Both the position numbers and the translations under genes were made by a program. This document shows, piece by piece, positions 1 through 52,574 of a stretch of DNA of 52,574 nucleotides. The notes beneath the pieces were generated by a model. The model was not told the origin of the DNA, searched no databases, and worked only from the letters and a program-made list of their open reading frames with translations. This DNA comes from Deltaproteobacteria bacterium (lineage in GTDB: Bacteria; Myxococcota_A; Polyangia; Polyangiales; JADJMO01). Location: positions 1 to 52,574 of the forward strand of contig JALHOE010000036.1 in the NCBI GenBank assembly GCA_022843175.1, in the 5' to 3' direction. The stretch's first letter is position 1; each line of letters opens with the position of its first letter.

Positions 1-67
1 TATGGCCGCCGGCCTTGTAGGCCGCGACCGCACGCTCGCGAAGGTCGAGGGAGTACGCGCCGCGCAT
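1..67 (-). CDS. IS630-family transposase, N-terminal fragment cut by window edge
   Basis: Reading leftwards from an ATG at 67, the frame stays open to base 2 and gives 22 residues beginning MRGAYSLDLRERAVAAYKAG. The pattern Y-S-x-D-L-R-E-R-x-V-x-A-x-x-x-G is the classic first helix of the helix-turn-helix of IS630/Tc1-type transposases, which cut and paste DNA at TA targets. The rest of the gene lies outside the window, so the family call rests on this motif alone. The 48 bases between it and the next gene should hold the element's end, but I could not define a terminal inverted repeat with only one end visible. A DNA-binding protein with the same N-terminal domain is an alternative. Confidence 0.7.
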   Translation of the reverse strand, partial: MRGAYSLDLRERAVAAYKAGGH

Positions 68-115
68 CAACCAGTGTTGATCACGGCCGATCGATCGGTT
101 CAAGGGGAAAGTGCT

Positions 116-3100
116 TTAGATGCGGGCGATGTTGCCCTTGGCGAGGAGGCGATCGAGCCAGAGGTTCGTGAGCTTCTCCTGCGCGCTCGACGCGCGGAGG
201 CGCGCGGCGAGGAACGGGAAGTCGACCTTGTCGATGTCCTGGTCCTGGTTGAAGCAGGAGAACACGACCGAGACCTTGCCGGTCTTCGGGTCGACCCAGC
301 GCTGCAGGCACTGCGCGCAGATCTCCTTCATCATGCACTGCATCGGCGAGTTGATGCTGGCGATGCCGATGTGGTCGGGCTTCACGTAGGGCGCGAGGAC
401 GCCGCCGGGGTGTCGCGCGTACTTCACCGCCGCCATCATGCGGTCGCTGCCGATGGCGATGATGCGGTCCATCTCGTCCATGCGGAACGGCACCTGGTCG
501 AGCGGGGCGAGCTCGCCCTTGGCGAAGGCGACCATCGATTCGAGGATGTTGCCGACGAACGAGCGGTCCTGCGGGCGGCGCGCGCGCGGCGCGGGGTCGC
601 GATCGCACGACCACACGACCATGTCCGAGGCGGCCTCGAGATCGTCCTCGCGGTAGACGTCGGTCGGGTTGCGGAAGCCGGCGAAGTAGACGACCTTGCA
701 GCCGTTGGCGCGGAGCGCCTTGCCGATCGAGAAGAGCACCGCGTTGCCGAGCCCGCCGCCGGCGAGCACCACGCGCTCGTTCTTCGGGATCTCGGTGGGC
801 GCTCCGGTGGGGCCCATGAGCACGACGCGTTGACCGGGCTTCCACGTGGCGCACAGGCGCGAGGAGCCGCCCATCTCGAGGACGATGGTGGAGAGGAGGC
901 CGCGCTCTTTGTCGACCCACGCGCCGGTGAGCGCGATGCCCTCGGTGACGAGGGGGGTGCCGTCGACCAGGGGCGCGTCGATCTCGTAGTTCTGCAGGCG
1001 GTAGAACTGCCCCGGGTTGAAGCAGCGCGCGGCGCGCGGCGCCTTGACGATCACCTCGATGATCGTCGGGGTGAGGCGCTTGACCTCGTGGATGGTGGCG
1101 GAGAGGTCGTCGTCGAGCAAGCGGACGAACGACACCCATTGGGCGTCGCGCTCACCCTGCTTCTTCGGGTCGAGGAGCTCGTGGGCGAAGAGCTGCGCGA
1201 CGTGCGGGTAGCCGTCCTTCGCGCTCGCCATCGCCTTGACGACGCTGCCGGCGTACCGCGGGAGGTTGTCGCCGTAGAACGAGACCGCGTGGGTGCCGTC
1301 GCAGTACGAGGTGAAGAACCCGAGCTCGTCTTCGCGCGCGACGAGCTTGTCGCCGTCGCGCTCGATGACGTGCGGCCGGAAGGCCTTCGTCTTGGGATCC
1401 ATGACGAAGGTGCCGGGATACTCCCGCTCGTAGGTGACGTTCGGCGAGGTGCCGGCGGCGATGCAGATGGTGCGCGCGGCGAGCTCCACCGTTTCGCCGG
1501 TGGAGACCAGCTTGCCGTCCTTCACCTCGTTGCGGTCGAAGACCATCGCGCGCGCGGCGCCGCGGTCGTCGACGAGGACCTCTTTGGGCGACAGCCGCTC
1601 GGCGAAGCGCACGCCCTCTTCGAGTGCCTTGATGATCTCCTCGTGGTTGAGGCGATAGGCCGGCGACTCCTTCAGCGTGCGGCGATAGGCGATGGTGACC
1701 CCGCCCCAGGTGTCGATGAGCGATTGGAACGACGGCGCGCGATGCTCCTCGCTCGCCTTCTTGCGCTCGGCGCGGATGGCGCGGCCGTGCGCGACCTGCT
1801 CCTCGAGGATCTCGCGCTCCTCCGGGTCGAAGGACTTCCACACCACCGACGAGCCGCGCTCCTGCTCGAGCTGCTCGATGCGCTCGAGCGTGCGCTCGCA
1901 CTGCACGATGTAGTAGGCCGCGAGCTCGGTGCCGGTGTCGATCGCGGTGAGGCCGCCGCCGATCACCAGCGCAGGGAGCCGCACCTGCAGGTTGGCGAGC
2001 GAGTTGCGCTTGTAGGCGCCCGTCAGCTGCAGGGCCATGAGGAAGTCCGAGGCCTGACGCACGCCGCGAGCGAGGCCGTTGGGCACGTCGACCAGCGTCG
2101 GCTTGCCGGCGCCCGCGGCGATCGCGATGTGGTCGAACCCGAGCTCCCACGCCTCCTCTACGGTGACGGTGCCGCCGAAGCGGACGCCGCCGAACAGCCG
2201 GAACGTGCTGCGACGGAGGAGACCCATCGCGATGAGGTCGTTGAAGTTCTTGTCCCACCGGATGGTGATGCCGTACTCGGCGACGCCGCCGAAGCCGACG
2301 GTGCGACGGTGATCGAGCTCCTGCTCGAGCGTGCGGTAGTCGTAGATCGGCTGGCGATCCGCGCCGACGAGCGACGTGGGGAACGGCTCGACCTTGAGGC
2401 CGTCGATGCCGACGACGCCGAAGCCCTCGTTGAGGAGGTGATGCGCGAGCGTGTACCCCGCGGGGCCGAGGCCGACGACGAGCACGTTGCGCCCGTTGTA
2501 CGGGAGCGCGAAGGGACGGCGCGCGTTGAGCGGGTTCCAGCGCGTGAGGAACTGGTAGATCTCGACGCCCCACGGGAGGCGCAGCACGTCGGTGAGCGCG
2601 CCGGTCTCGGCCTGGGGGATGTTGACCGGATCCTGCTTCTGATAGATGCAGCCCTTCATGCAGTCATTGCAGATGCGATGACCGGTGCCGGGGCACATCG
2701 GGTTGTCGATCGTGATGAGCGCGAGCGACGCGATGGAGCGGCCCTCGCGGCGGACCTCGTGCATCTCGCCGATGCGCTCCTCGAGCGGGCAGCCGTTGAG
2801 GGGGACGCCGAGCGGGTTCTGCTTGATCTTCGGGGAGACCGTGTCCGGGTTCATCGCCGCGACGTGCTTCGGGTCGACGACGTCGATGCCGCCGGTCTTG
2901 CTCGGGCGCGTGATCACGGCGCCGCCGGTGGACGGCGGATCGGAGACCGGGTGCGCCTCTTTGGGAGCCGAGGCCCGCTTGGCCGCGGGCTCGACGAGGC
3001 CGCGGCGGCAGCTGTCCTTCTCGCGGTCGTGACAGAGGATGCAGTAGTCGACCTCGTTGGCGACCTCGAGGCGCGCCATGCGACGGTCGGTGAGCTTGAA

Positions 3101-3958
3101 GCCGTCGCGCGCGCGGCGCGTGTCGAGCGGGCCGTCGGCGATCTCGGGGAGCTTGGGCTCGGGGCGACGCAGCGGCACGAGCTCGTGGTGGTCGACCGGC
3201 TGGGGCGTGCGGAAGATGGCCCAGCCCTCGCGGTGGTGGAGCCCCTCTTCGGGGCGCTGCGGACCCTCTTTGCTCCACTTGAGCGCGTGCGGCCCGGCCT
3301 CTTCGGCGATGGCCACGAGGCCGCGCGCGATGCGATCGAGCACGGCGGTGGCCGTCTCCTTCGCGCTCTTGACGCGGTCCTCGCCGCGCGCGATTCCGAG
3401 CGCCCGGCCGACCTCCTCGACGCGCGCGAGCTCTTCGTCGGTGATCGTGGCGCCGCCCTTGGCGAGCACCTTGGCGGCGCGCTCCTCGAGATCGAGCAGC
3501 GGCACGACGGCGCGTCCGACCGAGGCCTCGTGCTCCAGCTCTGCCGCGCCGACGCCGAGGGCGGCGAGCGCGGCGTGCATCGCTGCGCGCGCGCTCGCGG
3601 CGTCGTCGACCTTGCCGAGCAGCTTCTGGCCCCGCTTGCGCCAGAGGTCCTTCTTCATGCGCATGACCGCGCGCTCGTCGTCTGCCGCGCGGTGGTAGGC
3701 GCCGAGGTGCTCCTCGACGCGGAAGAGCTTCGCGACGAACGCCTCGACGTGCCGCGACACCTCGACCAGCAGCTGGGACTCGGCCGGCCCGTGGAGCGAC
3801 GCGGGGTGGGCGCGATAGGCCTCGAAGCGCTCGGAGAGCGGCGCGTCCGCGTCGCGGAGGCGCGCGCGAAACGTCTCGTCCAGGCGCGCGAGGGCCGCGG
3901 GATCGGACAGATCGCGGTAGTTGAGGCCGAGGTCGAGCTCCAAGCGAGGGCTTTCCAT
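116..3958 (-). CDS. Large FAD/NAD(P)H-dependent iron-sulfur oxidoreductase (GltD-like plus PyrK/FNR-like modules)
   Basis: A 1280-residue multidomain cytoplasmic redox protein. The first 300 residues are mostly helical and not recognised. Cys-rich segments follow near residues 305-315 (CILCHDREKDSC) and 425-440 (CPGTGHRICNDCMKGC), resembling the Fe-S segment that precedes GltD-type reductases. A Rossmann FAD motif (VVGLGPAGYT) lies near 493 and a second dinucleotide motif (VIGGGLTAID) near 664. From about 955 an FNR-like FAD/NAD domain resembles the dihydroorotate dehydrogenase electron-transfer subunit, ending in a 2Fe-2S-type cluster (CMMKEICAQC plus a later Cys, about 1208-1235). ATG at 3958 is chosen; an in-frame GTG at 3970 is possible, and neither has a clear ribosome site. 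It probably shuttles electrons between NAD(P)H and an unknown acceptor. The substrate cannot be deduced. Confidence 0.85.
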   Translation of the reverse strand: MESPRLELDLGLNYRDLSDPAALARLDETFRARLRDADAPLSERFEAYRAHPASLHGPAESQLLVEVSRHVEAFVAKLFRVEEHLGAYHRAADDERAVMRMKKDLWRKRGQKLLGKVDDAASARAAMHAALAALGVGAAELEHEASVGRAVVPLLDLEERAAKVLAKGGATITDEELARVEEVGRALGIARGEDRVKSAKETATAVLDRIARGLVAIAEEAGPHALKWSKEGPQRPEEGLHHREGWAIFRTPQPVDHHELVPLRRPEPKLPEIADGPLDTRRARDGFKLTDRRMARLEVANEVDYCILCHDREKDSCRRGLVEPAAKRASAPKEAHPVSDPPSTGGAVITRPSKTGGIDVVDPKHVAAMNPDTVSPKIKQNPLGVPLNGCPLEERIGEMHEVRREGRSIASLALITIDNPMCPGTGHRICNDCMKGCIYQKQDPVNIPQAETGALTDVLRLPWGVEIYQFLTRWNPLNARRPFALPYNGRNVLVVGLGPAGYTLAHHLLNEGFGVVGIDGLKVEPFPTSLVGADRQPIYDYRTLEQELDHRRTVGFGGVAEYGITIRWDKNFNDLIAMGLLRRSTFRLFGGVRFGGTVTVEEAWELGFDHIAIAAGAGKPTLVDVPNGLARGVRQASDFLMALQLTGAYKRNSLANLQVRLPALVIGGGLTAIDTGTELAAYYIVQCERTLERIEQLEQERGSSVVWKSFDPEEREILEEQVAHGRAIRAERKKASEEHRAPSFQSLIDTWGGVTIAYRRTLKESPAYRLNHEEIIKALEEGVRFAERLSPKEVLVDDRGAARAMVFDRNEVKDGKLVSTGETVELAARTICIAAGTSPNVTYEREYPGTFVMDPKTKAFRPHVIERDGDKLVAREDELGFFTSYCDGTHAVSFYGDNLPRYAGSVVKAMASAKDGYPHVAQLFAHELLDPKKQGERDAQWVSFVRLLDDDLSATIHEVKRLTPTIIEVIVKAPRAARCFNPGQFYRLQNYEIDAPLVDGTPLVTEGIALTGAWVDKERGLLSTIVLEMGGSSRLCATWKPGQRVVLMGPTGAPTEIPKNERVVLAGGGLGNAVLFSIGKALRANGCKVVYFAGFRNPTDVYREDDLEAASDMVVWSCDRDPAPRARRPQDRSFVGNILESMVAFAKGELAPLDQVPFRMDEMDRIIAIGSDRMMAAVKYARHPGGVLAPYVKPDHIGIASINSPMQCMMKEICAQCLQRWVDPKTGKVSVVFSCFNQDQDIDKVDFPFLAARLRASSAQEKLTNLWLDRLLAKGNIARI

Positions 3959-4022
3959 AGCGGAGCCCACGCTTTAGAGCGCGCCCGAGCCGCTGGCTAG
4001 CCCTCGCTCCCCCCGTCGAAAA

Positions 4023-4152
4023 TAGGCGCGCGCGTGAGCGAGCGCCTGAACCGGCCCCGAGCGACCGGTGGATGCCGACGTTTAGGCGCTCGCTTACGCG
4101 CGCGCCTGTTGAGCGCGCGCCTGTTGAGCGCGCGCGTATTGAGCGCGCGCCT
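4023..4152. repeat. Intergenic palindromic repeat pair plus 15-bp tandem repeats
   Basis: TAGGCGCGCGCGTGAGCGAG (start of a 25-base unit, 4023-4047) is followed after 36 bases by its inverted copy (4084-4107). Three direct 15-base units of the type GTTGAGCGCGCGCCT then occupy 4108-4152 and run into the stop codon of the TPR gene. The same GCGCGCGCGT/AGCGAGCGCCT palindrome recurs at 38807-38923 and 50306-50380, so this is a dispersed REP-like family. A role in transcription termination or mRNA stability is inference. Confidence 0.75.
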
Positions 4153-4999
4153 AGTTGAGCACGATGCGGCCGAGCGTCGCTTCGGCCCGCGCGATCTCGG
4201 GCGCCAGCGCGGCGCGCGAGGCCGGCCGCGAGCGCCGTGCGCGCGACAGGAAGGCCTCGAGGTGCACCCGCGCGCGCTGACGATCGCCGCGCGCGAACGC
4301 GAGCTCGCCGAGGACGAACCGGCCGTAGCCCTCGCCCGACGGATCGTTGGCGAGCCCGTGATAGGCGAGGTCGAGCGCGATCTCTCCGCCACTGGCAAGC
4401 GCGAGCTGACCCTTGAGGAGCGCCATCGGCGAACCCTTCTCGCGAACGGCCGTCTCGAGCGGCTCGACGGCCTCGCTCGCGCGGCCCACCGCGTAGAGAA
4501 GCCCGCCGAGCGTGGAGAGGTGGAACGCGCGCCGTTCGCGCGGGCCGACCCTCACCGCGACGCGCAGGTGCTCGATCGCGGCTTCGAAATCGCCGGCGGC
4601 CTGGCACGCCCTCGCCGCGTCCTGGCGGGCTACGTCGGGCATCGTGCCGAGCTCGATCATCTGCTCGGCGGCGATGCGGGCCTTCTCGAACTGCTCGGTC
4701 TCGAGGAGCCCGAGGTAGAGCTGGCGAAGGAGGAGCGCCTTGGTGTCGTCGTCGCAGTGGCGCGCGAGTCCCGCGCGGGCGTGTTTGACCCTGGCCTCGG
4801 GCGTCTTGGCGCGGAGGGCTTTGTCGAGCGCGTCGGTCGCGGAGGCCACGCTTCGTTCGGCGGCCGTGGACGCCCCCCGCCGGCCGGCGGCGATGGGCAC
4901 GACGTTGGAACGCGCTCCCTCGGGAGCGACCGAACGCGCTCCCTCGGGAGCGACGGACGGAGGCCCACCCGAGGGTGCCTTCTCCTTGCCGCGGGCCAT
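4151..4999 (-). CDS. TPR-repeat protein, cytoplasmic
   Basis: A 282-residue protein without a signal peptide or membrane segment. After a low-complexity Pro/Ala/Gly N-terminus (about residues 1-45) it is a run of helix pairs with TPR spacing, for example around ARHCDDDTKALLLRQLYLGL and QAAGDFEAAIEHLRVAVRVG. TPRs bind other proteins, and nothing shows the partner. The start at 4999 (MARGKEKAPSG) is preferred to an ATG at 5035 because the extra residues look non-coding; neither start has a good ribosome site. The N-terminus contains an in-frame duplication (SVAPEGAR twice) caused by a 24-bp DNA repeat at 4913-4952. It lies upstream of, and in the same direction as, the large oxidoreductase gene, but 192 bases of repeats separate them, so joint transcription is uncertain. 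Confidence 0.8.
   Translation of the reverse strand: MARGKEKAPSGGPPSVAPEGARSVAPEGARSNVVPIAAGRRGASTAAERSVASATDALDKALRAKTPEARVKHARAGLARHCDDDTKALLLRQLYLGLLETEQFEKARIAAEQMIELGTMPDVARQDAARACQAAGDFEAAIEHLRVAVRVGPRERRAFHLSTLGGLLYAVGRASEAVEPLETAVREKGSPMALLKGQLALASGGEIALDLAYHGLANDPSGEGYGRFVLGELAFARGDRQRARVHLEAFLSRARRSRPASRAALAPEIARAEATLGRIVLN
4913..4952. repeat. Duplicated 16-bp palindrome inside the TPR gene
   Basis: CGCTCCCTCGGGAGCG occurs at 4913-4928 and again at 4937-4952 (period 24 bp). Each copy is a perfect hairpin-forming palindrome. Being in frame, it duplicates eight residues in the N-terminal linker of the TPR protein. Confidence 0.7.
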
Positions 5000-5095
5000 G
5001 GGTGGGACGCTAGCACCGGGTTGGCCACCAAGCACATTTTCCCACAGTGCAAGCTCGCGAAATCGCAGCGCTCGGACAGCTAATGTCCGGTGAAA

Positions 5096-5752
5096 TCAGA
5101 AATTCTGGTCGGCGAAGTGGAAGAGGAGCCAGCGGGGCTTGGGGCCGCTCGGCTCGAGCACAATGGCGCCGTCGCCGTTGCTCCCGTTGCGATGGACCTT
5201 GTGCGCGCTCGCCCCGCCCGACGACCACGCGTAGACGCTGACCGGCGCCCCGAGGGGGATGGCCTCGGTGATCTTCGCGACGAGGGGCGTCATCTCGTAG
5301 GGCGCGAACCCGGCGGTGCTGTGGGCGTCGAGCATGGACGCGTAGTCGAGCGGGATGCCGGTGTGCCACGCCTCGGCCCACGCCGGCGGAAGGAGCGCGT
5401 GCTCGAGGGTCGCGAAGCGCACGCGGAGGTCTGCCCCGCGCGTCGACTGCACGTTGACGACCATCCGATAGATCTTCCCACCCGTGCGCACCTGCACGAC
5501 GACATGGTCGTCGTTGGGGAGCGGGCACTGGGTGTCGGCCGGGCCGACGACGGCGGTGACGATGCCGTCGAGGCGGCCGAACGAGTTGGTGAGCGCGTCG
5601 CCGAAGGTGCTCGCGCACGCGGCGGCCTTGCTCGCATCTCCCGCGGCGTCGACGCTCGCTTCGGTCGCCACGTCTGCCGCGCTCGTGTCCTCGACCGCGG
5701 GGGCGGGCGAGGCCGACGTGCAGCCGAGCAGGAGGAGGGCGAGCGCGCGCAT
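5096..5752 (-). CDS. Small lipoprotein of unknown function
   Basis: 218 residues. It starts MRALALLLLGCTSASPAP, a short lipoprotein signal with lipobox LLGC, so the mature protein is probably membrane-anchored. A Thr/Ala/Asp-rich linker (residues 15-45) leads to a domain of about 170 residues with two further Cys and a mix of beta strands that I do not recognise. Its start overlaps the stop of the FNR-like gene as TGATG, so the two are translationally coupled and it is the last gene of the AarF - reductase - lipoprotein operon. Confidence 0.8.
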   Translation of the reverse strand: MRALALLLLGCTSASPAPAVEDTSAADVATEASVDAAGDASKAAACASTFGDALTNSFGRLDGIVTAVVGPADTQCPLPNDDHVVVQVRTGGKIYRMVVNVQSTRGADLRVRFATLEHALLPPAWAEAWHTGIPLDYASMLDAHSTAGFAPYEMTPLVAKITEAIPLGAPVSVYAWSSGGASAHKVHRNGSNGDGAIVLEPSGPKPRWLLFHFADQNF

Positions 5753-6471
5753 CAGGAGTTGACGTAGACGTCGTGGGGGAGGAGCCCGAGGTCGGGCGCG
5801 GCGGCGCGCATTCCCTCGATCATCGCTTCGTTGCCGGCGGCGAACACGAGCGCGTTTGCGAGGCGCCACTCGTGGGCGCGGGCGACGTCCTGCACGTAGC
5901 CACGGTAGAAGCCGGGCTCGTTGACGTGCTCGCGTGACAGGCAGACCGCGACCTCGACGCCGGCTCTGCGCATCGCGTCGAGCTCGGCCTGGAGCGCGAG
6001 CTCGGAGCGATCGCGCACCCCGTAGAGCACGAAGGTGCGGCCGGCGTCGCCGTCGTCGATGCGTGCGCCGATCGTGGAGAGCACCGCGGCGATGCCGCTG
6101 CCGGTGGCCGCGACGATCAGCGGTAGCGCGGCGGCGCGCTCGACGGGGAAGCCGGGGCCCGTCGCCTCGCTGACGACGAGCGTCGAGCCGAGCGGCAGCG
6201 CGCGCAGGCGGTCGCCCATCGCGCCGCCGTCGCGGACGAGGACGTCCCACGTGCTCTCCCGCGGCGCCGACGCGATCGCGAAGTAGCCGCGCGCGGCGGC
6301 CGGGCTCGTGTGGTCCTCGGACGAGTCGAGGCCGAAGCCGCCGTCGTGGCGGATCTCGATGTATTGCCCGTGCCGGGAGTGGGTGCGCGCGGTCGGCTCG
6401 TCGATGAGCAGGCGCACGCGGTCGAGCCCACCACCAGCGGGCTCGCGCTCGGAGAGGGTCGCTCGCGGCAT
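5752..6471 (-). CDS. FNR-like FAD/NAD(P)-binding oxidoreductase
   Basis: 239 residues with the two-domain layout of the ferredoxin-NADP reductase family. An N-terminal FAD-binding barrel (about 1-105) contains YIEIRH, standing in for the usual R-x-Y-S/T flavin site, and YFAIASAPRE. A Rossmann NAD(P) domain (about 110-239) has LIVAATGSGIAAVLS, FVLYGVRDRSEL and the terminal NALVFAAGNEAMIEGMR, the usual nucleotide-contact segments. It should move electrons between NAD(P)H and a one-electron partner via FAD. There is no ferredoxin domain of its own. It sits 22 bases after the AarF-like gene and overlaps the lipoprotein gene by one base, so the three form an operon. Confidence 0.85.
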   Translation of the reverse strand: MPRATLSEREPAGGGLDRVRLLIDEPTARTHSRHGQYIEIRHDGGFGLDSSEDHTSPAAARGYFAIASAPRESTWDVLVRDGGAMGDRLRALPLGSTLVVSEATGPGFPVERAAALPLIVAATGSGIAAVLSTIGARIDDGDAGRTFVLYGVRDRSELALQAELDAMRRAGVEVAVCLSREHVNEPGFYRGYVQDVARAHEWRLANALVFAAGNEAMIEGMRAAAPDLGLLPHDVYVNS

Positions 6472-6493
6472 GCGAGGCTCCGTCCTATCAGGT

Positions 6494-7930
6494 TCAAACC
6501 GGCGGCGGAACGTCCAGACCGTGCGGCGGCCGTCGCGGCCCCTCGATCCACGGCAGGGTCAGTCGATGGAAGTTGTAGTCGGCCTCGAGCCCGGCCAGCA
6601 CGCTGGCGAGGCCCCACTGCAGGCGGTTCACGAACGTGTTCTCGACCGGCATCTTGATCGGCTTCGGCAGGTTGGGGAGCACCTCGCCCTGCTTCCAGAC
6701 AATCTTCCGCTCGCCACGGACGAGGAACGCGACGTTCTCGCGCGCGACCTCGCGGGTGTGGAGGAACGGCTCGTCGATGACCAGCGGCCGCATGACGTGA
6801 TCGGTGTACGCCTTGTAGAGCGGCCAGCCCTCTTCGTCGGTCGGGTCGAAGCCGTAGACCTCGACCAGGGCGCGCTCGTAGTCGTCCTGGGTTCCGCGCA
6901 TCTTCGCGAGGAGCACGCGCTTCATGCCGGCGATCATCTCGTCGCTCATGACGCGCACGCAGCCGAAGTCGAGGAAGCCGACCTTCACGTCGTCCTGGTT
7001 CTTCGGATCGACGACGAAGCGGTAGTTGCCGGGGTGCGGGTCGGCGTAGAGCGTGCCGAACTCGTAGAGCGACCGGAACATGAACTTCCAGATCGTCTTG
7101 GTGGCGACGTGACGCTGATTCCACCGCGCGGTCTTGCAGAAGCTCTCGTAGTCGATGCCGTCGATGAACTCGGTGACGATCACCCGCTTGGTGGTGAGCG
7201 AGTGGAACACCTCGGGGATGATCACCGTGGGATCGTCGGCGAAGAACTTGCGGAAGGCCTCGGTCGCCTGCGCCTCTTGCGTGTAGTCGATCTCACGCAT
7301 GAAGACGCTCTTGATCTCTTCGAGGCCCTCTTTGGTCTGATAGCGCCGGCCGATGGGCGCGATCATCTGCTCCATGAGCGCGACGGTCTTGAGATCGTTC
7401 TCGATGGCGGTGTCGATGCCGGGGTATTGCACCTTCACGGCCACCCGCTCGCCGCTGTGCAGTCGCGCGCGGTGCACCTGGCCGATCGACGCGGCGGCGA
7501 ACGGCTCGCGCTCGAACTCGGCGAAGAGCTCCTGCGCGGGCGAGCCGAGCTCGCTGAGGATCACCTTCTCGGCGGCCTCGGGCGAGAGCGCGGGCGCTTT
7601 GGCCTGCAGCTTCTTGAGGACCTCTTGGAACTTCTCTTCGTAGCCGGGGGGGGCGAGCCCATCGATGTAGCTCGCCATCTGCCCGAGCTTGAGCGGGAGC
7701 CCCTTCATCTCGCCGAGCGTCTTGAGCATCGCCTCGGCGGTCTTGCGCGCTTCGCCGAGGAGCTTGTCGCGCTGCTTCTGCGCCTCGTCCTCGGTGACCT
7801 CGCCGGAGAACCGCTTGCGCACGCCGGCCATGGCCAGCGGGACGGCCTTCGCGCCCAGCATCCCGAGGCGCGCAAGGCGACCAAAGCGACCGGTCGGAGG
7901 TCTACTCGGACGTTTGGGATCTTCGGTCAT
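6494..7930 (-). CDS. ABC1/AarF/UbiB-family protein kinase-like protein
   Basis: 478 residues from the ATG at 7930. The family hallmarks are present: KLGQ at residues 81-84 (the KxGQ motif unique to UbiB-like proteins), the Ala-rich loop AAASIGQVHRA, the invariant Lys in VAVKVQYPG, the catalytic-loop-like DPHPGN and the metal-binding DFG (FLDFGCVRV). UbiB/COQ8 proteins are atypical ATPases that support quinone biosynthesis or lipid metabolism at membranes. No C-terminal membrane anchor of the E. coli UbiB type is obvious. It heads the operon with the FNR-like reductase and a lipoprotein and is divergent from the TerB-like gene (41 bp apart). A longer start at 7960 is possible. Confidence 0.9.
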   Translation of the reverse strand: MTEDPKRPSRPPTGRFGRLARLGMLGAKAVPLAMAGVRKRFSGEVTEDEAQKQRDKLLGEARKTAEAMLKTLGEMKGLPLKLGQMASYIDGLAPPGYEEKFQEVLKKLQAKAPALSPEAAEKVILSELGSPAQELFAEFEREPFAAASIGQVHRARLHSGERVAVKVQYPGIDTAIENDLKTVALMEQMIAPIGRRYQTKEGLEEIKSVFMREIDYTQEAQATEAFRKFFADDPTVIIPEVFHSLTTKRVIVTEFIDGIDYESFCKTARWNQRHVATKTIWKFMFRSLYEFGTLYADPHPGNYRFVVDPKNQDDVKVGFLDFGCVRVMSDEMIAGMKRVLLAKMRGTQDDYERALVEVYGFDPTDEEGWPLYKAYTDHVMRPLVIDEPFLHTREVARENVAFLVRGERKIVWKQGEVLPNLPKPIKMPVENTFVNRLQWGLASVLAGLEADYNFHRLTLPWIEGPRRPPHGLDVPPPV

Positions 7931-7971
7931 CAGCTGCGCCGCGAACGGTTGGGGTAGCATAGCGGATTCCC

Positions 7972-8409
7972 ATGAGCGATCTCGAACACGCGAAGCAGGA
8001 ACTCTCGGCCGAGCTTGGCTCTCCCAAGGTCGAGGCGCTCGTCGAGGCCATGTTCCTCGCGGCCACGGCCGACGGCGACTTCGCCCCCGAGGAGAGCATG
8101 CAGTTCTCGGCGACGATCGGGGCGCTGACCGATCGCAAGCTCGATCCCGACTCGGTCTATCGGCTGGTCGGGCTGCTCTCGCAGAAGCTCAAGAGCGAGG
8201 GCCGGCAGGCGCGCCTGTCGGCGATTGCCCAGCGGTTGCCCGAGGGCAAGCCGCGCGAGACGGCGGTGATCCTCGCCGCGGCGATCACCATGAGCGACGG
8301 CGAGGTGAAGGCCGCCGAGAACGACTTCGTCGCCGATCTCGCCGAGGCGCTCGGCATCGCGCAGGGCCGCGCGGTCGAGCTCGTGCAGAAGGTGCAGAAG
8401 AGCCGCTAG
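7972..8409 (+). CDS. TerB-like protein
   Basis: 145 residues, all alpha-helical, soluble. Two similar acidic segments (AATADGDFAPEESMQF, residues 30-45, and AITMSDGEVKAAENDFV, about 104-120) have the D-G-x-x-x-x-E spacing of the TerB/tellurite-resistance fold, which binds metal ions in characterised members. No other ter genes are nearby, so a role in tellurite resistance is not implied. It is divergent from the AarF-like gene, and its stop overlaps the stop of the converging lipoprotein gene by four bases. Confidence 0.75.
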   Translation: MSDLEHAKQELSAELGSPKVEALVEAMFLAATADGDFAPEESMQFSATIGALTDRKLDPDSVYRLVGLLSQKLKSEGRQARLSAIAQRLPEGKPRETAVILAAAITMSDGEVKAAENDFVADLAEALGIAQGRAVELVQKVQKSR

Positions 8410-9551
8410 CCGGGGCCGGCGTCGGGGCAGAGATCCTTGCCCGGCGGGTCGGGTGGCACCAGCTGGGTCGCCGGCTGGATGTTCGCGACGTCGAAGCCGA
8501 GACCGATCGAGATGCCGTCGCACTCCCGCGTCGTGTCCTGCAGGTTCGGCGCGCCGATGACGACGTCGGGGAAGCGCTGCACGGTGCGGAGCAGCGACGA
8601 GTAGAGCGTGGTGCCCGGGCAGAACCCCGACTCGGAGGCGAGCGGTCGCAGGAGGTTCTCGATCGAGCCGACCGGGATCGCGCCCACGACGAGGCCGCGC
8701 TTGCCGCTCTTGTGGTCCGGCTCGAGCTGCAGCGTGATCACCGCGGCCTCGAGCGTGAGCGCGACCGACAGGCTGCCCGAGCCGGGGAGCCCCAGCTGAT
8801 GGAGCTCGGGCTCGCCCGAGACCCACACGTGGTCCTTGATGTAGCCCTTGGGGAAGTCGCCGAACGGCTTCTCGAGGTCTCCGCCGACCACCGAATCGCT
8901 CAGGATCTTGCGGACGTCGGTGCCGTCCCACTTGAAGGCGCCGAGCTTCACGCCCTGCGCGCGATAGAGCTTCGCCGGCGCGTAGCCGTCGTTCGTGCCG
9001 TCGTCGACGTCGGAGATGCGGAACAGCCAGGTGGTGTTGCCCTCGAGGATGCCCTCGTTGACGCGCTTCTCGAAGCCGTCGCTCGACACGTTGAGGAGCG
9101 CGACGATGTGGTGACCGAAGTTGTTGTCGCGACACAGATCGCCGTCGACGAGGAAGTCCTGCTTGGCCTCGGGGTGGCGCCGGCAGGTGCCGATGTTGGT
9201 CTTCGAGTCCTCGAGCGAGGTGCAGACGCCGTCGAGGTCGTAGCCCCACTCGCGCCACGCGTTGTCGCTCGAGGCGCCGAGCGACGTCATGCTCCCGATG
9301 TACATGCGCTTGACCGCGACCCACAGCGTGCGTCCCTTGCCGGAGGGCGTGGTGGGCTCGCCCTCGGGGCGTGTCGGCGGCTTGGCAGGGCCCGTCGCCG
9401 CGTCGACGACGACGGCGTCGCTGCTATCGGTCACCGCGGTGTCGGCGATGGGGCCCGCGTCGGCCTGCCGCGCGGTGTAGTCGTCGTACGACAGGACCTG
9501 CGCGCACGCGATCGCGAGCGCGGGGGCGCCGAGCCAGGCCAGGCGCTTCAT
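8406..9551 (-). CDS. CRDNNFG-family lipoprotein, copy 1
   Basis: 381 residues, start MKRLAWLGAPALAIACAQVL with lipobox AIAC, then a low-complexity Asp/Thr/Ala/Pro linker to about residue 70. The folded part shares colinear motifs with two other proteins here (9548-10702 and 48280-49434): GRTLWVAVK, YDLDGVCT, CRDNNFG, KWDGTDVR, DHVWVSGEP, FCPGT and ECDGISIGLGF, with five Cys at equivalent places that could form disulfides outside the cytoplasm. I do not recognise the family. The ATG overlaps the stop of the preceding paralogue as ATGA, making this the last gene of operon A. Surface or periplasmic exposure is inferred from the lipobox and the Cys. Confidence 0.85.
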   Translation of the reverse strand: MKRLAWLGAPALAIACAQVLSYDDYTARQADAGPIADTAVTDSSDAVVVDAATGPAKPPTRPEGEPTTPSGKGRTLWVAVKRMYIGSMTSLGASSDNAWREWGYDLDGVCTSLEDSKTNIGTCRRHPEAKQDFLVDGDLCRDNNFGHHIVALLNVSSDGFEKRVNEGILEGNTTWLFRISDVDDGTNDGYAPAKLYRAQGVKLGAFKWDGTDVRKILSDSVVGGDLEKPFGDFPKGYIKDHVWVSGEPELHQLGLPGSGSLSVALTLEAAVITLQLEPDHKSGKRGLVVGAIPVGSIENLLRPLASESGFCPGTTLYSSLLRTVQRFPDVVIGAPNLQDTTRECDGISIGLGFDVANIQPATQLVPPDPPGKDLCPDAGPG

Positions 9552-10702
9552 CCGTCGACCCCGGCGTCCACGGGCGCGCACTTCGATGCGCGGGGGAACG
9601 GCGCGACGACCTTGGTGGGCGGCCGCATCGGCAGCGCGGTGAACCCGAGTCCGAGCGACAGCCCGTTGCACGTCTGGGTCGTGTCGTGGAGCGCGGGGGT
9701 GTCGGTCACGACGTCCATCATACGGCCAATGCTGCGGATGAAGCTGTCGTAGAGCATCGCCCCCGGACAGATACCGGCCTGTTCGGCGATCGGCTGGAGG
9801 ACCGAGCCGATGTCGTCCTTGGGAATGGCGCCCGCGATGATGCCGAGCTCGCCCTTGGTGTGGGCCGCGTCGAGCCGCAGGGTGAGCACGCCGCCCGCGA
9901 GCGGCGCGTCGACCGAGACCGACTGGATCGGTAGCGTCACCACGAACTTGGTCGGATCGCCGGAGACGAAGACGTGATCGCGCATCCAGCCGCCCGCGAA
10001 GCGCGTGCGGGGCTTGTTGACGTCGCCGTCGATCACCGACTCGAGGTCGATGTCGCGGACGTCCTCGCCGTTGAACGGCGGAGAGGTCGGGCCGAAGAAG
10101 TCGAACCAGGGCGCCGCCTTGTAGAGGCGGCCGACGACGTAGGGATCGTCGGGCCCGTCGTCGAGGTCGTCGAGCGCGAGGATCCAGGTCGACGAGCCCT
10201 TGAGGACCGCCTCGTTGGACGTCTTCTCGTAGCGCGCGTCGAGCGAGCTCACGATCGGCACCAGCTGCGAGCCGAAGTTGTTGTCCCGGCAGAGGAGGCC
10301 GTCCATCAGCACGTCCTGCTCGCCGCCGGTGACCCGCTTGCAGGTGCCGGTGTTCTCGCGCGACTCGCGCTCACCGGTGCACACGCCGTCGAGGTCGTAG
10401 CCGATGTGCTTCCACGCCGGATCGCTGCCGCTGCCCGGGAACTCGTCCTGGTTGAGGTAGAAGTGGTTGACGATCAACCACACCGTCCTCCCCTTGCCGG
10501 ACGGCTCGGCCACGCCGACCGGGCGCGGCGGAGGGCGCACGCCGCCCGAGGGCGGCGGCGCTGTGTCGGTGACGGCCTCGCTCGCCACGTCGAGCATCGG
10601 CTGGGTATCGACCGTGGCGTCGACGGCGCCGCGCGCGCGGTAGTCCTCGTATCCGAGGAGATCGGCGCAGCCGACGAGGAGCACCGCGAACGCGGCTCGC
10701 AT
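9548..10702 (-). CDS. CRDNNFG-family lipoprotein, copy 2
   Basis: 384 residues. Signal MRAAFAVLLVGCADLLGYED with lipobox LVGC, then a Thr/Asp/Pro-rich linker to about residue 65. It shares with its neighbour at 8406-9551 the motifs SGKGRTVWL, GYDLDGVCT, LCRDNNFG, GEDVR, RDHVFVSGDP, ICPGAMLYD and TCNGLSLGLGF, so the pair looks like a tandem duplication that has since diverged. It begins two bases after the stop of the TPR/PEGA-like gene and overlaps the next gene as ATGA. The residues after the lipidated Cys (C-A-D-L-L-G-Y-E-D-Y) match the pattern in other lipoproteins of the window. Confidence 0.85.
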   Translation of the reverse strand: MRAAFAVLLVGCADLLGYEDYRARGAVDATVDTQPMLDVASEAVTDTAPPPSGGVRPPPRPVGVAEPSGKGRTVWLIVNHFYLNQDEFPGSGSDPAWKHIGYDLDGVCTGERESRENTGTCKRVTGGEQDVLMDGLLCRDNNFGSQLVPIVSSLDARYEKTSNEAVLKGSSTWILALDDLDDGPDDPYVVGRLYKAAPWFDFFGPTSPPFNGEDVRDIDLESVIDGDVNKPRTRFAGGWMRDHVFVSGDPTKFVVTLPIQSVSVDAPLAGGVLTLRLDAAHTKGELGIIAGAIPKDDIGSVLQPIAEQAGICPGAMLYDSFIRSIGRMMDVVTDTPALHDTTQTCNGLSLGLGFTALPMRPPTKVVAPFPRASKCAPVDAGVDG

Positions 10703-10704
10703 GA

Positions 10705-11682
10705 CTAGAACCTACCGAACGCCGCGAGCCCGCCGCCGTCGGCCGACGCATACGGCGTGACCATCGTCGCTTTGTCGCCCGGTTTGCCGCCCGTCGACGG
10801 CGTCAGCGCCCACCACACCACGCCGACCACGAGCAGGCCGGCGCCCACCCCGGTGACGATCGTCGAGACGTTGGCGAGCGAGCGGCCGTCCTCGAGCCCC
10901 TTTGGATCGCACACCTTCTGTGCGTCGCAGGAGTCGTCGCGCTTCTTCATCGACGCGTAGCCGAGGCCGAGACCGACGCCGACGCCGACCACGCCGACGC
11001 CGGCGACGAGCAGCGGCGGGACCTTGGACGGTCCACTCTCGGCGACCGTCGGCTTCTGATCGACGTCGAGGACGACGGTGATCGCCTTGTCCTGGTTCTC
11101 GGCGATCGTCGCGCCGGCCTCGAACGGTAGGCGGCCGGGCGCCTCGGCGCGGATGCTGTGCGGGCCCGGATCGACCGGGACGGGGGTGTTCCACGCGGCC
11201 TCGGGCAGCGAGACGCCGTCGAGCGCGATCTTGGTGCCGGGGATCTTCTCGACGACCTTCACGAGCAGGTGCGGTACGCGGGGTTCGAGCGCGTCGGCCT
11301 CGGCCTTGGCGAACTCGACCCACTTGCGGCGCTCGGGCTTGGGGTCGAGCGGCGCGCGCCGGGCGAGCTCGCGGAAGTCGCGGGCCGCCGACGCCGTCAT
11401 GCCGAGCCCCTTCTCGACGTAGGCGAGGTTACGGAGCGCGCCGAGCGCGCCGGTGATGTCGTAAGCGCGCTTGAACGCGTCGCGCGCCTGCTTGCACTTG
11501 GCGAGGTCGGTCGGCTTCTCGTCGCACTTCCCCTCGTCCATGAGCTTCACGCCCTTGTCGAAGAGGTCTTTGGCGATCGCTTGCTCTTGCTCGGTGGGCT
11601 CGGCGAGGGCCGGCAGCGAGTGCGCGAACAGGATCGCGGCGAGGCCCAACGACACTGCTCGGTGAGACGATCGCGTCGTCAC
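10705..11682 (-). CDS. TPR/PEGA-like membrane protein with CX5C loop and C-terminal GxF tail (operon A)
   Basis: 325 residues from a GTG at 11682, which overlaps the kinase stop as GTGA. Signal peptide (about 1-28, cleavage near LPALA/EP), TPR-like helices with Cys pairs (about 30-115), a PEGA-like beta segment (TKIALDGVSLPEAAWNTP, about 150-185, with the usual later PGPHSIRAEAPG), then two hydrophobic segments flanking the polar loop DDSCDAQKVCD. It ends GGGLAAFGRF. PEGA domains are small surface beta domains common in Myxococcota. Two paralogues are present (19706-20686, 47417-48280). Lying between a membrane kinase and two lipoproteins, it may link cytoplasmic kinase activity to the envelope; this is inference. 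Confidence 0.85.
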   Translation of the reverse strand: MTTRSSHRAVSLGLAAILFAHSLPALAEPTEQEQAIAKDLFDKGVKLMDEGKCDEKPTDLAKCKQARDAFKRAYDITGALGALRNLAYVEKGLGMTASAARDFRELARRAPLDPKPERRKWVEFAKAEADALEPRVPHLLVKVVEKIPGTKIALDGVSLPEAAWNTPVPVDPGPHSIRAEAPGRLPFEAGATIAENQDKAITVVLDVDQKPTVAESGPSKVPPLLVAGVGVVGVGVGLGLGYASMKKRDDSCDAQKVCDPKGLEDGRSLANVSTIVTGVGAGLLVVGVVWWALTPSTGGKPGDKATMVTPYASADGGGLAAFGRF

Positions 11683-13100
11683 ATTTCGTCCTTCTTCTTC
11701 CAGAGGTCGCCCGACTTCGTGTCTTGCGGCGGGGGCGGCGGGGGCGGCGCCGCGGTGTCGGCCGGCGCCGTCTTGGCGGTGCCCTTGGGCGCAACCCAGG
11801 CCTTCTTCTTCGGGTCGGCTTTGATCTCGGTGGACGCGCTCGCCGCCGGCGGCGGCTCCGGTGTTTCTGCGATCTTCTCGGTGGGCTTCGCGGCCTCGAC
11901 GGGCTTCGCGACCTCGACCGGCTTCGGTGGTTCGGTGGCCGTGGCGGTGGGCGGGGGCGCGGCGGCGACCGGTACGGGCCGCACGCGCGACAGGTACACC
12001 CCGACGCCCGCGCCGGCGAAGATCAACGCCGCGAGCGCCACGAACAGCGCAGCGCGGCTCTTCGGCCCCGGCTCGGCGCGCGCGGGGAGCGGCGCGGCCT
12101 CGGAGTGACCGAGCGTGTGCTGCACGCCGGAGACCGAGTCGCCGAGCTGCAGCGCGAGGCGCTCCGCGGCGGCCGCGGAGTACGCGCCGGTGGAGCCGGT
12201 GGCGCTGATGCCCGCGACGGCGGACAGCGAGTCCGCGAGGTCGCGCGCGTTCTGGAAGCGTTGCTCGGGCTTCTTGGCGAGCGCCTTGCGCACCCACAGA
12301 TCGAACTCGTGGGGCAGATCGGGCGCGAGCTGAGTGGGCACCGGCGGCTCGGTCGCGACGATGCGCATCGCGAGCTCCGAGAGCGCGCCCGAGCCGAACG
12401 GCGCGCGTCCGACCGCCATGCGATAGACGATCGCCGCGAGGCCCCACAGGTCCGAGCGCAGATCGAGCGTGCTCTCGCCGGTGATCTGCTCCGGGCTCAT
12501 GTAGTTGGGCGTGCCGATCAGCGCGCCGGCGCGGGTGGCCTGGTTCTCGTCGGCGTCGAGCGTCGCCTTGGCGACGCCGAAGTCGAGGAGCTTCACCAGG
12601 AGATCGCCGTCGTCCGGGTTGTCCGTGAGGAAGACGTTGGCCGGCTTGAGATCGCGGTGGATGACGCCGGCGGTGTGCGCGACGTGGAGCGCGCGCGCGA
12701 GCTGCGCGGTGATCTTCGCGCAGAGCGTGATCGGCAGGCGCCGGTCGCGCTTGAGGCGGACCTCGAGGCCCTCGCCGCTGAGGAACTCCATGACGAGGAA
12801 GGGCGTTCCGTCGGGGGTGATGCCGTGGTCGGCGACGCGGGTGATGTGACGCGAGGCCTCGCCGAGTCGGGCGGCGAGCCGCGCCTCGCGCTCGAAACGT
12901 GCGCGCGGCTCCGCGGCCTTGGCGACCGAGCCATGGAGGAACTTGATCGCGACGGCGTGCCCGAGCGTGATGTGCTCGGCCTTCCACACCGAGCCCATCG
13001 CTCCCTCGCCCGCGGGCTCGACAAGGCGATATTTGTCCGCGACAAGGATCCCCTTTTGGAGGACCGGTCCGGATTCACCCGTCGTTAATTGCGCTGTCAT
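11679..13100 (-). CDS. Transmembrane serine/threonine protein kinase (operon A)
   Basis: 473 residues. Complete Hanks-type catalytic domain: Gly loop GEGAMGSV (31-38), ATP-binding Lys 53 (VAIKFL), catalytic HRDLKPAN (148-155), DFG (173-175), GTPNYMSPEQ and DLWGLA. One membrane helix (about 350-372) follows a juxtamembrane stretch, then an extracytoplasmic Pro/Ala/Lys-rich tail of 100 residues with no folded sensor domain, ending KKKDEM. It should phosphorylate Ser/Thr of unknown targets at the inner membrane. Its stop overlaps the GTG of the TPR/PEGA-like gene, so it heads a four-gene operon. ATG 13100 is preferred over 13130. The upstream gap holds a perfect palindrome GAGTGCACTC at 13123-13132. 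Confidence 0.92.
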   Translation of the reverse strand: MTAQLTTGESGPVLQKGILVADKYRLVEPAGEGAMGSVWKAEHITLGHAVAIKFLHGSVAKAAEPRARFEREARLAARLGEASRHITRVADHGITPDGTPFLVMEFLSGEGLEVRLKRDRRLPITLCAKITAQLARALHVAHTAGVIHRDLKPANVFLTDNPDDGDLLVKLLDFGVAKATLDADENQATRAGALIGTPNYMSPEQITGESTLDLRSDLWGLAAIVYRMAVGRAPFGSGALSELAMRIVATEPPVPTQLAPDLPHEFDLWVRKALAKKPEQRFQNARDLADSLSAVAGISATGSTGAYSAAAAERLALQLGDSVSGVQHTLGHSEAAPLPARAEPGPKSRAALFVALAALIFAGAGVGVYLSRVRPVPVAAAPPPTATATEPPKPVEVAKPVEAAKPTEKIAETPEPPPAASASTEIKADPKKKAWVAPKGTAKTAPADTAAPPPPPPPQDTKSGDLWKKKDEM

Positions 13101-13236
13101 TTCGCGCGCCCCAACACAGACAGAGTGCACTCAACTCGCGGTCCTGGCCAGTACGGGACGACGAGGGCGCCTGTGTGGGCGGATGTGCCGCACCAGAAAT
13201 CCTGCGCTTAATGGCGGCCATCAACATACTGACGCG

Positions 13237-13992
13237 GTGCATTCCTGCGAAGAGGTCGGCGCCGTCCTTCATCGGCTCTTCATCGCGCGCGAGGGCACGG
13301 GGCTTCGTCGGGAGGATCTCCAGAAGGCGCATGAGCTGACGGCGATGCTCCGCGAGCTGTCGCGCATCCGGCGCGGCGCGCACCTGATCGACGCCGCGGC
13401 GGGCAAGGCCAGCGTCGGCCTCGTCGCCGCGGAGCTCCTCCCGATCGGCGCCCTCACCGTCATCGAGCGCGATCCGAAGCGGGTCGCCGCCTGTCGCGCG
13501 GCGATCGGGCGGATGTCGCGGAGCGTGCCCGTCGACCTCCGGGAGAGCGACGTGAGCGGCGAATGGCCGACCGGCGCCGACGCGGTCGTCGCGCTCCACG
13601 CCTGCGGTCGCGCGTCCGACACGGTGATCGATCGCGCGATCGAGAGCGACGCGCGGTTCCTCTTCCTCGTTCCCTGCTGCTACGGCGCCGACGTTCCGTT
13701 CCTCGCGCGCGGGCTCGCCCTCGCCGACGAGCTCGGCGCCGCAGCCCACCAGAACGTGCGCCGCCGCGTCGCGACCTCGCTCGTCGATCTCGAGCGCACG
13801 CTCCGCCTCGAGGCCGCGGGGTACGAGGTGGAGGCCCACGACTTCGTGGGCGCGACGATCACGCCGCACAACCTCCTGCTCCGCGCCCGCCGCACCCGCG
13901 CAGCGAAGCGCATGGCCTCGGCTGCGGCGCGCCTCGCGGAGCTGACGAACGGAACGCCGGGCGCGGATGGGGCAGCGATGCGGACGCCGTGA
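13237..13992 (+). CDS. SAM-dependent methyltransferase, METTL25-like
   Basis: 251 residues. A Rossmann-type methyltransferase core: HLIDAAAGKASVGLVAAELL takes the place of motif I, then an acidic residue after a strand (LTVIERDPKRV). The segment ALHACGRASDTVID and the following LVPCCYG (Cys-Cys-Tyr) are characteristic of the METTL25/RRNAD1-like group, whose substrates are not known to me for bacteria. The GTG start at 13237 is chosen because third-position G/C is high only from there on; the in-frame ATG at 13183 precedes codons with mostly A/T third positions. The upstream gap of 136 bases is shared with the divergent kinase. Confidence 0.7.
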   Translation: MHSCEEVGAVLHRLFIAREGTGLRREDLQKAHELTAMLRELSRIRRGAHLIDAAAGKASVGLVAAELLPIGALTVIERDPKRVAACRAAIGRMSRSVPVDLRESDVSGEWPTGADAVVALHACGRASDTVIDRAIESDARFLFLVPCCYGADVPFLARGLALADELGAAAHQNVRRRVATSLVDLERTLRLEAAGYEVEAHDFVGATITPHNLLLRARRTRAAKRMASAAARLAELTNGTPGADGAAMRTP

Positions 13993-14065
13993 CGAGGCTC
14001 GACCAAACCAGCGTCGCCGTAGTCGTTGACTTGCGCCCGACCCTCGCGCCGCCGAGGATCGCTCG

Positions 14066-14872
14066 ATGACGGATGCCGAGCTCGATGCGCATGTCGCACG
14101 GATCGCCACGGCCGGTTACACGATCGTCGAGGACGCGATCGAGCACGACCTGGTCGACGCGCTGGCGGGCGACTTGCTGCGCCTCGAGCGCGAGCTCGCG
14201 GTGGTGCCCGCCCAGAACATCTTCGAGGGCACGCGCACGACGCGCATCTACAACCTGCTCGCGCGCGGGCCGCTCTACCAGCGCATTCCGGTGCATCGGT
14301 CCGTGCTGCCGATCGTCGAGCGTGTGCTCGATCGTGGCTGTCTCGTCTCGTCGCTCTCATCGATCGCGATCGGCCCCGAGGAGACACCGCAGCCGCTTCA
14401 CGCCGACGATCAGGCGATCCCGCTGCCGCGGCCTCATGTGCCGATCATCGCCAACAGCATGTGGGCGATCACCGACTTCACCGAGGAGAACGGCGCGACC
14501 AGGGTCATCCCCGGAAGCCACCTCCGTGACCGCGCGCCGGCCCTCGGCGCCGACGACGAGAGCATCCCCGCGGTCATGAAGAAGGGGAGCGTGCTGATCT
14601 ACAACGGCTCCCTCTGGCACGGCGGCGGCGCGAACCGCACGCGCGAGCGCAGGGTCGGCATCGCGATGAACTACTGCGCGGGCTACATCCGCCAGCAGGA
14701 GAACCAGCAGCTCGGGATTCCGCTCGAGATCGCGCGAACGTTCGAGCCCCGCCTGCGTAGGCTCGCCGGGTTCGGCCTCTACCGCCGGCTGATCGGCCAC
14801 ATCGAAAAATGCAGCCCCGAGGACCTACTGGACGGCGGACCTCCGCGTCCGGTGGTCGGCGTGGTGGGCTGA
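14066..14872 (+). CDS. Phytanoyl-CoA dioxygenase (PhyH) family protein
   Basis: 268 residues. Fe(II)/2-oxoglutarate oxygenase of the PhyH type: metal ligands H112 and D114 in LHADDQ, distal His 195 in LWHGGGANRTRERR with the 2-oxoglutarate-binding Arg shortly after, plus MWAITDFTEENGATRVIPGS, a very typical PhyH strand-turn. Such enzymes hydroxylate small molecules, often in secondary metabolism or lipid catabolism; the substrate is not indicated. It is 73 bases after the methyltransferase gene, so cotranscription is possible. It converges on the large fused hydrolase gene with an 8-base gap. Confidence 0.9.
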   Translation: MTDAELDAHVARIATAGYTIVEDAIEHDLVDALAGDLLRLERELAVVPAQNIFEGTRTTRIYNLLARGPLYQRIPVHRSVLPIVERVLDRGCLVSSLSSIAIGPEETPQPLHADDQAIPLPRPHVPIIANSMWAITDFTEENGATRVIPGSHLRDRAPALGADDESIPAVMKKGSVLIYNGSLWHGGGANRTRERRVGIAMNYCAGYIRQQENQQLGIPLEIARTFEPRLRRLAGFGLYRRLIGHIEKCSPEDLLDGGPPRPVVGVVG

Positions 14873-14880
14873 GGGTTCGG

Positions 14881-17679
14881 CTACGGGATGACGATCGCGC
14901 GCTTGCGCGGGCGGAAGCCGTCGGTGAGCGGGATCTCGCCGACCTGCACGACGCGCTTCGGACGCTCCTCCGGCGGGAGCTTCTCCAACGCCTCGTCGAT
15001 GCGCGCGCGATCGACCGAGACGCGCGCTTGGATCGCCGCGGTGAGGTTCGCATCGACCGAGGCGAGCTCGATCTCGGGGAGCGAGTAGAGCGCGTCCTCA
15101 ATCTTCCGCGTCGAGATCGTCCCGCCCACGTAGCCGGAGAGTGAGTCGACGAACCAGTAGTCTCCGTCGCGATCGCGCCGCACCACGTCCGACGAGACGA
15201 ACCAGCGATCGCCCTCGACGAAGAGGCCGCGCCGGACGCCCGGCGCGTCGTCCTCGTCCTCCACGCGCGATACCAGCAGGCCGGGCTCGTCGATCGAGGC
15301 GGACTCGGCCCGGCCGTCGGCGCCGCGGATCGGCTCGCCGCGCGCGAGATCGGCGCGGACCACGCGGACCTCCGAGCCGCCGGGCAACACGCGACCGAGC
15401 GCGCCCGGCTTCTCGCCGGAGGCGTTGGCGAGGATCGCGCGCTGCGTGGTGCCGGCGTAGAACTCCATCACCGACACGTTGAAACGCTCGCGGAGGCGCG
15501 CGGCGAGATCGGGGCGCATGCCGCTGCCGGCGAAGAGGCGCACCGGAAGCGTGCGATCGCCGGGGCCGGGGTGCTCGAAGAGGAGCGCCCGCAACATCTC
15601 GCCCGCGTAGAAGACGACCGTGGCCCCGGTGCGACGCACCTCGGAGAGGAAGGTGCTCGGCGAGAAGCGCGAAGCGAGCGCGAGGCGCGAGCCGGCGGCG
15701 AGGGCGGCGCCGACGCTCACCAGGATCGCCGTCGGGTGGTGGAGCGCAACGCACGAGAAGACCGTGTCGTGCGGCGTCAGCGTGCAGGCCGCGGCCGACC
15801 CGAGCGCGGAGAGCGCCCACCGGTGGTTGGTGATCGGCACCGCCCGGAGAGCGCCCGATTCGGTGGTGCGGAGGAGGATCATCGAGAGATCGCGCGCGCG
15901 GCCGGGGTTCTCGACGAAGCCGTCGGGGAGGACGATGGTCGCGGGATCGATCGCCTCGAGATCGATGAGACCCTTCGGGAGCGTGCGCGCGCTGCCGCCA
16001 CCGCCGAGCACCAGGATGTCGCGGCCGAGCGAGGAGAAGCGCTCCGCCACGTCCGGGTCGGCGACGATGTGGACGATCCCCTCGAGCGCGCGCGCGATCA
16101 CGTCGGCCGAGACCTCGGGCGGCGCGACCACGGCGACTGCGCCCATGCGGTTGAGCGCGGTGACGACCGAGAGGAAGCTCGGGCGCGAGCCCATGACCAC
16201 GAGGACCTTGTCGCCGCGGGCGATCCCCTTGGCGTGGAGGCCGCGCACCACGTTCGACACGCGCGTGTCGGCGTCGCGGTAGGAGAACGCGCGATCGCGG
16301 TAGAGGAAGAACGTCGACTCCGGCGCGCGCTTGGCCTGCTCGGCGAGGAAGCGCGCCGGGCTGATGAGCGAATTGGGGTTGAGCTCGGCGAGGCGACGAA
16401 GGCGGGGCTCCTGGTAGCGAACGGCGTCGACGACGTCGGAGGCGCTGGCCAGCGCGTGGTTCAGTCGTCGCGCACCGGCGCGGGCTGCGCGGGCGATGGT
16501 GTCGAAGACGAGCTCGATCTCGATGTCGAGCTCGCCGAGCTCGTATTCGTCGTCGAGGGTCTGCTCGATCGGTTTGTGCAGCGCGGCGGGAGCCGGTCCC
16601 TTGCCCTCGCGGTGGAGGATCCATTCGGCGACCGTGGGCCAGGTGTTCGACATCGCGCGCGAGCCGACGACGAGCCCGAAGTGACCGGCGGGGACGGTGA
16701 CGAAGTCGACCGCCGCGTGCGGCGCGGCGCGCGTGATGGCCTTCACCGCCGACGGTCGTGCGATCTCGTCGCTGCCTCCGATGAAGGCGAGGATCGGGCA
16801 GGTGAGATCGGCGAGGCTGACGGTGCGTCCCTCGACGACGAAGCCTCCGGAGAGCATCCGGTTGTGCACGATGAACTCGTCGAAGAAGGCGCGGAGCGCG
16901 GGGCCCGGCCACGCGACGAAGCCCTCGCCGCCGAGGAAGCGCCGGCGCGCCTCGCGGCGCACGAGCGCGTTGCGATCGTGGAGCTTCGAGACGAACTCGA
17001 CCCGCGCCTGCAGTTCCTTGCGCGGGCTCAGCAGCTTGAAGCCGGTGCTGGTCAACGCGCCGGGCAGCCCCTCGATCCGCTCGAGGATGAAGCGTGCGAT
17101 CGGCTCGACGCCGCGGATCAGGGCCCCGGTCACGTCGCTGTGCACCGCGGGGAGCTGGCGGTGGATGTCGACGGGGCTGCCAAAGGTGACGAGCGACTTG
17201 ATGCCCTCGGTGCGGAGGAACGCCGCCGCCTGATACGCGAACATGCCGCCCTGCGAGTATCCGAGGACGTGAACGTCGCGACCGGTGAGCGCGCGCACGC
17301 GCTCGACGCTGCGCACCACCGCGTGGATGTGATCGTCGAGCGTGCGCCGCATGCCGGAGGGCGCGTCCTCGGGCGAGCCGAAATCGGAGACGAACGCTTG
17401 GATCCCGCGCGCGCCGAGCGCGGTGACGGCGGACGTGTCGGGGGAGATGTCGTAGACCTCGGACGTCACCATCAACGGCGGGACGAGCAGCGCGACCGGC
17501 GCGTCGACGACGCCGGTCGCCAACGTGGCGTAGCGACGCAGCCGATGGTGCTCGGCCTCGTCGACGACCTCGTACGGCGCGCCGTACTCCTCGCCGAGCC
17601 GACCGAAGCGCGCGAGCTCGAGCGCGTTACGACTCGACGAACGCAGCCTACGTCGCAGTTGTTGGAGGGGGCCCGCCAC
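14881..17679 (-). CDS. Fused PhaC-like alpha/beta-hydrolase and AMP-ligase-like protein
   Basis: 932 residues, two modules. Residues 1-370 resemble class III polyhydroxyalkanoate synthases/depolymerases: nucleophile box GYSQGG (140-145, Ser 142 where PHA synthases carry Cys), acid D314 in GGSDEIARP and H343 in PAGHFGL. Residues 455-932 align in outline with acyl-CoA synthetases (LLPxR-like start, FAGSGMRPD, EFYAGTTQ, WFVSSDVV, WFVDSLSGYV). Key adenylation motifs are degraded: the phosphate loop normally TSGTTGxPK reads LRTTESGALRAVPIT (623-637), and the catalytic Lys region near the end reads PLTDGFRPRKR, where P-x-T-x-x-G-K is expected. Ligase activity is therefore doubtful. It is cytoplasmic, with no signal peptide. 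Confidence 0.85.
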   Translation of the reverse strand: MAGPLQQLRRRLRSSSRNALELARFGRLGEEYGAPYEVVDEAEHHRLRRYATLATGVVDAPVALLVPPLMVTSEVYDISPDTSAVTALGARGIQAFVSDFGSPEDAPSGMRRTLDDHIHAVVRSVERVRALTGRDVHVLGYSQGGMFAYQAAAFLRTEGIKSLVTFGSPVDIHRQLPAVHSDVTGALIRGVEPIARFILERIEGLPGALTSTGFKLLSPRKELQARVEFVSKLHDRNALVRREARRRFLGGEGFVAWPGPALRAFFDEFIVHNRMLSGGFVVEGRTVSLADLTCPILAFIGGSDEIARPSAVKAITRAAPHAAVDFVTVPAGHFGLVVGSRAMSNTWPTVAEWILHREGKGPAPAALHKPIEQTLDDEYELGELDIEIELVFDTIARAARAGARRLNHALASASDVVDAVRYQEPRLRRLAELNPNSLISPARFLAEQAKRAPESTFFLYRDRAFSYRDADTRVSNVVRGLHAKGIARGDKVLVVMGSRPSFLSVVTALNRMGAVAVVAPPEVSADVIARALEGIVHIVADPDVAERFSSLGRDILVLGGGGSARTLPKGLIDLEAIDPATIVLPDGFVENPGRARDLSMILLRTTESGALRAVPITNHRWALSALGSAAACTLTPHDTVFSCVALHHPTAILVSVGAALAAGSRLALASRFSPSTFLSEVRRTGATVVFYAGEMLRALLFEHPGPGDRTLPVRLFAGSGMRPDLAARLRERFNVSVMEFYAGTTQRAILANASGEKPGALGRVLPGGSEVRVVRADLARGEPIRGADGRAESASIDEPGLLVSRVEDEDDAPGVRRGLFVEGDRWFVSSDVVRRDRDGDYWFVDSLSGYVGGTISTRKIEDALYSLPEIELASVDANLTAAIQARVSVDRARIDEALEKLPPEERPKRVVQVGEIPLTDGFRPRKRAIVIP

Positions 17680-17709
17680 GAGGCGACCGTAGCAAATCCG
17701 GCGCTGGGA

Positions 17710-18222
17710 TCAGAACGTGCCGACGACGGCCAGGCCCGATTGATTGGGCGCGAGGAGCGGCACCACGCGCACGCTCGCGAGGTCGTTGCGCTGAAGGTCG
17801 GTCTTGGGGATGAGGCCAACGATCAACATCGCCGCGCCAGCGGTCTGCACCATGCCGGCAACGACCCCGATGGCGGCGCCGATGCCGTAGAGGTCGTTCT
17901 TCACCGTCGCAGCAAAGATGAAGGGCCCGACGATCGGCGCGTAGAACAGCTTGACTCGGTCATCGCGCGACTGACTCGCGAGGTAGACGCAGAGCCCGTA
18001 GGTGACCCCGAAGGTGACGCTGCCGGCGATGATCAGGCCCGGTTTGGTGTGCGTGTCTACGTGATAGCCGTTGGGCACGACCCCGCCGCGATAGGGCAGC
18101 CGCTCGGGCCAGGGGCGACCCTTCTTGTCGCGCGGGACGTCGTCCCACGACTGCGCGGACGCTACGGGGGCGAAGAGGAGCAACGCCAGAGCGAGCCAGA
18201 GCGCTTTCACGACGAGCATCAT
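17710..18222 (-). CDS. Small envelope protein with signal peptide and GxF tail
   Basis: 170 residues. Signal peptide at 1-25 (ALALLLFAPVASAQS), then a polar stretch with many Arg/Lys/Asp, then three hydrophobic segments (PGLIIAGSVTFGVTYGL; FYAPIVGPFIFAAT; IGAAIGVVAGMVQTAGAAML). It ends VVPLLAPNQSGLAVVGTF, resembling the C-terminal tails of the TPR/PEGA-like proteins of this window. Function is unknown. ATG at 18222 or the adjacent ATG at 18219 could start it. It lies 30 bases upstream of the fused hydrolase gene in the same direction and may share its transcript. Confidence 0.75.
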   Translation of the reverse strand: MMLVVKALWLALALLLFAPVASAQSWDDVPRDKKGRPWPERLPYRGGVVPNGYHVDTHTKPGLIIAGSVTFGVTYGLCVYLASQSRDDRVKLFYAPIVGPFIFAATVKNDLYGIGAAIGVVAGMVQTAGAAMLIVGLIPKTDLQRNDLASVRVVPLLAPNQSGLAVVGTF

Positions 18223-18425
18223 GCTCGTACGCGCGACGGGTGGGCGATGGTCATCGCATCGCCCCGGGATTGTCCGAGGGCGACGGGCGGTTGCTTCGAC
18301 CTCCCAACCCCAACACGGAAGCCCGACCACACCTCGGTGGGCGTTTGCGCGGACGTCATTCGCGTCGGCGCGCAGCCCTTCGGCGAGGGACTGAATAACG
18401 GTCGGGGCGTTCCGTCTCGATCCCG

Positions 18426-19595
18426 ATGCTCCGCGCTGCCCTCTGCCTGCTCGCGCTCGCCGGCTGCTCGCGCCACGACGTGGTGGACTTCGCGATGGGC
18501 AGCGCGCACCGCCCGCTTGCGCCGCCGCCGCTCACCCTCGGTGGGGCTTCTCCGCTGCAGATCGTCGCGGGAGACCTGCACTGCCACGTCGCCCCGCCGG
18601 ACGACGTGACCGACGTGACCCGCGGCCTTTCGCGCACCGCCGATCTCGCGCGCGCCGAGGGGCTCGCCTTCGTGGTGCTCACGCCGCACGTGTGGTCGCG
18701 CTTCTTCCTCGACGCGTCGCTGCGGGACGCCGTGCAGAAGGGCCAGCGCGAGCTCCGGGCGGCGATCGACGCGGAGACGAAGCGCACGGGGGTGCTGTTC
18801 GTTCCCGGCTTCGAGTACACCGATCACCAGTACGGTCACGTCGGCGTCGCGTTCGCCGATCTCGACGCGGTGCTCGCCGACGTCCCGCTCGCCGAGGCGC
18901 AGGCGCACCCCGCGCGGTTCTTCGAGCGATGGATCGCGCGCGGCGGCATTCTCTCGATCCATCACCCGTTCGTCACGCCGATCCCGGGGTCGTCGATCAG
19001 TATGGCGAAGGCGGATCTGTCGTGGCGGCCCTTCACCGCGAAGGGCCCCTTCCCGCCAGAGATCGACGCGGTGACGCGCCTCGCGCAGGGCCACGAGGTC
19101 TTCAACCTCACGGCGCAGCACCTGCGCGATCGCTACCTCCTGCACGACGGCGAGTCGACGATCCGCGCCTCGTTCCTTCAGCTCGACAAAGACGCGCGCG
19201 GCGGACGCCGCATCGCCGCGCTCGGCGGCAGCGACAGCCACGACGACCACCTCCGCGCCGCGACCTTCGTGCTCACGACGGCGCGCACGATCGACGCTAT
19301 CCGCGCGGGGATCGCGCGAGCACGCACCTGCGTGCGTGACGGGGCAGCGTGCACCTTCGTCGCGCGCAAGCCGGGAGGCCTCACCGCGCACATCGGCGAC
19401 GCGCTCGAAGCCGCGGCGACGGTCGAGGTCGGAGCGACCGGAGACGACATCGAGATCTTCCTCGACGGCGAGACGGTGGCGAAGCCCGGGTCCGACGCGT
19501 TCGCGACGATCAAGGTCCCCGACCGCTGCGCGATCCTTCGCGCGCGCGTCGGCCGCGGGTGGTCGTCGCCGATCTACGCGAACTGCGGGCTCTAG
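18426..19595 (+). CDS. PHP-domain metal-dependent phosphoesterase-like lipoprotein
   Basis: 389 residues. Lipoprotein signal (LCLLALAGC, lipidated Cys 14). The PHP metal-binding signatures are GDLHCHVAPP (H52, H54), HHPF near residue 178 and GGSDSHDDH near 265. PHP proteins hydrolyse phosphoesters with a multinuclear metal site. A lipid-anchored exported form suggests it works on a substrate outside the cytoplasm. The C-terminal 80 residues form a beta-rich extension (VEVGATGDDIEIFLDGETV). It is followed after 110 bases by the TPR/PEGA-like gene on the same strand. The 203-base gap before it separates it from the divergent gene at 18222, and I see no clear promoter there. Confidence 0.85.
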   Translation: MLRAALCLLALAGCSRHDVVDFAMGSAHRPLAPPPLTLGGASPLQIVAGDLHCHVAPPDDVTDVTRGLSRTADLARAEGLAFVVLTPHVWSRFFLDASLRDAVQKGQRELRAAIDAETKRTGVLFVPGFEYTDHQYGHVGVAFADLDAVLADVPLAEAQAHPARFFERWIARGGILSIHHPFVTPIPGSSISMAKADLSWRPFTAKGPFPPEIDAVTRLAQGHEVFNLTAQHLRDRYLLHDGESTIRASFLQLDKDARGGRRIAALGGSDSHDDHLRAATFVLTTARTIDAIRAGIARARTCVRDGAACTFVARKPGGLTAHIGDALEAAATVEVGATGDDIEIFLDGETVAKPGSDAFATIKVPDRCAILRARVGRGWSSPIYANCGL

Positions 19596-19675
19596 CGCCG
19601 CGGGCACGGGTAGCGGCTTTGGACTCGCCCCAGCGGCAGAAATACTCGTCCCCCGTCAGCTGGCGATCGCTGGCG

Positions 19676-19696
19676 TATACTGCTCCTCGACCGGAG
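19676..19696 (+). promoter_or_regulatory. Possible -10 element and ribosome site before the second TPR/PEGA-like gene
   Basis: TATACT at 19676-19681 is a good -10-like hexamer in very GC-rich DNA. The -35 position (19653-19658, CCGTCA) matches only half of the consensus. GGAGG at 19692-19696 is a strong ribosome site nine bases before the ATG at 19706. Confidence 0.35.
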
Positions 19697-19705
19697 GACT
19701 GAGTC

Positions 19706-20686
19706 ATGCGTGCGGTGGGGGCGTGCCTGGTTTTGGGACTGGCTTTCAGCGTCGGAGCCGCGCGCGCGCGCGGCGATGACTCGAGCCTCAGTGACAAGGC
19801 GGCGGCGCGCGATCTGTTCACCGACGGCGTTGCGCTCCGCGACAAGGGCGAGCTCGCGGCCGCGCTGGTGAAGTTCAAGGGCGCGTACTCGCTGTGGCCC
19901 TCCGCGACCACGGGGCTGGAGCTCGGCCGCACGCACATGCAGATGGGCGAGCTGATCGAAGCGCGCGAGCGGTTCCTCGAAACGGTGAAGATCCCGAAGA
20001 AGCCCGGGGAGACGTCGGCCTCGCAGAACGCGCGCGATGAGGCGCAGAAGCTCGCCGAGAGCCTGGTGCCGCGTATCCCCACGCTCGTCTTCAAGATCTC
20101 GGGCGCCCCCGGCGCCAAGGTGACGCTCGACGGTCGCGAGCTCCCGAGCGAGACGCTCGGCTCACCGCGCAAGGTGAACCCCGGCAAGCACACCGTGGTG
20201 GCGCGCGCGGCCGGGACCGCCGATCTCAGCGTCGAGGTGACGGTGGAGGAGGGCCAGACGCGGGAGGTGCCGCTCGTCTTCGTGGTGCCGGCGAAGACCG
20301 CCGCTCCCGAGCCAACCACGACACCGACGCGGACCGCGCCGGTGGTCGACACCACGCCATCGACCACCAGCCCTCTCGTGTATGCGGGGTTCGGCGTCGC
20401 AGGCGTCGGCATTGTGGTTGGCGGCGTCACCGGTGCGCTGGCGATGTCCAGCGCGTCCAGCTTGAAGAGCTCCTGCACCGATGGACGATGCCCGCCCGCC
20501 GCGCACGATGACGTCGACGCCTATCAGCGGTGGGGAACCATCTCGACGATCTCGTTCATCGCGGCCGGGGTCGGCGCGGCGGTGGGGATCTACGGATTGC
20601 TGTCCTCGGCGCCCCGCAAGGAAGCGCACGCGCACGTGACGCCGTGGATCGGAATCGGCTCGGCCGGCCTCTCGGGAGCCTTCTGA
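19706..20686 (+). CDS. TPR/PEGA-like membrane protein with CX4C loop and GxF tail (kinase-less copy)
   Basis: 326 residues, paralogue of the proteins at 10705-11682 and 47417-48280. Signal peptide 1-22, one or two TPR-like helix pairs (about 28-110: DKGELAAALVKFKGAYSLWP), PEGA-like segment (GAKVTLDGRELPSETLGSPR then PGKHTVVARAAG, about 135-175), Pro/Thr-rich linker, first hydrophobic segment (YAGFGVAGVGIVVGGVTGAL), loop with SSCTDGRCPP, second hydrophobic segment (FIAAGVGAAVGIYGLL), and the tail GIGSAGLSGAF. No kinase gene precedes it; the gene before is the PHP lipoprotein. Its stop overlaps the ATG of the Cys-rich lipoprotein as TGATG, the same arrangement as in operon B. Confidence 0.85.
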   Translation: MRAVGACLVLGLAFSVGAARARGDDSSLSDKAAARDLFTDGVALRDKGELAAALVKFKGAYSLWPSATTGLELGRTHMQMGELIEARERFLETVKIPKKPGETSASQNARDEAQKLAESLVPRIPTLVFKISGAPGAKVTLDGRELPSETLGSPRKVNPGKHTVVARAAGTADLSVEVTVEEGQTREVPLVFVVPAKTAAPEPTTTPTRTAPVVDTTPSTTSPLVYAGFGVAGVGIVVGGVTGALAMSSASSLKSSCTDGRCPPAAHDDVDAYQRWGTISTISFIAAGVGAAVGIYGLLSSAPRKEAHAHVTPWIGIGSAGLSGAF

Positions 20687-21747
20687 TGGTCGCGCGCTCG
20701 CGGCTCCTCGTCCTTCTGGGCTTCGTCGCCTCGGCGAACGCGTGCACGGCGATCCTCGGCTCGTTCGAGAAGGTCTCCGATGTCGACTCCGACGCCGGCG
20801 CCGATGCCGATGCCGATTTCGAGGACGCGGCCGACGACGCGCAGGTCGATTCGCCGATCGACGACACGAGCATCGTCGACGCGGCGGATACGGCGCTCCA
20901 GACCGAGACCCTCACCGACTCGAGCGACGTGTCGCCCGACACGTCCGTGCCCGACACGTCCGTGCCCGACACGTCCATGCCCGACACGTTCGTGCCCGAC
21001 ACGTCCATGCCCGACACGTTCGTGCCCGACACGTTCGTGCCCGACACGTTCGTGCCCGACACGTTCGTGCCCGACGTTTGCACGAAGACCGTGTGCGGCA
21101 GCGCGTGCGTCGACACCAACACCGACCCCAATCACTGCGGCGGCTGCGGAAACGCCTGCGACTCGACGCGTAGCCTAGGGCGCACGTGCAGCGCGGGCAG
21201 CTGCGCGTACACCGGTTGCGTTTCGGGGTACGACAACTGCGTCAAGACCGCGCCGGATCTCGGCGGCTGCGACACGGTCGTCAACACGACCTCGAACTGC
21301 GGGGCCTGCGGCAACGTCTGCAGCGGCGGCACCATCTGCAACGGCACGAGCTGCGTGTGCCCGGCGGGAAGCTCGCCCTGCGGCGGGATCTGCCGCGCGC
21401 TGACCTCGGACGTCAACAACTGCGGCATGTGCGGCAGGGTCTGTCCGCCCACGGCGTCGTGCACCTCTTCGTCCTGCGTCTGCCCGGCCAGCGCGCCGTC
21501 GGAGTGCAGCGGCGCCTGCGTCAACACCAGCTCGAGCTCCTCGCACTGCGGCATGTGCGGGTTCGCGTGCAGCGGCGGCAAGTCGTGCGTGGGAGGCACC
21601 TGCTCCTGCCCAGTGGGGTTCACGGACTGCGGCGCAGGGGGGTGCGCTTCGCTGACGAACGATCCGCTCAACTGCGGCAGTTGCAACAACGTCTGCGGCG
21701 CCACGATGAGCTGCATCGGCAGTTCGTGCGTCGCGGCGGGGGGATAG
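20686..21747 (+). CDS. Cys-rich surface lipoprotein with PDTFV pentapeptide repeats
   Basis: 353 residues. N-terminus MVARSRLLVLLGFVASANAC ends in a weak lipobox, so lipidation is likely but not certain. Residues about 25-85 are very acidic and Ala/Thr-rich. A tandem pentapeptide array (PDTSV/PDTSM/PDTFV) encoded by a 15-bp DNA repeat follows. The remaining 220 residues hold about six Cys-rich modules of the form C-G-x-C-x-N-x-C (for example NHCGGCGNAC, NCGACGNVC, NCGMCGRVC, HCGMCGFAC, NCGSCNNVC), common in surface proteins of Myxococcota. It is translationally coupled to the TPR/PEGA-like gene, so it takes the place occupied by CRDNNFG lipoproteins in operons A and B. It converges on the next gene with 21 bases between. 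Confidence 0.85.
   Translation: MVARSRLLVLLGFVASANACTAILGSFEKVSDVDSDAGADADADFEDAADDAQVDSPIDDTSIVDAADTALQTETLTDSSDVSPDTSVPDTSVPDTSMPDTFVPDTSMPDTFVPDTFVPDTFVPDTFVPDVCTKTVCGSACVDTNTDPNHCGGCGNACDSTRSLGRTCSAGSCAYTGCVSGYDNCVKTAPDLGGCDTVVNTTSNCGACGNVCSGGTICNGTSCVCPAGSSPCGGICRALTSDVNNCGMCGRVCPPTASCTSSSCVCPASAPSECSGACVNTSSSSSHCGMCGFACSGGKSCVGGTCSCPVGFTDCGAGGCASLTNDPLNCGSCNNVCGATMSCIGSSCVAAGG
20941..21075 (+). repeat. Nine 15-bp tandem repeats encoding PDT-S/F-V/M
   Basis: Nine uninterrupted 15-base units of the form ACGTTCGTGCCCGAC (variants ACGTCCGTG, ACGTCCATG). The last units are identical to each other, which points to recent expansion. Being a multiple of three, copy-number change would lengthen or shorten the surface stalk without a frameshift. 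Confidence 0.9.
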
Positions 21748-21768
21748 CTCGTCGGAGGTCTCCGCCCC

Positions 21769-22845
21769 TCACGGGGCGATGTCGACGCCGTACGAGCCGA
21801 ACGTCACGCTCAGCAGGAACGCGTTCTTGCACGACGTCCCGCCCACGCAGTGCGTGCCGATCTCCGGGACCTTCCCGTCCGCGCTGCGCTTGCAGGTCCT
21901 CCCGCTCGTCTTCGTCGCGTCGTTGACCAGAATCGCGCAGAGCGACTGACACCCTGCCTCGCGGAGCGGAACACGATCGGCGTCCTCGGCGGTGATCTTC
22001 GCCACGATCGAGCCGCCCGTCGTCCATCCGAGCGAGTCGCCGTCGCACCAGTACTTCTTGTCCCAGCTGCCGATGCAGCTCGGATCCGAGATCGAGGGCA
22101 CCTTCACGGTGACCTCGCGAAGAGGGAGGACGATGGGCGAGCCGCTCCGGTCGAAATTGGCGATGTTGAGCGACGCGATGACCGCCGACTGAAAGCCCGT
22201 TCCCGTGGCCGCGATCGCGACGCGGATGGGGCGCAGGTCGAGGGGCGTGCTCGGGCCGACGAAGCCCGGACAGATCGCGCCCGCGGTGTCTCCGCTGAAC
22301 GACTCGGCGAGGAAGCTGAACTTCGCGCCGTCGGCGGAGGCGCGCGCCGAGCCCACCTCGAGGACCTTCGCTCCACGGTCGATGCGGAACAACCAGTTCA
22401 GCGACTCGTTGCCGCCGTTGCAGCAGCGCGCATTCACGTTGGGGTCGAACGCGATCGGCGCCAGCGACAGCAGCGCATCGGGCGCCCACAAACGCATGCG
22501 CCCCATGCGGTGCTCGAGGATCGGCCCGCCCTGCTTCACCCGCGCCATGCACGGGTTGTCCGAGGGGCACGTGTCCACCTTGGTGGTGGTGGTGCACGGA
22601 GTGGCGCCGCTCTCGGCGGGTCCGCAGAAGAGGGGCGGGTTCAACGGATCGGCGAGCGTGCAGCCCATCGGGGGCGGCGTGGCGTCGACCTCGATCGGGG
22701 GCGATGACGTGTCCGTCGTGTCGGCTACGCCATCGGTAGCGCCGTCCGCGGAGGTGTCCGTCGTGTCCGTCGCGGCATCGGCGGGATCGGCCGTGGAGAC
22801 AGAGGCGCCGCAGCCGAGGAGCAGGGAGGCGAGGAGAAAGCGCAT
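21769..22845 (-). CDS. Lipoprotein with multiple cysteines, function unknown
   Basis: 358 residues. Signal MRFLLASLLLGCGASVSTAD with lipobox LLGC, then an Asp/Thr/Ala linker to about residue 55. The mature part has some 14 Cys (for example FCGPAES, PSDNPCMA, RCCNGG, YWCDGDS, GCQSLCA, GTHCVGG) and is predicted beta-rich. NESLNWLFRI and the terminal SVTFGSYGVDI recall WLFRI and SIGLGFD of the CRDNNFG lipoproteins, but CRDNNFG and the other motifs are missing, so relatedness is only a possibility. ATG 22845 is chosen because the lipoprotein signal starts there; upstream in-frame ATGs exist at 22863 and 22896. Confidence 0.75.
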   Translation of the reverse strand: MRFLLASLLLGCGASVSTADPADAATDTTDTSADGATDGVADTTDTSSPPIEVDATPPPMGCTLADPLNPPLFCGPAESGATPCTTTTKVDTCPSDNPCMARVKQGGPILEHRMGRMRLWAPDALLSLAPIAFDPNVNARCCNGGNESLNWLFRIDRGAKVLEVGSARASADGAKFSFLAESFSGDTAGAICPGFVGPSTPLDLRPIRVAIAATGTGFQSAVIASLNIANFDRSGSPIVLPLREVTVKVPSISDPSCIGSWDKKYWCDGDSLGWTTGGSIVAKITAEDADRVPLREAGCQSLCAILVNDATKTSGRTCKRSADGKVPEIGTHCVGGTSCKNAFLLSVTFGSYGVDIAP

Positions 22846-22906
22846 CGGGCTGCGGGTTCGCATGCGGGGAGTGTACCGCTGCGCGGTACCGCTCACGATC
22901 GCGGGC

Positions 22907-24046
22907 TTACTGCTTCGGGCATCCCTTGTCGTCGCACTTGCACTTGATGTCGGCCCACTGGCCCGAGTTGTTGGTGCTCTTCACCGTCGTGCCGGCCGGG
23001 CACTTCAGGACCTTCGTCACCACGTTGGCCTGCTCGAAGCTCTTGCCGTCGGACTCCTTGAGCATGCACGTCATCATGGTGCTCGAGGTGCCCTCCTTCA
23101 CGCTCACGAAGGTCTTCTTGTTGCCGCTCTTCGCGAGCTGGTCGACGCCTGCCTTGCACGCGTCGGCCGGCACGTCGAAGACCTTGTCGACGCCGGCGAA
23201 CTTGTAGGTCGGAACGCCGTCCATCCAGTTGCCGGTCACCGCGGGCTTCGTGTCGGGCGTCTTCGTCGCGGCCGCTCCGGGCGCGGGGCAGCCGGCCTTG
23301 TCGTCGCACTTGCACTTGATGTCGGCGAACTGGCCCGAGTTGTTCGTGCTCTTCGCCGTCGTGTCGCCCGGGCACACCAGGACCTTCGTCACCACGTTGG
23401 CCTGCTCGAAGTCCTTGCCGTCGGACTCCTTGAGCATGCACGTCATCATGGTGCTCGAGGTGCCGTCCTTGACGCTCACGAACGTCTTCTTGTTGCCGCT
23501 CTTCGCGAGCTGAGCGACGCCCGCCTTGCACGCGTCGGCCGGGGCATCGAAGGCCTTGTCGACGCCACCGATCTTGTAGGTCACCACGCCGTCCATCCAC
23601 TTGCCGGTCAGCGCGGGCTTCGTTTCGGGCGTCTTCGCCGCGACCGCTCCGGGCGCGGGGCAGCCCTTCTTGTCGTCGCACTTGCACCGGATGTCGGCGA
23701 ACTTGCCGGAGTTGTTCGTGCTCTTGGCCGTCGTGTCGGCCGGGCACTCGAGCACCTTCGTGATCACGTTGCTCTGCTCGAAGTCCTTGCCGTCGGACTC
23801 CTTGAGCATGCAGGTCATCATGGTGCTGGAGGTGCCCTCCTTGACGCTCACGAACGTCTTCTTGTTGCCGCTCTTCGCGAGCTGGGCGACGCCCGCCTTG
23901 CAAGCCTCCGCGGGGGAGTCGAAGGCCTTGTCGACGCCGGCGAACTTGTAGGTCACCTTCCCGTCCATCCAGTTGCCGTCCGCCTCCGCAAAGGACGCGG
24001 CGAAGATGGCGGTCGCGAATACCAGGACAGACGTGCGGCTCTTCAT
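22907..24046 (-). CDS. Secreted protein of three near-identical 124-residue units
   Basis: 379 residues. Signal peptide about 1-22 (AIFAASFAEA/DG), then three tandem units starting at Trp 26, 150 and 274 (WMDG-x-x-TYK), the last cut to 106 residues. Each unit carries five conserved Cys: ACKAGV, MTCML, a CP-A/G-DT-type site, and the pair in KCKCDDK, plus GCP just after. Segments such as LAKSGNKKTFVSVK and GTSSTMMTCMLKESDGK are identical in all three. No enzyme motif is visible. The Cys and export signal suggest a disulfide-bonded extracytoplasmic binding or structural protein. The family is not recognised. Confidence 0.88.
   Translation of the reverse strand: MKSRTSVLVFATAIFAASFAEADGNWMDGKVTYKFAGVDKAFDSPAEACKAGVAQLAKSGNKKTFVSVKEGTSSTMMTCMLKESDGKDFEQSNVITKVLECPADTTAKSTNNSGKFADIRCKCDDKKGCPAPGAVAAKTPETKPALTGKWMDGVVTYKIGGVDKAFDAPADACKAGVAQLAKSGNKKTFVSVKDGTSSTMMTCMLKESDGKDFEQANVVTKVLVCPGDTTAKSTNNSGQFADIKCKCDDKAGCPAPGAAATKTPDTKPAVTGNWMDGVPTYKFAGVDKVFDVPADACKAGVDQLAKSGNKKTFVSVKEGTSSTMMTCMLKESDGKSFEQANVVTKVLKCPAGTTVKSTNNSGQWADIKCKCDDKGCPKQ
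22910..23971 (-). repeat. Three tandem 372-bp coding repeats
   Basis: Units at 23971-23600, 23599-23228 and 23227-22910 (the last shorter). Long stretches are nearly the same at DNA level, so they arose by recent tandem duplication or are kept alike by gene conversion. Confidence 0.9.
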
Positions 24047-24335
24047 GGGGGGCGGTCGTTAACACGGCGGATCAAGCCGAGCAAACGCGGCCGCGCGCCG
24101 ATGGGGAAGTGGCGCGCGCATCGGCTCGATCAACCGTGGGCCCGCACGATTCGACCGCCGAACGTGCTCTCGGTGACCTCCGCCGTGACGAGCGCCCGAG
24201 ATCTCGGTTGTTCGTGCGCACCTTCACCGGCACATCCGTACGCGGAGTGCCGATGGGGCCGGAAATCGGCCGTTGAGCGAACGGTCTGTAACTTGCTGAT
24301 GCCCAATCCCAGAAACGAGAAGGAACCAAGCGCCA
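24047..24335. other. Intergenic region between divergent genes
   Basis: 289 bases between the three-repeat protein and the DUF3494 lipoprotein, containing the promoters of both. TTGAGC at about 24274 could be a -35 for the rightward gene, but no convincing -10 lies 16-18 bases downstream. GAGAAGGAA at 24317-24325 is a purine-rich ribosome-binding stretch for the short leader frame that follows. Nothing else was recognised. Confidence 0.5.
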
Positions 24336-24380
24336 ATGCGCGCTCGCCTCTCGTTGAGTCTCGAAAGGACTACCCAGTGA
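24336..24380 (+). CDS. Possible 14-codon leader peptide coupled to the DUF3494 gene
   Basis: ATG at 24336 opens 14 codons (MRARLSLSLERTTQ) ending TGA at 24378-24380. The ribosome stretch GAGAAGGAA lies 10 bases upstream. The stop overlaps the GTG start of the lipoprotein gene as GTGA, the layout of translational coupling. The peptide itself is too short to judge, and the lipoprotein also has its own weak site (AAAGGAC, 24364-24370). Confidence 0.35.
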   Translation: MRARLSLSLERTTQ

Positions 24381-25219
24381 AGAACCGACTTGCGGGCCTC
24401 CTGCCGCTGCTGCCGATCGCTGCCCTCCTCGTTGCTTGCGGCTCGGGTGGTGATGGCACGTCCGACAAGACGGGGAGCTCGCTGACCGCGCCGAAGCTCG
24501 GAACGTCGACCAGCTTCCTCGTCCTCGCCGGAGCGACGGTGACCAACACCGGTCCTTCGATGATTCACGGTGACGTCGGCGTCTCGCCGGGGAGCGCAGT
24601 CACGGGGTTCCCGCCGGGTCTCCAGACCGACGGCGCGATGTACAAGGCGGACGCTGTCGCCTTGAAGGCCCAGGGCGACCTCACCACGGCGTACAACGAG
24701 CTCGCCGCGGCCCCCTGCACGCAGAACCTCACCGGCAAGGACCTCGGCGGCCTCACGCTGCTCGAGGGCGTCTATTGCTTCGACTCCTCGGCGCAGCTCA
24801 CGGGCACGCTGACGCTCGACGCGAAGGGCAAGTCGGACGCCGTCTTCATCTTCAAGACCGTTAGCTCCCTCGTCACCGCGAGCAGCGCGTCGGTCCTCGT
24901 CGTCAACGGCGGCAGCGGCTGCAACGTGTTCTGGAAGGTCGGCAGCTCGGCCACCATCGGGACGAGCAGCAAGTTCAGCGGCAGCATCCTCGCGCTCACC
25001 AGCATCGCGCTCCAGACCGGTGCCACCGTCGACGGCCGCGCCCTGGCGCGGAACGGCGAGGTCACCCTCGACAACAACGTGATCTCGGTCGGCAAGTGCA
25101 TCGCTACCGACGCCGGCGTGACCGACACCGGCACGACGACGACGACGCCCGCGGACGTGGGGACCGACGCCGGCACGCCGACCCCGCCCTGTGATGAGGA
25201 GAGCGAGGACTGCACATAG
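24377..25219 (+). CDS. DUF3494 (ice-binding-like) lipoprotein
   Basis: 280 residues from the GTG at 24377. Signal with lipobox LLVACGSGG (Cys about 19). The segments LGTSTSFLVLAGATVTNTGP, GDVGVSPGSAVTGFPPG, TLTLDAKGKSDAVFIFK, CNVFWKVGSSATIGTSSKF and GRALARNGEVTLDNN are the signature of the DUF3494 beta-solenoid family, which includes ice-binding and ice-recrystallisation-inhibiting proteins. Many members have no shown ice activity and may be adhesins. A Thr/Asp/Pro-rich C-terminal tail follows. The GTG is preferred over an in-frame ATG at 24299 because it gives a normal short signal peptide. Confidence 0.9.
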   Translation: MKNRLAGLLPLLPIAALLVACGSGGDGTSDKTGSSLTAPKLGTSTSFLVLAGATVTNTGPSMIHGDVGVSPGSAVTGFPPGLQTDGAMYKADAVALKAQGDLTTAYNELAAAPCTQNLTGKDLGGLTLLEGVYCFDSSAQLTGTLTLDAKGKSDAVFIFKTVSSLVTASSASVLVVNGGSGCNVFWKVGSSATIGTSSKFSGSILALTSIALQTGATVDGRALARNGEVTLDNNVISVGKCIATDAGVTDTGTTTTTPADVGTDAGTPTPPCDEESEDCT

Positions 25220-25296
25220 CAGCCTCCGGTCGCTTCGACCGTACAGCCGACGAACCCGGAAGCCTCCGGAGCCACCGCCCCGTACTGCTCGAGGGG

Positions 25297-25314
25297 ATCA
25301 CCCCGCGGGGTGAT
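25297..25314. terminator. Perfect 18-bp palindrome after the DUF3494 gene
   Basis: ATCACCCCGCGGGGTGAT is a perfect inverted repeat between the lipoprotein stop (25219) and the next start (25357). It could be a terminator hairpin, although no T-run follows, or an operator for the histidine kinase gene. Confidence 0.4.
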
Positions 25315-25356
25315 GGCGCGCTTATCGGACCGTCGGCGCCCGCCGTTCACTTGGTC

Positions 25357-27363
25357 ATGGCAGCCCCCGGGGCCGGAACCGAGATCGACCGGCTACGACG
25401 CATGTTCGGCGGTTTCGCGGTGGCGGTCGCGCTGCCGAGCTGGGCGCTCGTGGTGTTTGTGTTCGGGCAGCCGCGGCCGTTCCAGTGGGTCGGGGCGATC
25501 GGGATCGCGGCGCTCGCGGGCGTCTGGCTGCACGCGGTGTACGCGCCGCGTCATCGCCACGCCGACCACGCGCTCGCGAGCGTCGCGCTCGCGATGGTCT
25601 GCTTCTCGCATCCGACGCCGGCTGCCTGCCTCGCCGTCGTGCTGCCAGCGGTCTTCGTGCGCGCCTTCATCGCGCGCGGAGCCGCCGCGGCACTCACCGT
25701 CCCGCTCTACGCGGGGATCGTCGCGGCAGCGCTCGCGCGCGCCGACCGGCCGTTCAACGTCGAATCGGTCAGCACCGTCGGCGCGGTGGTGGTCGTGGGA
25801 GTGCTCGCTGCGATCCTTGACCGCATCATGGCCGCGCAGGTGCGCCACCTCGACCGCACGACAGCCGTAGCGGTCGCGGCCACGAAACTAGCGGCGGTGC
25901 AGGACCGGCACGACACCGTCGCCATCGTCACCGAGGCCATCCGTGGGCTGCTCCACGATCGCCACGCCACGATCGCGATCCAGATGCGGCGCAAGGACCC
26001 CGACTCGTCGGAGACGCACTCCATCGAGGAGGTCGGCGCGGTCAGCTTCCCGATCGGCGGCGACGGGTGCCTGCTCATCTCGTCGACCAGGCCGATCGGC
26101 GACGCAGAGGACGCGATCACGCTCCTCGCAGTCGCGCTGTCGCTCGCGATCCAACGCTACCGCGCGACGCGCAAGGCTGCCCGCGCGCAGGAGGAGCTCC
26201 ACCGTCGTGAGCTCCACGCCCGCGACGCCCAGCGGCTCGAGGCGCTCGGCCGCCTCGCAGGCGGCATCGCCCACGACTTCAACAACGTGCTGGCCGGCAT
26301 CCGCACGATCGCCGAGTTGCGTTTGATGGACGCGCCCGATCCGAGCTCGCCCGACGCCAAGGATTTCGAGGACATCCTCGCGGCCGCGGAGCGCGGCCAG
26401 GCCCTGACCAACCGCATCCTCAAGATCGGGCGGCGCGAGCAGACCACCATCGCCATCGGCGGGGTTACCGACGCGGTTGCCGTGCTGCTGGAGACCGCCG
26501 CGTTCGTACGCCGCTCGACCGACCCCGCCATTGCCATCGTCGACGAGCTCGCGGCCCTGCCCAATCGGCTGCGTTGCGAGAAGATTCACCTCGAGCAGAT
26601 CGTGACGAACCTGCTGCTGAACGCGCGCGATGCGTGCAACGGCAAGGGGACCGTGCGCCTCCGCTGCTGGTCGGCGCCGGGCGGGGGCGGCGCGATGCTC
26701 GAAGTCAGTGACGACGGCGCGGGCATGAACGACGAGGTGCAGCAGCGGATGTACGAGCCATTCTTCACCACCAAGGGCGTGGCGCGAGGCACCGGTCTCG
26801 GTCTCTCCACGGTGCAGGCGCTCGTGGAGCAGCTCCAGGGCGAGATCGCAGTCGAGAGCGCGCTCGGTCACGGCACCACTTTCCGCATCTATCTTCCCTA
26901 CGTGGACGAGACGTCGAAGCCGCGTCGCACCGCGCGTCCGGCTCTGGGGGCGCAGCGGACGGGGCTCCGCGTGCTCGTCGTCGACGACGAGCCGTCGGTG
27001 CGCGATGCGGTGCGTCGCATCCTCGAGTACCGCGGCTACCTCGTCACGACGGCCAGTGGCGGCGCCGAGGCGCTCGAAGCCCTCGCAGCCGGTCACCAGT
27101 TCGATGTCGTCCTCTCCGACGTGATGATGCCCGACATGAACGGTCGGCAGCTCGCCGATGCGCTCGTCGCGCGCTGGCCGGCCCTGCCGGTGATCTTCAT
27201 GTCCGGGTTCGAGGACCTCGGGGCGGCGACGGAGGCGTCGAACGTGCTGGCCAAGCCGTTCAGTGCCGACGCGCTCGTGAAGCACGTACGCCGCTCGCTC
27301 GTGGAGCGGCCGACTTCCCAGCACCATATGCGCGCGGTCACCGAGATTGCGCATCCAACATGA
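25357..27363 (+). CDS. Membrane hybrid histidine kinase with C-terminal receiver domain
   Basis: 668 residues. Four to five membrane helices (about 15-150), a poorly recognised cytosolic region with a GAF-like look (about 165-270), a coiled linker, H box GGIAHDFNNVLAG (phospho-His near 310), N box NLLLNARDA, G boxes DDGAGM and GTGLGLST, F box EPFFTTK. A receiver domain (about 545-660) has the acidic pair VVDDE, phospho-Asp in LSDVMMPDMNG and Lys in LAKPF. This is a two-component phosphorelay sensor with no separate DNA-binding response regulator nearby. The HDFNN box is typical of the HisKA/NtrB-like hybrid kinases abundant in Myxococcota. The ligand is unknown. Confidence 0.9.
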   Translation: MAAPGAGTEIDRLRRMFGGFAVAVALPSWALVVFVFGQPRPFQWVGAIGIAALAGVWLHAVYAPRHRHADHALASVALAMVCFSHPTPAACLAVVLPAVFVRAFIARGAAAALTVPLYAGIVAAALARADRPFNVESVSTVGAVVVVGVLAAILDRIMAAQVRHLDRTTAVAVAATKLAAVQDRHDTVAIVTEAIRGLLHDRHATIAIQMRRKDPDSSETHSIEEVGAVSFPIGGDGCLLISSTRPIGDAEDAITLLAVALSLAIQRYRATRKAARAQEELHRRELHARDAQRLEALGRLAGGIAHDFNNVLAGIRTIAELRLMDAPDPSSPDAKDFEDILAAAERGQALTNRILKIGRREQTTIAIGGVTDAVAVLLETAAFVRRSTDPAIAIVDELAALPNRLRCEKIHLEQIVTNLLLNARDACNGKGTVRLRCWSAPGGGGAMLEVSDDGAGMNDEVQQRMYEPFFTTKGVARGTGLGLSTVQALVEQLQGEIAVESALGHGTTFRIYLPYVDETSKPRRTARPALGAQRTGLRVLVVDDEPSVRDAVRRILEYRGYLVTTASGGAEALEALAAGHQFDVVLSDVMMPDMNGRQLADALVARWPALPVIFMSGFEDLGAATEASNVLAKPFSADALVKHVRRSLVERPTSQHHMRAVTEIAHPT

Positions 27364-27372
27364 CCGCTCACG

Positions 27373-27387
27373 TGGCACGAACCTCGC
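27373..27387 (+). promoter_or_regulatory. Possible sigma-54 promoter
   Basis: TGGCACGAACCTCGC matches the -24/-12 consensus TGGCACG-N4-TTGC with one change (T to C in the -12 part) and correct spacing. It lies in the 55-base gap before the kinase gene at 27419, ahead of its strong AGGAGG ribosome site. A chance match is possible. Confidence 0.35.
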
Positions 27388-27418
27388 TTCTCTCTCGCGG
27401 GTCCGACAGGAGGCAGCG

Positions 27419-28558
27419 ATGAGGTTGGGGGAGTTCATCCAGAAGAACACGAGCGCGATCACCAGCGACTGGGAGGTCTTCGCGCGGTCGTGTGTGCCCG
27501 CCGCCACGCGAATGGACCTCGAACAGCGCCGCGATCACATCGCGGGGATGCTCAAGGCGATCGCCGTCGACCTCGACACTGCGCAATCGAAGAAGGAGCA
27601 GGCCGAAAAGGCCGCCGGTCAGAGCGACGCGCACGTGGACAGTCACACTGCGGCGAACGCGCACGGCAGCGATCGCGCGGCGATCGGCTACTCGCCCGAG
27701 CAGATGGTGTCGGAGTTCCGTGCGCTGCGCGCCAGCGTTCTGCGGCTCTGGTCCGAAGCGTCCGCGGAGCTCACCCGTGAGTCGTTCAACGAGATGACGC
27801 GCTTCAACGAGGCGATCGATCAGCTGCTCGCGGAGTCGATCGCGCGCTACGCGCAAGAGGTCGATCGCTCGAAGGATCTGTTCCTCGGCGTGCTCGGCCA
27901 CGACCTACGCAACCCCCTCGGCGCGATCCTCATGTCGGCGACGCTGATGTTGCGGAAAGAGGACGCCGAGTGGCCGCACCGCAGGCTCGTGTCGAGCATC
28001 CTCAACAGCGGAACCCGCATGGACACGATGATCGGCGATCTCGTCGACTTCACGCGTACCCGCCTCGGTGCGGGGATTCCGGTGACGCCGAGCGAAATGG
28101 ACCTCGGCGCCGTCGCGCAGCAGGCCGTCGACGAGATCCGGGCGTTCCACCCCGACTGCGTCGTCCACTGCACCACCGAAGGGGAGCTCGTCGGTCGCTG
28201 GGACCCGGGTCGCATCGGTCAGGCCCTCTCGAATGTCGTCGGCAACGCATATCAGCACGGCGCCCCCGGTGAGCCGATCGACGTGACCATCCGCGGCGAG
28301 CCCGAGCAGGTGACGGTGAGCGTGCACAACCGCGGGCCCGCGATCCCGCAGGATGACCTCGACGACATCTTCAGCCCCTTCCGCCAGCTCAACCCCGCGC
28401 GCGCCCGTACGCGGGGCTCGCAGAGCCTCGGGCTCGGTCTCTACATCGCCGATTCGATCATGACCGCGCACGAGGGCACGATCGACGTCGAGTCGAACGA
28501 CGGCGGCACGACGTTCACGCTGCACCTGCCGCGCACGCGGCAGACTACCGATCTGTAG
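27419..28558 (+). CDS. Soluble histidine kinase with RsbRD-like N-terminal domain
   Basis: 379 residues, no membrane segments. Residues 1-150 are helical (FIQKNTSAITSDWEVFAR, later QMVSEFRALRASVLRLW) and fit the RsbRD N-terminal domain found in front of kinases and stress regulators. The H box LGVLGHDLRNPLGAI (His near 163) and the G box LGLGLYIA, with VVGNAYQHGAP as N box, make a complete HisKA/HATPase core. It ends without a receiver domain. The start is well supported by AGGAGG seven bases upstream. It follows the hybrid kinase by 55 bases on the same strand, so the two sensors may act in one pathway. Its 3' end overlaps the converging small gene by 14 bases. Confidence 0.9.
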   Translation: MRLGEFIQKNTSAITSDWEVFARSCVPAATRMDLEQRRDHIAGMLKAIAVDLDTAQSKKEQAEKAAGQSDAHVDSHTAANAHGSDRAAIGYSPEQMVSEFRALRASVLRLWSEASAELTRESFNEMTRFNEAIDQLLAESIARYAQEVDRSKDLFLGVLGHDLRNPLGAILMSATLMLRKEDAEWPHRRLVSSILNSGTRMDTMIGDLVDFTRTRLGAGIPVTPSEMDLGAVAQQAVDEIRAFHPDCVVHCTTEGELVGRWDPGRIGQALSNVVGNAYQHGAPGEPIDVTIRGEPEQVTVSVHNRGPAIPQDDLDDIFSPFRQLNPARARTRGSQSLGLGLYIADSIMTAHEGTIDVESNDGGTTFTLHLPRTRQTTDL

Positions 28559-28919
28559 GGGATGGAGCGTTCGCCGACACACGCGCGCGGAGCTCGTCGA
28601 CGACGGCCGCGTCTGCGTCGGAGATCATGATGCGGCGGTACGGCTCGCCGGGTCGGAGCTCGATGACCGCGGTGCGACCGGTCCCGTAGATCGCGACGAA
28701 GTCCTTGCCGCCGCCGTGGAGCATCCTTCCGAGCACGATCACCCACGGAATGCCGGTGCCGACGCGGATGCCCCGGAGCTCGGAGTAGGGCTCCTCGGTG
28801 ACGTGCACCTCGCGGACCGAGGACAGGGGGACGCGCACGTTTCCGGAGAGTGCGCCCACTTTCTCGAGCGGTGTGAGCCGCACCTCGAGGGTGGCACCGT
28901 CGATCGCCAGGGTTGCCAT
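28545..28919 (-). CDS. Small PH-like beta-rich protein
   Basis: 124 residues, no signal peptide. It consists of alternating short strands (TLAIDGATLEVRLTPLEKV, VRVPLSSVREVHVTEEPY, FVAIYGTGRTAVIELRP) ending in one helix (DADAAVVDELRARVSA). This pattern fits bacterial PH-like domains such as those of short actinobacterial and myxobacterial proteins, but the assignment is by pattern only. It converges with the histidine kinase gene and overlaps its end. Confidence 0.65.
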   Translation of the reverse strand: MATLAIDGATLEVRLTPLEKVGALSGNVRVPLSSVREVHVTEEPYSELRGIRVGTGIPWVIVLGRMLHGGGKDFVAIYGTGRTAVIELRPGEPYRRIMISDADAAVVDELRARVSANAPSPTDR

Positions 28920-28981
28920 ACCCAACAACGTCGGCACCAGTCCGACGCTGTCAACTCTCCCGGCGTCGTCCCGGTGTTCGT

Positions 28982-29794
28982 TCAGTTCGCCGCACGTCGC
29001 GAACGCCCGCGCCGCGCGAGCACGATACCGAGCGCGGCGATCGCGAGCCACGGAGCCGGCGAGCGCTGCACGCCCATACTGCAGCCGCTCGCCGGGGGCT
29101 CCGGCCCTATCGTGTGGCAGACCGCGGCCGACGGCTCCGACACGCGCCCGGCGAGATCCGTGTAGGTCGCGGTGAAGCACAGTTGCTCGCCCTCGAGCCC
29201 GTTCCTCTGGAGTCGCGCGATCGTCGTCGGGGCTCCCGTGTCGAACACGAAGGTCGCGAGCGGCGAGGCCCCGGTCTGCATCTGCACGGTGATCACGCCG
29301 CCGGCCTCGGGCGCGTTGGGGGTCACGAGGAGGTCGAAGTCCACGCGCGAACGACGGTCGCCGACGATCTCGGCGGCGTACCTCGTCGCCGCGAGGGTCA
29401 GGGTTGGCGGATCATGGTTCTCGGATGAAAGGCGAGCTCCCGTCGTGAAGGAGAGCGTTGCCGCTCCGCTGCTGTTGCTGACGACGAGCGAGTAAGTGGT
29501 GTTGGCGTCGAGTGGCGCGGTCGGCTTCACGGCGACGAGCTCGGCGAAGCCCTGGGCGCTGCGCGCGGTGACCTCCGCCGCCACGGCGGCGCCGTCACGC
29601 AGTAGGACCGCCTTGAGCGGTTCGCTGCAACCGTACATGAGCAAGGAGAGTTGAGCGTCGCGCGGAACGTCGCGCGCTCCGGCGGGGAAGTTGGAGCGAT
29701 GGATCGTCGTCACGCACGGGACAGACTCGGCCCGCGCGACGGACGCGCCGAAGAGAGAGGCGACGATGAGGGGAATCAAAAGCAAGCGGGTCAT
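28982..29794 (-). CDS. Exported protein with MYXO-CTERM-like sorting tail
   Basis: 270 residues. Signal peptide (LLLIPLIVASLFGASVARA/ES), a first domain about 25-120 with the look of a bacterial Ig-like fold (DVPRDAQLSLLMYGCSEP, LDANTTYSLVVSNSSGA), a second beta domain (about 125-225), and a C-terminal tripartite tail: GCSMG, hydrophobic helix APWLAIAALGIVLA, then Arg-rich RRGRSRRAAN. This Cys - helix - Arg order is the MYXO-CTERM sorting signal, which directs proteins to the cell surface after processing at the Cys. It supports the Myxococcota assignment. The partner is unknown. Confidence 0.85.
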   Translation of the reverse strand: MTRLLLIPLIVASLFGASVARAESVPCVTTIHRSNFPAGARDVPRDAQLSLLMYGCSEPLKAVLLRDGAAVAAEVTARSAQGFAELVAVKPTAPLDANTTYSLVVSNSSGAATLSFTTGARLSSENHDPPTLTLAATRYAAEIVGDRRSRVDFDLLVTPNAPEAGGVITVQMQTGASPLATFVFDTGAPTTIARLQRNGLEGEQLCFTATYTDLAGRVSEPSAAVCHTIGPEPPASGCSMGVQRSPAPWLAIAALGIVLARRGRSRRAAN

Positions 29795-29940
29795 CCCGCC
29801 GCGTTTCAGCAAGCGACGCGCCAGCGCGACACCCGTGGGAATTTCGTGTGCTGCTCCGCCGTGTGCGCGTCTGTGCCGACGGCGCTGCGAAGCGGCGTTC
29901 ACAACGCGGGCCGCCCAGTCACAGGCTTTCGCCGCGGCTC

Positions 29941-31740
29941 CTAGCTCGCCGTCTCCTGGATGCCCTCGAAGGCGACGACGCTCTCGTTGTTGAGGCCCGC
30001 GGCGTTGGCCTCGTCGGTGTCGACGTGGAGGTCGAGGGCGTAGTCGGGGGAGACGCGGACGATCACGTCGCCGATGGTCATCTCGCGATCGCCCTCGACG
30101 CGGATCTTGATCATGTCGCGGTCGTTGACGCCGATCTCCTTGGCGTCGCTCGGGCTCATGTGCACGTGGCGGTGCGCGAGGATGACGCCGCTCTCGATCT
30201 TCACGCTGCCGGCGGGGCCGCGGAGGGTGAGGCCCGGCGTGCCGTCGAGCTTGCCGCTCTCGCGGAGCGGCGGGCTGACGCCGAGCGCGAAGGCGTCGGT
30301 GCGCGCGAGCTCGACCTGCGTCTGCTTGCGGAGCGGGTTGATGATCGCGACCCCGCGGAGCTCGCCCTTGGGGCCGACGAGATCGACCGTCTCGCGGGTG
30401 ACGAACTGCCCGGGTTGGGTCACGTCTCGTCGCTTGGTCAGCTCGTAGCCGGCGCCGAACAGCGCGTCGCAGTCGGCGCGGCTGAGGTGGACGTGGCGCA
30501 CGCTGACGCCGACGGGGATCGGTCGCGCGCGCACGCTGCGGATGACCGCCGTGGGACCGACGACCGAGCGCATGACCTCGCGGGCGATCATTCGCTCCTC
30601 GTCGGTGTGGACGACGAGCACCTTGGTCGGCGCGCGCTTGGCGGACACCTCGACGATGCCGCCGTGATCGGCGGCGCGTTCGTGCTCGTTGGCCTGGTCG
30701 TCGAGGGCGACGCCCATGAAAATGAACCCCTCGCACACCCGTCGCCGGACCAGCGCGGAGTTCTCGCCGATGCCTCCGGAGAAGACGATCGCGTCCGCGC
30801 CGCCGAGCACCGCGGTGTACGCGCCGATGTACTTGCGGATGCGATGAACGAATACATCGATCGCGAGACGCGCGCGCGGGTCGCCCCCCTCGGCGGCGCG
30901 CTGGACGTCGCGGAAGTCGGCGCTCACGCCGGAGAGCCCGTACAGCCCGGACTTTCGGTTGAGCAGCTCGTCGATCTGCTCGAAGGTCATGCCGTCGCGC
31001 GCGAGCAGGAGGGGCAGGGCGGGATCGATGTCTCCCGCGCGCGTGCCCATCACCAGCCCCTCGAGCGGGGTCATGCCCATCGACGTGTCGACCGAGACGC
31101 CGTTGTCGATCGCGGTGACGCTGGCGCCGCCGCCGAGGTGACAGGTCACGAGCTTGAGCCGCGAGAGGTCGGTGCGGAGGTGCTCGGCGGCCGACAGCGC
31201 CATGAACTGGTGGCTCGGGCCGTGAAAGCCGTACCGCCGGACGCCCTTCTCGAGGTAGAGCTCGTGCGGGATCGCATAGGTGTACGCGTACGCCGGCAGC
31301 TGCGCGTGGAATGCGGTATCGAACACCGCAACGTGCGGCACCGCGGGAAACACCGCGCGCGCCGCGCGGATCCCGGCGAGGTTGACCGGGTTGTGCAGCG
31401 GCGCGTAACGCGCGCACTCCTCGATGATCGACTCCACGCGATCGTCGATCGGCGTCGGCGAGATCAGCTGCTCGCCGCCGTGCACCACGCGGTGCCCGAC
31501 CGCGGCGAGCCCCGTCGACCCGAGCGGTCCGCCCTCGCGCGAGAGGTGCGCGAGGATCGCCCGCAGCGCGCCCTCGGCGGTGCGGCCGTCGACCCGATCG
31601 TTCGCGCCGCCGTGGACGTGCGTCGCCTCGTCGGTGCCGACACGCTCGACGCGGCCGTCGGCGAGGCGCGCCTCGGTGTCCATCTCGTAGAGGTTGTATT
31701 TGACGGAGGTGGAGCCGACGTTGAGGACGAGGACGCGCAT
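29941..31740 (-). CDS. Fused acetate kinase / PduL-type phosphotransacylase
   Basis: 599 residues, two complete enzymes in one chain. Residues 1-390 are acetate kinase: NVGSTSVKYNLYE, GHRVVHGG, FDTAFH, RYGFHGPSHQF, HLGGGAS and FSGGIGENS are the ligands for ATP, acetate and Mg. Residues about 395-599 are PduL-type phosphotransacylase: GVSVRHVHLSRADC and ILAHRHVHMSPSDA supply the zinc-binding His pairs, with GPKGELRGVAIINPLRKQTQ between. Together they would convert acetyl-CoA to acetyl phosphate and then to acetate plus ATP, or the reverse. The first Met-Arg-Val-Leu is the normal acetate kinase start. There are no microcompartment genes nearby, so the PduL part is not tied to a metabolosome here. 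Confidence 0.92.
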   Translation of the reverse strand: MRVLVLNVGSTSVKYNLYEMDTEARLADGRVERVGTDEATHVHGGANDRVDGRTAEGALRAILAHLSREGGPLGSTGLAAVGHRVVHGGEQLISPTPIDDRVESIIEECARYAPLHNPVNLAGIRAARAVFPAVPHVAVFDTAFHAQLPAYAYTYAIPHELYLEKGVRRYGFHGPSHQFMALSAAEHLRTDLSRLKLVTCHLGGGASVTAIDNGVSVDTSMGMTPLEGLVMGTRAGDIDPALPLLLARDGMTFEQIDELLNRKSGLYGLSGVSADFRDVQRAAEGGDPRARLAIDVFVHRIRKYIGAYTAVLGGADAIVFSGGIGENSALVRRRVCEGFIFMGVALDDQANEHERAADHGGIVEVSAKRAPTKVLVVHTDEERMIAREVMRSVVGPTAVIRSVRARPIPVGVSVRHVHLSRADCDALFGAGYELTKRRDVTQPGQFVTRETVDLVGPKGELRGVAIINPLRKQTQVELARTDAFALGVSPPLRESGKLDGTPGLTLRGPAGSVKIESGVILAHRHVHMSPSDAKEIGVNDRDMIKIRVEGDREMTIGDVIVRVSPDYALDLHVDTDEANAAGLNNESVVAFEGIQETAS

Positions 31741-31754
31741 CCCCCGATGCTACG

Positions 31755-32312
31755 TCACCGCAGCGGTCCGGTGACCATCAGCGTCAGCCGGGTGCCCGCG
31801 GGGATCACCAGCTGCGCGGTGCTCGGCCCCGGGGTGTCGCGTGGACCGCCGCCGATCGCGGCCTTCGGTCCGATCGGCGGTCGCAAGACGGTGTCGTGTC
31901 CCGCGTCGGGCGCGGCGAGGCCGACCTCGGCGTGCCCGTCGGCCGCGATCACCGCCACGTCGGCGCCGTCGAACGCGATCCGCATCAGCGCAGAGCTCTT
32001 GTGCTCCGCGAAGAAGCCCTCCCGTCCAGCGTCGACCTCGACGACGTGGCCGTCGATGGTCTCGCCGGCGTGGAGCAGGACGGAGCCGTCGTCGGCGAGG
32101 ACGTCGGCGTCTACCCGCAGCGTGAAGCGGTCCCCCTTCCTGCTCGTCAGCGTGCTCAGCCGCTTGTCGATCGTGGCGGTGAACTGGGTGCCGACCGCGG
32201 GGTGCGCCGCTACGGTTGGGCGGGTCTCCGCTTGCGTACGTGCGCAGCCGGAGCCACCCGCGATGAGCGCCGTCGCCGCGATGCATGCCGAGAGGACGAG
32301 CTGAATGCGCAT
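31755..32312 (-). CDS. Putative lipoprotein, beta-rich
   Basis: 185 residues. Signal peptide with a possible lipobox (ATALIAGGSGCART). The mature part shows strands and Gly/Pro turns: VGTQFTATIDKRLSTLTSRK, GDRFTLRVDADVL, GETIDGHVVEVD and the terminal IPAGTRLTLMVTGPL. The G-T-x-F/L-x-x-x-L-D/T-x-x-L-S-T pattern resembles small beta-barrel proteins that bind or plug other envelope proteins, but I do not recognise the family. It lies 14 bases upstream of the acetate kinase fusion gene on the same strand. Confidence 0.7.
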   Translation of the reverse strand: MRIQLVLSACIAATALIAGGSGCARTQAETRPTVAAHPAVGTQFTATIDKRLSTLTSRKGDRFTLRVDADVLADDGSVLLHAGETIDGHVVEVDAGREGFFAEHKSSALMRIAFDGADVAVIAADGHAEVGLAAPDAGHDTVLRPPIGPKAAIGGGPRDTPGPSTAQLVIPAGTRLTLMVTGPLR

Positions 32313-32368
32313 GCCCGGCGAGACATGCGGCCTTCGTGCCGCCAGCGAGCGTGCACGGTCTTGTCGGC

Positions 32369-32941
32369 TCAGCCTTCGAGGTCGTCGGCCAGCGTCTGCG
32401 AGAGCGCCCGCGACAGCTCGACGCGGGCCTGCAGGTGCGGGTGGTCGAACACCAGCGCGGCAGGCTTCTTCTCGGCGATCGCCGCTTTTGCTCGCGCGGT
32501 GAGCGGGAAGCGGAGGTATTGCACGGCCGCCGCGCGACCCGCGTCCCGTCGACCCTCCTCGAACGTGGCGCGGCACTGCTCTCCGTCGATCGCGAAGCTC
32601 ACGTGCTCCTCGATCGCGCACCAGCGCACGAGCATCTCCTCGCGGCGCGCCTGGTCGGGGATCTCGATGAAGAGCGAGGCCGAGAGCTCGCCCTCGCCGG
32701 GGACGAGCTCGTTGTACGTCTCGATCTCGTGGGCGATGCCCTTCTCGTTGGTGATGCGCTCGGTGCGGAGCATCTCTTGCACCTGCAACAGCATGGTGTC
32801 GTGGTTCTCGAAGAGCAGCGACATGTCGTCGTTGATCCGGACACGACGCACCTTCTTGAGCTCGATGATCCGCCCGCGGAAGCGGTCGCGGATGGTCTCG
32901 TACTCGCCGAGGGGGAGAATCTCGCTTCGTTGAATCTTCAT
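32369..32941 (-). CDS. DUF3501 family protein
   Basis: 190 residues, cytoplasmic. EILPLGEYETIRDRFRGRII, VRINDDMSLLFENHDTMLLQ and EEMLRTERIT-type segments, followed by TYNELVPGEGELSASLFIEI, are characteristic of DUF3501. Members occur beside rubrerythrin and heterodisulfide-reductase-like Fe-S proteins, as here. The ATG overlaps the stop of the Fe-S protein gene as ATGA. Function is unknown; a role in handling the iron-sulfur partner is inferred from context only. Confidence 0.9.
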   Translation of the reverse strand: MKIQRSEILPLGEYETIRDRFRGRIIELKKVRRVRINDDMSLLFENHDTMLLQVQEMLRTERITNEKGIAHEIETYNELVPGEGELSASLFIEIPDQARREEMLVRWCAIEEHVSFAIDGEQCRATFEEGRRDAGRAAAVQYLRFPLTARAKAAIAEKKPAALVFDHPHLQARVELSRALSQTLADDLEG

Positions 32942-34287
32942 CGCGCCTCCACGGTCTCGCCCTCTTGGACGCCGCTGAGTGGAAATCCGTAGCTGTGAGC
33001 GAGCAGCTCGATCGGGTGTCGGCACGGCGTCTTGAGCTCGTGGGACAGACGCGCCGCGGACAGCGGACAGTCGCTCGCCATCAGCTCGGGCTCTGCGTCG
33101 CGCATGTGGCGGAGCAGCTTCTGTGCGTACTTGCGGCCGGACTCGTAGTACTCGGCCTTCATTCCCCAGGTGCCGTCGACGGCGCTGCACTCCTGGATCA
33201 ACTCGACCTCGGCCCCGGCGGCCTCGAGCAGCTGCACGCTGGGGAAGGCGATCTTCTGCGCGCGAAGGTGACAGGGGGCGTGGTAGCCGACCTTGCCGAG
33301 CGTGCGAGTGAAGTCCTTGTTGAGCCGCTTCTTGCGACGGAGCTCGACGTCGATCCACTTCATGAGATCCCACGTCCCTCCGGCGACCTGCTTGGCCTCG
33401 TCGCCGTCGAGCATCGAGCCGAGCTCCTTGATGAGCGTGTAGCTGCACGTGGGGTTGGGCACGAGGATCGGCCGGCCGGCCTGCACGTGGGGGAGCAGCG
33501 CGCGGACGTTCTGGCGCGCCTTCTCCTGCGCGCGCGCCACGTCTCCGCCGTCGAGGTTGGGCATGCCGCAGCACGTCTGCCCCTCGGCGTAGTGCACTCG
33601 GAAACCGTTCTTCTCGAGGACGTGGACCGCCGCGATGGAGGGCGCGGTGACGTTGTAGTCGCCGTAGCACGACGCGAAGATCGTGACCTCGCCCGCGGCG
33701 CCCTCGAGCGGCGGGTGCTTCTTCATGAAATTGGCGAACGTTTGCGTGGCGAACGGCGGGAGCGGGAATTTGCTGCTGATGCCGACGGTCTTTTCCACGG
33801 CCTTGCGCACGAGTGACTGCGCGTTGACGAAGTTGGCGATGCGCGCCTGCGGGCCGGCGGTCAGCTCGCCGAGGAGCTGCGGCTCACCGAGGACCTGGTC
33901 CTGCAGGGTGACGCCGTTGCGGCGCGCGCGGACGGCCTTCTCGCGGAGCGCGATGCGCGGGTAGTCGACCAGCCACGCGTGCCCCTCGTCCTCGGTGTAG
34001 GGGCATTTGATGTAACAGAGCTTGCACTGGTAGCAGTTGTCGACGACCGACGTGATGTCCGCGGTGTCGAGCGTCTCGGCGCCGTGGGCTTTGCCCTTGC
34101 CGATGTAGCCGTCGACCCGCGCGAAGAGATCGGGGAACGACGGACAGTAGGACAGGCACATCCGGCAGGAGTGGCAGATGTCGAAGATGCGATGGATCTC
34201 TTGGTCGAGATCGGCGGCGTCGTAGTAGCGCTCGTCGGTGGGCGCGTACGCGGGCGGGCGCTTGGGGTTGGGATCGATCGCGGACAT
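32938..34287 (-). CDS. Heterodisulfide-reductase-like (Fe-S)-binding oxidoreductase
   Basis: 449 residues. Two 4Fe-4S cluster motifs near the N-terminus ([13 protein letters not shown] and [13 protein letters not shown]) followed by two CCG-type domains (the first with [10 protein letters not shown]; later APCHLRAQ and an unusual DC in ASDCPLSA), the GlpC/HdrB plan. It should pass electrons from a donor to a thiol or quinone acceptor. It is preceded by a clear GGAGG site. Between rubrerythrin and DUF3501 it may feed electrons to rubrerythrin, which here lacks its own rubredoxin domain. That role is inference. Confidence 0.92.
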
Positions 34288-34305
34288 CGTGCCTCCGAAA
34301 TGTGA

Positions 34306-34368
34306 GCCGCGAGCATCAGCGCGCGGGTTGTACTGGATTCAGACAACCCGCGCGCTGACGCTCGCGGC
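34306..34368. repeat. Long inverted repeat between rubrerythrin and Fe-S protein genes
   Basis: Arms of 26 bases, GCCGCGAGCATCAGCGCGCG onward at 34306-34331 and its complement at 34343-34368, one mismatch, loop 11 bases. A very stable hairpin inside an operon could attenuate transcription or protect the upstream rubrerythrin message. The core differs from the AGCGAGCGCCT repeats. Confidence 0.75.
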
Positions 34369-34378
34369 CCCGGGCTTC

Positions 34379-34803
<425 letters not shown>

Positions 34804-34804
<1 letters not shown>

Positions 34805-35232
34805 TACGATCCTCCGATTGACTGACACTGCTGACACTCGCCGCGATAGACGCGCTCCACTGCGCGCACGCGGAACTCCTGAATCTCGGCGCGCTCGCGG
34901 GCGCGCGGCACGTCGAGCACGCGACCGCAGCGATCGCACACCGCGTGGTCGTGCGGCTCGACCATCGGGTCGAAGCGCGCGCTGTCGTCGTGGCTGAGGC
35001 GGAGCGAGCGGCAGACGCCGGCCCGCTCGAGCGCCGCGAGCGTGTTGTAGACGGTGGCGAAGCTCATCGTCGGCATCTGCCGGCGCAGCCGGTCGAAGAT
35101 CTGCTGGGCGGTCGGGTGCGACGTGTCGTCGACGAGCGCGTGCACCACGGCGATTCGCTGTGGAGTCTTGCGCAGCTCGGCACGGTCGAGCGCCGCGAGC
35201 GCCGCGTTGACCCGTGCCGAAGGCCGCCTCAT
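34804..35232 (-). CDS. perR: Fur-family regulator, PerR-like
   Basis: 142 residues. The helix-turn-helix segment ([20 protein letters not shown]) and [15 protein letters not shown] are typical of Fur/PerR. Metal sites: [19 protein letters not shown] matches the regulatory site of PerR-like proteins (Asp in RFD, H-x-H), and the structural zinc site CDRCG plus a C-terminal CQQC. PerR senses peroxide by metal-catalysed oxidation of His. The start at 35232 is chosen since the alternative ATG at 35259 lies inside the operator-like repeat at 35250-35264. It heads the peroxide-defence operon. The gene symbol is by similarity. Confidence 0.82.
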
Positions 35233-35249
35233 GCGGGGGGTATGATGGT

Positions 35250-35264
35250 TTAGAATCATTCTTG
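35250..35264. promoter_or_regulatory. PerR-box-like operator
   Basis: TTAGAATCATTCTTG is a 7-1-7 imperfect inverted repeat, five of seven pairs matching, close to the PerR consensus TTAtAATnATTaTAA. In GC-rich DNA an AT-rich palindrome here is striking. It lies 18-32 bases upstream of the PerR-like start and about 95 bases upstream of the divergent hybrid kinase, so autoregulation is likely. Confidence 0.6.
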
Positions 35265-35358
35265 GTTACAAGTGCTTTTTGACGGCGAGGGCGCTTCCGC
35301 TGCGTCGTACGGCAGCGTTTCGCATCGCGAGTGGGTTGTTCCAGGCTAAGTTGGAGGC

Positions 35359-37278
35359 GTGCCGAACGAATCGAGCGCGGCCGACGAGCGCGTCGAGCCG
35401 AAGGGACGGATCGCGGCGCTCGAGGCGGAGCTCGCCGCGCTCCGCACGTCGCACGCGACGCTCGAAGCGTTGGTCGAGAGCGTCCCCGACTTCGTCGTTC
35501 GGATCTCGACCGAGGGCGTGTTCGAGTACGTGAATCGGCTCTCCGGCACCCTCACCTACGAGCAGGTGCTCGGCCGCACCATCTTCGACTTCACGCCGCC
35601 CGAGCACCACCCGGTGATCCGAGCCGCGCTGCGCCGAGTGGTCGAGACCGGCGAGCCTGCTTCGTACGAGACGACCGCGCCGGGGAGCGCCGGCCCCGCG
35701 ACGCCCTACTTCACCCGGTTCGGCCCGATCGTCGAGCACGGGCGGGTCGTGGCCCTCACGTGCGTCAGCACCGACGTCTCCGAGCTCAAGGGGATGGCGC
35801 GACGGCTCGCCGACCACGCCGATCGCCTCGAGCTCGCCGCCGCGGCCGCCGACATCGGCTATTGGCATTGGGACGCGCTGCGCGATCTCGTGCTGTGGGA
35901 CGAGACCTCCTGTCGTCACTTCGGCGTGCCGCCCGAGGCCGGGCGCACGACGTACGAGGGCTTCCTCGAGCGCGTCCACCCCGGCGACCGCGAACGCATT
36001 CAGCGCGAGGTCGACGAGTCGGTCGCGCGCGGTCACTACTCCGGGCTGCAGTTTCGCTCGGTCACGCCGGCCGGCGACCTACGGTGGTTCATGACCGCAG
36101 GCCGCGTCGAGCGAAACGATCGCGGGGAGGTGACCGGCCTGCTCGGCTGCTTGCTCGACGTGACCGATCGCCGCCGCCTCGAGGAGCGGTTGCTGCAGTC
36201 GCAGCGGCTCGACGCGGTGGGCCAGCTCGCCGCCGGGGTCGCCCACAACTTCAACAACCTCCTCGCCGCGCTGATCCCCGCGCTCGAATGGACCGCCCGA
36301 AAAGCGGCGGACGGCGCGCCGCTGCTGCGCGACGTGCTGGCGAGCGCGCAGCGCGCCGCCGACGTTGTTCGGCAGCTCACCGCGTTTGCCGGTGGGCGCG
36401 CGCGCGCGACCGCCCACACCGCAGACGCCAGCGAGATCGCGCGCAGGGTCGTCGGTTTGGCGCGGAGCGTCCTCGACCGCGCGATCAGCGTCGAGCTCGT
36501 CGTATCCGACGAGCCGGTGCTGGCAGGCGTCGACGGCGGCGAGCTCGAGCACGCGCTCATGAACCTCGTGCTCAACGCGCGCGACGCGCTCGAGAGCGTG
36601 ATCGCGGAGGGGCGTCCGGCCCGCATCGTGGTGACCGTCCAATCCGTGCGCGAGCCCGAGCCACGTGTGCAGCTCTCGGTCGTCGACAACGGGATCGGCA
36701 TGACGGAGGACGTCCGCAGCCGGGCCATCGAGCCGTTCTTCACCACCAAGGCGCCCGAGCGCGGCTCCGGCCTCGGACTCTCGACCGTGTACGCGATGGT
36801 CAACGCGCACGGCGGTCAGCTCGACGTCGAGTCGATCGCCGCGGCCGGTACGACGGTCACCATGCATCTCCCCGTGGGCGTCGCGGAGCCCGCGGCGCGC
36901 ACCACTCCCGATCGGGCCCTCGGCGGCCGAGGCGAGACGATCCTCCTCGTCGAAGACGATCGATCGGTCCGTCGCGCGATCGCGACCGTCCTCGAAGCCG
37001 AGGGGTATCGGATTCGCGAGTTTGGCGATCCGCACGAGGCGCTCGCGGCGTTCTCCGCCGAGCCCGCGAGCGTCGATCTGGCGATCGTCGACCAATCGAT
37101 GCCCGGACTGAGCGGCCAGGCGTTGCTCGATCGGATGCGCGCGATCGCACCGGCGGTCCGCGCCATCTCGTTCAGCGGCCACGATCTGCCGATGCAGGGC
37201 GCGCGTGCTCAGCTGGCCAAGCCGGTCGCGATCGGCGCGCTACTCGCCGCGGTCCGCCGCGTGATCGACGAGCCGTAG
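35359..37278 (+). CDS. PAS-domain hybrid histidine kinase with receiver domain
   Basis: 639 residues, soluble. Two PAS domains (about 35-140: [20 protein letters not shown]; about 150-270: [17 protein letters not shown], with [10 protein letters not shown]), then H box [13 protein letters not shown] (His about 295; HN in place of the usual HD/HE), N box [10 protein letters not shown] boxes DNGIGM and GSGLGLST, F box EPFFTTK, and a C-terminal receiver ([23 protein letters not shown]). Start GTG at 35359; GGAGG lies directly before it with very short spacing. It faces the PerR-like operon across 126 bases. No response regulator is nearby. The input signal is unknown. Confidence 0.88.
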
Positions 37279-37281
37279 GGG

Positions 37282-38004
37282 TTATCCCGCGCGCAGGGCA
37301 GCGCCTGCGTCACGCGGCGGCGTGTTCGGGGTATCGGAGACGATCTCGCCGTCGCGCATGGTGATGACGCGTCCCGCGCACGCCGCGACGTCGGCCTCGT
37401 GCGTGACGAGGAGGATGGTGATCCCGCGCTCCAGGTTGAGCCGCTGGAGCAGCGCGAGCACTTCGTCGCTCGTTCTGGTGTCGAGGTTGCCCGTCGGCTC
37501 GTCGGCGAGGAGCATCGGCGGATCGGTGACCAGGGCGCGCGCGATCGCGACGCGCTGTTGCTGCCCGCCCGAGAGCTGCGCCGGGGTGTGGTGCATGCGC
37601 GCTTCGAGACCGACCAGCCGGAGCGCCTCCTTGGCGCGCTTGCGACGCTGTCCGGCGCCGACGCCCCGGTACTGCAGCGGCAGCTCGACGTTCTCGAGCG
37701 CCGTGGTCCGCGCGAGCAGGTTGAACCCCTGGAACACGAAGCCGATCATGCGGTTGCGGACGATCGCGCGCGCGTCGTTGCTACGGGCGCCGACCTCGAT
37801 CCCCTCGAGCGTGTACGACCCGCGCGTCGGCCGGTCGAGGCAGCCGAGGAGGTTCATCATCGTCGACTTGCCGCTGCCGCTGGCGCCCACGATCGCCACG
37901 AACTCGCCGTGATCGACGCGCAGGTTCACGGTGCGGAGCGCGTGCACCACCCCGGCGTCGGACACGTAGTCCTTTTCGACGTCGCGGAGCTCGAGGAGGG
38001 CCAC
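37282..38004 (-). CDS. ABC transporter ATPase, MacB/LolD type
   Basis: 240 residues. Walker [11 protein letters not shown] loop [10 protein letters not shown], signature LSGGQQQR, Walker [12 protein letters not shown] and switch His in VTHEAD. The [16 protein letters not shown] start and [12 protein letters not shown] are typical of the MacB/LolD/FtsE class, which drive export or extraction without moving substrate through a normal channel. GTG at 38004 is the best start. The permease is missing from the window, and the MacA-like adaptor gene lies 944 bases upstream, beyond an inverted lipoprotein gene. It stops three bases after the end of the converging kinase gene. Confidence 0.9.
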
Positions 38005-38040
38005 GGAGACCAGTGTAGCGGGATGTGCTAACGAAGCAGC

Positions 38041-38709
38041 GTGCGCGCGATCGTTCTCACGGTTCTGTGGCTCGGGTGTGGTGGCAGCGAGGACAGCCCC
38101 GGCGTCGTCGAGGCCGATTCGGCCGTGGTGGACTCGGCCGTCGCCGATTCCTCCGGGAGCGAGAGCTCTTCGCCCGAGGACACCCTCGTCGTCGACTCCG
38201 CGACCGCTGCCGACACGATGGCTCTGGTCGACACCGCGATGGAGTCGTCGACCGTCGACTCCGCGGTGGCAGAGACCCTGGCCGACACCGCGTCGGCCAT
38301 GGACGCGGCCGGCAAGAAGCAGGGGCAGTGCTACACGAACGCGCAATGCCCGAGCGGCACCTGTCGCGCCAATGCGCCGGGCGGCATCTGCACCTGCAGC
38401 GCGACGATGGCCTGCTCGTCGCCGGCGACCTTCGACTGCAACACGATGTTCGGTGCCTGCGTCCTCGACTGCAAGGTCGACGCCGACTGCATCGCCGGCA
38501 TGCAGTGCACCACCAGCGGCTGCGCGCTGAAGCCGTGCACCAACGACGCGTCCTGCGCTTCGACGACGGTCTGTCGCGCGCTCGGCGGCGGCAGCAGCAA
38601 GTACTGCCAGCGCAAGCTCTGCCCCGACGGCACCGGCTGCCCCACCGGCACGACGTGCCTCACGTCGGCCGAGGCCAAGTCGTGCGTCGAGGACGCGCTG
38701 AAGTTCTAG
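38041..38709 (+). CDS. Cys-rich lipoprotein
   Basis: 222 residues from GTG 38041. Signal VRAIVLTVLWLGCGGSE with lipobox WLGC. Then a Ser/Asp/Val-rich stretch of about 75 residues (VVDSAVADSSGSESSSPED), then a Cys-rich half with some 16 Cys in the form of small knots (GQCYTNAQCPSGTC, CTCSATMACSS, DCKVDADCIAG, KPCTNDASCASTTVC). Typical of surface-exposed Myxococcota lipoproteins of unknown function. It is divergent from the ABC ATPase gene with only 36 bases between the starts, and separates that gene from the MacA-like gene. Confidence 0.8.
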   Translation: MRAIVLTVLWLGCGGSEDSPGVVEADSAVVDSAVADSSGSESSSPEDTLVVDSATAADTMALVDTAMESSTVDSAVAETLADTASAMDAAGKKQGQCYTNAQCPSGTCRANAPGGICTCSATMACSSPATFDCNTMFGACVLDCKVDADCIAGMQCTTSGCALKPCTNDASCASTTVCRALGGGSSKYCQRKLCPDGTGCPTGTTCLTSAEAKSCVEDALKF

Positions 38710-38730
38710 TGCACTTTCGCTCGCGGTGGT

Positions 38731-38923
38731 TGACGTCGTGGCCGTTGCTCGCGCGGGTTGCGTCGACGGTTGACCGTCAACCGTCTTCCGTTGGAAGCAC
38801 GCCGAATAGGCGCGCGCGTAAGCGAGCGCCTACCGGTGCGAGGGTGCGAATCATCGAGGCGCTCGCGTAAGCGAGCGCCTACCGGTGCGAATGGTGGCGA
38901 GGCGCTCGCTGACGCGCGCGCCT
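38731..38923. repeat. Composite intergenic repeat with three AGGCGC...GCGCCT palindromes
   Basis: From left: a block shared with 50239-50305 (TTGCGTCGAC, a near palindrome around GGTTGACCGTCAACC, and the mini-hairpin CTTCCGTTGGAAGCAC), then palindrome copies at 38807-38831, 38857-38880 and 38900-38923 (the last inverted). The loops contain ACCGGTGCGA / GGTGCGAAT motifs also seen at 50330-50355. The 238-base gap 38710-38947 is between convergent genes, so a bidirectional terminator is plausible. Confidence 0.8.
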
Positions 38924-38947
38924 ATGGGTCACCGATCGGCATTGGCT

Positions 38948-40228
38948 CTAGAAGAGCCCCTTCTGCTTCCTCTTCTCGGCGTTCTCGTCGGTCTCGTCGA
39001 CGACGACCTTGGTGCCGGGCGCGACGCCCTTCACCACCGTGAACAGGCCGTCGCTGATGCCGATGTCGATCATCGCGGAGGTGGGCTCGCCGTCCGCGGT
39101 GGGAGGCGGGAGGAAGATGCGGCCGCGACCGCGGGGCGGCGGAGGCTCGGGCTTGAAGGGCTTCGGCTTGCCGTCGGGGCCGAGTGGCGGCGACGGGCGG
39201 AAGCGGAGCGCGGCGTTCGGCACGCGAAGCACGCCCTTGGCGTTCGCGGTGCGGATCGACACCGTCGCGGTCATTCCGGGACGGAGCTTGAGGTCGGGGT
39301 TGCCGACCGAGATCACCGCCGGGTAGGTGACGACGCCCTGCATCGTCGTGGCGTTGAAGCGGACCTCCTTCAGCACGCCGGGGAAGACCTCGCCGGGGAA
39401 CGCCTCGACCGCGACGTCGACCTCGGGCTGCTCGGACTTGGAGAGGCGACCGAGATCGGCCTCGTCGACGTCGGCGAGGACCAGCATCTGCTTGAGGTCC
39501 TGCGCGATGGTGAATAGCACGGGCGTCTGGAACGAGGCGGCGACCGTCTGCCCGACGTCGACGTTGCGGGCGATGACCACGCCGTCGATCGGCGCGTAGA
39601 TCTTGGTGAAGGCGAGGTTGGTCTGCGAGGTCTTGAGCGACGCCGACGCGAGGTTGAGCGCCGCCTTCGAGCCGCGCAGCTTGGCCTCGGCCGCCGCGAG
39701 GCTGCCCTTGGAGGTGATGAGATCGGCCTCGCCGAGCAGGCCCTGCGAGCGGAGGAGCACCGCGCGCTCGTAGTTCGTCTTCGCGAGCTCGACGGCGGCC
39801 TCGTCACCCGCGACGGCGGCCTTCGCGCTTTCGACGCGCGCGGAGTCGGCGGTGGCGGCGGTGGAGAGGATGGCCGGGTCGATCTCGGCGAGCAGATCGC
39901 CCTTCTTCACGACCGAGTTGAAGTCGACGAACCGCCTGGCGATGCGGCCGGAGACCTGCGCGCCCACCTGCACCTGGGTGACCGGCTGGACGGTGCCGGT
40001 GGACTGGATCGTCTCGATCACGTCTCCGGTGCTGACCTCCTCGGTCATGAAGCGCGCCGGCTTGGGCGGCGGGTGCGCCTTGCGCCAACGGACGTAGCCG
40101 AAGATCGCCGCGGCGAGCACGACGAGCATCACCACCCGGCCGATCCACCGGCGCGAGCCCTCGACGGCGCCGAGCGCGCGCTCGAGCTCGCGGCGATCGT
40201 CGCGTCGGTCGTTGGCCGTGGTGCTCAT
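38948..40228 (-). CDS. MacA/HlyD-type periplasmic adaptor (membrane fusion protein)
   Basis: 426 residues. One N-terminal membrane helix (about 29-47: WIGRVVMLVVLAAAIFGYV), barrel-sandwich halves (EEVSTGDVIETIQSTGTVQP and TKIYAPIDGVVIARNVDVGQ), a long coiled-coil hairpin (about 120-200, rich in Ala/Glu/Lys), and a C-terminal beta-barrel with a Pro-rich insert (PPPPRGRGRI). It belongs to tripartite efflux/export pumps and would join an inner-membrane ABC permease to an outer-membrane channel. The ATPase at 37282-38004 is its best candidate partner, but no permease or TolC-like protein is present here. The start (MSTTAND) is supported by the signal-anchor position. Confidence 0.9.
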   Translation of the reverse strand: MSTTANDRRDDRRELERALGAVEGSRRWIGRVVMLVVLAAAIFGYVRWRKAHPPPKPARFMTEEVSTGDVIETIQSTGTVQPVTQVQVGAQVSGRIARRFVDFNSVVKKGDLLAEIDPAILSTAATADSARVESAKAAVAGDEAAVELAKTNYERAVLLRSQGLLGEADLITSKGSLAAAEAKLRGSKAALNLASASLKTSQTNLAFTKIYAPIDGVVIARNVDVGQTVAASFQTPVLFTIAQDLKQMLVLADVDEADLGRLSKSEQPEVDVAVEAFPGEVFPGVLKEVRFNATTMQGVVTYPAVISVGNPDLKLRPGMTATVSIRTANAKGVLRVPNAALRFRPSPPLGPDGKPKPFKPEPPPPRGRGRIFLPPPTADGEPTSAMIDIGISDGLFTVVKGVAPGTKVVVDETDENAEKRKQKGLF

Positions 40229-40297
40229 CGGGAGGAAGGAGTGTATTCGAGGTGCTTGACGTGCGCCTGTCCCCGACGTTGATGCCGCCTCGTGGTG

Positions 40298-40969
40298 ATG
40301 GACGCGCCGCCGCCGCGGTACCCGAAACGCCGGATTCGGCCGGGCGATCCCTATGGCGACGCCGCCGTGCTCCCCGGCGAGCGAGACACAACGGTCGAGA
40401 TCGATTCCTTGTTCCCGGGCACCACGCCCGACGATCCGGTCGAGCTCGAGATTGGCGGCGGTCGCGGGGCGTTTGCGTTCGAGCGCGTCGCGTTCGATCC
40501 CGCGGTGCGCCTGCTCGGGCTCGAGGTGCGCCGCAAATGGGCCGCCATCGTCGACCGCAAGCTCGTCGCCGACGGCCTCGGCCCCCGCGCGCGCGTGTTC
40601 TCCGAGGACGCGCGTTTGGCGATGCCGCGGCTGAAGCCCGACGGCCGACTGCGGGCGGTGTTCATGCACTTCCCCGATCCGTGGTGGAAGAAGCGCCACG
40701 AGAAGCGCCTCGTCCTCGGCGACGTGGTGCAGCACGAGATCGAGCGCCTCCTGCGGCCGGGCGGCGAGCTGTTCGTGCAGACCGACGTCGAGCACCGCTA
40801 CGAGCAGTACAAGGCGTTCCTCGACGCGCGCGAGCTGCTCGAGCCGTATGGTGACGAGCCCGGCAGCGCGCGGCTCACGGACAACCCGTACGGCGCACAG
40901 AGCCCGCGCGAGAAGCGCGCGGTGGCGGATGGGCTTCCGATCCACCGGCTGCGGTATCGCCGGCGTTAG
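40298..40969 (+). CDS. trmB: tRNA (guanine-N7-)-methyltransferase
   Basis: 223 residues. SAM-binding ELEIGGGRGAFAFE, the diagnostic HFPDPWWKKRHEKRR-type box (here HFPDPWWKKRHEKR) and FVQTDVEHRYEQY. TrmB methylates G46 in the variable loop of tRNAs. Two GTG codons lie directly upstream (40292, 40295), so a start up to two codons earlier is possible. It is divergent from the MacA-like gene (69 bases between) and overlaps the DUF559 gene end by four bases. Confidence 0.95.
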   Translation: MDAPPPRYPKRRIRPGDPYGDAAVLPGERDTTVEIDSLFPGTTPDDPVELEIGGGRGAFAFERVAFDPAVRLLGLEVRRKWAAIVDRKLVADGLGPRARVFSEDARLAMPRLKPDGRLRAVFMHFPDPWWKKRHEKRLVLGDVVQHEIERLLRPGGELFVQTDVEHRYEQYKAFLDARELLEPYGDEPGSARLTDNPYGAQSPREKRAVADGLPIHRLRYRRR

Positions 40970-41412
40970 CAATAGGCTGTTGCGGAATCCCGCGCGCTAT
41001 CGCGCGCGGGAGATTTACGGCCCCCCAACCCCCTCCCGGAGCTCCCGGAGGGAGGGGGCGCTTCGTCGGCGAGCGCGGCGCGGATGATTTCGAGCGCCCG
41101 CTCGGGAGCTTGCTGCACTAGCTCGTTCCGAAGTCGGACGACGCGAAGACCGCACACGCCGAGGAACGCATCGCGCTCGGCGTCGTGCGCGCGGGCGTGC
41201 GGCCTGTCATGTACGTCGCCGTCGACCTCGACCACGAGCCCTGCGTCGCAGCTGAAGAAGTCGACGATGTACGGACCGAGCGGGTGCTGGCGGCGAAACT
41301 TGGCTCCGAGCGCACGGCGGCGAAGCAGCGCCCAGAGGGCGAGCTCGGCGGGCGTGATACGGACGCGCTGCTGGCGGGCACGGTAGGTCTGCGGACGAAG
41401 AAGTCTCGGCAT
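40966..41412 (-). CDS. DUF559 endonuclease-like protein
   Basis: 148 residues. RQQRVRITPAELALWALLRR, GAKFRRQHPLGPYIVDFFS, LVVEVDGDVHD, RDAFLGVCGLRVVRLRNELV: these are the motifs of DUF559, a Vsr/restriction-like nuclease fold (acidic residues in VDFF and EVDGD). Members are scattered, often near mobile DNA, and functions are mostly unknown. The C-terminal 30 residues (SGSSGRGLGGRK) are low complexity and may be unstructured. It lies between trmB and the IS91 remnant. Confidence 0.85.
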   Translation of the reverse strand: MPRLLRPQTYRARQQRVRITPAELALWALLRRRALGAKFRRQHPLGPYIVDFFSCDAGLVVEVDGDVHDRPHARAHDAERDAFLGVCGLRVVRLRNELVQQAPERALEIIRAALADEAPPPSGSSGRGLGGRKSPARDSARDSATAYC

Positions 41413-41858
41413 CGTTCAGCATCGGCAGGAGGTGCGTTGCGGTTGCGCGCATCGCGCCGTGTCGCCTGCCGGCGAGCAGCGAGCAGCGCGATCACGCGCG
41501 AGGTGTCCGATGGCACGAGCATCGCCAGGGCGCCGAGCAGGACGAAAAGGACGACCAGCGCGATCATCGCGTTCGCTCCTGCTTGCCAATCGCGCGGCTC
41601 CTCGCGATGGTCACTGGATTCTGCGCGACGACGCACCACCCGACGTCGCGCTCGAACCCGCACGCGCCCTGGGGGTAGGGAATGGAAGCGTCCGCCGGGG
41701 ATTCCAGTGGGCGAGTTGACAAAGGACCCCTTCTCCGAACTACACATCGGACGGCCGGGTTGAGCCGCGACGTCTCTGTGAACGAACGCAAGGGTACACC
41801 TCTGGCGGCGTCCTTGGTCGACGGTGGTGGGGCGCGGAGGGGGGCGCGGGGAGCGGCG
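41413..41858. other. Intergenic region next to the IS91 remnant
   Basis: 446 bases between DUF559 and the transposase pseudogene. On the minus strand an ATG at 41567 opens a hydrophobic stretch (MIALVVLFVLLGALAMLVP) that looks like a single membrane helix, but the frame then runs through the DUF559 gene in another phase. It may be a small membrane protein or chance. No other gene, terminal repeat or promoter was recognised. Confidence 0.4.
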
Positions 41859-42890
41859 TCAGTCGTCGGGCGGTGGGAGCTCGATGGCGGGCTCCGACGG
41901 CGGCGGGGCTTCGGGCTCGGAGGGTGGCGGGGGCTGTGTTGAGTCGGGCGGTGCTTCGTCGGGATCGCGCGCGTAGGGGAGACGTTCCGAGAGGGATCGC
42001 TCGGCGATGGAGGCGAGGAAGCGACGCGCTTCGTCGGACTGGTGGACGGCTGCGATGACTCGTGCGCGGCCATTGCAGCGCGGGCACGCGAGGACGTCGT
42101 CGAGGAACGTGCGACGAAGGAGCTTCGCCCACTCGATGCGCGGCGCTTGCGCCAGCAGCTGACCGTTGGCGAGGCGAGCCCAGGTCTACGTTCGGCCGCC
42201 GCGGGTGGGGCCGAGCGCACGGCCGACGGCGTGCTCGGTTGCGCAGGAGACTTCGGGGCGGTGAAAACCCCTGTGGTCGCACGGATCGCGAGCGCGATCG
42301 GCGCGGTCGGCGCGGTTGGTGCGGTCGGTGTCGGGGGATTCGGTGTCGGGGGATTGTGCGGGGGCGATGCTCGCGAGGGCGCGCTCACCGCGTGAGGCGC
42401 ACGCTGCATGCTGTCGGTCTGCAGGGGACGCGGGACGATGTGACGCCGCCACTTCGAGCTCGGTGCGAGGACTCCGTGATAGCGCAGAAAGGGATGGCGC
42501 GGCGGCGGGATGAGGGCGGCGATGCGCGCGAGGAGCTCGACGGGCTCGAGGATTCGGTGGGTCGCGTTCCTTCGCGGTTGCTTGATGCGATAAGCGACCC
42601 GACCGTCTGGGAGCAGCGATAGGCGCTCGAGCGCGAACGGAGGACGCGCGCAGTAGCGAACGAGTCGCTCGCGCGCGACGTCGTCGTCCGCACCGACCGC
42701 GACGGCGGCGTGAAGGTTGAACCCGTCGAGCGCGACCGAGCGGCGGCCTATCGCGGCGGGCTCGCCGTCGGCGTTCGAGTCGCGCGCTGCTGCGTGGCCC
42801 TCGAGCTTGTCGAAGTGGCCGGGTTGAATCGCGATGCGCGCGCACGCGTCGAGCGCGTCGAGCGCGTCGGGGTCTTCGCTTTCGGAGGTG
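41859..42890 (-). pseudogene. IS91-family transposase remnant, truncated and frameshifted
   Basis: Reading leftwards, one frame gives LDGFNLHAAVAVGADDDVAR, LVRYCARPPFALERLSLLPD and RYHGVLAPSSKWR, the C-terminal half of IS91-type rolling-circle transposases. After about 42420 it turns into Pro/Thr-rich low complexity. The matching end lies in another frame, behind an in-frame TAG at 42186-42188: EWAKLLRRTFLDDVLACPRC, then NGRARVIAAVHQSDEARR, ending at TGA 41859-41861. The catalytic N-terminal half with its Tyr residues and zinc fingers is absent, replaced by low-complexity DNA and a minisatellite. It is therefore inactive. Confidence 0.75.
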
Positions 42891-42996
42891 GGATCCGGGG
42901 GGCGTCTCGGCGCGCGGACGGATCGAGACCGCGGCGCCGGAGCCACGCCGGAGCTACGCGCGTACGGAGCGCTGCACGCGCACGAGCACCGCAAGC

Positions 42997-43093
42997 AAGG
43001 CGAAGGCGAAGGCGGAAGCGAGGGCGAAGGCGAAGGCGGAAGCGAGGGCGAAGGCGAAGGCGAAGGCGAAGGCGAAGGCGGAAGCGGAAGCGG
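42997..43093. repeat. GGCGAA/GGAAGCGAG minisatellite
   Basis: About 97 bases of (GGCGAA)n interrupted by GGCGGAAGCGAG, forming an 18-30 base higher-order unit. It is strongly purine-biased on one strand, and lies between the IS91 remnant and the end of the DUF218 gene. Probably slippage-derived. Confidence 0.85.
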
Positions 43094-43133
43094 CTCGGGA
43101 AGTTACGGACCTGTGCGCAGGCTCGTATGTACG

Positions 43134-44288
43134 CTACGGATCCCGCGGATCGCGCGGCACCTGCGTGAGCGAGACGCGCGAAGGGAAGAAGCACGAGTCG
43201 TTGATCGACAGGCTCGTCAGCTTGCGCCACGGGACGAACCCGATCTCCTCGCGGCAGCGCACCTCGAACGGTCGCCCGATCATGTACAGCGATTGGAACG
43301 CGTCGCTCGTCAGCAGCACCGGTCGCTCTGCCGGCACGCCGGCGCGGAGCAGCAGCCGCGAGGTGTTGCGGAGGTTGGTCGTGGTGTGCCGCGCGTGCGG
43401 GTCGACGAGGATCGCCGCGGCGGGGATGCCCTTCGAGACGAGGTACTTCTTCATCTCGATCGCCTCGGAGAACGGCGTGCGATCGGGGTGGACGTGACCG
43501 CCGGAGACGACGATCAGCGGCGCGAGCTTGGCCGCGAAGCGCGCGAGGGCGAGGTCACAGCGTTGCCGGCCGCCCTCGGTGAGCGGCGTGGTCAGGTCGC
43601 TGCCGCCGAGCCCCGGCACCACGTCGGCGGCGAACGGGTATTTGGCGAAGTCGATCCCGGGGATCGCTGCGACCGCCGCCGCGTTCTCTCCGCTCACCAG
43701 CGGCTCGTATTTCGCGGCCTGCGCGCGATCCGCGGCCATGAGCACCGCGAGCGCCACCTCCATCGCGGGCTGGAAGAACGGGCCGCTCGCGACGGTCGTC
43801 GCCTTCGTCTTCTGCTCGGGAGACAGCTCGGCGACGAAGGCGTTGATCGCGTTGGTCGCCGCGAGCAGCTCGTCGACGACCGCGCGACGCACGAACGCGT
43901 CGTCGGCCAACGCTGCATGGGCGTTGAAGGCGCCCGACGCGCGCGCCTGATCCATAAACGACTTATTGAGGAGCGGGAGCAGCGCGTCGGCGGCGGCCGT
44001 CGCGTCGACCTCGGTCCAGGTCTGACGATCGGTCCTCGCCACCGCCCCGAGCAGCGCGGCGTCCGCCTCGACCCGCGAGAAGAAGGGAAAGAGCTTCGCC
44101 CGCAGCGTCGTCGGCGCGACGCGGTCGAGCACCATCGGCGCCTCGTCGCCGCTCACCGTGCCGCACTTGCCCGGATCGAGCGGCGGCAACGCGTCGGCGA
44201 CGTCCTCCTCCTCGACCCCGGTGTCCGCGGCCGGCGCCTCGCTCGGCGACGTGCAGCCGACGAGCAGCGCCAGCGCGAGCCATCTCAC
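43134..44288 (-). CDS. DUF218 (ElyC/SanA/YdcF-like) lipoprotein
   Basis: 384 residues from GTG 44288, which overlaps the preceding stop as GTGA. Lipoprotein signal VRWLALALLVGCTSP. The N-terminal 190 residues are helical and not recognised. Residues about 215-350 carry the DUF218 fold: VPGLGGSDLTTPLTEGGRQR, PLIVVSGGHVHPD, IPAAAILVDPHARHTTTNLR and VLLTSDAFQ. DUF218 proteins such as ElyC and SanA act in the envelope, some affecting peptidoglycan or polysaccharide. A lipid-anchored form agrees with that. It is cotranscribed with the SAM-cleaving enzyme gene. Confidence 0.85.
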   Translation of the reverse strand: MRWLALALLVGCTSPSEAPAADTGVEEEDVADALPPLDPGKCGTVSGDEAPMVLDRVAPTTLRAKLFPFFSRVEADAALLGAVARTDRQTWTEVDATAAADALLPLLNKSFMDQARASGAFNAHAALADDAFVRRAVVDELLAATNAINAFVAELSPEQKTKATTVASGPFFQPAMEVALAVLMAADRAQAAKYEPLVSGENAAAVAAIPGIDFAKYPFAADVVPGLGGSDLTTPLTEGGRQRCDLALARFAAKLAPLIVVSGGHVHPDRTPFSEAIEMKKYLVSKGIPAAAILVDPHARHTTTNLRNTSRLLLRAGVPAERPVLLTSDAFQSLYMIGRPFEVRCREEIGFVPWRKLTSLSINDSCFFPSRVSLTQVPRDPRDP

Positions 44289-45046
44289 GAGCGGACCTCG
44301 ACCGGATCGCCGCGGCTGATCCCGAGCGACCGGGCCGCGTCGCCGTCGCGCAGGGCGATCTCGAGCGTGCCACTGCTGCTCGGCACCGCGACGGCGACGC
44401 CGATCGCGACGTCGCCGTAGGTGCGCCGCACCTCGAGCTGCTGGCCGGCGACGGTCAACTTCTGGCCCTGCGTCGTCCAGGGGGCCGGGATGTTGGTGAG
44501 CGCGTTGCCGTAACGATCGATGTGGAGCACCTCGCCGGTGATCACGCCGCGGATGCGGGCCGGCTCACGGAGCGTGATGGTGCGGAGCGAGTCGATCTTA
44601 GGCCCGAGTTTGTCGAGCGCGAGCCCCTTGGACACGTGGGCGGCGACGGGCGCGAAGATGTCCCTGCCGTGAAAGGTGCTCGACACCTGCGACAGGAAGT
44701 ACTTCGACTCGGTGAGCTCGACGACCGTCTGCGCGCGCACGAGGGCGCGCGAGAGCAGCCCGTTGTCGGGCCCGATGAAGCGGAAGTCGTCGACCGCGCC
44801 GGCGATCGCGCGCCGTTCGGTGCCGACGCCCGGGTCGACGACCGCGACCACCACCGCGCGCTTCGGCAAATAGGGGATCGCGGCCTCGAGCGCGACCATG
44901 CCAGCGCGGATGTTGTGCGCCGGGAGGTCGTGGACGAGATCGATCACCGGCGCGCGCGGCGCGATGCTCGCGATCACGCACTTCATGATTCCGACAAACG
45001 GATCGCGATGTCCGAAGTCGGTGAGGAGGACGATCGGCCGTTCCAA
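44285..45046 (-). CDS. S-adenosyl-L-methionine hydroxide adenosyltransferase (DUF62)
   Basis: 253 residues. LLTDFGHRDPFVGIMK, DLVHDLPAHNI, VVDPGVGTERRAIA, GPDNGLLS and FHGRDIFAPVAAHV are all signature segments of the DUF62 family. These trimers split SAM using a water-derived hydroxide into adenosine and methionine; fluorinases and chlorinases are relatives that use halide. The residues needed to tell halogenase from hydrolase were not compared, and hydrolase is the default. It overlaps the DUF218 gene by four bases and follows the Mpo1-like gene by nine. Confidence 0.92.
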   Translation of the reverse strand: MERPIVLLTDFGHRDPFVGIMKCVIASIAPRAPVIDLVHDLPAHNIRAGMVALEAAIPYLPKRAVVVAVVDPGVGTERRAIAGAVDDFRFIGPDNGLLSRALVRAQTVVELTESKYFLSQVSSTFHGRDIFAPVAAHVSKGLALDKLGPKIDSLRTITLREPARIRGVITGEVLHIDRYGNALTNIPAPWTTQGQKLTVAGQQLEVRRTYGDVAIGVAVAVPSSSGTLEIALRDGDAARSLGISRGDPVEVRS

Positions 45047-45055
45047 TCAGCTACG

Positions 45056-45439
45056 TCAGTTGATGGTCGGATCGGCGGCGATGTGCACCGGCTCGGCGGG
45101 CTCGGGCGCGCTCCGGGTGTACTTCTCGACCTCGCCGTCCATCGAGCCCTCGAGGATCTTCTTCCACATGACGAAGTCGGCCTTGAGCGAGTAGAGCGGG
45201 TGGCCGAACGTCGCCGGGATGTTGCCCTCGACGAAGAAGTGACCGACCCACGCGAACCCGTAGCCCACGACCGGCGCGACGAGGATCGGCCAGATGCGAC
45301 GCGTGAGGACGCCGCCCGCGACGAGCGCCATCGCCGCGGTGGTGCCCGCGAAGTGGAGGCGACGGTTCGTCTTGTTGGCGTGCGCGCGCACGTAGTGCGG
45401 CCAGAAGTCTTCGAAGCTCTTGATGTCGTCGTCGGCCAT
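45056..45439 (-). CDS. Mpo1-like (DUF962) membrane protein
   Basis: 127 residues. FEDFWPHYVRAHANKTNRRL and GHFFVEGNIPATFGHPLYSL are the conserved His/Asn-containing blocks of DUF962. Yeast Mpo1 is a membrane dioxygenase that shortens 2-hydroxy fatty acids. Two hydrophobic helices are visible (TTAAMALVAGGVL; WPILVAPVVGYGFAWVG). The short length matches the family. It is probably in one transcript with the two downstream genes. Confidence 0.9.
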   Translation of the reverse strand: MADDDIKSFEDFWPHYVRAHANKTNRRLHFAGTTAAMALVAGGVLTRRIWPILVAPVVGYGFAWVGHFFVEGNIPATFGHPLYSLKADFVMWKKILEGSMDGEVEKYTRSAPEPAEPVHIAADPTIN

Positions 45440-45466
45440 GACGTCCTCCAGCAGAGGAGGAGTCTA

Positions 45467-45769
45467 TCAGCCGCCCTTACATGTCGTCGATTGATCGAGC
45501 TTCGACTTCTCGGCGCCGACCTGGAACGACCATTTGTAGGTGCCGGGACCGCGCTTGCAGAGCACGCCGACAGTGCGTTCGCGGAGCGCGCGGACGCAGC
45601 CGGAGTAGTCCCACGCGCCGTCCTCGCCCTTGTCGCAAGGGACCACGAGGATGACCTTCTGACCCGACTCCCACGAGGTGGCGGTGCCGTCGGTACCGGG
45701 TTTGTCGGCGGCGATGGCGCTGCCGGCGATGAACACGATCGGCACGAAGCCGAGTTTTCGGATGCTCAT
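45467..45769 (-). CDS. Small secreted protein, unknown
   Basis: 100 residues. Signal peptide (RKLGFVPIVFIAGSAIAA/DK) and a mature part of about 80 residues with four Cys (PCDKGED, SGCVRAL, VLCKRGP, TTCKGG) that could form two disulfides. The GGGGG stretch just before the ATG at 45769 can act as a ribosome site. No family was recognised. It lies 27 bases upstream of the Mpo1-like gene on the same strand and is divergent from kinase B. Confidence 0.7.
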   Translation of the reverse strand: MSIRKLGFVPIVFIAGSAIAADKPGTDGTATSWESGQKVILVVPCDKGEDGAWDYSGCVRALRERTVGVLCKRGPGTYKWSFQVGAEKSKLDQSTTCKGG

Positions 45770-45938
45770 GGCGACCCCCTGTCTGCCGTTAACGATACCC
45801 CCCTCCGGCAACGACGCACGCCGCCCTGCTCGGGCAGTGATCTTCGTCAACCCCAAAAGGGCGACCGCGATCCGGGGGCATCTCGAATCTGGATGCAGCA
45901 AAAACAGTGGAAAGCGTGCAGCCGAGGTAGTCAGTCGC

Positions 45939-45953
45939 TAGACTCGGCCGGTC
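45939..45953 (+). promoter_or_regulatory. Possible -10 element directly before kinase B start
   Basis: TAGACT at 45939-45944 would place transcription start at about 45951, three bases before the ATG at 45954, which has no ribosome site. This fits a leaderless transcript. No good -35 match is visible (45916-45921). Confidence 0.3.
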
Positions 45954-47420
45954 ATGACCGCTGTCGCCCCCGGCGAGATCTTCCTCGGGAAGTACCGCAT
46001 CGAGAAGGTGCTCGGGCAGGGTGGAATGGGCGTGGTCGTGTCCGCGCGTCACCTCGAGCTCGACGAGCTCGTGGCGATCAAGTTCCTCCACCCCACGTTC
46101 GCTGCGCAGGGGGACCAGGTCGAGCGCTTCCTCCGCGAGGGGCGCGCCGCGGCCAAGATCAGGAGCGAGCACGTCGCGCGCGTCCGCGACGTCGGCAAGG
46201 CCGACAACGGCGCGCCGTACATGATCCTGGAGCACCTCACCGGCAGCGACCTCGGTCAGCTGATCAAGAACGAGGGCAAGGTCGCGATCCCCGACGCGGT
46301 CGAATACGTGCTGCAGGCCTGCGAGGCGCTCGCCGAGGCGCACACGTCGGGCATCGTCCACCGCGACCTCAAGCCGGCGAACCTCTTCCTCACCGAGCGC
46401 GCAGACGGCTCGCCGTGCGTGAAGCTCCTCGACTTCGGCATCTCCAAGCTGCTCGACAGCACCGACGCCGCGCTCACCGCCACCAACGGCATGATGGGCT
46501 CGCCGCTCTACATGGCGCCCGAGCAGCTCGCGGCCGCGAAGAACGTCGACAAGCGCGCGGACCTCTGGGCGCTCGGCGTCATCCTCTACGAGCTGATCAC
46601 CGCCGAGCGGCCGTTCATGGCCGAAACGCTCCCGCAGCTCGTCCTGCGCGTCGCCACCGACAAGCCCACGCCGCTCCGCACGTATCTGCCGGACGCGCCC
46701 GAGGGCCTCGTGCAGCTGATCGACAAGTGCCTCTCCAAGCCGGTCGACGATCGCTTCACCGACGTCGGCGCGCTCGCCACCGCGCTCGAGCCGTTCGCTC
46801 CGCCCGAGGCGCTCCAGTCCATCGAGCGGATCAACCGCGTGCTCGCCGCGGCGACGACCGGCGGCGGTCGCAGGCAGCGCACCGTCCGCACCTCGCCGTC
46901 GCCGGAGTCGTCGGTGCCGCTCGCGCCGCTCTCGCAGGTCGAGGCCGCCGAGACGATCGCCACGGCCAACCGTGGGCCCGCGCCGCTCGTGAGCACCAAC
47001 CTCGGCGGCAGCGTGCAGACGGCGCCGCCCGAGCCGCCGCCGCGAAGGCGCGCGGGTCTATGGGTCGGCATCGCCGGCGTGGGCGCGTTGCTGATCGGCG
47101 CGGTCCTCTTCATGAACCGCAAGTCGGAGCCGAGTCCGGCGGTCGCTGCGCCGCCCGTCGTCACCCCGGCGCCGTCGGCTACCGTCACGCAGGCACCGCC
47201 GCCGCCCGCATCCACGGCGACGGTGACGGCGACGGCGACGGCGACGGTCGCACCCGCGCCGTCTCCCTCGGTCGAGCCGTCCGCCACGGCCAAGCCGATC
47301 GCGAAGCCGATCGACAAGCCGCAGGCCAAGCCGAGCGCCACGGCGGCCAAGCCCAACTGCGACCCGCCGTACGTCATCGATGCCGTGGGCAACAAGAAAT
47401 ACAAGATGGAGTGCCTGTGA
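45954..47420 (+). CDS. Transmembrane serine/threonine protein kinase (operon B)
   Basis: 488 residues. Gly loop GQGGMGVV (21-28), Lys 43 (VAIKFL), HRDLKPAN (136-143), DFG (160-162), GSPLYMAPEQ, DLWALGV: a complete Hanks-type catalytic domain. A flexible segment (300-365) leads to one membrane helix (about 368-388) and an extracytoplasmic Pro/Ala/Thr tail of 100 residues. The tail ends in a small Cys-bearing motif (NCDPPYVIDAVGNKKYKMEC), unlike kinase A, which has no such end. The stop overlaps the next gene's GTG as GTGA, exactly as in operon A. The divergent gene across 184 bases is the small secreted protein. Confidence 0.92.
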   Translation: MTAVAPGEIFLGKYRIEKVLGQGGMGVVVSARHLELDELVAIKFLHPTFAAQGDQVERFLREGRAAAKIRSEHVARVRDVGKADNGAPYMILEHLTGSDLGQLIKNEGKVAIPDAVEYVLQACEALAEAHTSGIVHRDLKPANLFLTERADGSPCVKLLDFGISKLLDSTDAALTATNGMMGSPLYMAPEQLAAAKNVDKRADLWALGVILYELITAERPFMAETLPQLVLRVATDKPTPLRTYLPDAPEGLVQLIDKCLSKPVDDRFTDVGALATALEPFAPPEALQSIERINRVLAAATTGGGRRQRTVRTSPSPESSVPLAPLSQVEAAETIATANRGPAPLVSTNLGGSVQTAPPEPPPRRRAGLWVGIAGVGALLIGAVLFMNRKSEPSPAVAAPPVVTPAPSATVTQAPPPPASTATVTATATATVAPAPSPSVEPSATAKPIAKPIDKPQAKPSATAAKPNCDPPYVIDAVGNKKYKMECL

Positions 47421-48280
47421 ATCGTTCGGTCGCCTCGGCGATGCTCCTCGTCTTCACCGCCGCGTCCCTCCCAGCGTTCGCGCAAGACAAAGAGTCCTGC
47501 GTCGCGGCCTCGGAGTCGGCACAGAAGCTCCGCACCGAGAAGAAGCTCCGCGCCGCGCGCAAGGAGCTCGTCCACTGCGCGCAGGATGCCTGCCCGGCGG
47601 TCGTGAAGAAGGACTGCTTCAGCTGGCTGAAGGACGTCGACGACAGCCTGCCGACGGTGATCCTCAGCGCCAAGGACGGCAGCGGCAGCGACGTGTCCGA
47701 CGTGAAGGTGCTCGTCGACGGAGAGCTCCTCGCCGAGAAGCTCGACGGCTCGGCGATCGCGGTCGACCCCGGCGCGCACACGTTCCGCTTCGAGCACACC
47801 GGCACGCCGAAGCTCCCGCCCGTCGAGCAGAAGGTGCTCGTCCGCGAGACCGAGAAGAACCGCGTGATCTCCGTCGCCCTCGGCGCGCAGCCCAAGCCGG
47901 TCGAGAAGCCGGTCGATGCGCCGCCCCCCGCGAAGCTGCCGGACACCGCGCCGTCGCGCGGCATCCCCACCGGCGCGTATGTGTTCGGCGCGGTGGCCGC
48001 CGCCTCCTTCGTCGGGTTCGCGTACTTCGGGCTCAGCGGCCGCGCCGACCGCGATCGGCTGCGCGACACCTGCGCTCCCTATTGCCACAAGGACGACGAG
48101 AACCCGGCCCGCACCAAGCTGCTGCTCGCCGACGTCGCGCTCGGCGTCGGCATCGTCTCGATCGGCGTCGCCACCGTCATGATCCTCACCGCCCCGAGCG
48201 AGCCCAAGAAGACCGGGCTCCGAGTGGACGCGGTGCCCATCGCCGGCGGCGCCGTCGGCACGCTCGGAGGCTCGTTCTGA
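47417..48280 (+). CDS. TPR/PEGA-like membrane protein with CX3C loop and GxF tail (operon B)
   Basis: 287 residues from GTG 47417. Signal peptide (LLVFTAASLPAFA/QD), a shortened helical segment with four Cys (about 27-75), a PEGA-like segment (VKVLVDGELLAEKLDGSAIA then DPGAHTFRFEHTG, about 95-140), Pro/Lys linker, first hydrophobic segment (AYVFGAVAAASFVGFAYFGL), loop with DTCAPYCHKD, second hydrophobic segment (VALGVGIVSIGVATVMIL), and tail AVGTLGGSF. Same plan as 10705-11682 and 19706-20686, with low overall identity. Its stop overlaps the lipoprotein ATG as TGATG. Confidence 0.85.
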   Translation: MNRSVASAMLLVFTAASLPAFAQDKESCVAASESAQKLRTEKKLRAARKELVHCAQDACPAVVKKDCFSWLKDVDDSLPTVILSAKDGSGSDVSDVKVLVDGELLAEKLDGSAIAVDPGAHTFRFEHTGTPKLPPVEQKVLVRETEKNRVISVALGAQPKPVEKPVDAPPPAKLPDTAPSRGIPTGAYVFGAVAAASFVGFAYFGLSGRADRDRLRDTCAPYCHKDDENPARTKLLLADVALGVGIVSIGVATVMILTAPSEPKKTGLRVDAVPIAGGAVGTLGGSF

Positions 48281-49434
48281 TGCGCGCGTTACTGGGGGGG
48301 GCAGTCGCCGTCGTCGCAACGCTCGCCGCGTGCTCGCTCACCACGTCGTTCGATGGCATCAGCGGCACGCGTCCCGCCGACACCGGCACGCCCGGCACCG
48401 ACGGCGGGCCGGCCGTGCCCCCTGCGCGCCCCGCCGGCGCGCCCACCCCGGGCGCCGGTCGCACGCTGTGGCTCGGCGTGAAGCACTTTCACTTCGCGCA
48501 CAGCAACGACTCGCTCAAGAAGCCCGGCGCCTGGGAGGACTGGGGCTGGGACATCGACGGACTCTGCACCGGCGCCACCGCGAGCACGCAGGCGGGCAGC
48601 TGCCAGAAGTCGTCCGCGGTCTCGCCCGACCAGATTCGCGACGGACAAGCGTGCCGAGACAACAACTTCGGCTCGCAGATCGTCCCGCAGCTCAACATCT
48701 ACAACAACCAATTCGAGAACGACACGAACAACGGGCTGCTCGACGGCGCGGCGTCGTGGCTCTTCGTCCTCGAGGATCTGGGCGACGGCGCCGACGACAC
48801 CTACGTGCCGGCGAAGCTGTATCTGATGGCGCCCATGCCTCCCAAGCAGAAGCCCGCTTGGGACGGCACCGACGTCCGCTCGGTGCTGCCGCGGAGCGTC
48901 TCCGGCGGCGACCTCAAACTGGCGACGGTCTCCTTCCCCAAGGGGTACCTGCGCAATCACGTGTGGGTCTCGGGCGAGCCGGTGAGCTTCGAGACCGCGC
49001 TCCCGATCGGCGCGAGCGGCGAGCTCATGCCGATGGCGGTCCGCTCGGGCATCATCGCGTTCCAGCTCAACCCGGCGCACACCAACGCGGTCGATGGCAC
49101 CGGTCAGGTCGCCGGCGCGGTCCCGCTCGCCGCCGTCGAAGCCTTCCTCAAGCCGTTCCTCCTCACCCAGACCACCTTCTGCCCCGGCACCGCGCAGTAC
49201 CAGAACCTCATGAAGACGGTCGGGACCTACGGCGACGTCGTGGTCGATGCCCCGCGCCTCCAGGATCCAGCGCGGGCGTGCGACGGCGTGAGCTTCGGGA
49301 TCGGGATCAACCTCGCGCCCGTGGCCGCGCCGAGCGCGGTCGCCACCGAGGTGACCCCGTCGATCGGCGCGTGCGGCGGCGGCGACGCAGGGGTCTCGGA
49401 CACGGGCGTCGACGGCGCGAGCGACTCGGGGTAA
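48280..49434 (+). CDS. CRDNNFG-family lipoprotein, copy 3
   Basis: 384 residues. Signal MRALLGGAVAVVATLAACSL with lipobox LAAC, then a Thr/Pro/Asp/Gly linker to about residue 60. It shares with the two operon A lipoproteins GRTLWLGVK, WDIDGLCT, ACRDNNFGSQIVP, WDGTDVR, FPKGYLRNHVWVSGEP, FCPGTAQYQ and ACDGVSFGIG, including five matching Cys. It ends with a short Gly/Asp/Ser-rich tail (GVSDTGVDGASDSG) rather than the hydrophobic GxF tail. It is the third gene of operon B, translationally coupled, and is followed after 11 bases by the SMI1/KNR4 gene. Confidence 0.85.
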   Translation: MRALLGGAVAVVATLAACSLTTSFDGISGTRPADTGTPGTDGGPAVPPARPAGAPTPGAGRTLWLGVKHFHFAHSNDSLKKPGAWEDWGWDIDGLCTGATASTQAGSCQKSSAVSPDQIRDGQACRDNNFGSQIVPQLNIYNNQFENDTNNGLLDGAASWLFVLEDLGDGADDTYVPAKLYLMAPMPPKQKPAWDGTDVRSVLPRSVSGGDLKLATVSFPKGYLRNHVWVSGEPVSFETALPIGASGELMPMAVRSGIIAFQLNPAHTNAVDGTGQVAGAVPLAAVEAFLKPFLLTQTTFCPGTAQYQNLMKTVGTYGDVVVDAPRLQDPARACDGVSFGIGINLAPVAAPSAVATEVTPSIGACGGGDAGVSDTGVDGASDSG

Positions 49435-49445
49435 TCGCCTCCCGC

Positions 49446-50231
49446 ATGAGCCCATGGCTCCGAATTGACGCTTGGCTCGGGGACAACGCCCCCGAGGTGC
49501 TTACCCAGCTGCGACCGCCGGCCACCGCCGCCGCGCTCGCCGAGCTCGAACGCGCCGTGGGAAGGCCGCTTCCGCCCGCCGTGCTCGAGGCCTACCGCGC
49601 GCACGACGGCGCGGTCGAGGAGAGCAGCACGATCTTCGGCGCGATCCGCACCACGAAAGAGACGCGCTGGGCGACGTTGATGACGTGGCTCTCCACCGAG
49701 CGCATTCAGGAGCAGCTCTCGTTTCTCCGCGACCTCGGCACCGACTGGCCCGAAGAGCGCCTGCCCATCGCCGAGGACGCGGGCGGCAACATGGTCTTCG
49801 TCGACCTCGAGACGGGCGCCGTCGCCGCGTTCGACCACGAGGACTGGGCGATCTTCCCGCTCGCCAAGGACTTCTCGACGCTGCTCAACAACCTCGCCGA
49901 CGACATGGCGAACAACCTCGTCGAGCTCGACGAGGACGACGATGTCCCCACGCTGATCCTCCTCGACAAGCCGGCGGCCGGTTCGAAGCAGCCGGACATC
50001 GCCCGCGACCGGCCGGCGCGCGTGCTCGTGGCGGTCATGCTCGAACGGAAGATGATCGCGCTCACCAAGGGCCGTGACATCGAGCCGCTGATCGCCAAGT
50101 TGACCGAAGCGCTCGAGCTCACCGAGGACCGCCGCGAGAAGGTCGTCGAGATCCTCGAAGAGAACCCCGCGGTCGACGAGCTGTTCGCCGACGACGACGA
50201 GATCGACGCGCTGCTCGAAGAGCTGGGCTAG
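49446..50231 (+). CDS. SMI1/KNR4 family protein
   Basis: 261 residues, soluble and very acidic. LAELERAVGRPLPPAVLEAY, AHDGAVEESSTIFG, LPIAEDAGGNMVFVDLETGA and AFDHEDWAIFPLAKDF fit the SMI1/KNR4 (SUKH) fold, which serves as immunity protein to contact-dependent toxins or as a regulatory partner domain. The C-terminal 100 residues (EDRREKVVEILEENPAVDEL and on) form an added helical region, with Asp/Glu runs. It lies 11 bases after the third CRDNNFG lipoprotein on the same strand, so it is probably cotranscribed. No toxin gene is adjacent. Confidence 0.82.
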   Translation: MSPWLRIDAWLGDNAPEVLTQLRPPATAAALAELERAVGRPLPPAVLEAYRAHDGAVEESSTIFGAIRTTKETRWATLMTWLSTERIQEQLSFLRDLGTDWPEERLPIAEDAGGNMVFVDLETGAVAAFDHEDWAIFPLAKDFSTLLNNLADDMANNLVELDEDDDVPTLILLDKPAAGSKQPDIARDRPARVLVAVMLERKMIALTKGRDIEPLIAKLTEALELTEDRREKVVEILEENPAVDELFADDDEIDALLEELG

Positions 50232-50238
50232 CGGCCCA

Positions 50239-50380
50239 GTGTGGACGTTGCCAGCGCGGGGTGCGTCGACCGTTGACCGTGCTTCCGCTGGAAGCACGGC
50301 CGAACAGGCGCGCGCGTCAGCGAGCGCCTCGGTGATTCGCACCATTCGCACCGAGAAGGCGCTCGCTCACGCGCGCGCCT
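50239..50380. repeat. Composite intergenic palindromic repeat
   Basis: A left block (GTGCGTCGACCGTTGACCGT and the mini-hairpin CTTCCGCTGGAAGCAC, 50282-50297) resembles that at 38731-38800. Palindromes at 50306-50329 and, inverted, 50357-50380 are separated by CGGTGATTCGCACCATTCGC, itself partly self-complementary. It lies between convergent genes (50231 and 50382), fitting a terminator role. Confidence 0.8.
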
Positions 50381-50381
50381 A

Positions 50382-51200
50382 TTAGAACGGCGCGCCGATG
50401 CTGAAGATCATCGGCGCGGCGGTGGCCGCCGGTGCCTTTTCGGAGTCGCTCACCCGCAGGTGCAGCGCGGCGACCGCGAAGCCGGCGAGGCCGCCGCTGA
50501 GGAACGCCGCGCCCGTGTCGGCCCACGAGTGAGCGCCGGCTCGCACGCGGAGCACGACGATCGTCATGGCGAAGCCCACCGACGTGAGCGCGACGGCGAG
50601 GTGCTCGCGCCGCGGCGTGGTGGGCAGGAGGTACATGCCGAGCGCAGCTCCGGCCATGCCCGCGAGCGGGGCGGAGTGACCCGAGGGGAACGAGCGGTGC
50701 GCCTCGTCGATCGCCGCCTCGTCGTCGCGGCCCTCGCCCCTCGTCGTGCACGTGCGCGTGAGATCGTCCCAGTCACGCGGGCGGCAGACGCCGAAGAAGT
50801 TCTTCACGACCTGGGTGACCATCGAGCCGAAGAGCGCCCCCTCGAGCGTGACGACCGGCCCGCGGAACGACTCGATGCCGCGCGCCTCGCTTCCGAGCTC
50901 TCCCGCGTAGGACAGCCCGGCTCCGGTGATGAGGCCGATCACCACCGCCACGTCGCCGGCGCGGCCGAGCGCCTCGACGCGCGGGCGGTGCCCGTGACCG
51001 TCGAGCGGCGCGCGATCGCGGCGGAGGGGGTGCAGCACCTTGGTGCCGATCACCAGCCCCGCGGCGTTGAGTGCGACGAAGCCGGCGTCGTAGAGCGGGC
51101 TCCCGAGCATCCACACGCTGATGTCGCGCTGGTGGTCGGCGCGCGCGTTGCCGGAGACGAGCGTCGTCAGCGCGACGAGCAGGAGCGTGAGCGCTCGCAT
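50382..51200 (-). CDS. PAP2-family membrane phosphatase
   Basis: 272 residues. Signal-like start (LTLLLVALTTLVSGNARA), several membrane helices, and the three PAP2 motifs: KNFFGVCRPRD, FPSGHSAP and RVRAGAHSWADTG (R, H and D of the catalytic site). Such enzymes dephosphorylate lipid phosphates such as phosphatidate or undecaprenyl pyrophosphate on the outer face of the membrane. It ends APMIFSIGAPF, a terminal Phe. ATG at 51200 overlaps the preceding stop as TGATG; an ATG at 51206 also fits. Confidence 0.9.
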   Translation of the reverse strand: MRALTLLLVALTTLVSGNARADHQRDISVWMLGSPLYDAGFVALNAAGLVIGTKVLHPLRRDRAPLDGHGHRPRVEALGRAGDVAVVIGLITGAGLSYAGELGSEARGIESFRGPVVTLEGALFGSMVTQVVKNFFGVCRPRDWDDLTRTCTTRGEGRDDEAAIDEAHRSFPSGHSAPLAGMAGAALGMYLLPTTPRREHLAVALTSVGFAMTIVVLRVRAGAHSWADTGAAFLSGGLAGFAVAALHLRVSDSEKAPAATAAPMIFSIGAPF

Positions 51201-51838
51201 CACCATGCGACCGTGCACCCCATCTGAAAGGCGAACGTGGAGGTGTGGGGATCGGTCGACCCGTCCTCGATCGCGGTGCGTTTGGTCGCCGTGTAGACGT
51301 ACGAGAGCGCGAGCTTGAGCACGCCGGAGCCGCCGATGAGAAAATTGAGCCCGAGCCGCGGCGCGATGGCCAGGCCCGCGCCGGTGTCCTTCTCGTAGAC
51401 CACCCCGGTGCCGGCGCCGAAGAACGCGAACACTGGTCCGCCGACGTGCACGTGGAAGCTCGTCTCGACGAGGGTCGCGAAGCGGCTCTTCGCCGGCGAC
51501 TTCGCCGTTTTGACGTACTCGACGCTCGGCAGGAGCGAGAGCTGCACGTAGTCGATGAGGAACCATCCGAACGTGGGGATCGCGCCGATCTGGGTGAAGG
51601 CGTTGGCGCGCACGAGCGAGACGCTGCCCCCGAGCTCGAAGACGTTGTGCTCGGCGTACCGGCGCACCGGACGACCGGCGACGCTCGGCAACGTCGTCTC
51701 CTTGCCCTCTTGCTCCGTGCGCACCGCCTCGTTGGATTTCTCGGTTTCGGGCTTCTTCTCGGGGGGCGTCTGTGCGCGCGCGCGGGCCGGCGCGAACGCG
51801 AGCAACGCGAGGAGGACGCGCGGAAGGTTGTGGCCCAT
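51200..51838 (-). CDS. Small outer-membrane beta-barrel-like protein
   Basis: 212 residues. Signal peptide (LLALLAFAPARARA/QT), a charged linker (PPEKKPETEKSNEAVRTEQE), then eight or so amphipathic strands with aromatic ends (FELGGSVSLVRANAF, FGWFLIDYVQLSLLPSVEYV, FHVHVGGPVFAFFG, LAIAPRLGLNFLIGGSGVLK, LALSYVYTAT) ending in the aromatic TSTFAFQMGCTVAW. This fits an eight-stranded OmpA-like barrel in the outer membrane. Function is unknown. It is translationally coupled to the PAP2 gene and 64 bases from the divergent phosphoesterase start. Confidence 0.75.
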   Translation of the reverse strand: MGHNLPRVLLALLAFAPARARAQTPPEKKPETEKSNEAVRTEQEGKETTLPSVAGRPVRRYAEHNVFELGGSVSLVRANAFTQIGAIPTFGWFLIDYVQLSLLPSVEYVKTAKSPAKSRFATLVETSFHVHVGGPVFAFFGAGTGVVYEKDTGAGLAIAPRLGLNFLIGGSGVLKLALSYVYTATKRTAIEDGSTDPHTSTFAFQMGCTVAW

Positions 51839-51902
51839 GGCGATCGGGCCCCCACTATAAACGCAGAGGGGCGCATTCGTGCCACGGTAGGTTGGACGAG
51901 CC

Positions 51903-52574
51903 ATGACCACGTTGGACGCCACCACCGGCACCTTCCTCGCGGTCGGCGATCTGCAGCGCACGTCGTGGCTCGAAGTGTGGCGCGAGTCCAACCTCCCCGA
52001 GCGGCGCGTGCTCGTCGAGGCGATCGCGCGCGAGCGCGCGGACTTCCTCGTGCTCCTCGGCGATATGGTGTTCCGCGGCGACTCGAGCGCGGACTGGGCC
52101 GACTTCGACGCGCTGACCGCGCCCCTGCGCCACCTGCCGAAGCTCCCCATCCTCGGCAACCACGACTACGGCTTGCGCCGCGCGACCGCGATGGCGCACC
52201 TGCGGCGGCGCTTCCCGAACCTCGCGTCGTACTACCAGGCTACGTACGGCTCGCTCCGGCTCTTGTTCCTCGACTCCAATCGCTCGCGCACGACGACCTG
52301 GGCCGAGCAGGAGGCGTGGTTTCGCGATTCGCTCGACGCGGCCGATCGCGACGCGACCGTCTCGGGCGTGCTCGTGTTCGTGCATCACCCGCCGTTCACC
52401 AACAGCACCGTGTCGAGCGACGATCGCCACGTGCGCGCCGTGCTCGTGCCGCCCTACCTTCGTGCGAAGAAGACCCGCGCCATGATCAGCGGGCACGTCC
52501 ACAGCTACGAGCGCTTCGAGCGCGAGGGAAAGCTGTTCGTCGTGAGCGGTGGCGGCGGCGGGCCGCGCGCGCGG
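51903..52574 (+). CDS. Metallophosphoesterase, cut by window edge
   Basis: 224 codons from ATG 51903 to the window edge, no stop reached. Calcineurin-like metallophosphoesterase motifs in order: AVGDLQR, LVLLGDMVFRGD, PILGNHDYG, FVHHPPFTN and SGHVHSYERF, holding the two-metal site. The protein has no signal peptide, so it acts in the cytoplasm. It hydrolyses phosphoesters; the substrate cannot be told. The last residues seen are Gly-rich (VVSGGGGGP), as after the last motif in many family members. Confidence 0.9.
   Translation, partial: MTTLDATTGTFLAVGDLQRTSWLEVWRESNLPERRVLVEAIARERADFLVLLGDMVFRGDSSADWADFDALTAPLRHLPKLPILGNHDYGLRRATAMAHLRRRFPNLASYYQATYGSLRLLFLDSNRSRTTTWAEQEAWFRDSLDAADRDATVSGVLVFVHHPPFTNSTVSSDDRHVRAVLVPPYLRAKKTRAMISGHVHSYERFEREGKLFVVSGGGGGPRAR

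Follow-up and report, generated by a model that had tools for sequence, protein, structure and literature searches.

A recurrent kinase, T protein and lipoprotein gene order in a polyangial genome, read as a candidate envelope-signalling cassette

PASTA kinases (PknB/Stk1, NF033483) join a one-span Hanks kinase to an extracytoplasmic part, and NF033483 is the top NCBIfam match of two kinases, KA and KB, that are the subject of this report. Their scores (235.6 and 253.5 bits) fall below the equivalog cut-off of 450 bits, however, and their tails consist of a low-complexity linker and a terminal tag with no match to PASTA. Moreover, the cassette to which we assign them would delegate sensing to two other proteins, here called T and X. 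In the Rcs relay an outer-membrane lipoprotein, RcsF, signals through IgaA to RcsC and RcsD. By analogy, the lipoprotein of the cassette would report the state of the envelope to a kinase by way of an inner-membrane protein, but the kinase is a Ser/Thr kinase rather than part of a histidine phosphorelay, the lipoprotein domains are interchangeable, and no sequence relation is claimed. T resembles known PEGA/TPR envelope proteins in having predicted TPR-like helices and a PEGA/carboxypeptidase-regulatory-like β domain, and differs from them in a helix-flanked C-x3-9-C loop, a C-terminal GxF and a link to a kinase.

KA and KB belong to the expansion of eukaryotic-like kinases in myxobacteria, of which 353 are given for Minicystis rosea (PMC8436480). 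The cited papers count kinases and phosphatases, and neither a K-T-X gene order nor the end-tags described below are mentioned in the portions consulted. The cassette is likewise undescribed in Pfam, in NCBIfam and in the consulted portions of open-access literature on kinomes and signalling in myxobacteria. These myxobacteria have hundreds of eukaryotic-like kinases. KA and KB are ordinary Hanks kinases, and the system would be a form of transmembrane kinase signalling whose lipoprotein input is modular.

Operons A and B

The window (the whole stretch of DNA analyzed, 52,574 nucleotides) comes from a 9.75-Mb genome of an order that, judged by named relatives, is Polyangiales. Gene calls were made with a caller of our own. 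Operon A contains the following genes:

11679..13100, minus strand: KA, Ser/Thr kinase, 473 aa (Pfam Pkinase E=1.9e-38, motifs)
10705..11682, minus strand: TA, T protein, 325 aa (GTGA overlap with KA)
9548..10702, minus strand: LA1, lipoprotein, 384 aa (2-nt gap after TA; alignments)
8406..9551, minus strand: LA2, lipoprotein, 381 aa, tandem paralogue of LA1 (ATGA overlap)

This four-gene operon had been put forward in an earlier note on the window, and its coordinates proved exact and its three junctions were as claimed. KA has a single predicted membrane segment near residue 350 and a Pro/Ala-rich tail that terminates in GDLWKKKDEM, an end kept as DDLWKKKDEM in the A-like operon of a related genome (L053). 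The product of the second gene, TA, has a signal peptide, TPR helices and a PEGA/carboxypeptidase-regulatory-like domain (as judged from an AlphaFold2 model, Foldseek and a weak PEGA match), followed in its C-terminal part by CDAQKVC between two hydrophobic helices and by a final GRF. In LA1 the cysteine predicted to be lipidated is Cys12, which begins the sequence CADLLGYEDY, and six further conserved cysteines follow; in LA2 it is Cys16, which begins CAQVLSYDDY. We refer to the residues that follow the lipidated cysteine as the tether; the two sequences score 5.8 and 6.9, respectively, under the tether profile described below.

Operon B lies on the opposite strand:

45954..47420, plus strand: KB, Ser/Thr kinase, 488 aa (Pkinase E=3.1e-47)
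47417..48280, plus strand: TB, T protein of the Cys subtype (GTGA overlap with KB)
48280..49434, plus strand: LB, third CRDNNFG lipoprotein (1-nt overlap with TB)

The order and coupling of operon A were said to return here. The sequence kinase, T, lipoprotein and the GTGA junction do return, but the next junction is a 1-nt TGATG overlap instead of a 2-nt gap, and operon B has one lipoprotein, not two. KB has a single predicted membrane segment near residue 367 and a tail of the two-cysteine class that terminates in CDPPYVIDAVGNKKYKMECL. TB carries an N-terminal C...C...CPAVVKKDC, two hydrophobic segments and a final GSF, and LB has its lipidated cysteine at position 18 and the tether CSLTTSFDG, which scores only 0.6 under the general profile and is also present in the orthologue at locus L054. 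Because operon B is of the two-cysteine, Cys-type kind whereas operon A has a TPR-type T protein (TA and TB are 29% identical), the two are different flavors rather than simple copies. Both have counterparts elsewhere: a K-T-L-L operon orthologous to A, including both lipoproteins, occurs at L157/L272; related genomes carry an A-like operon at L053 and a B-like one at L054; and the K-T-L genes of L054 are orthologous to operon B. The conservation of these orthologous operons in other genomes rules out a chance arrangement.

LA1, LA2 and LB (36–42% identity to LA1) are members of one family. A full-length alignment confirmed that YDLDGVCT, CRDNNFG, WDGTDVR and HVWVSGEP are colinear in all three, and lipoboxes (LVGC, AIAC and LAAC) follow predicted signal peptides, as expected of lipoproteins. 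The number of matching cysteines had been put at five; each protein in fact has seven, one lipidated and six matching (positions 18, 96, 108, 125, 301, 334 and 365 in LB). No Pfam or NCBIfam family matched the three proteins over its cut-off, and a 60-sequence profile matched none of the PDB sequences. The AlphaFold2 model of LA2 is confident (pLDDT 87, pTM 0.83), and a fold search of PDB structures with it gave no significant match. Comparison with calycin/lipocalin-like or TbpB-like barrels reached Foldseek E 0.19 at best and VIA Z of at most 4.5, and no weight is placed here on the weak β-barrel matches (Cap15, phenolic acid decarboxylase, TbpB), none of which was clear. The modeled fold is possibly new.

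A profile of the family found 11 copies in the window's genome. Of 377 genomes taken from across the phylum it matched 56, and only one of these lies outside the window's order; named relatives include Minicystis, Polyangium and Sorangium. The earlier note had staked its module on such homologues keeping company with a kinase or T-like neighbor. The family as a whole fails this rule, since 92 of 110 homologues lack direct T coupling, but the closest clade upholds it. Eighteen homologues lie directly behind a T gene, and 14 of these fall within one clade of 17. In the CRDNNFG clade, which includes the window's three proteins, 9 of 11 are T-coupled (Fisher p = 5e-7 versus the other homologues, related sequences not being independent). 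The remaining homologues are mostly solitary, for which reason we rejected a reading in which the system is built around the lipoprotein; many of them adjoin dnaE (recognized by its N-terminal sequence) in divergent orientation. An extra pair of cysteines (LA1 positions 108 and 138) occurs jointly in nine rows of a 60-row alignment, all from the CRDNNFG clade, and suggests an added disulfide; one other row has a lone cysteine at position 108.

The kinase and the T protein as the constant unit

The constant unit is a one-span Ser/Thr kinase gene followed by a T gene. A recurring envelope module of membrane kinase, two-segment protein with a cysteine pair, and lipoprotein, as originally perceived, does exist, but its constant part is K-T, and the place of the lipoprotein can be taken by many alternatives.

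T proteins consist of a signal peptide, a TPR/PEGA-like region, two membrane segments and a GxF terminus. A search of 56 genomes of the order found them in every one, and 48 T genes were read in the window's genome. AlphaFold2 models of 11 T sequences showed confident TPR-like helical and β domains and two hydrophobic helices, with the end poorly predicted. With these models Foldseek returned TPR and carboxypeptidase-regulatory/teneurin-type β domains at high probability and with E above 0.001. No Pfam model reached its cut-off for TA: TPR matches to T were below cut-off, and PEGA (PF08308) scored 12.3 bits on TA, below the gathering cut-off of 20.8, and did not match TB, although one of the 11 T proteins matched it with E=0.0028. 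The C-x3-9-C pair between the hydrophobic helices in the C-terminal part is present in 40 of 51 T proteins. Counting helices from the cleaved signal peptide would place this loop on the cytoplasmic side, an unusual location for a disulfide. Most T proteins end in GRF, GSF, GAF or GAW, and a G.?[FWY] terminus is found in 74 of 112 T proteins versus 40 of 2422 other proteins.

On the kinase side, KA and KB exceed the Pfam Pkinase cut-off (PF00069; 132.8 and 161.6 bits against 31.7), and the glycine loop, lysine, HRDLKPxN and DFG are intact in both (GEGAMGSV, AIK, HRDLKPAN and DFG in KA). A kinase gene lies directly upstream of T on the same strand for 20 of 48 T genes in the window's genome, 9 of 25 in G102 (a second genus, which belongs to a different family within the order) and 11 of 15 in G115; the other 28 T genes of the window's genome, some at contig ends, have no directly upstream kinase. 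Because kinases are rare in random stretches (4 in 379 genes in the window's genome and 7 in 384 in G102), this adjacency is far above chance (Fisher 1e-17 and 2e-8, respectively). Organisms of the host group, in which the gene order recurs many times, are soil predator bacteria.

In all 51 T-coupled kinases the kinase domain is followed by a hydrophobic segment, and their tails are low-complexity linkers that lead to short terminal tags of several classes: DLWKKKDEM or GWxNKxEL; DP[LF]xxRx-like; and the two-cysteine CxPPYxxDxxGxxxxKxxCL. In a leave-one-out analysis the tags set T-coupled kinases apart from all other proteins (p = 1e-22), and they did so too when the comparison was with other membrane kinases (p = 3e-7). 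Two-cysteine tails occur only with T proteins that carry four cysteines near the N terminus (C...C...CP..V..DC; 5/5 versus 0/46, p = 4e-7), and K and T therefore look like matched partners. On sequence grounds, this matching of classes argues for direct contact between the two proteins.

The variable third gene and the tether

The genes found behind T encode FGE-sulfatase-like lipoproteins (four cases), RCC1 proteins (two, with one further RCC1 protein at a K-T locus of G102), kelch proteins (two), a STIG1-like protein, members of the CRDNNFG family, and Cys-rich and unassigned lipoproteins. Short overlaps between the T stop and the X start recur, and X is not always the gene next after T.

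In one alternative, T would mature X as a chaperone or scaffold in the periplasm, with the kinase phosphorylating the cytoplasmic loop of T or controlling expression, and the signal would run outward. The TPR and β-domain anatomy of T, the predicted cytoplasmic position of the loop between its hydrophobic helices and the enzyme-like folds (FGE) among the X proteins would all suit such a role. We nevertheless hold it to be very improbable, as T matches no chaperone family and many X domains (RCC1, kelch, Cys-rich) are binding-type folds.

Many T-linked lipoproteins of unrelated families share a consensus that starts at the lipidated residue, C-x-x-[VLI]-x-G-[IFY]-[DE], of which further examples are CHSLAGIDDV, CFQLTGVSDY and CNAILGIEEP. 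Meanwhile, the genome's ordinary lipoproteins and the solitary paralogues of LA1 have mostly polar linkers of the CGSS or CGGS type. We built a nine-position tether profile from the 21 T-coupled lipoproteins that do not belong to the CRDNNFG family. Within that family it flagged 11 of 14 T-coupled versus 2 of 79 uncoupled proteins (MWU p = 1e-7), and it flagged 2 of 183 background lipoproteins (MWU p = 1e-8), both of them near a T gene; these p-values are inflated because the coupled sequences are related. An independent-pairs test on the family tree had too few pairs, and a matched control among RCC1 proteins went in the same direction with a tiny sample.

In G102 and G115 a strict test of the gene next after T, with a comparison set from the same loci, failed (p = 0.28), because tether-bearing lipoproteins there sit one or two genes off or upstream of the kinase. 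With the profile and threshold unchanged and a background from random regions, the tether was present in 9 of 34 G102 lipoproteins within two genes of T versus 3 of 142 elsewhere (p = 2e-5), the two-gene limit having been set after the outcome of the strict test. The same comparison in the small sample from G115 alone was not significant (p = 0.054). Many T-linked lipoproteins lack a high tether score; in G102, 9 of 34 pass. That X proteins of unrelated families have a tether in common argues for a common receptor, most simply T.

The main rival to docking is a sorting or export signal (for the inner membrane, the outer membrane or the matrix), with K-T and X co-expressed but not joined in one complex, since residues after the lipidated cysteine sort lipoproteins in Myxococcus xanthus: Ala at +7 directs them to the matrix and Lys at +2 to the inner membrane (PMC3222651). 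The tether occupies just these positions. Both Lys+2 and Ala+7 are absent from the tethers of the window, however, and the motif follows nearness to T across non-homologous families, which would be unexpected unless T were itself a sorting factor; we consider this explanation unlikely. A second view, that the cassette was duplicated with swapping of 3' ends and that the signal peptide and tether are functionless remnants of an ancestral lipoprotein beside K-T, gains from the huge duplication of T and K in the order, from the presence of T in every genome searched and from the recurrent T/X overlaps. But the pattern persists although the sequences around the motif have diverged, and lipoproteins of G102 that lie upstream of or divergent from K-T carry the tether too, and this view seems to us quite unlikely.

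Beside these alternatives, we propose, as a tentative idea that is plausible but short of probable, a plug-in receptor architecture in which a constant K-T pair reads many unrelated lipoprotein sensors through the post-cysteine docking motif, with kinase tags matched to the type of adaptor. Such an architecture would allow new sensing specificities to arise by the swap of one gene. The three short end-tags (the motif after the cysteine, the C-terminal tags of the kinases and the GxF of T) are new evidence for a true module, and if the cassette holds they would allow partners to be recognized by a sequence rule, also where the genes lie apart.

A proposed relay from X through T to the kinase

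We lean, if only slightly, toward reading operons A and B as two instances of an order-wide K-T-X envelope-signalling cassette in which the signal passes from X to T to the kinase. The catalytic domain of the kinase, a one-span Hanks-type enzyme, would lie in the cytoplasm and the disordered tail in the periplasm. T would be a periplasmic TPR and PEGA-like adaptor anchored in the inner membrane by its two hydrophobic helices, and X a lipoprotein whose outer domain is exchangeable and in A and B comes from the CRDNNFG family. The N-terminal domain of T would grip the tag at the very C terminus of the kinase of the same operon, by TPR helices in operon A and by a Cys-rich domain, perhaps through a disulfide, in operon B, and T would also bind the hydrophobic-acidic tether next to the lipidated cysteine of X. 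Through T, a ligand, surface or redox change at the lipoprotein domain might then reach the kinase and alter phosphorylation in the cytoplasm. Translational coupling would hold K, T and X in near-equal numbers. If this reading is true, the cassette would be a modular bacterial receptor system and would account for what part of the kinases may sense, and, should the cassette hold, a lipoprotein that adjoins K-T is likely to be an input or output domain.

Finally, we note that the window contains a third T locus:

19706..20686, plus strand: third T protein of the window, ending in GAF, with no adjoining kinase
20686..21747, plus strand: lipoprotein with a STIG1-like Cys-rich domain (Pfam PF04885 E=1.1e-15)

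The two genes overlap by 1 nt, and the tether of the lipoprotein is CTAILGSFEK.

Tethers and subtypes of T

The lipoproteins encoded behind T proteins of the Cys type, those TPR/PEGA-like proteins that have a four-cysteine N-terminal motif, start at the lipidated cysteine with CSLTTSFDG or CSLVTDTSD (loci L054 and L116, and window 48280-49434). The tether, the short motif right after that cysteine, may be matched to the T subtype too, as judged from three cases only. An alternative tether, CxxYDxxLL, is found in a distant branch of the CRDNNFG lipoprotein family, at the following loci:

L103, L182, L200, L204, L210, L212, L215, L216

At L182 and L200 the lipoprotein gene and the T-kinase pair are divergently placed, and the kinase ends C-terminally in NPYR. 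T proteins generally, including that of window 10705-11682, have a conserved Cys pair within the loop joining their two hydrophobic helices; topology counting predicts this loop to be cytoplasmic.

Lipoproteins with neither kinase nor T adjoining

L044:7596-8753 (contig C52 of the window's genome): close paralogue of the operon A lipoprotein LA2, with the T-type tether CAQVLSYDDY

Neither a kinase nor a T gene adjoins this paralogue, which is a candidate orphan partner.

Solitary family members beside a dnaE-like gene

L061, L068, L171, L192, L055 and others: solitary CRDNNFG-family lipoprotein beside a dnaE-like gene

This lipoprotein gene, divergent from its neighbor, is kept in many genomes of the order, and the linker of its product is polar and of the CGSS type. 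The neighbor, of about 1,200 amino acids, looks like dnaE (DNA polymerase III alpha).

A third T gene and genome-wide content

Window 19706-21747: T gene and STIG1-like Cys-rich lipoprotein gene, overlapping by 1 nt

This T gene, the window's third, has no kinase neighbor; the lipoprotein carries the tether, as CTAILGSF. In the genome to which the window belongs there are about 56 coding stretches of the FGE-sulfatase-like kind, and its kinase domains number at least 150.
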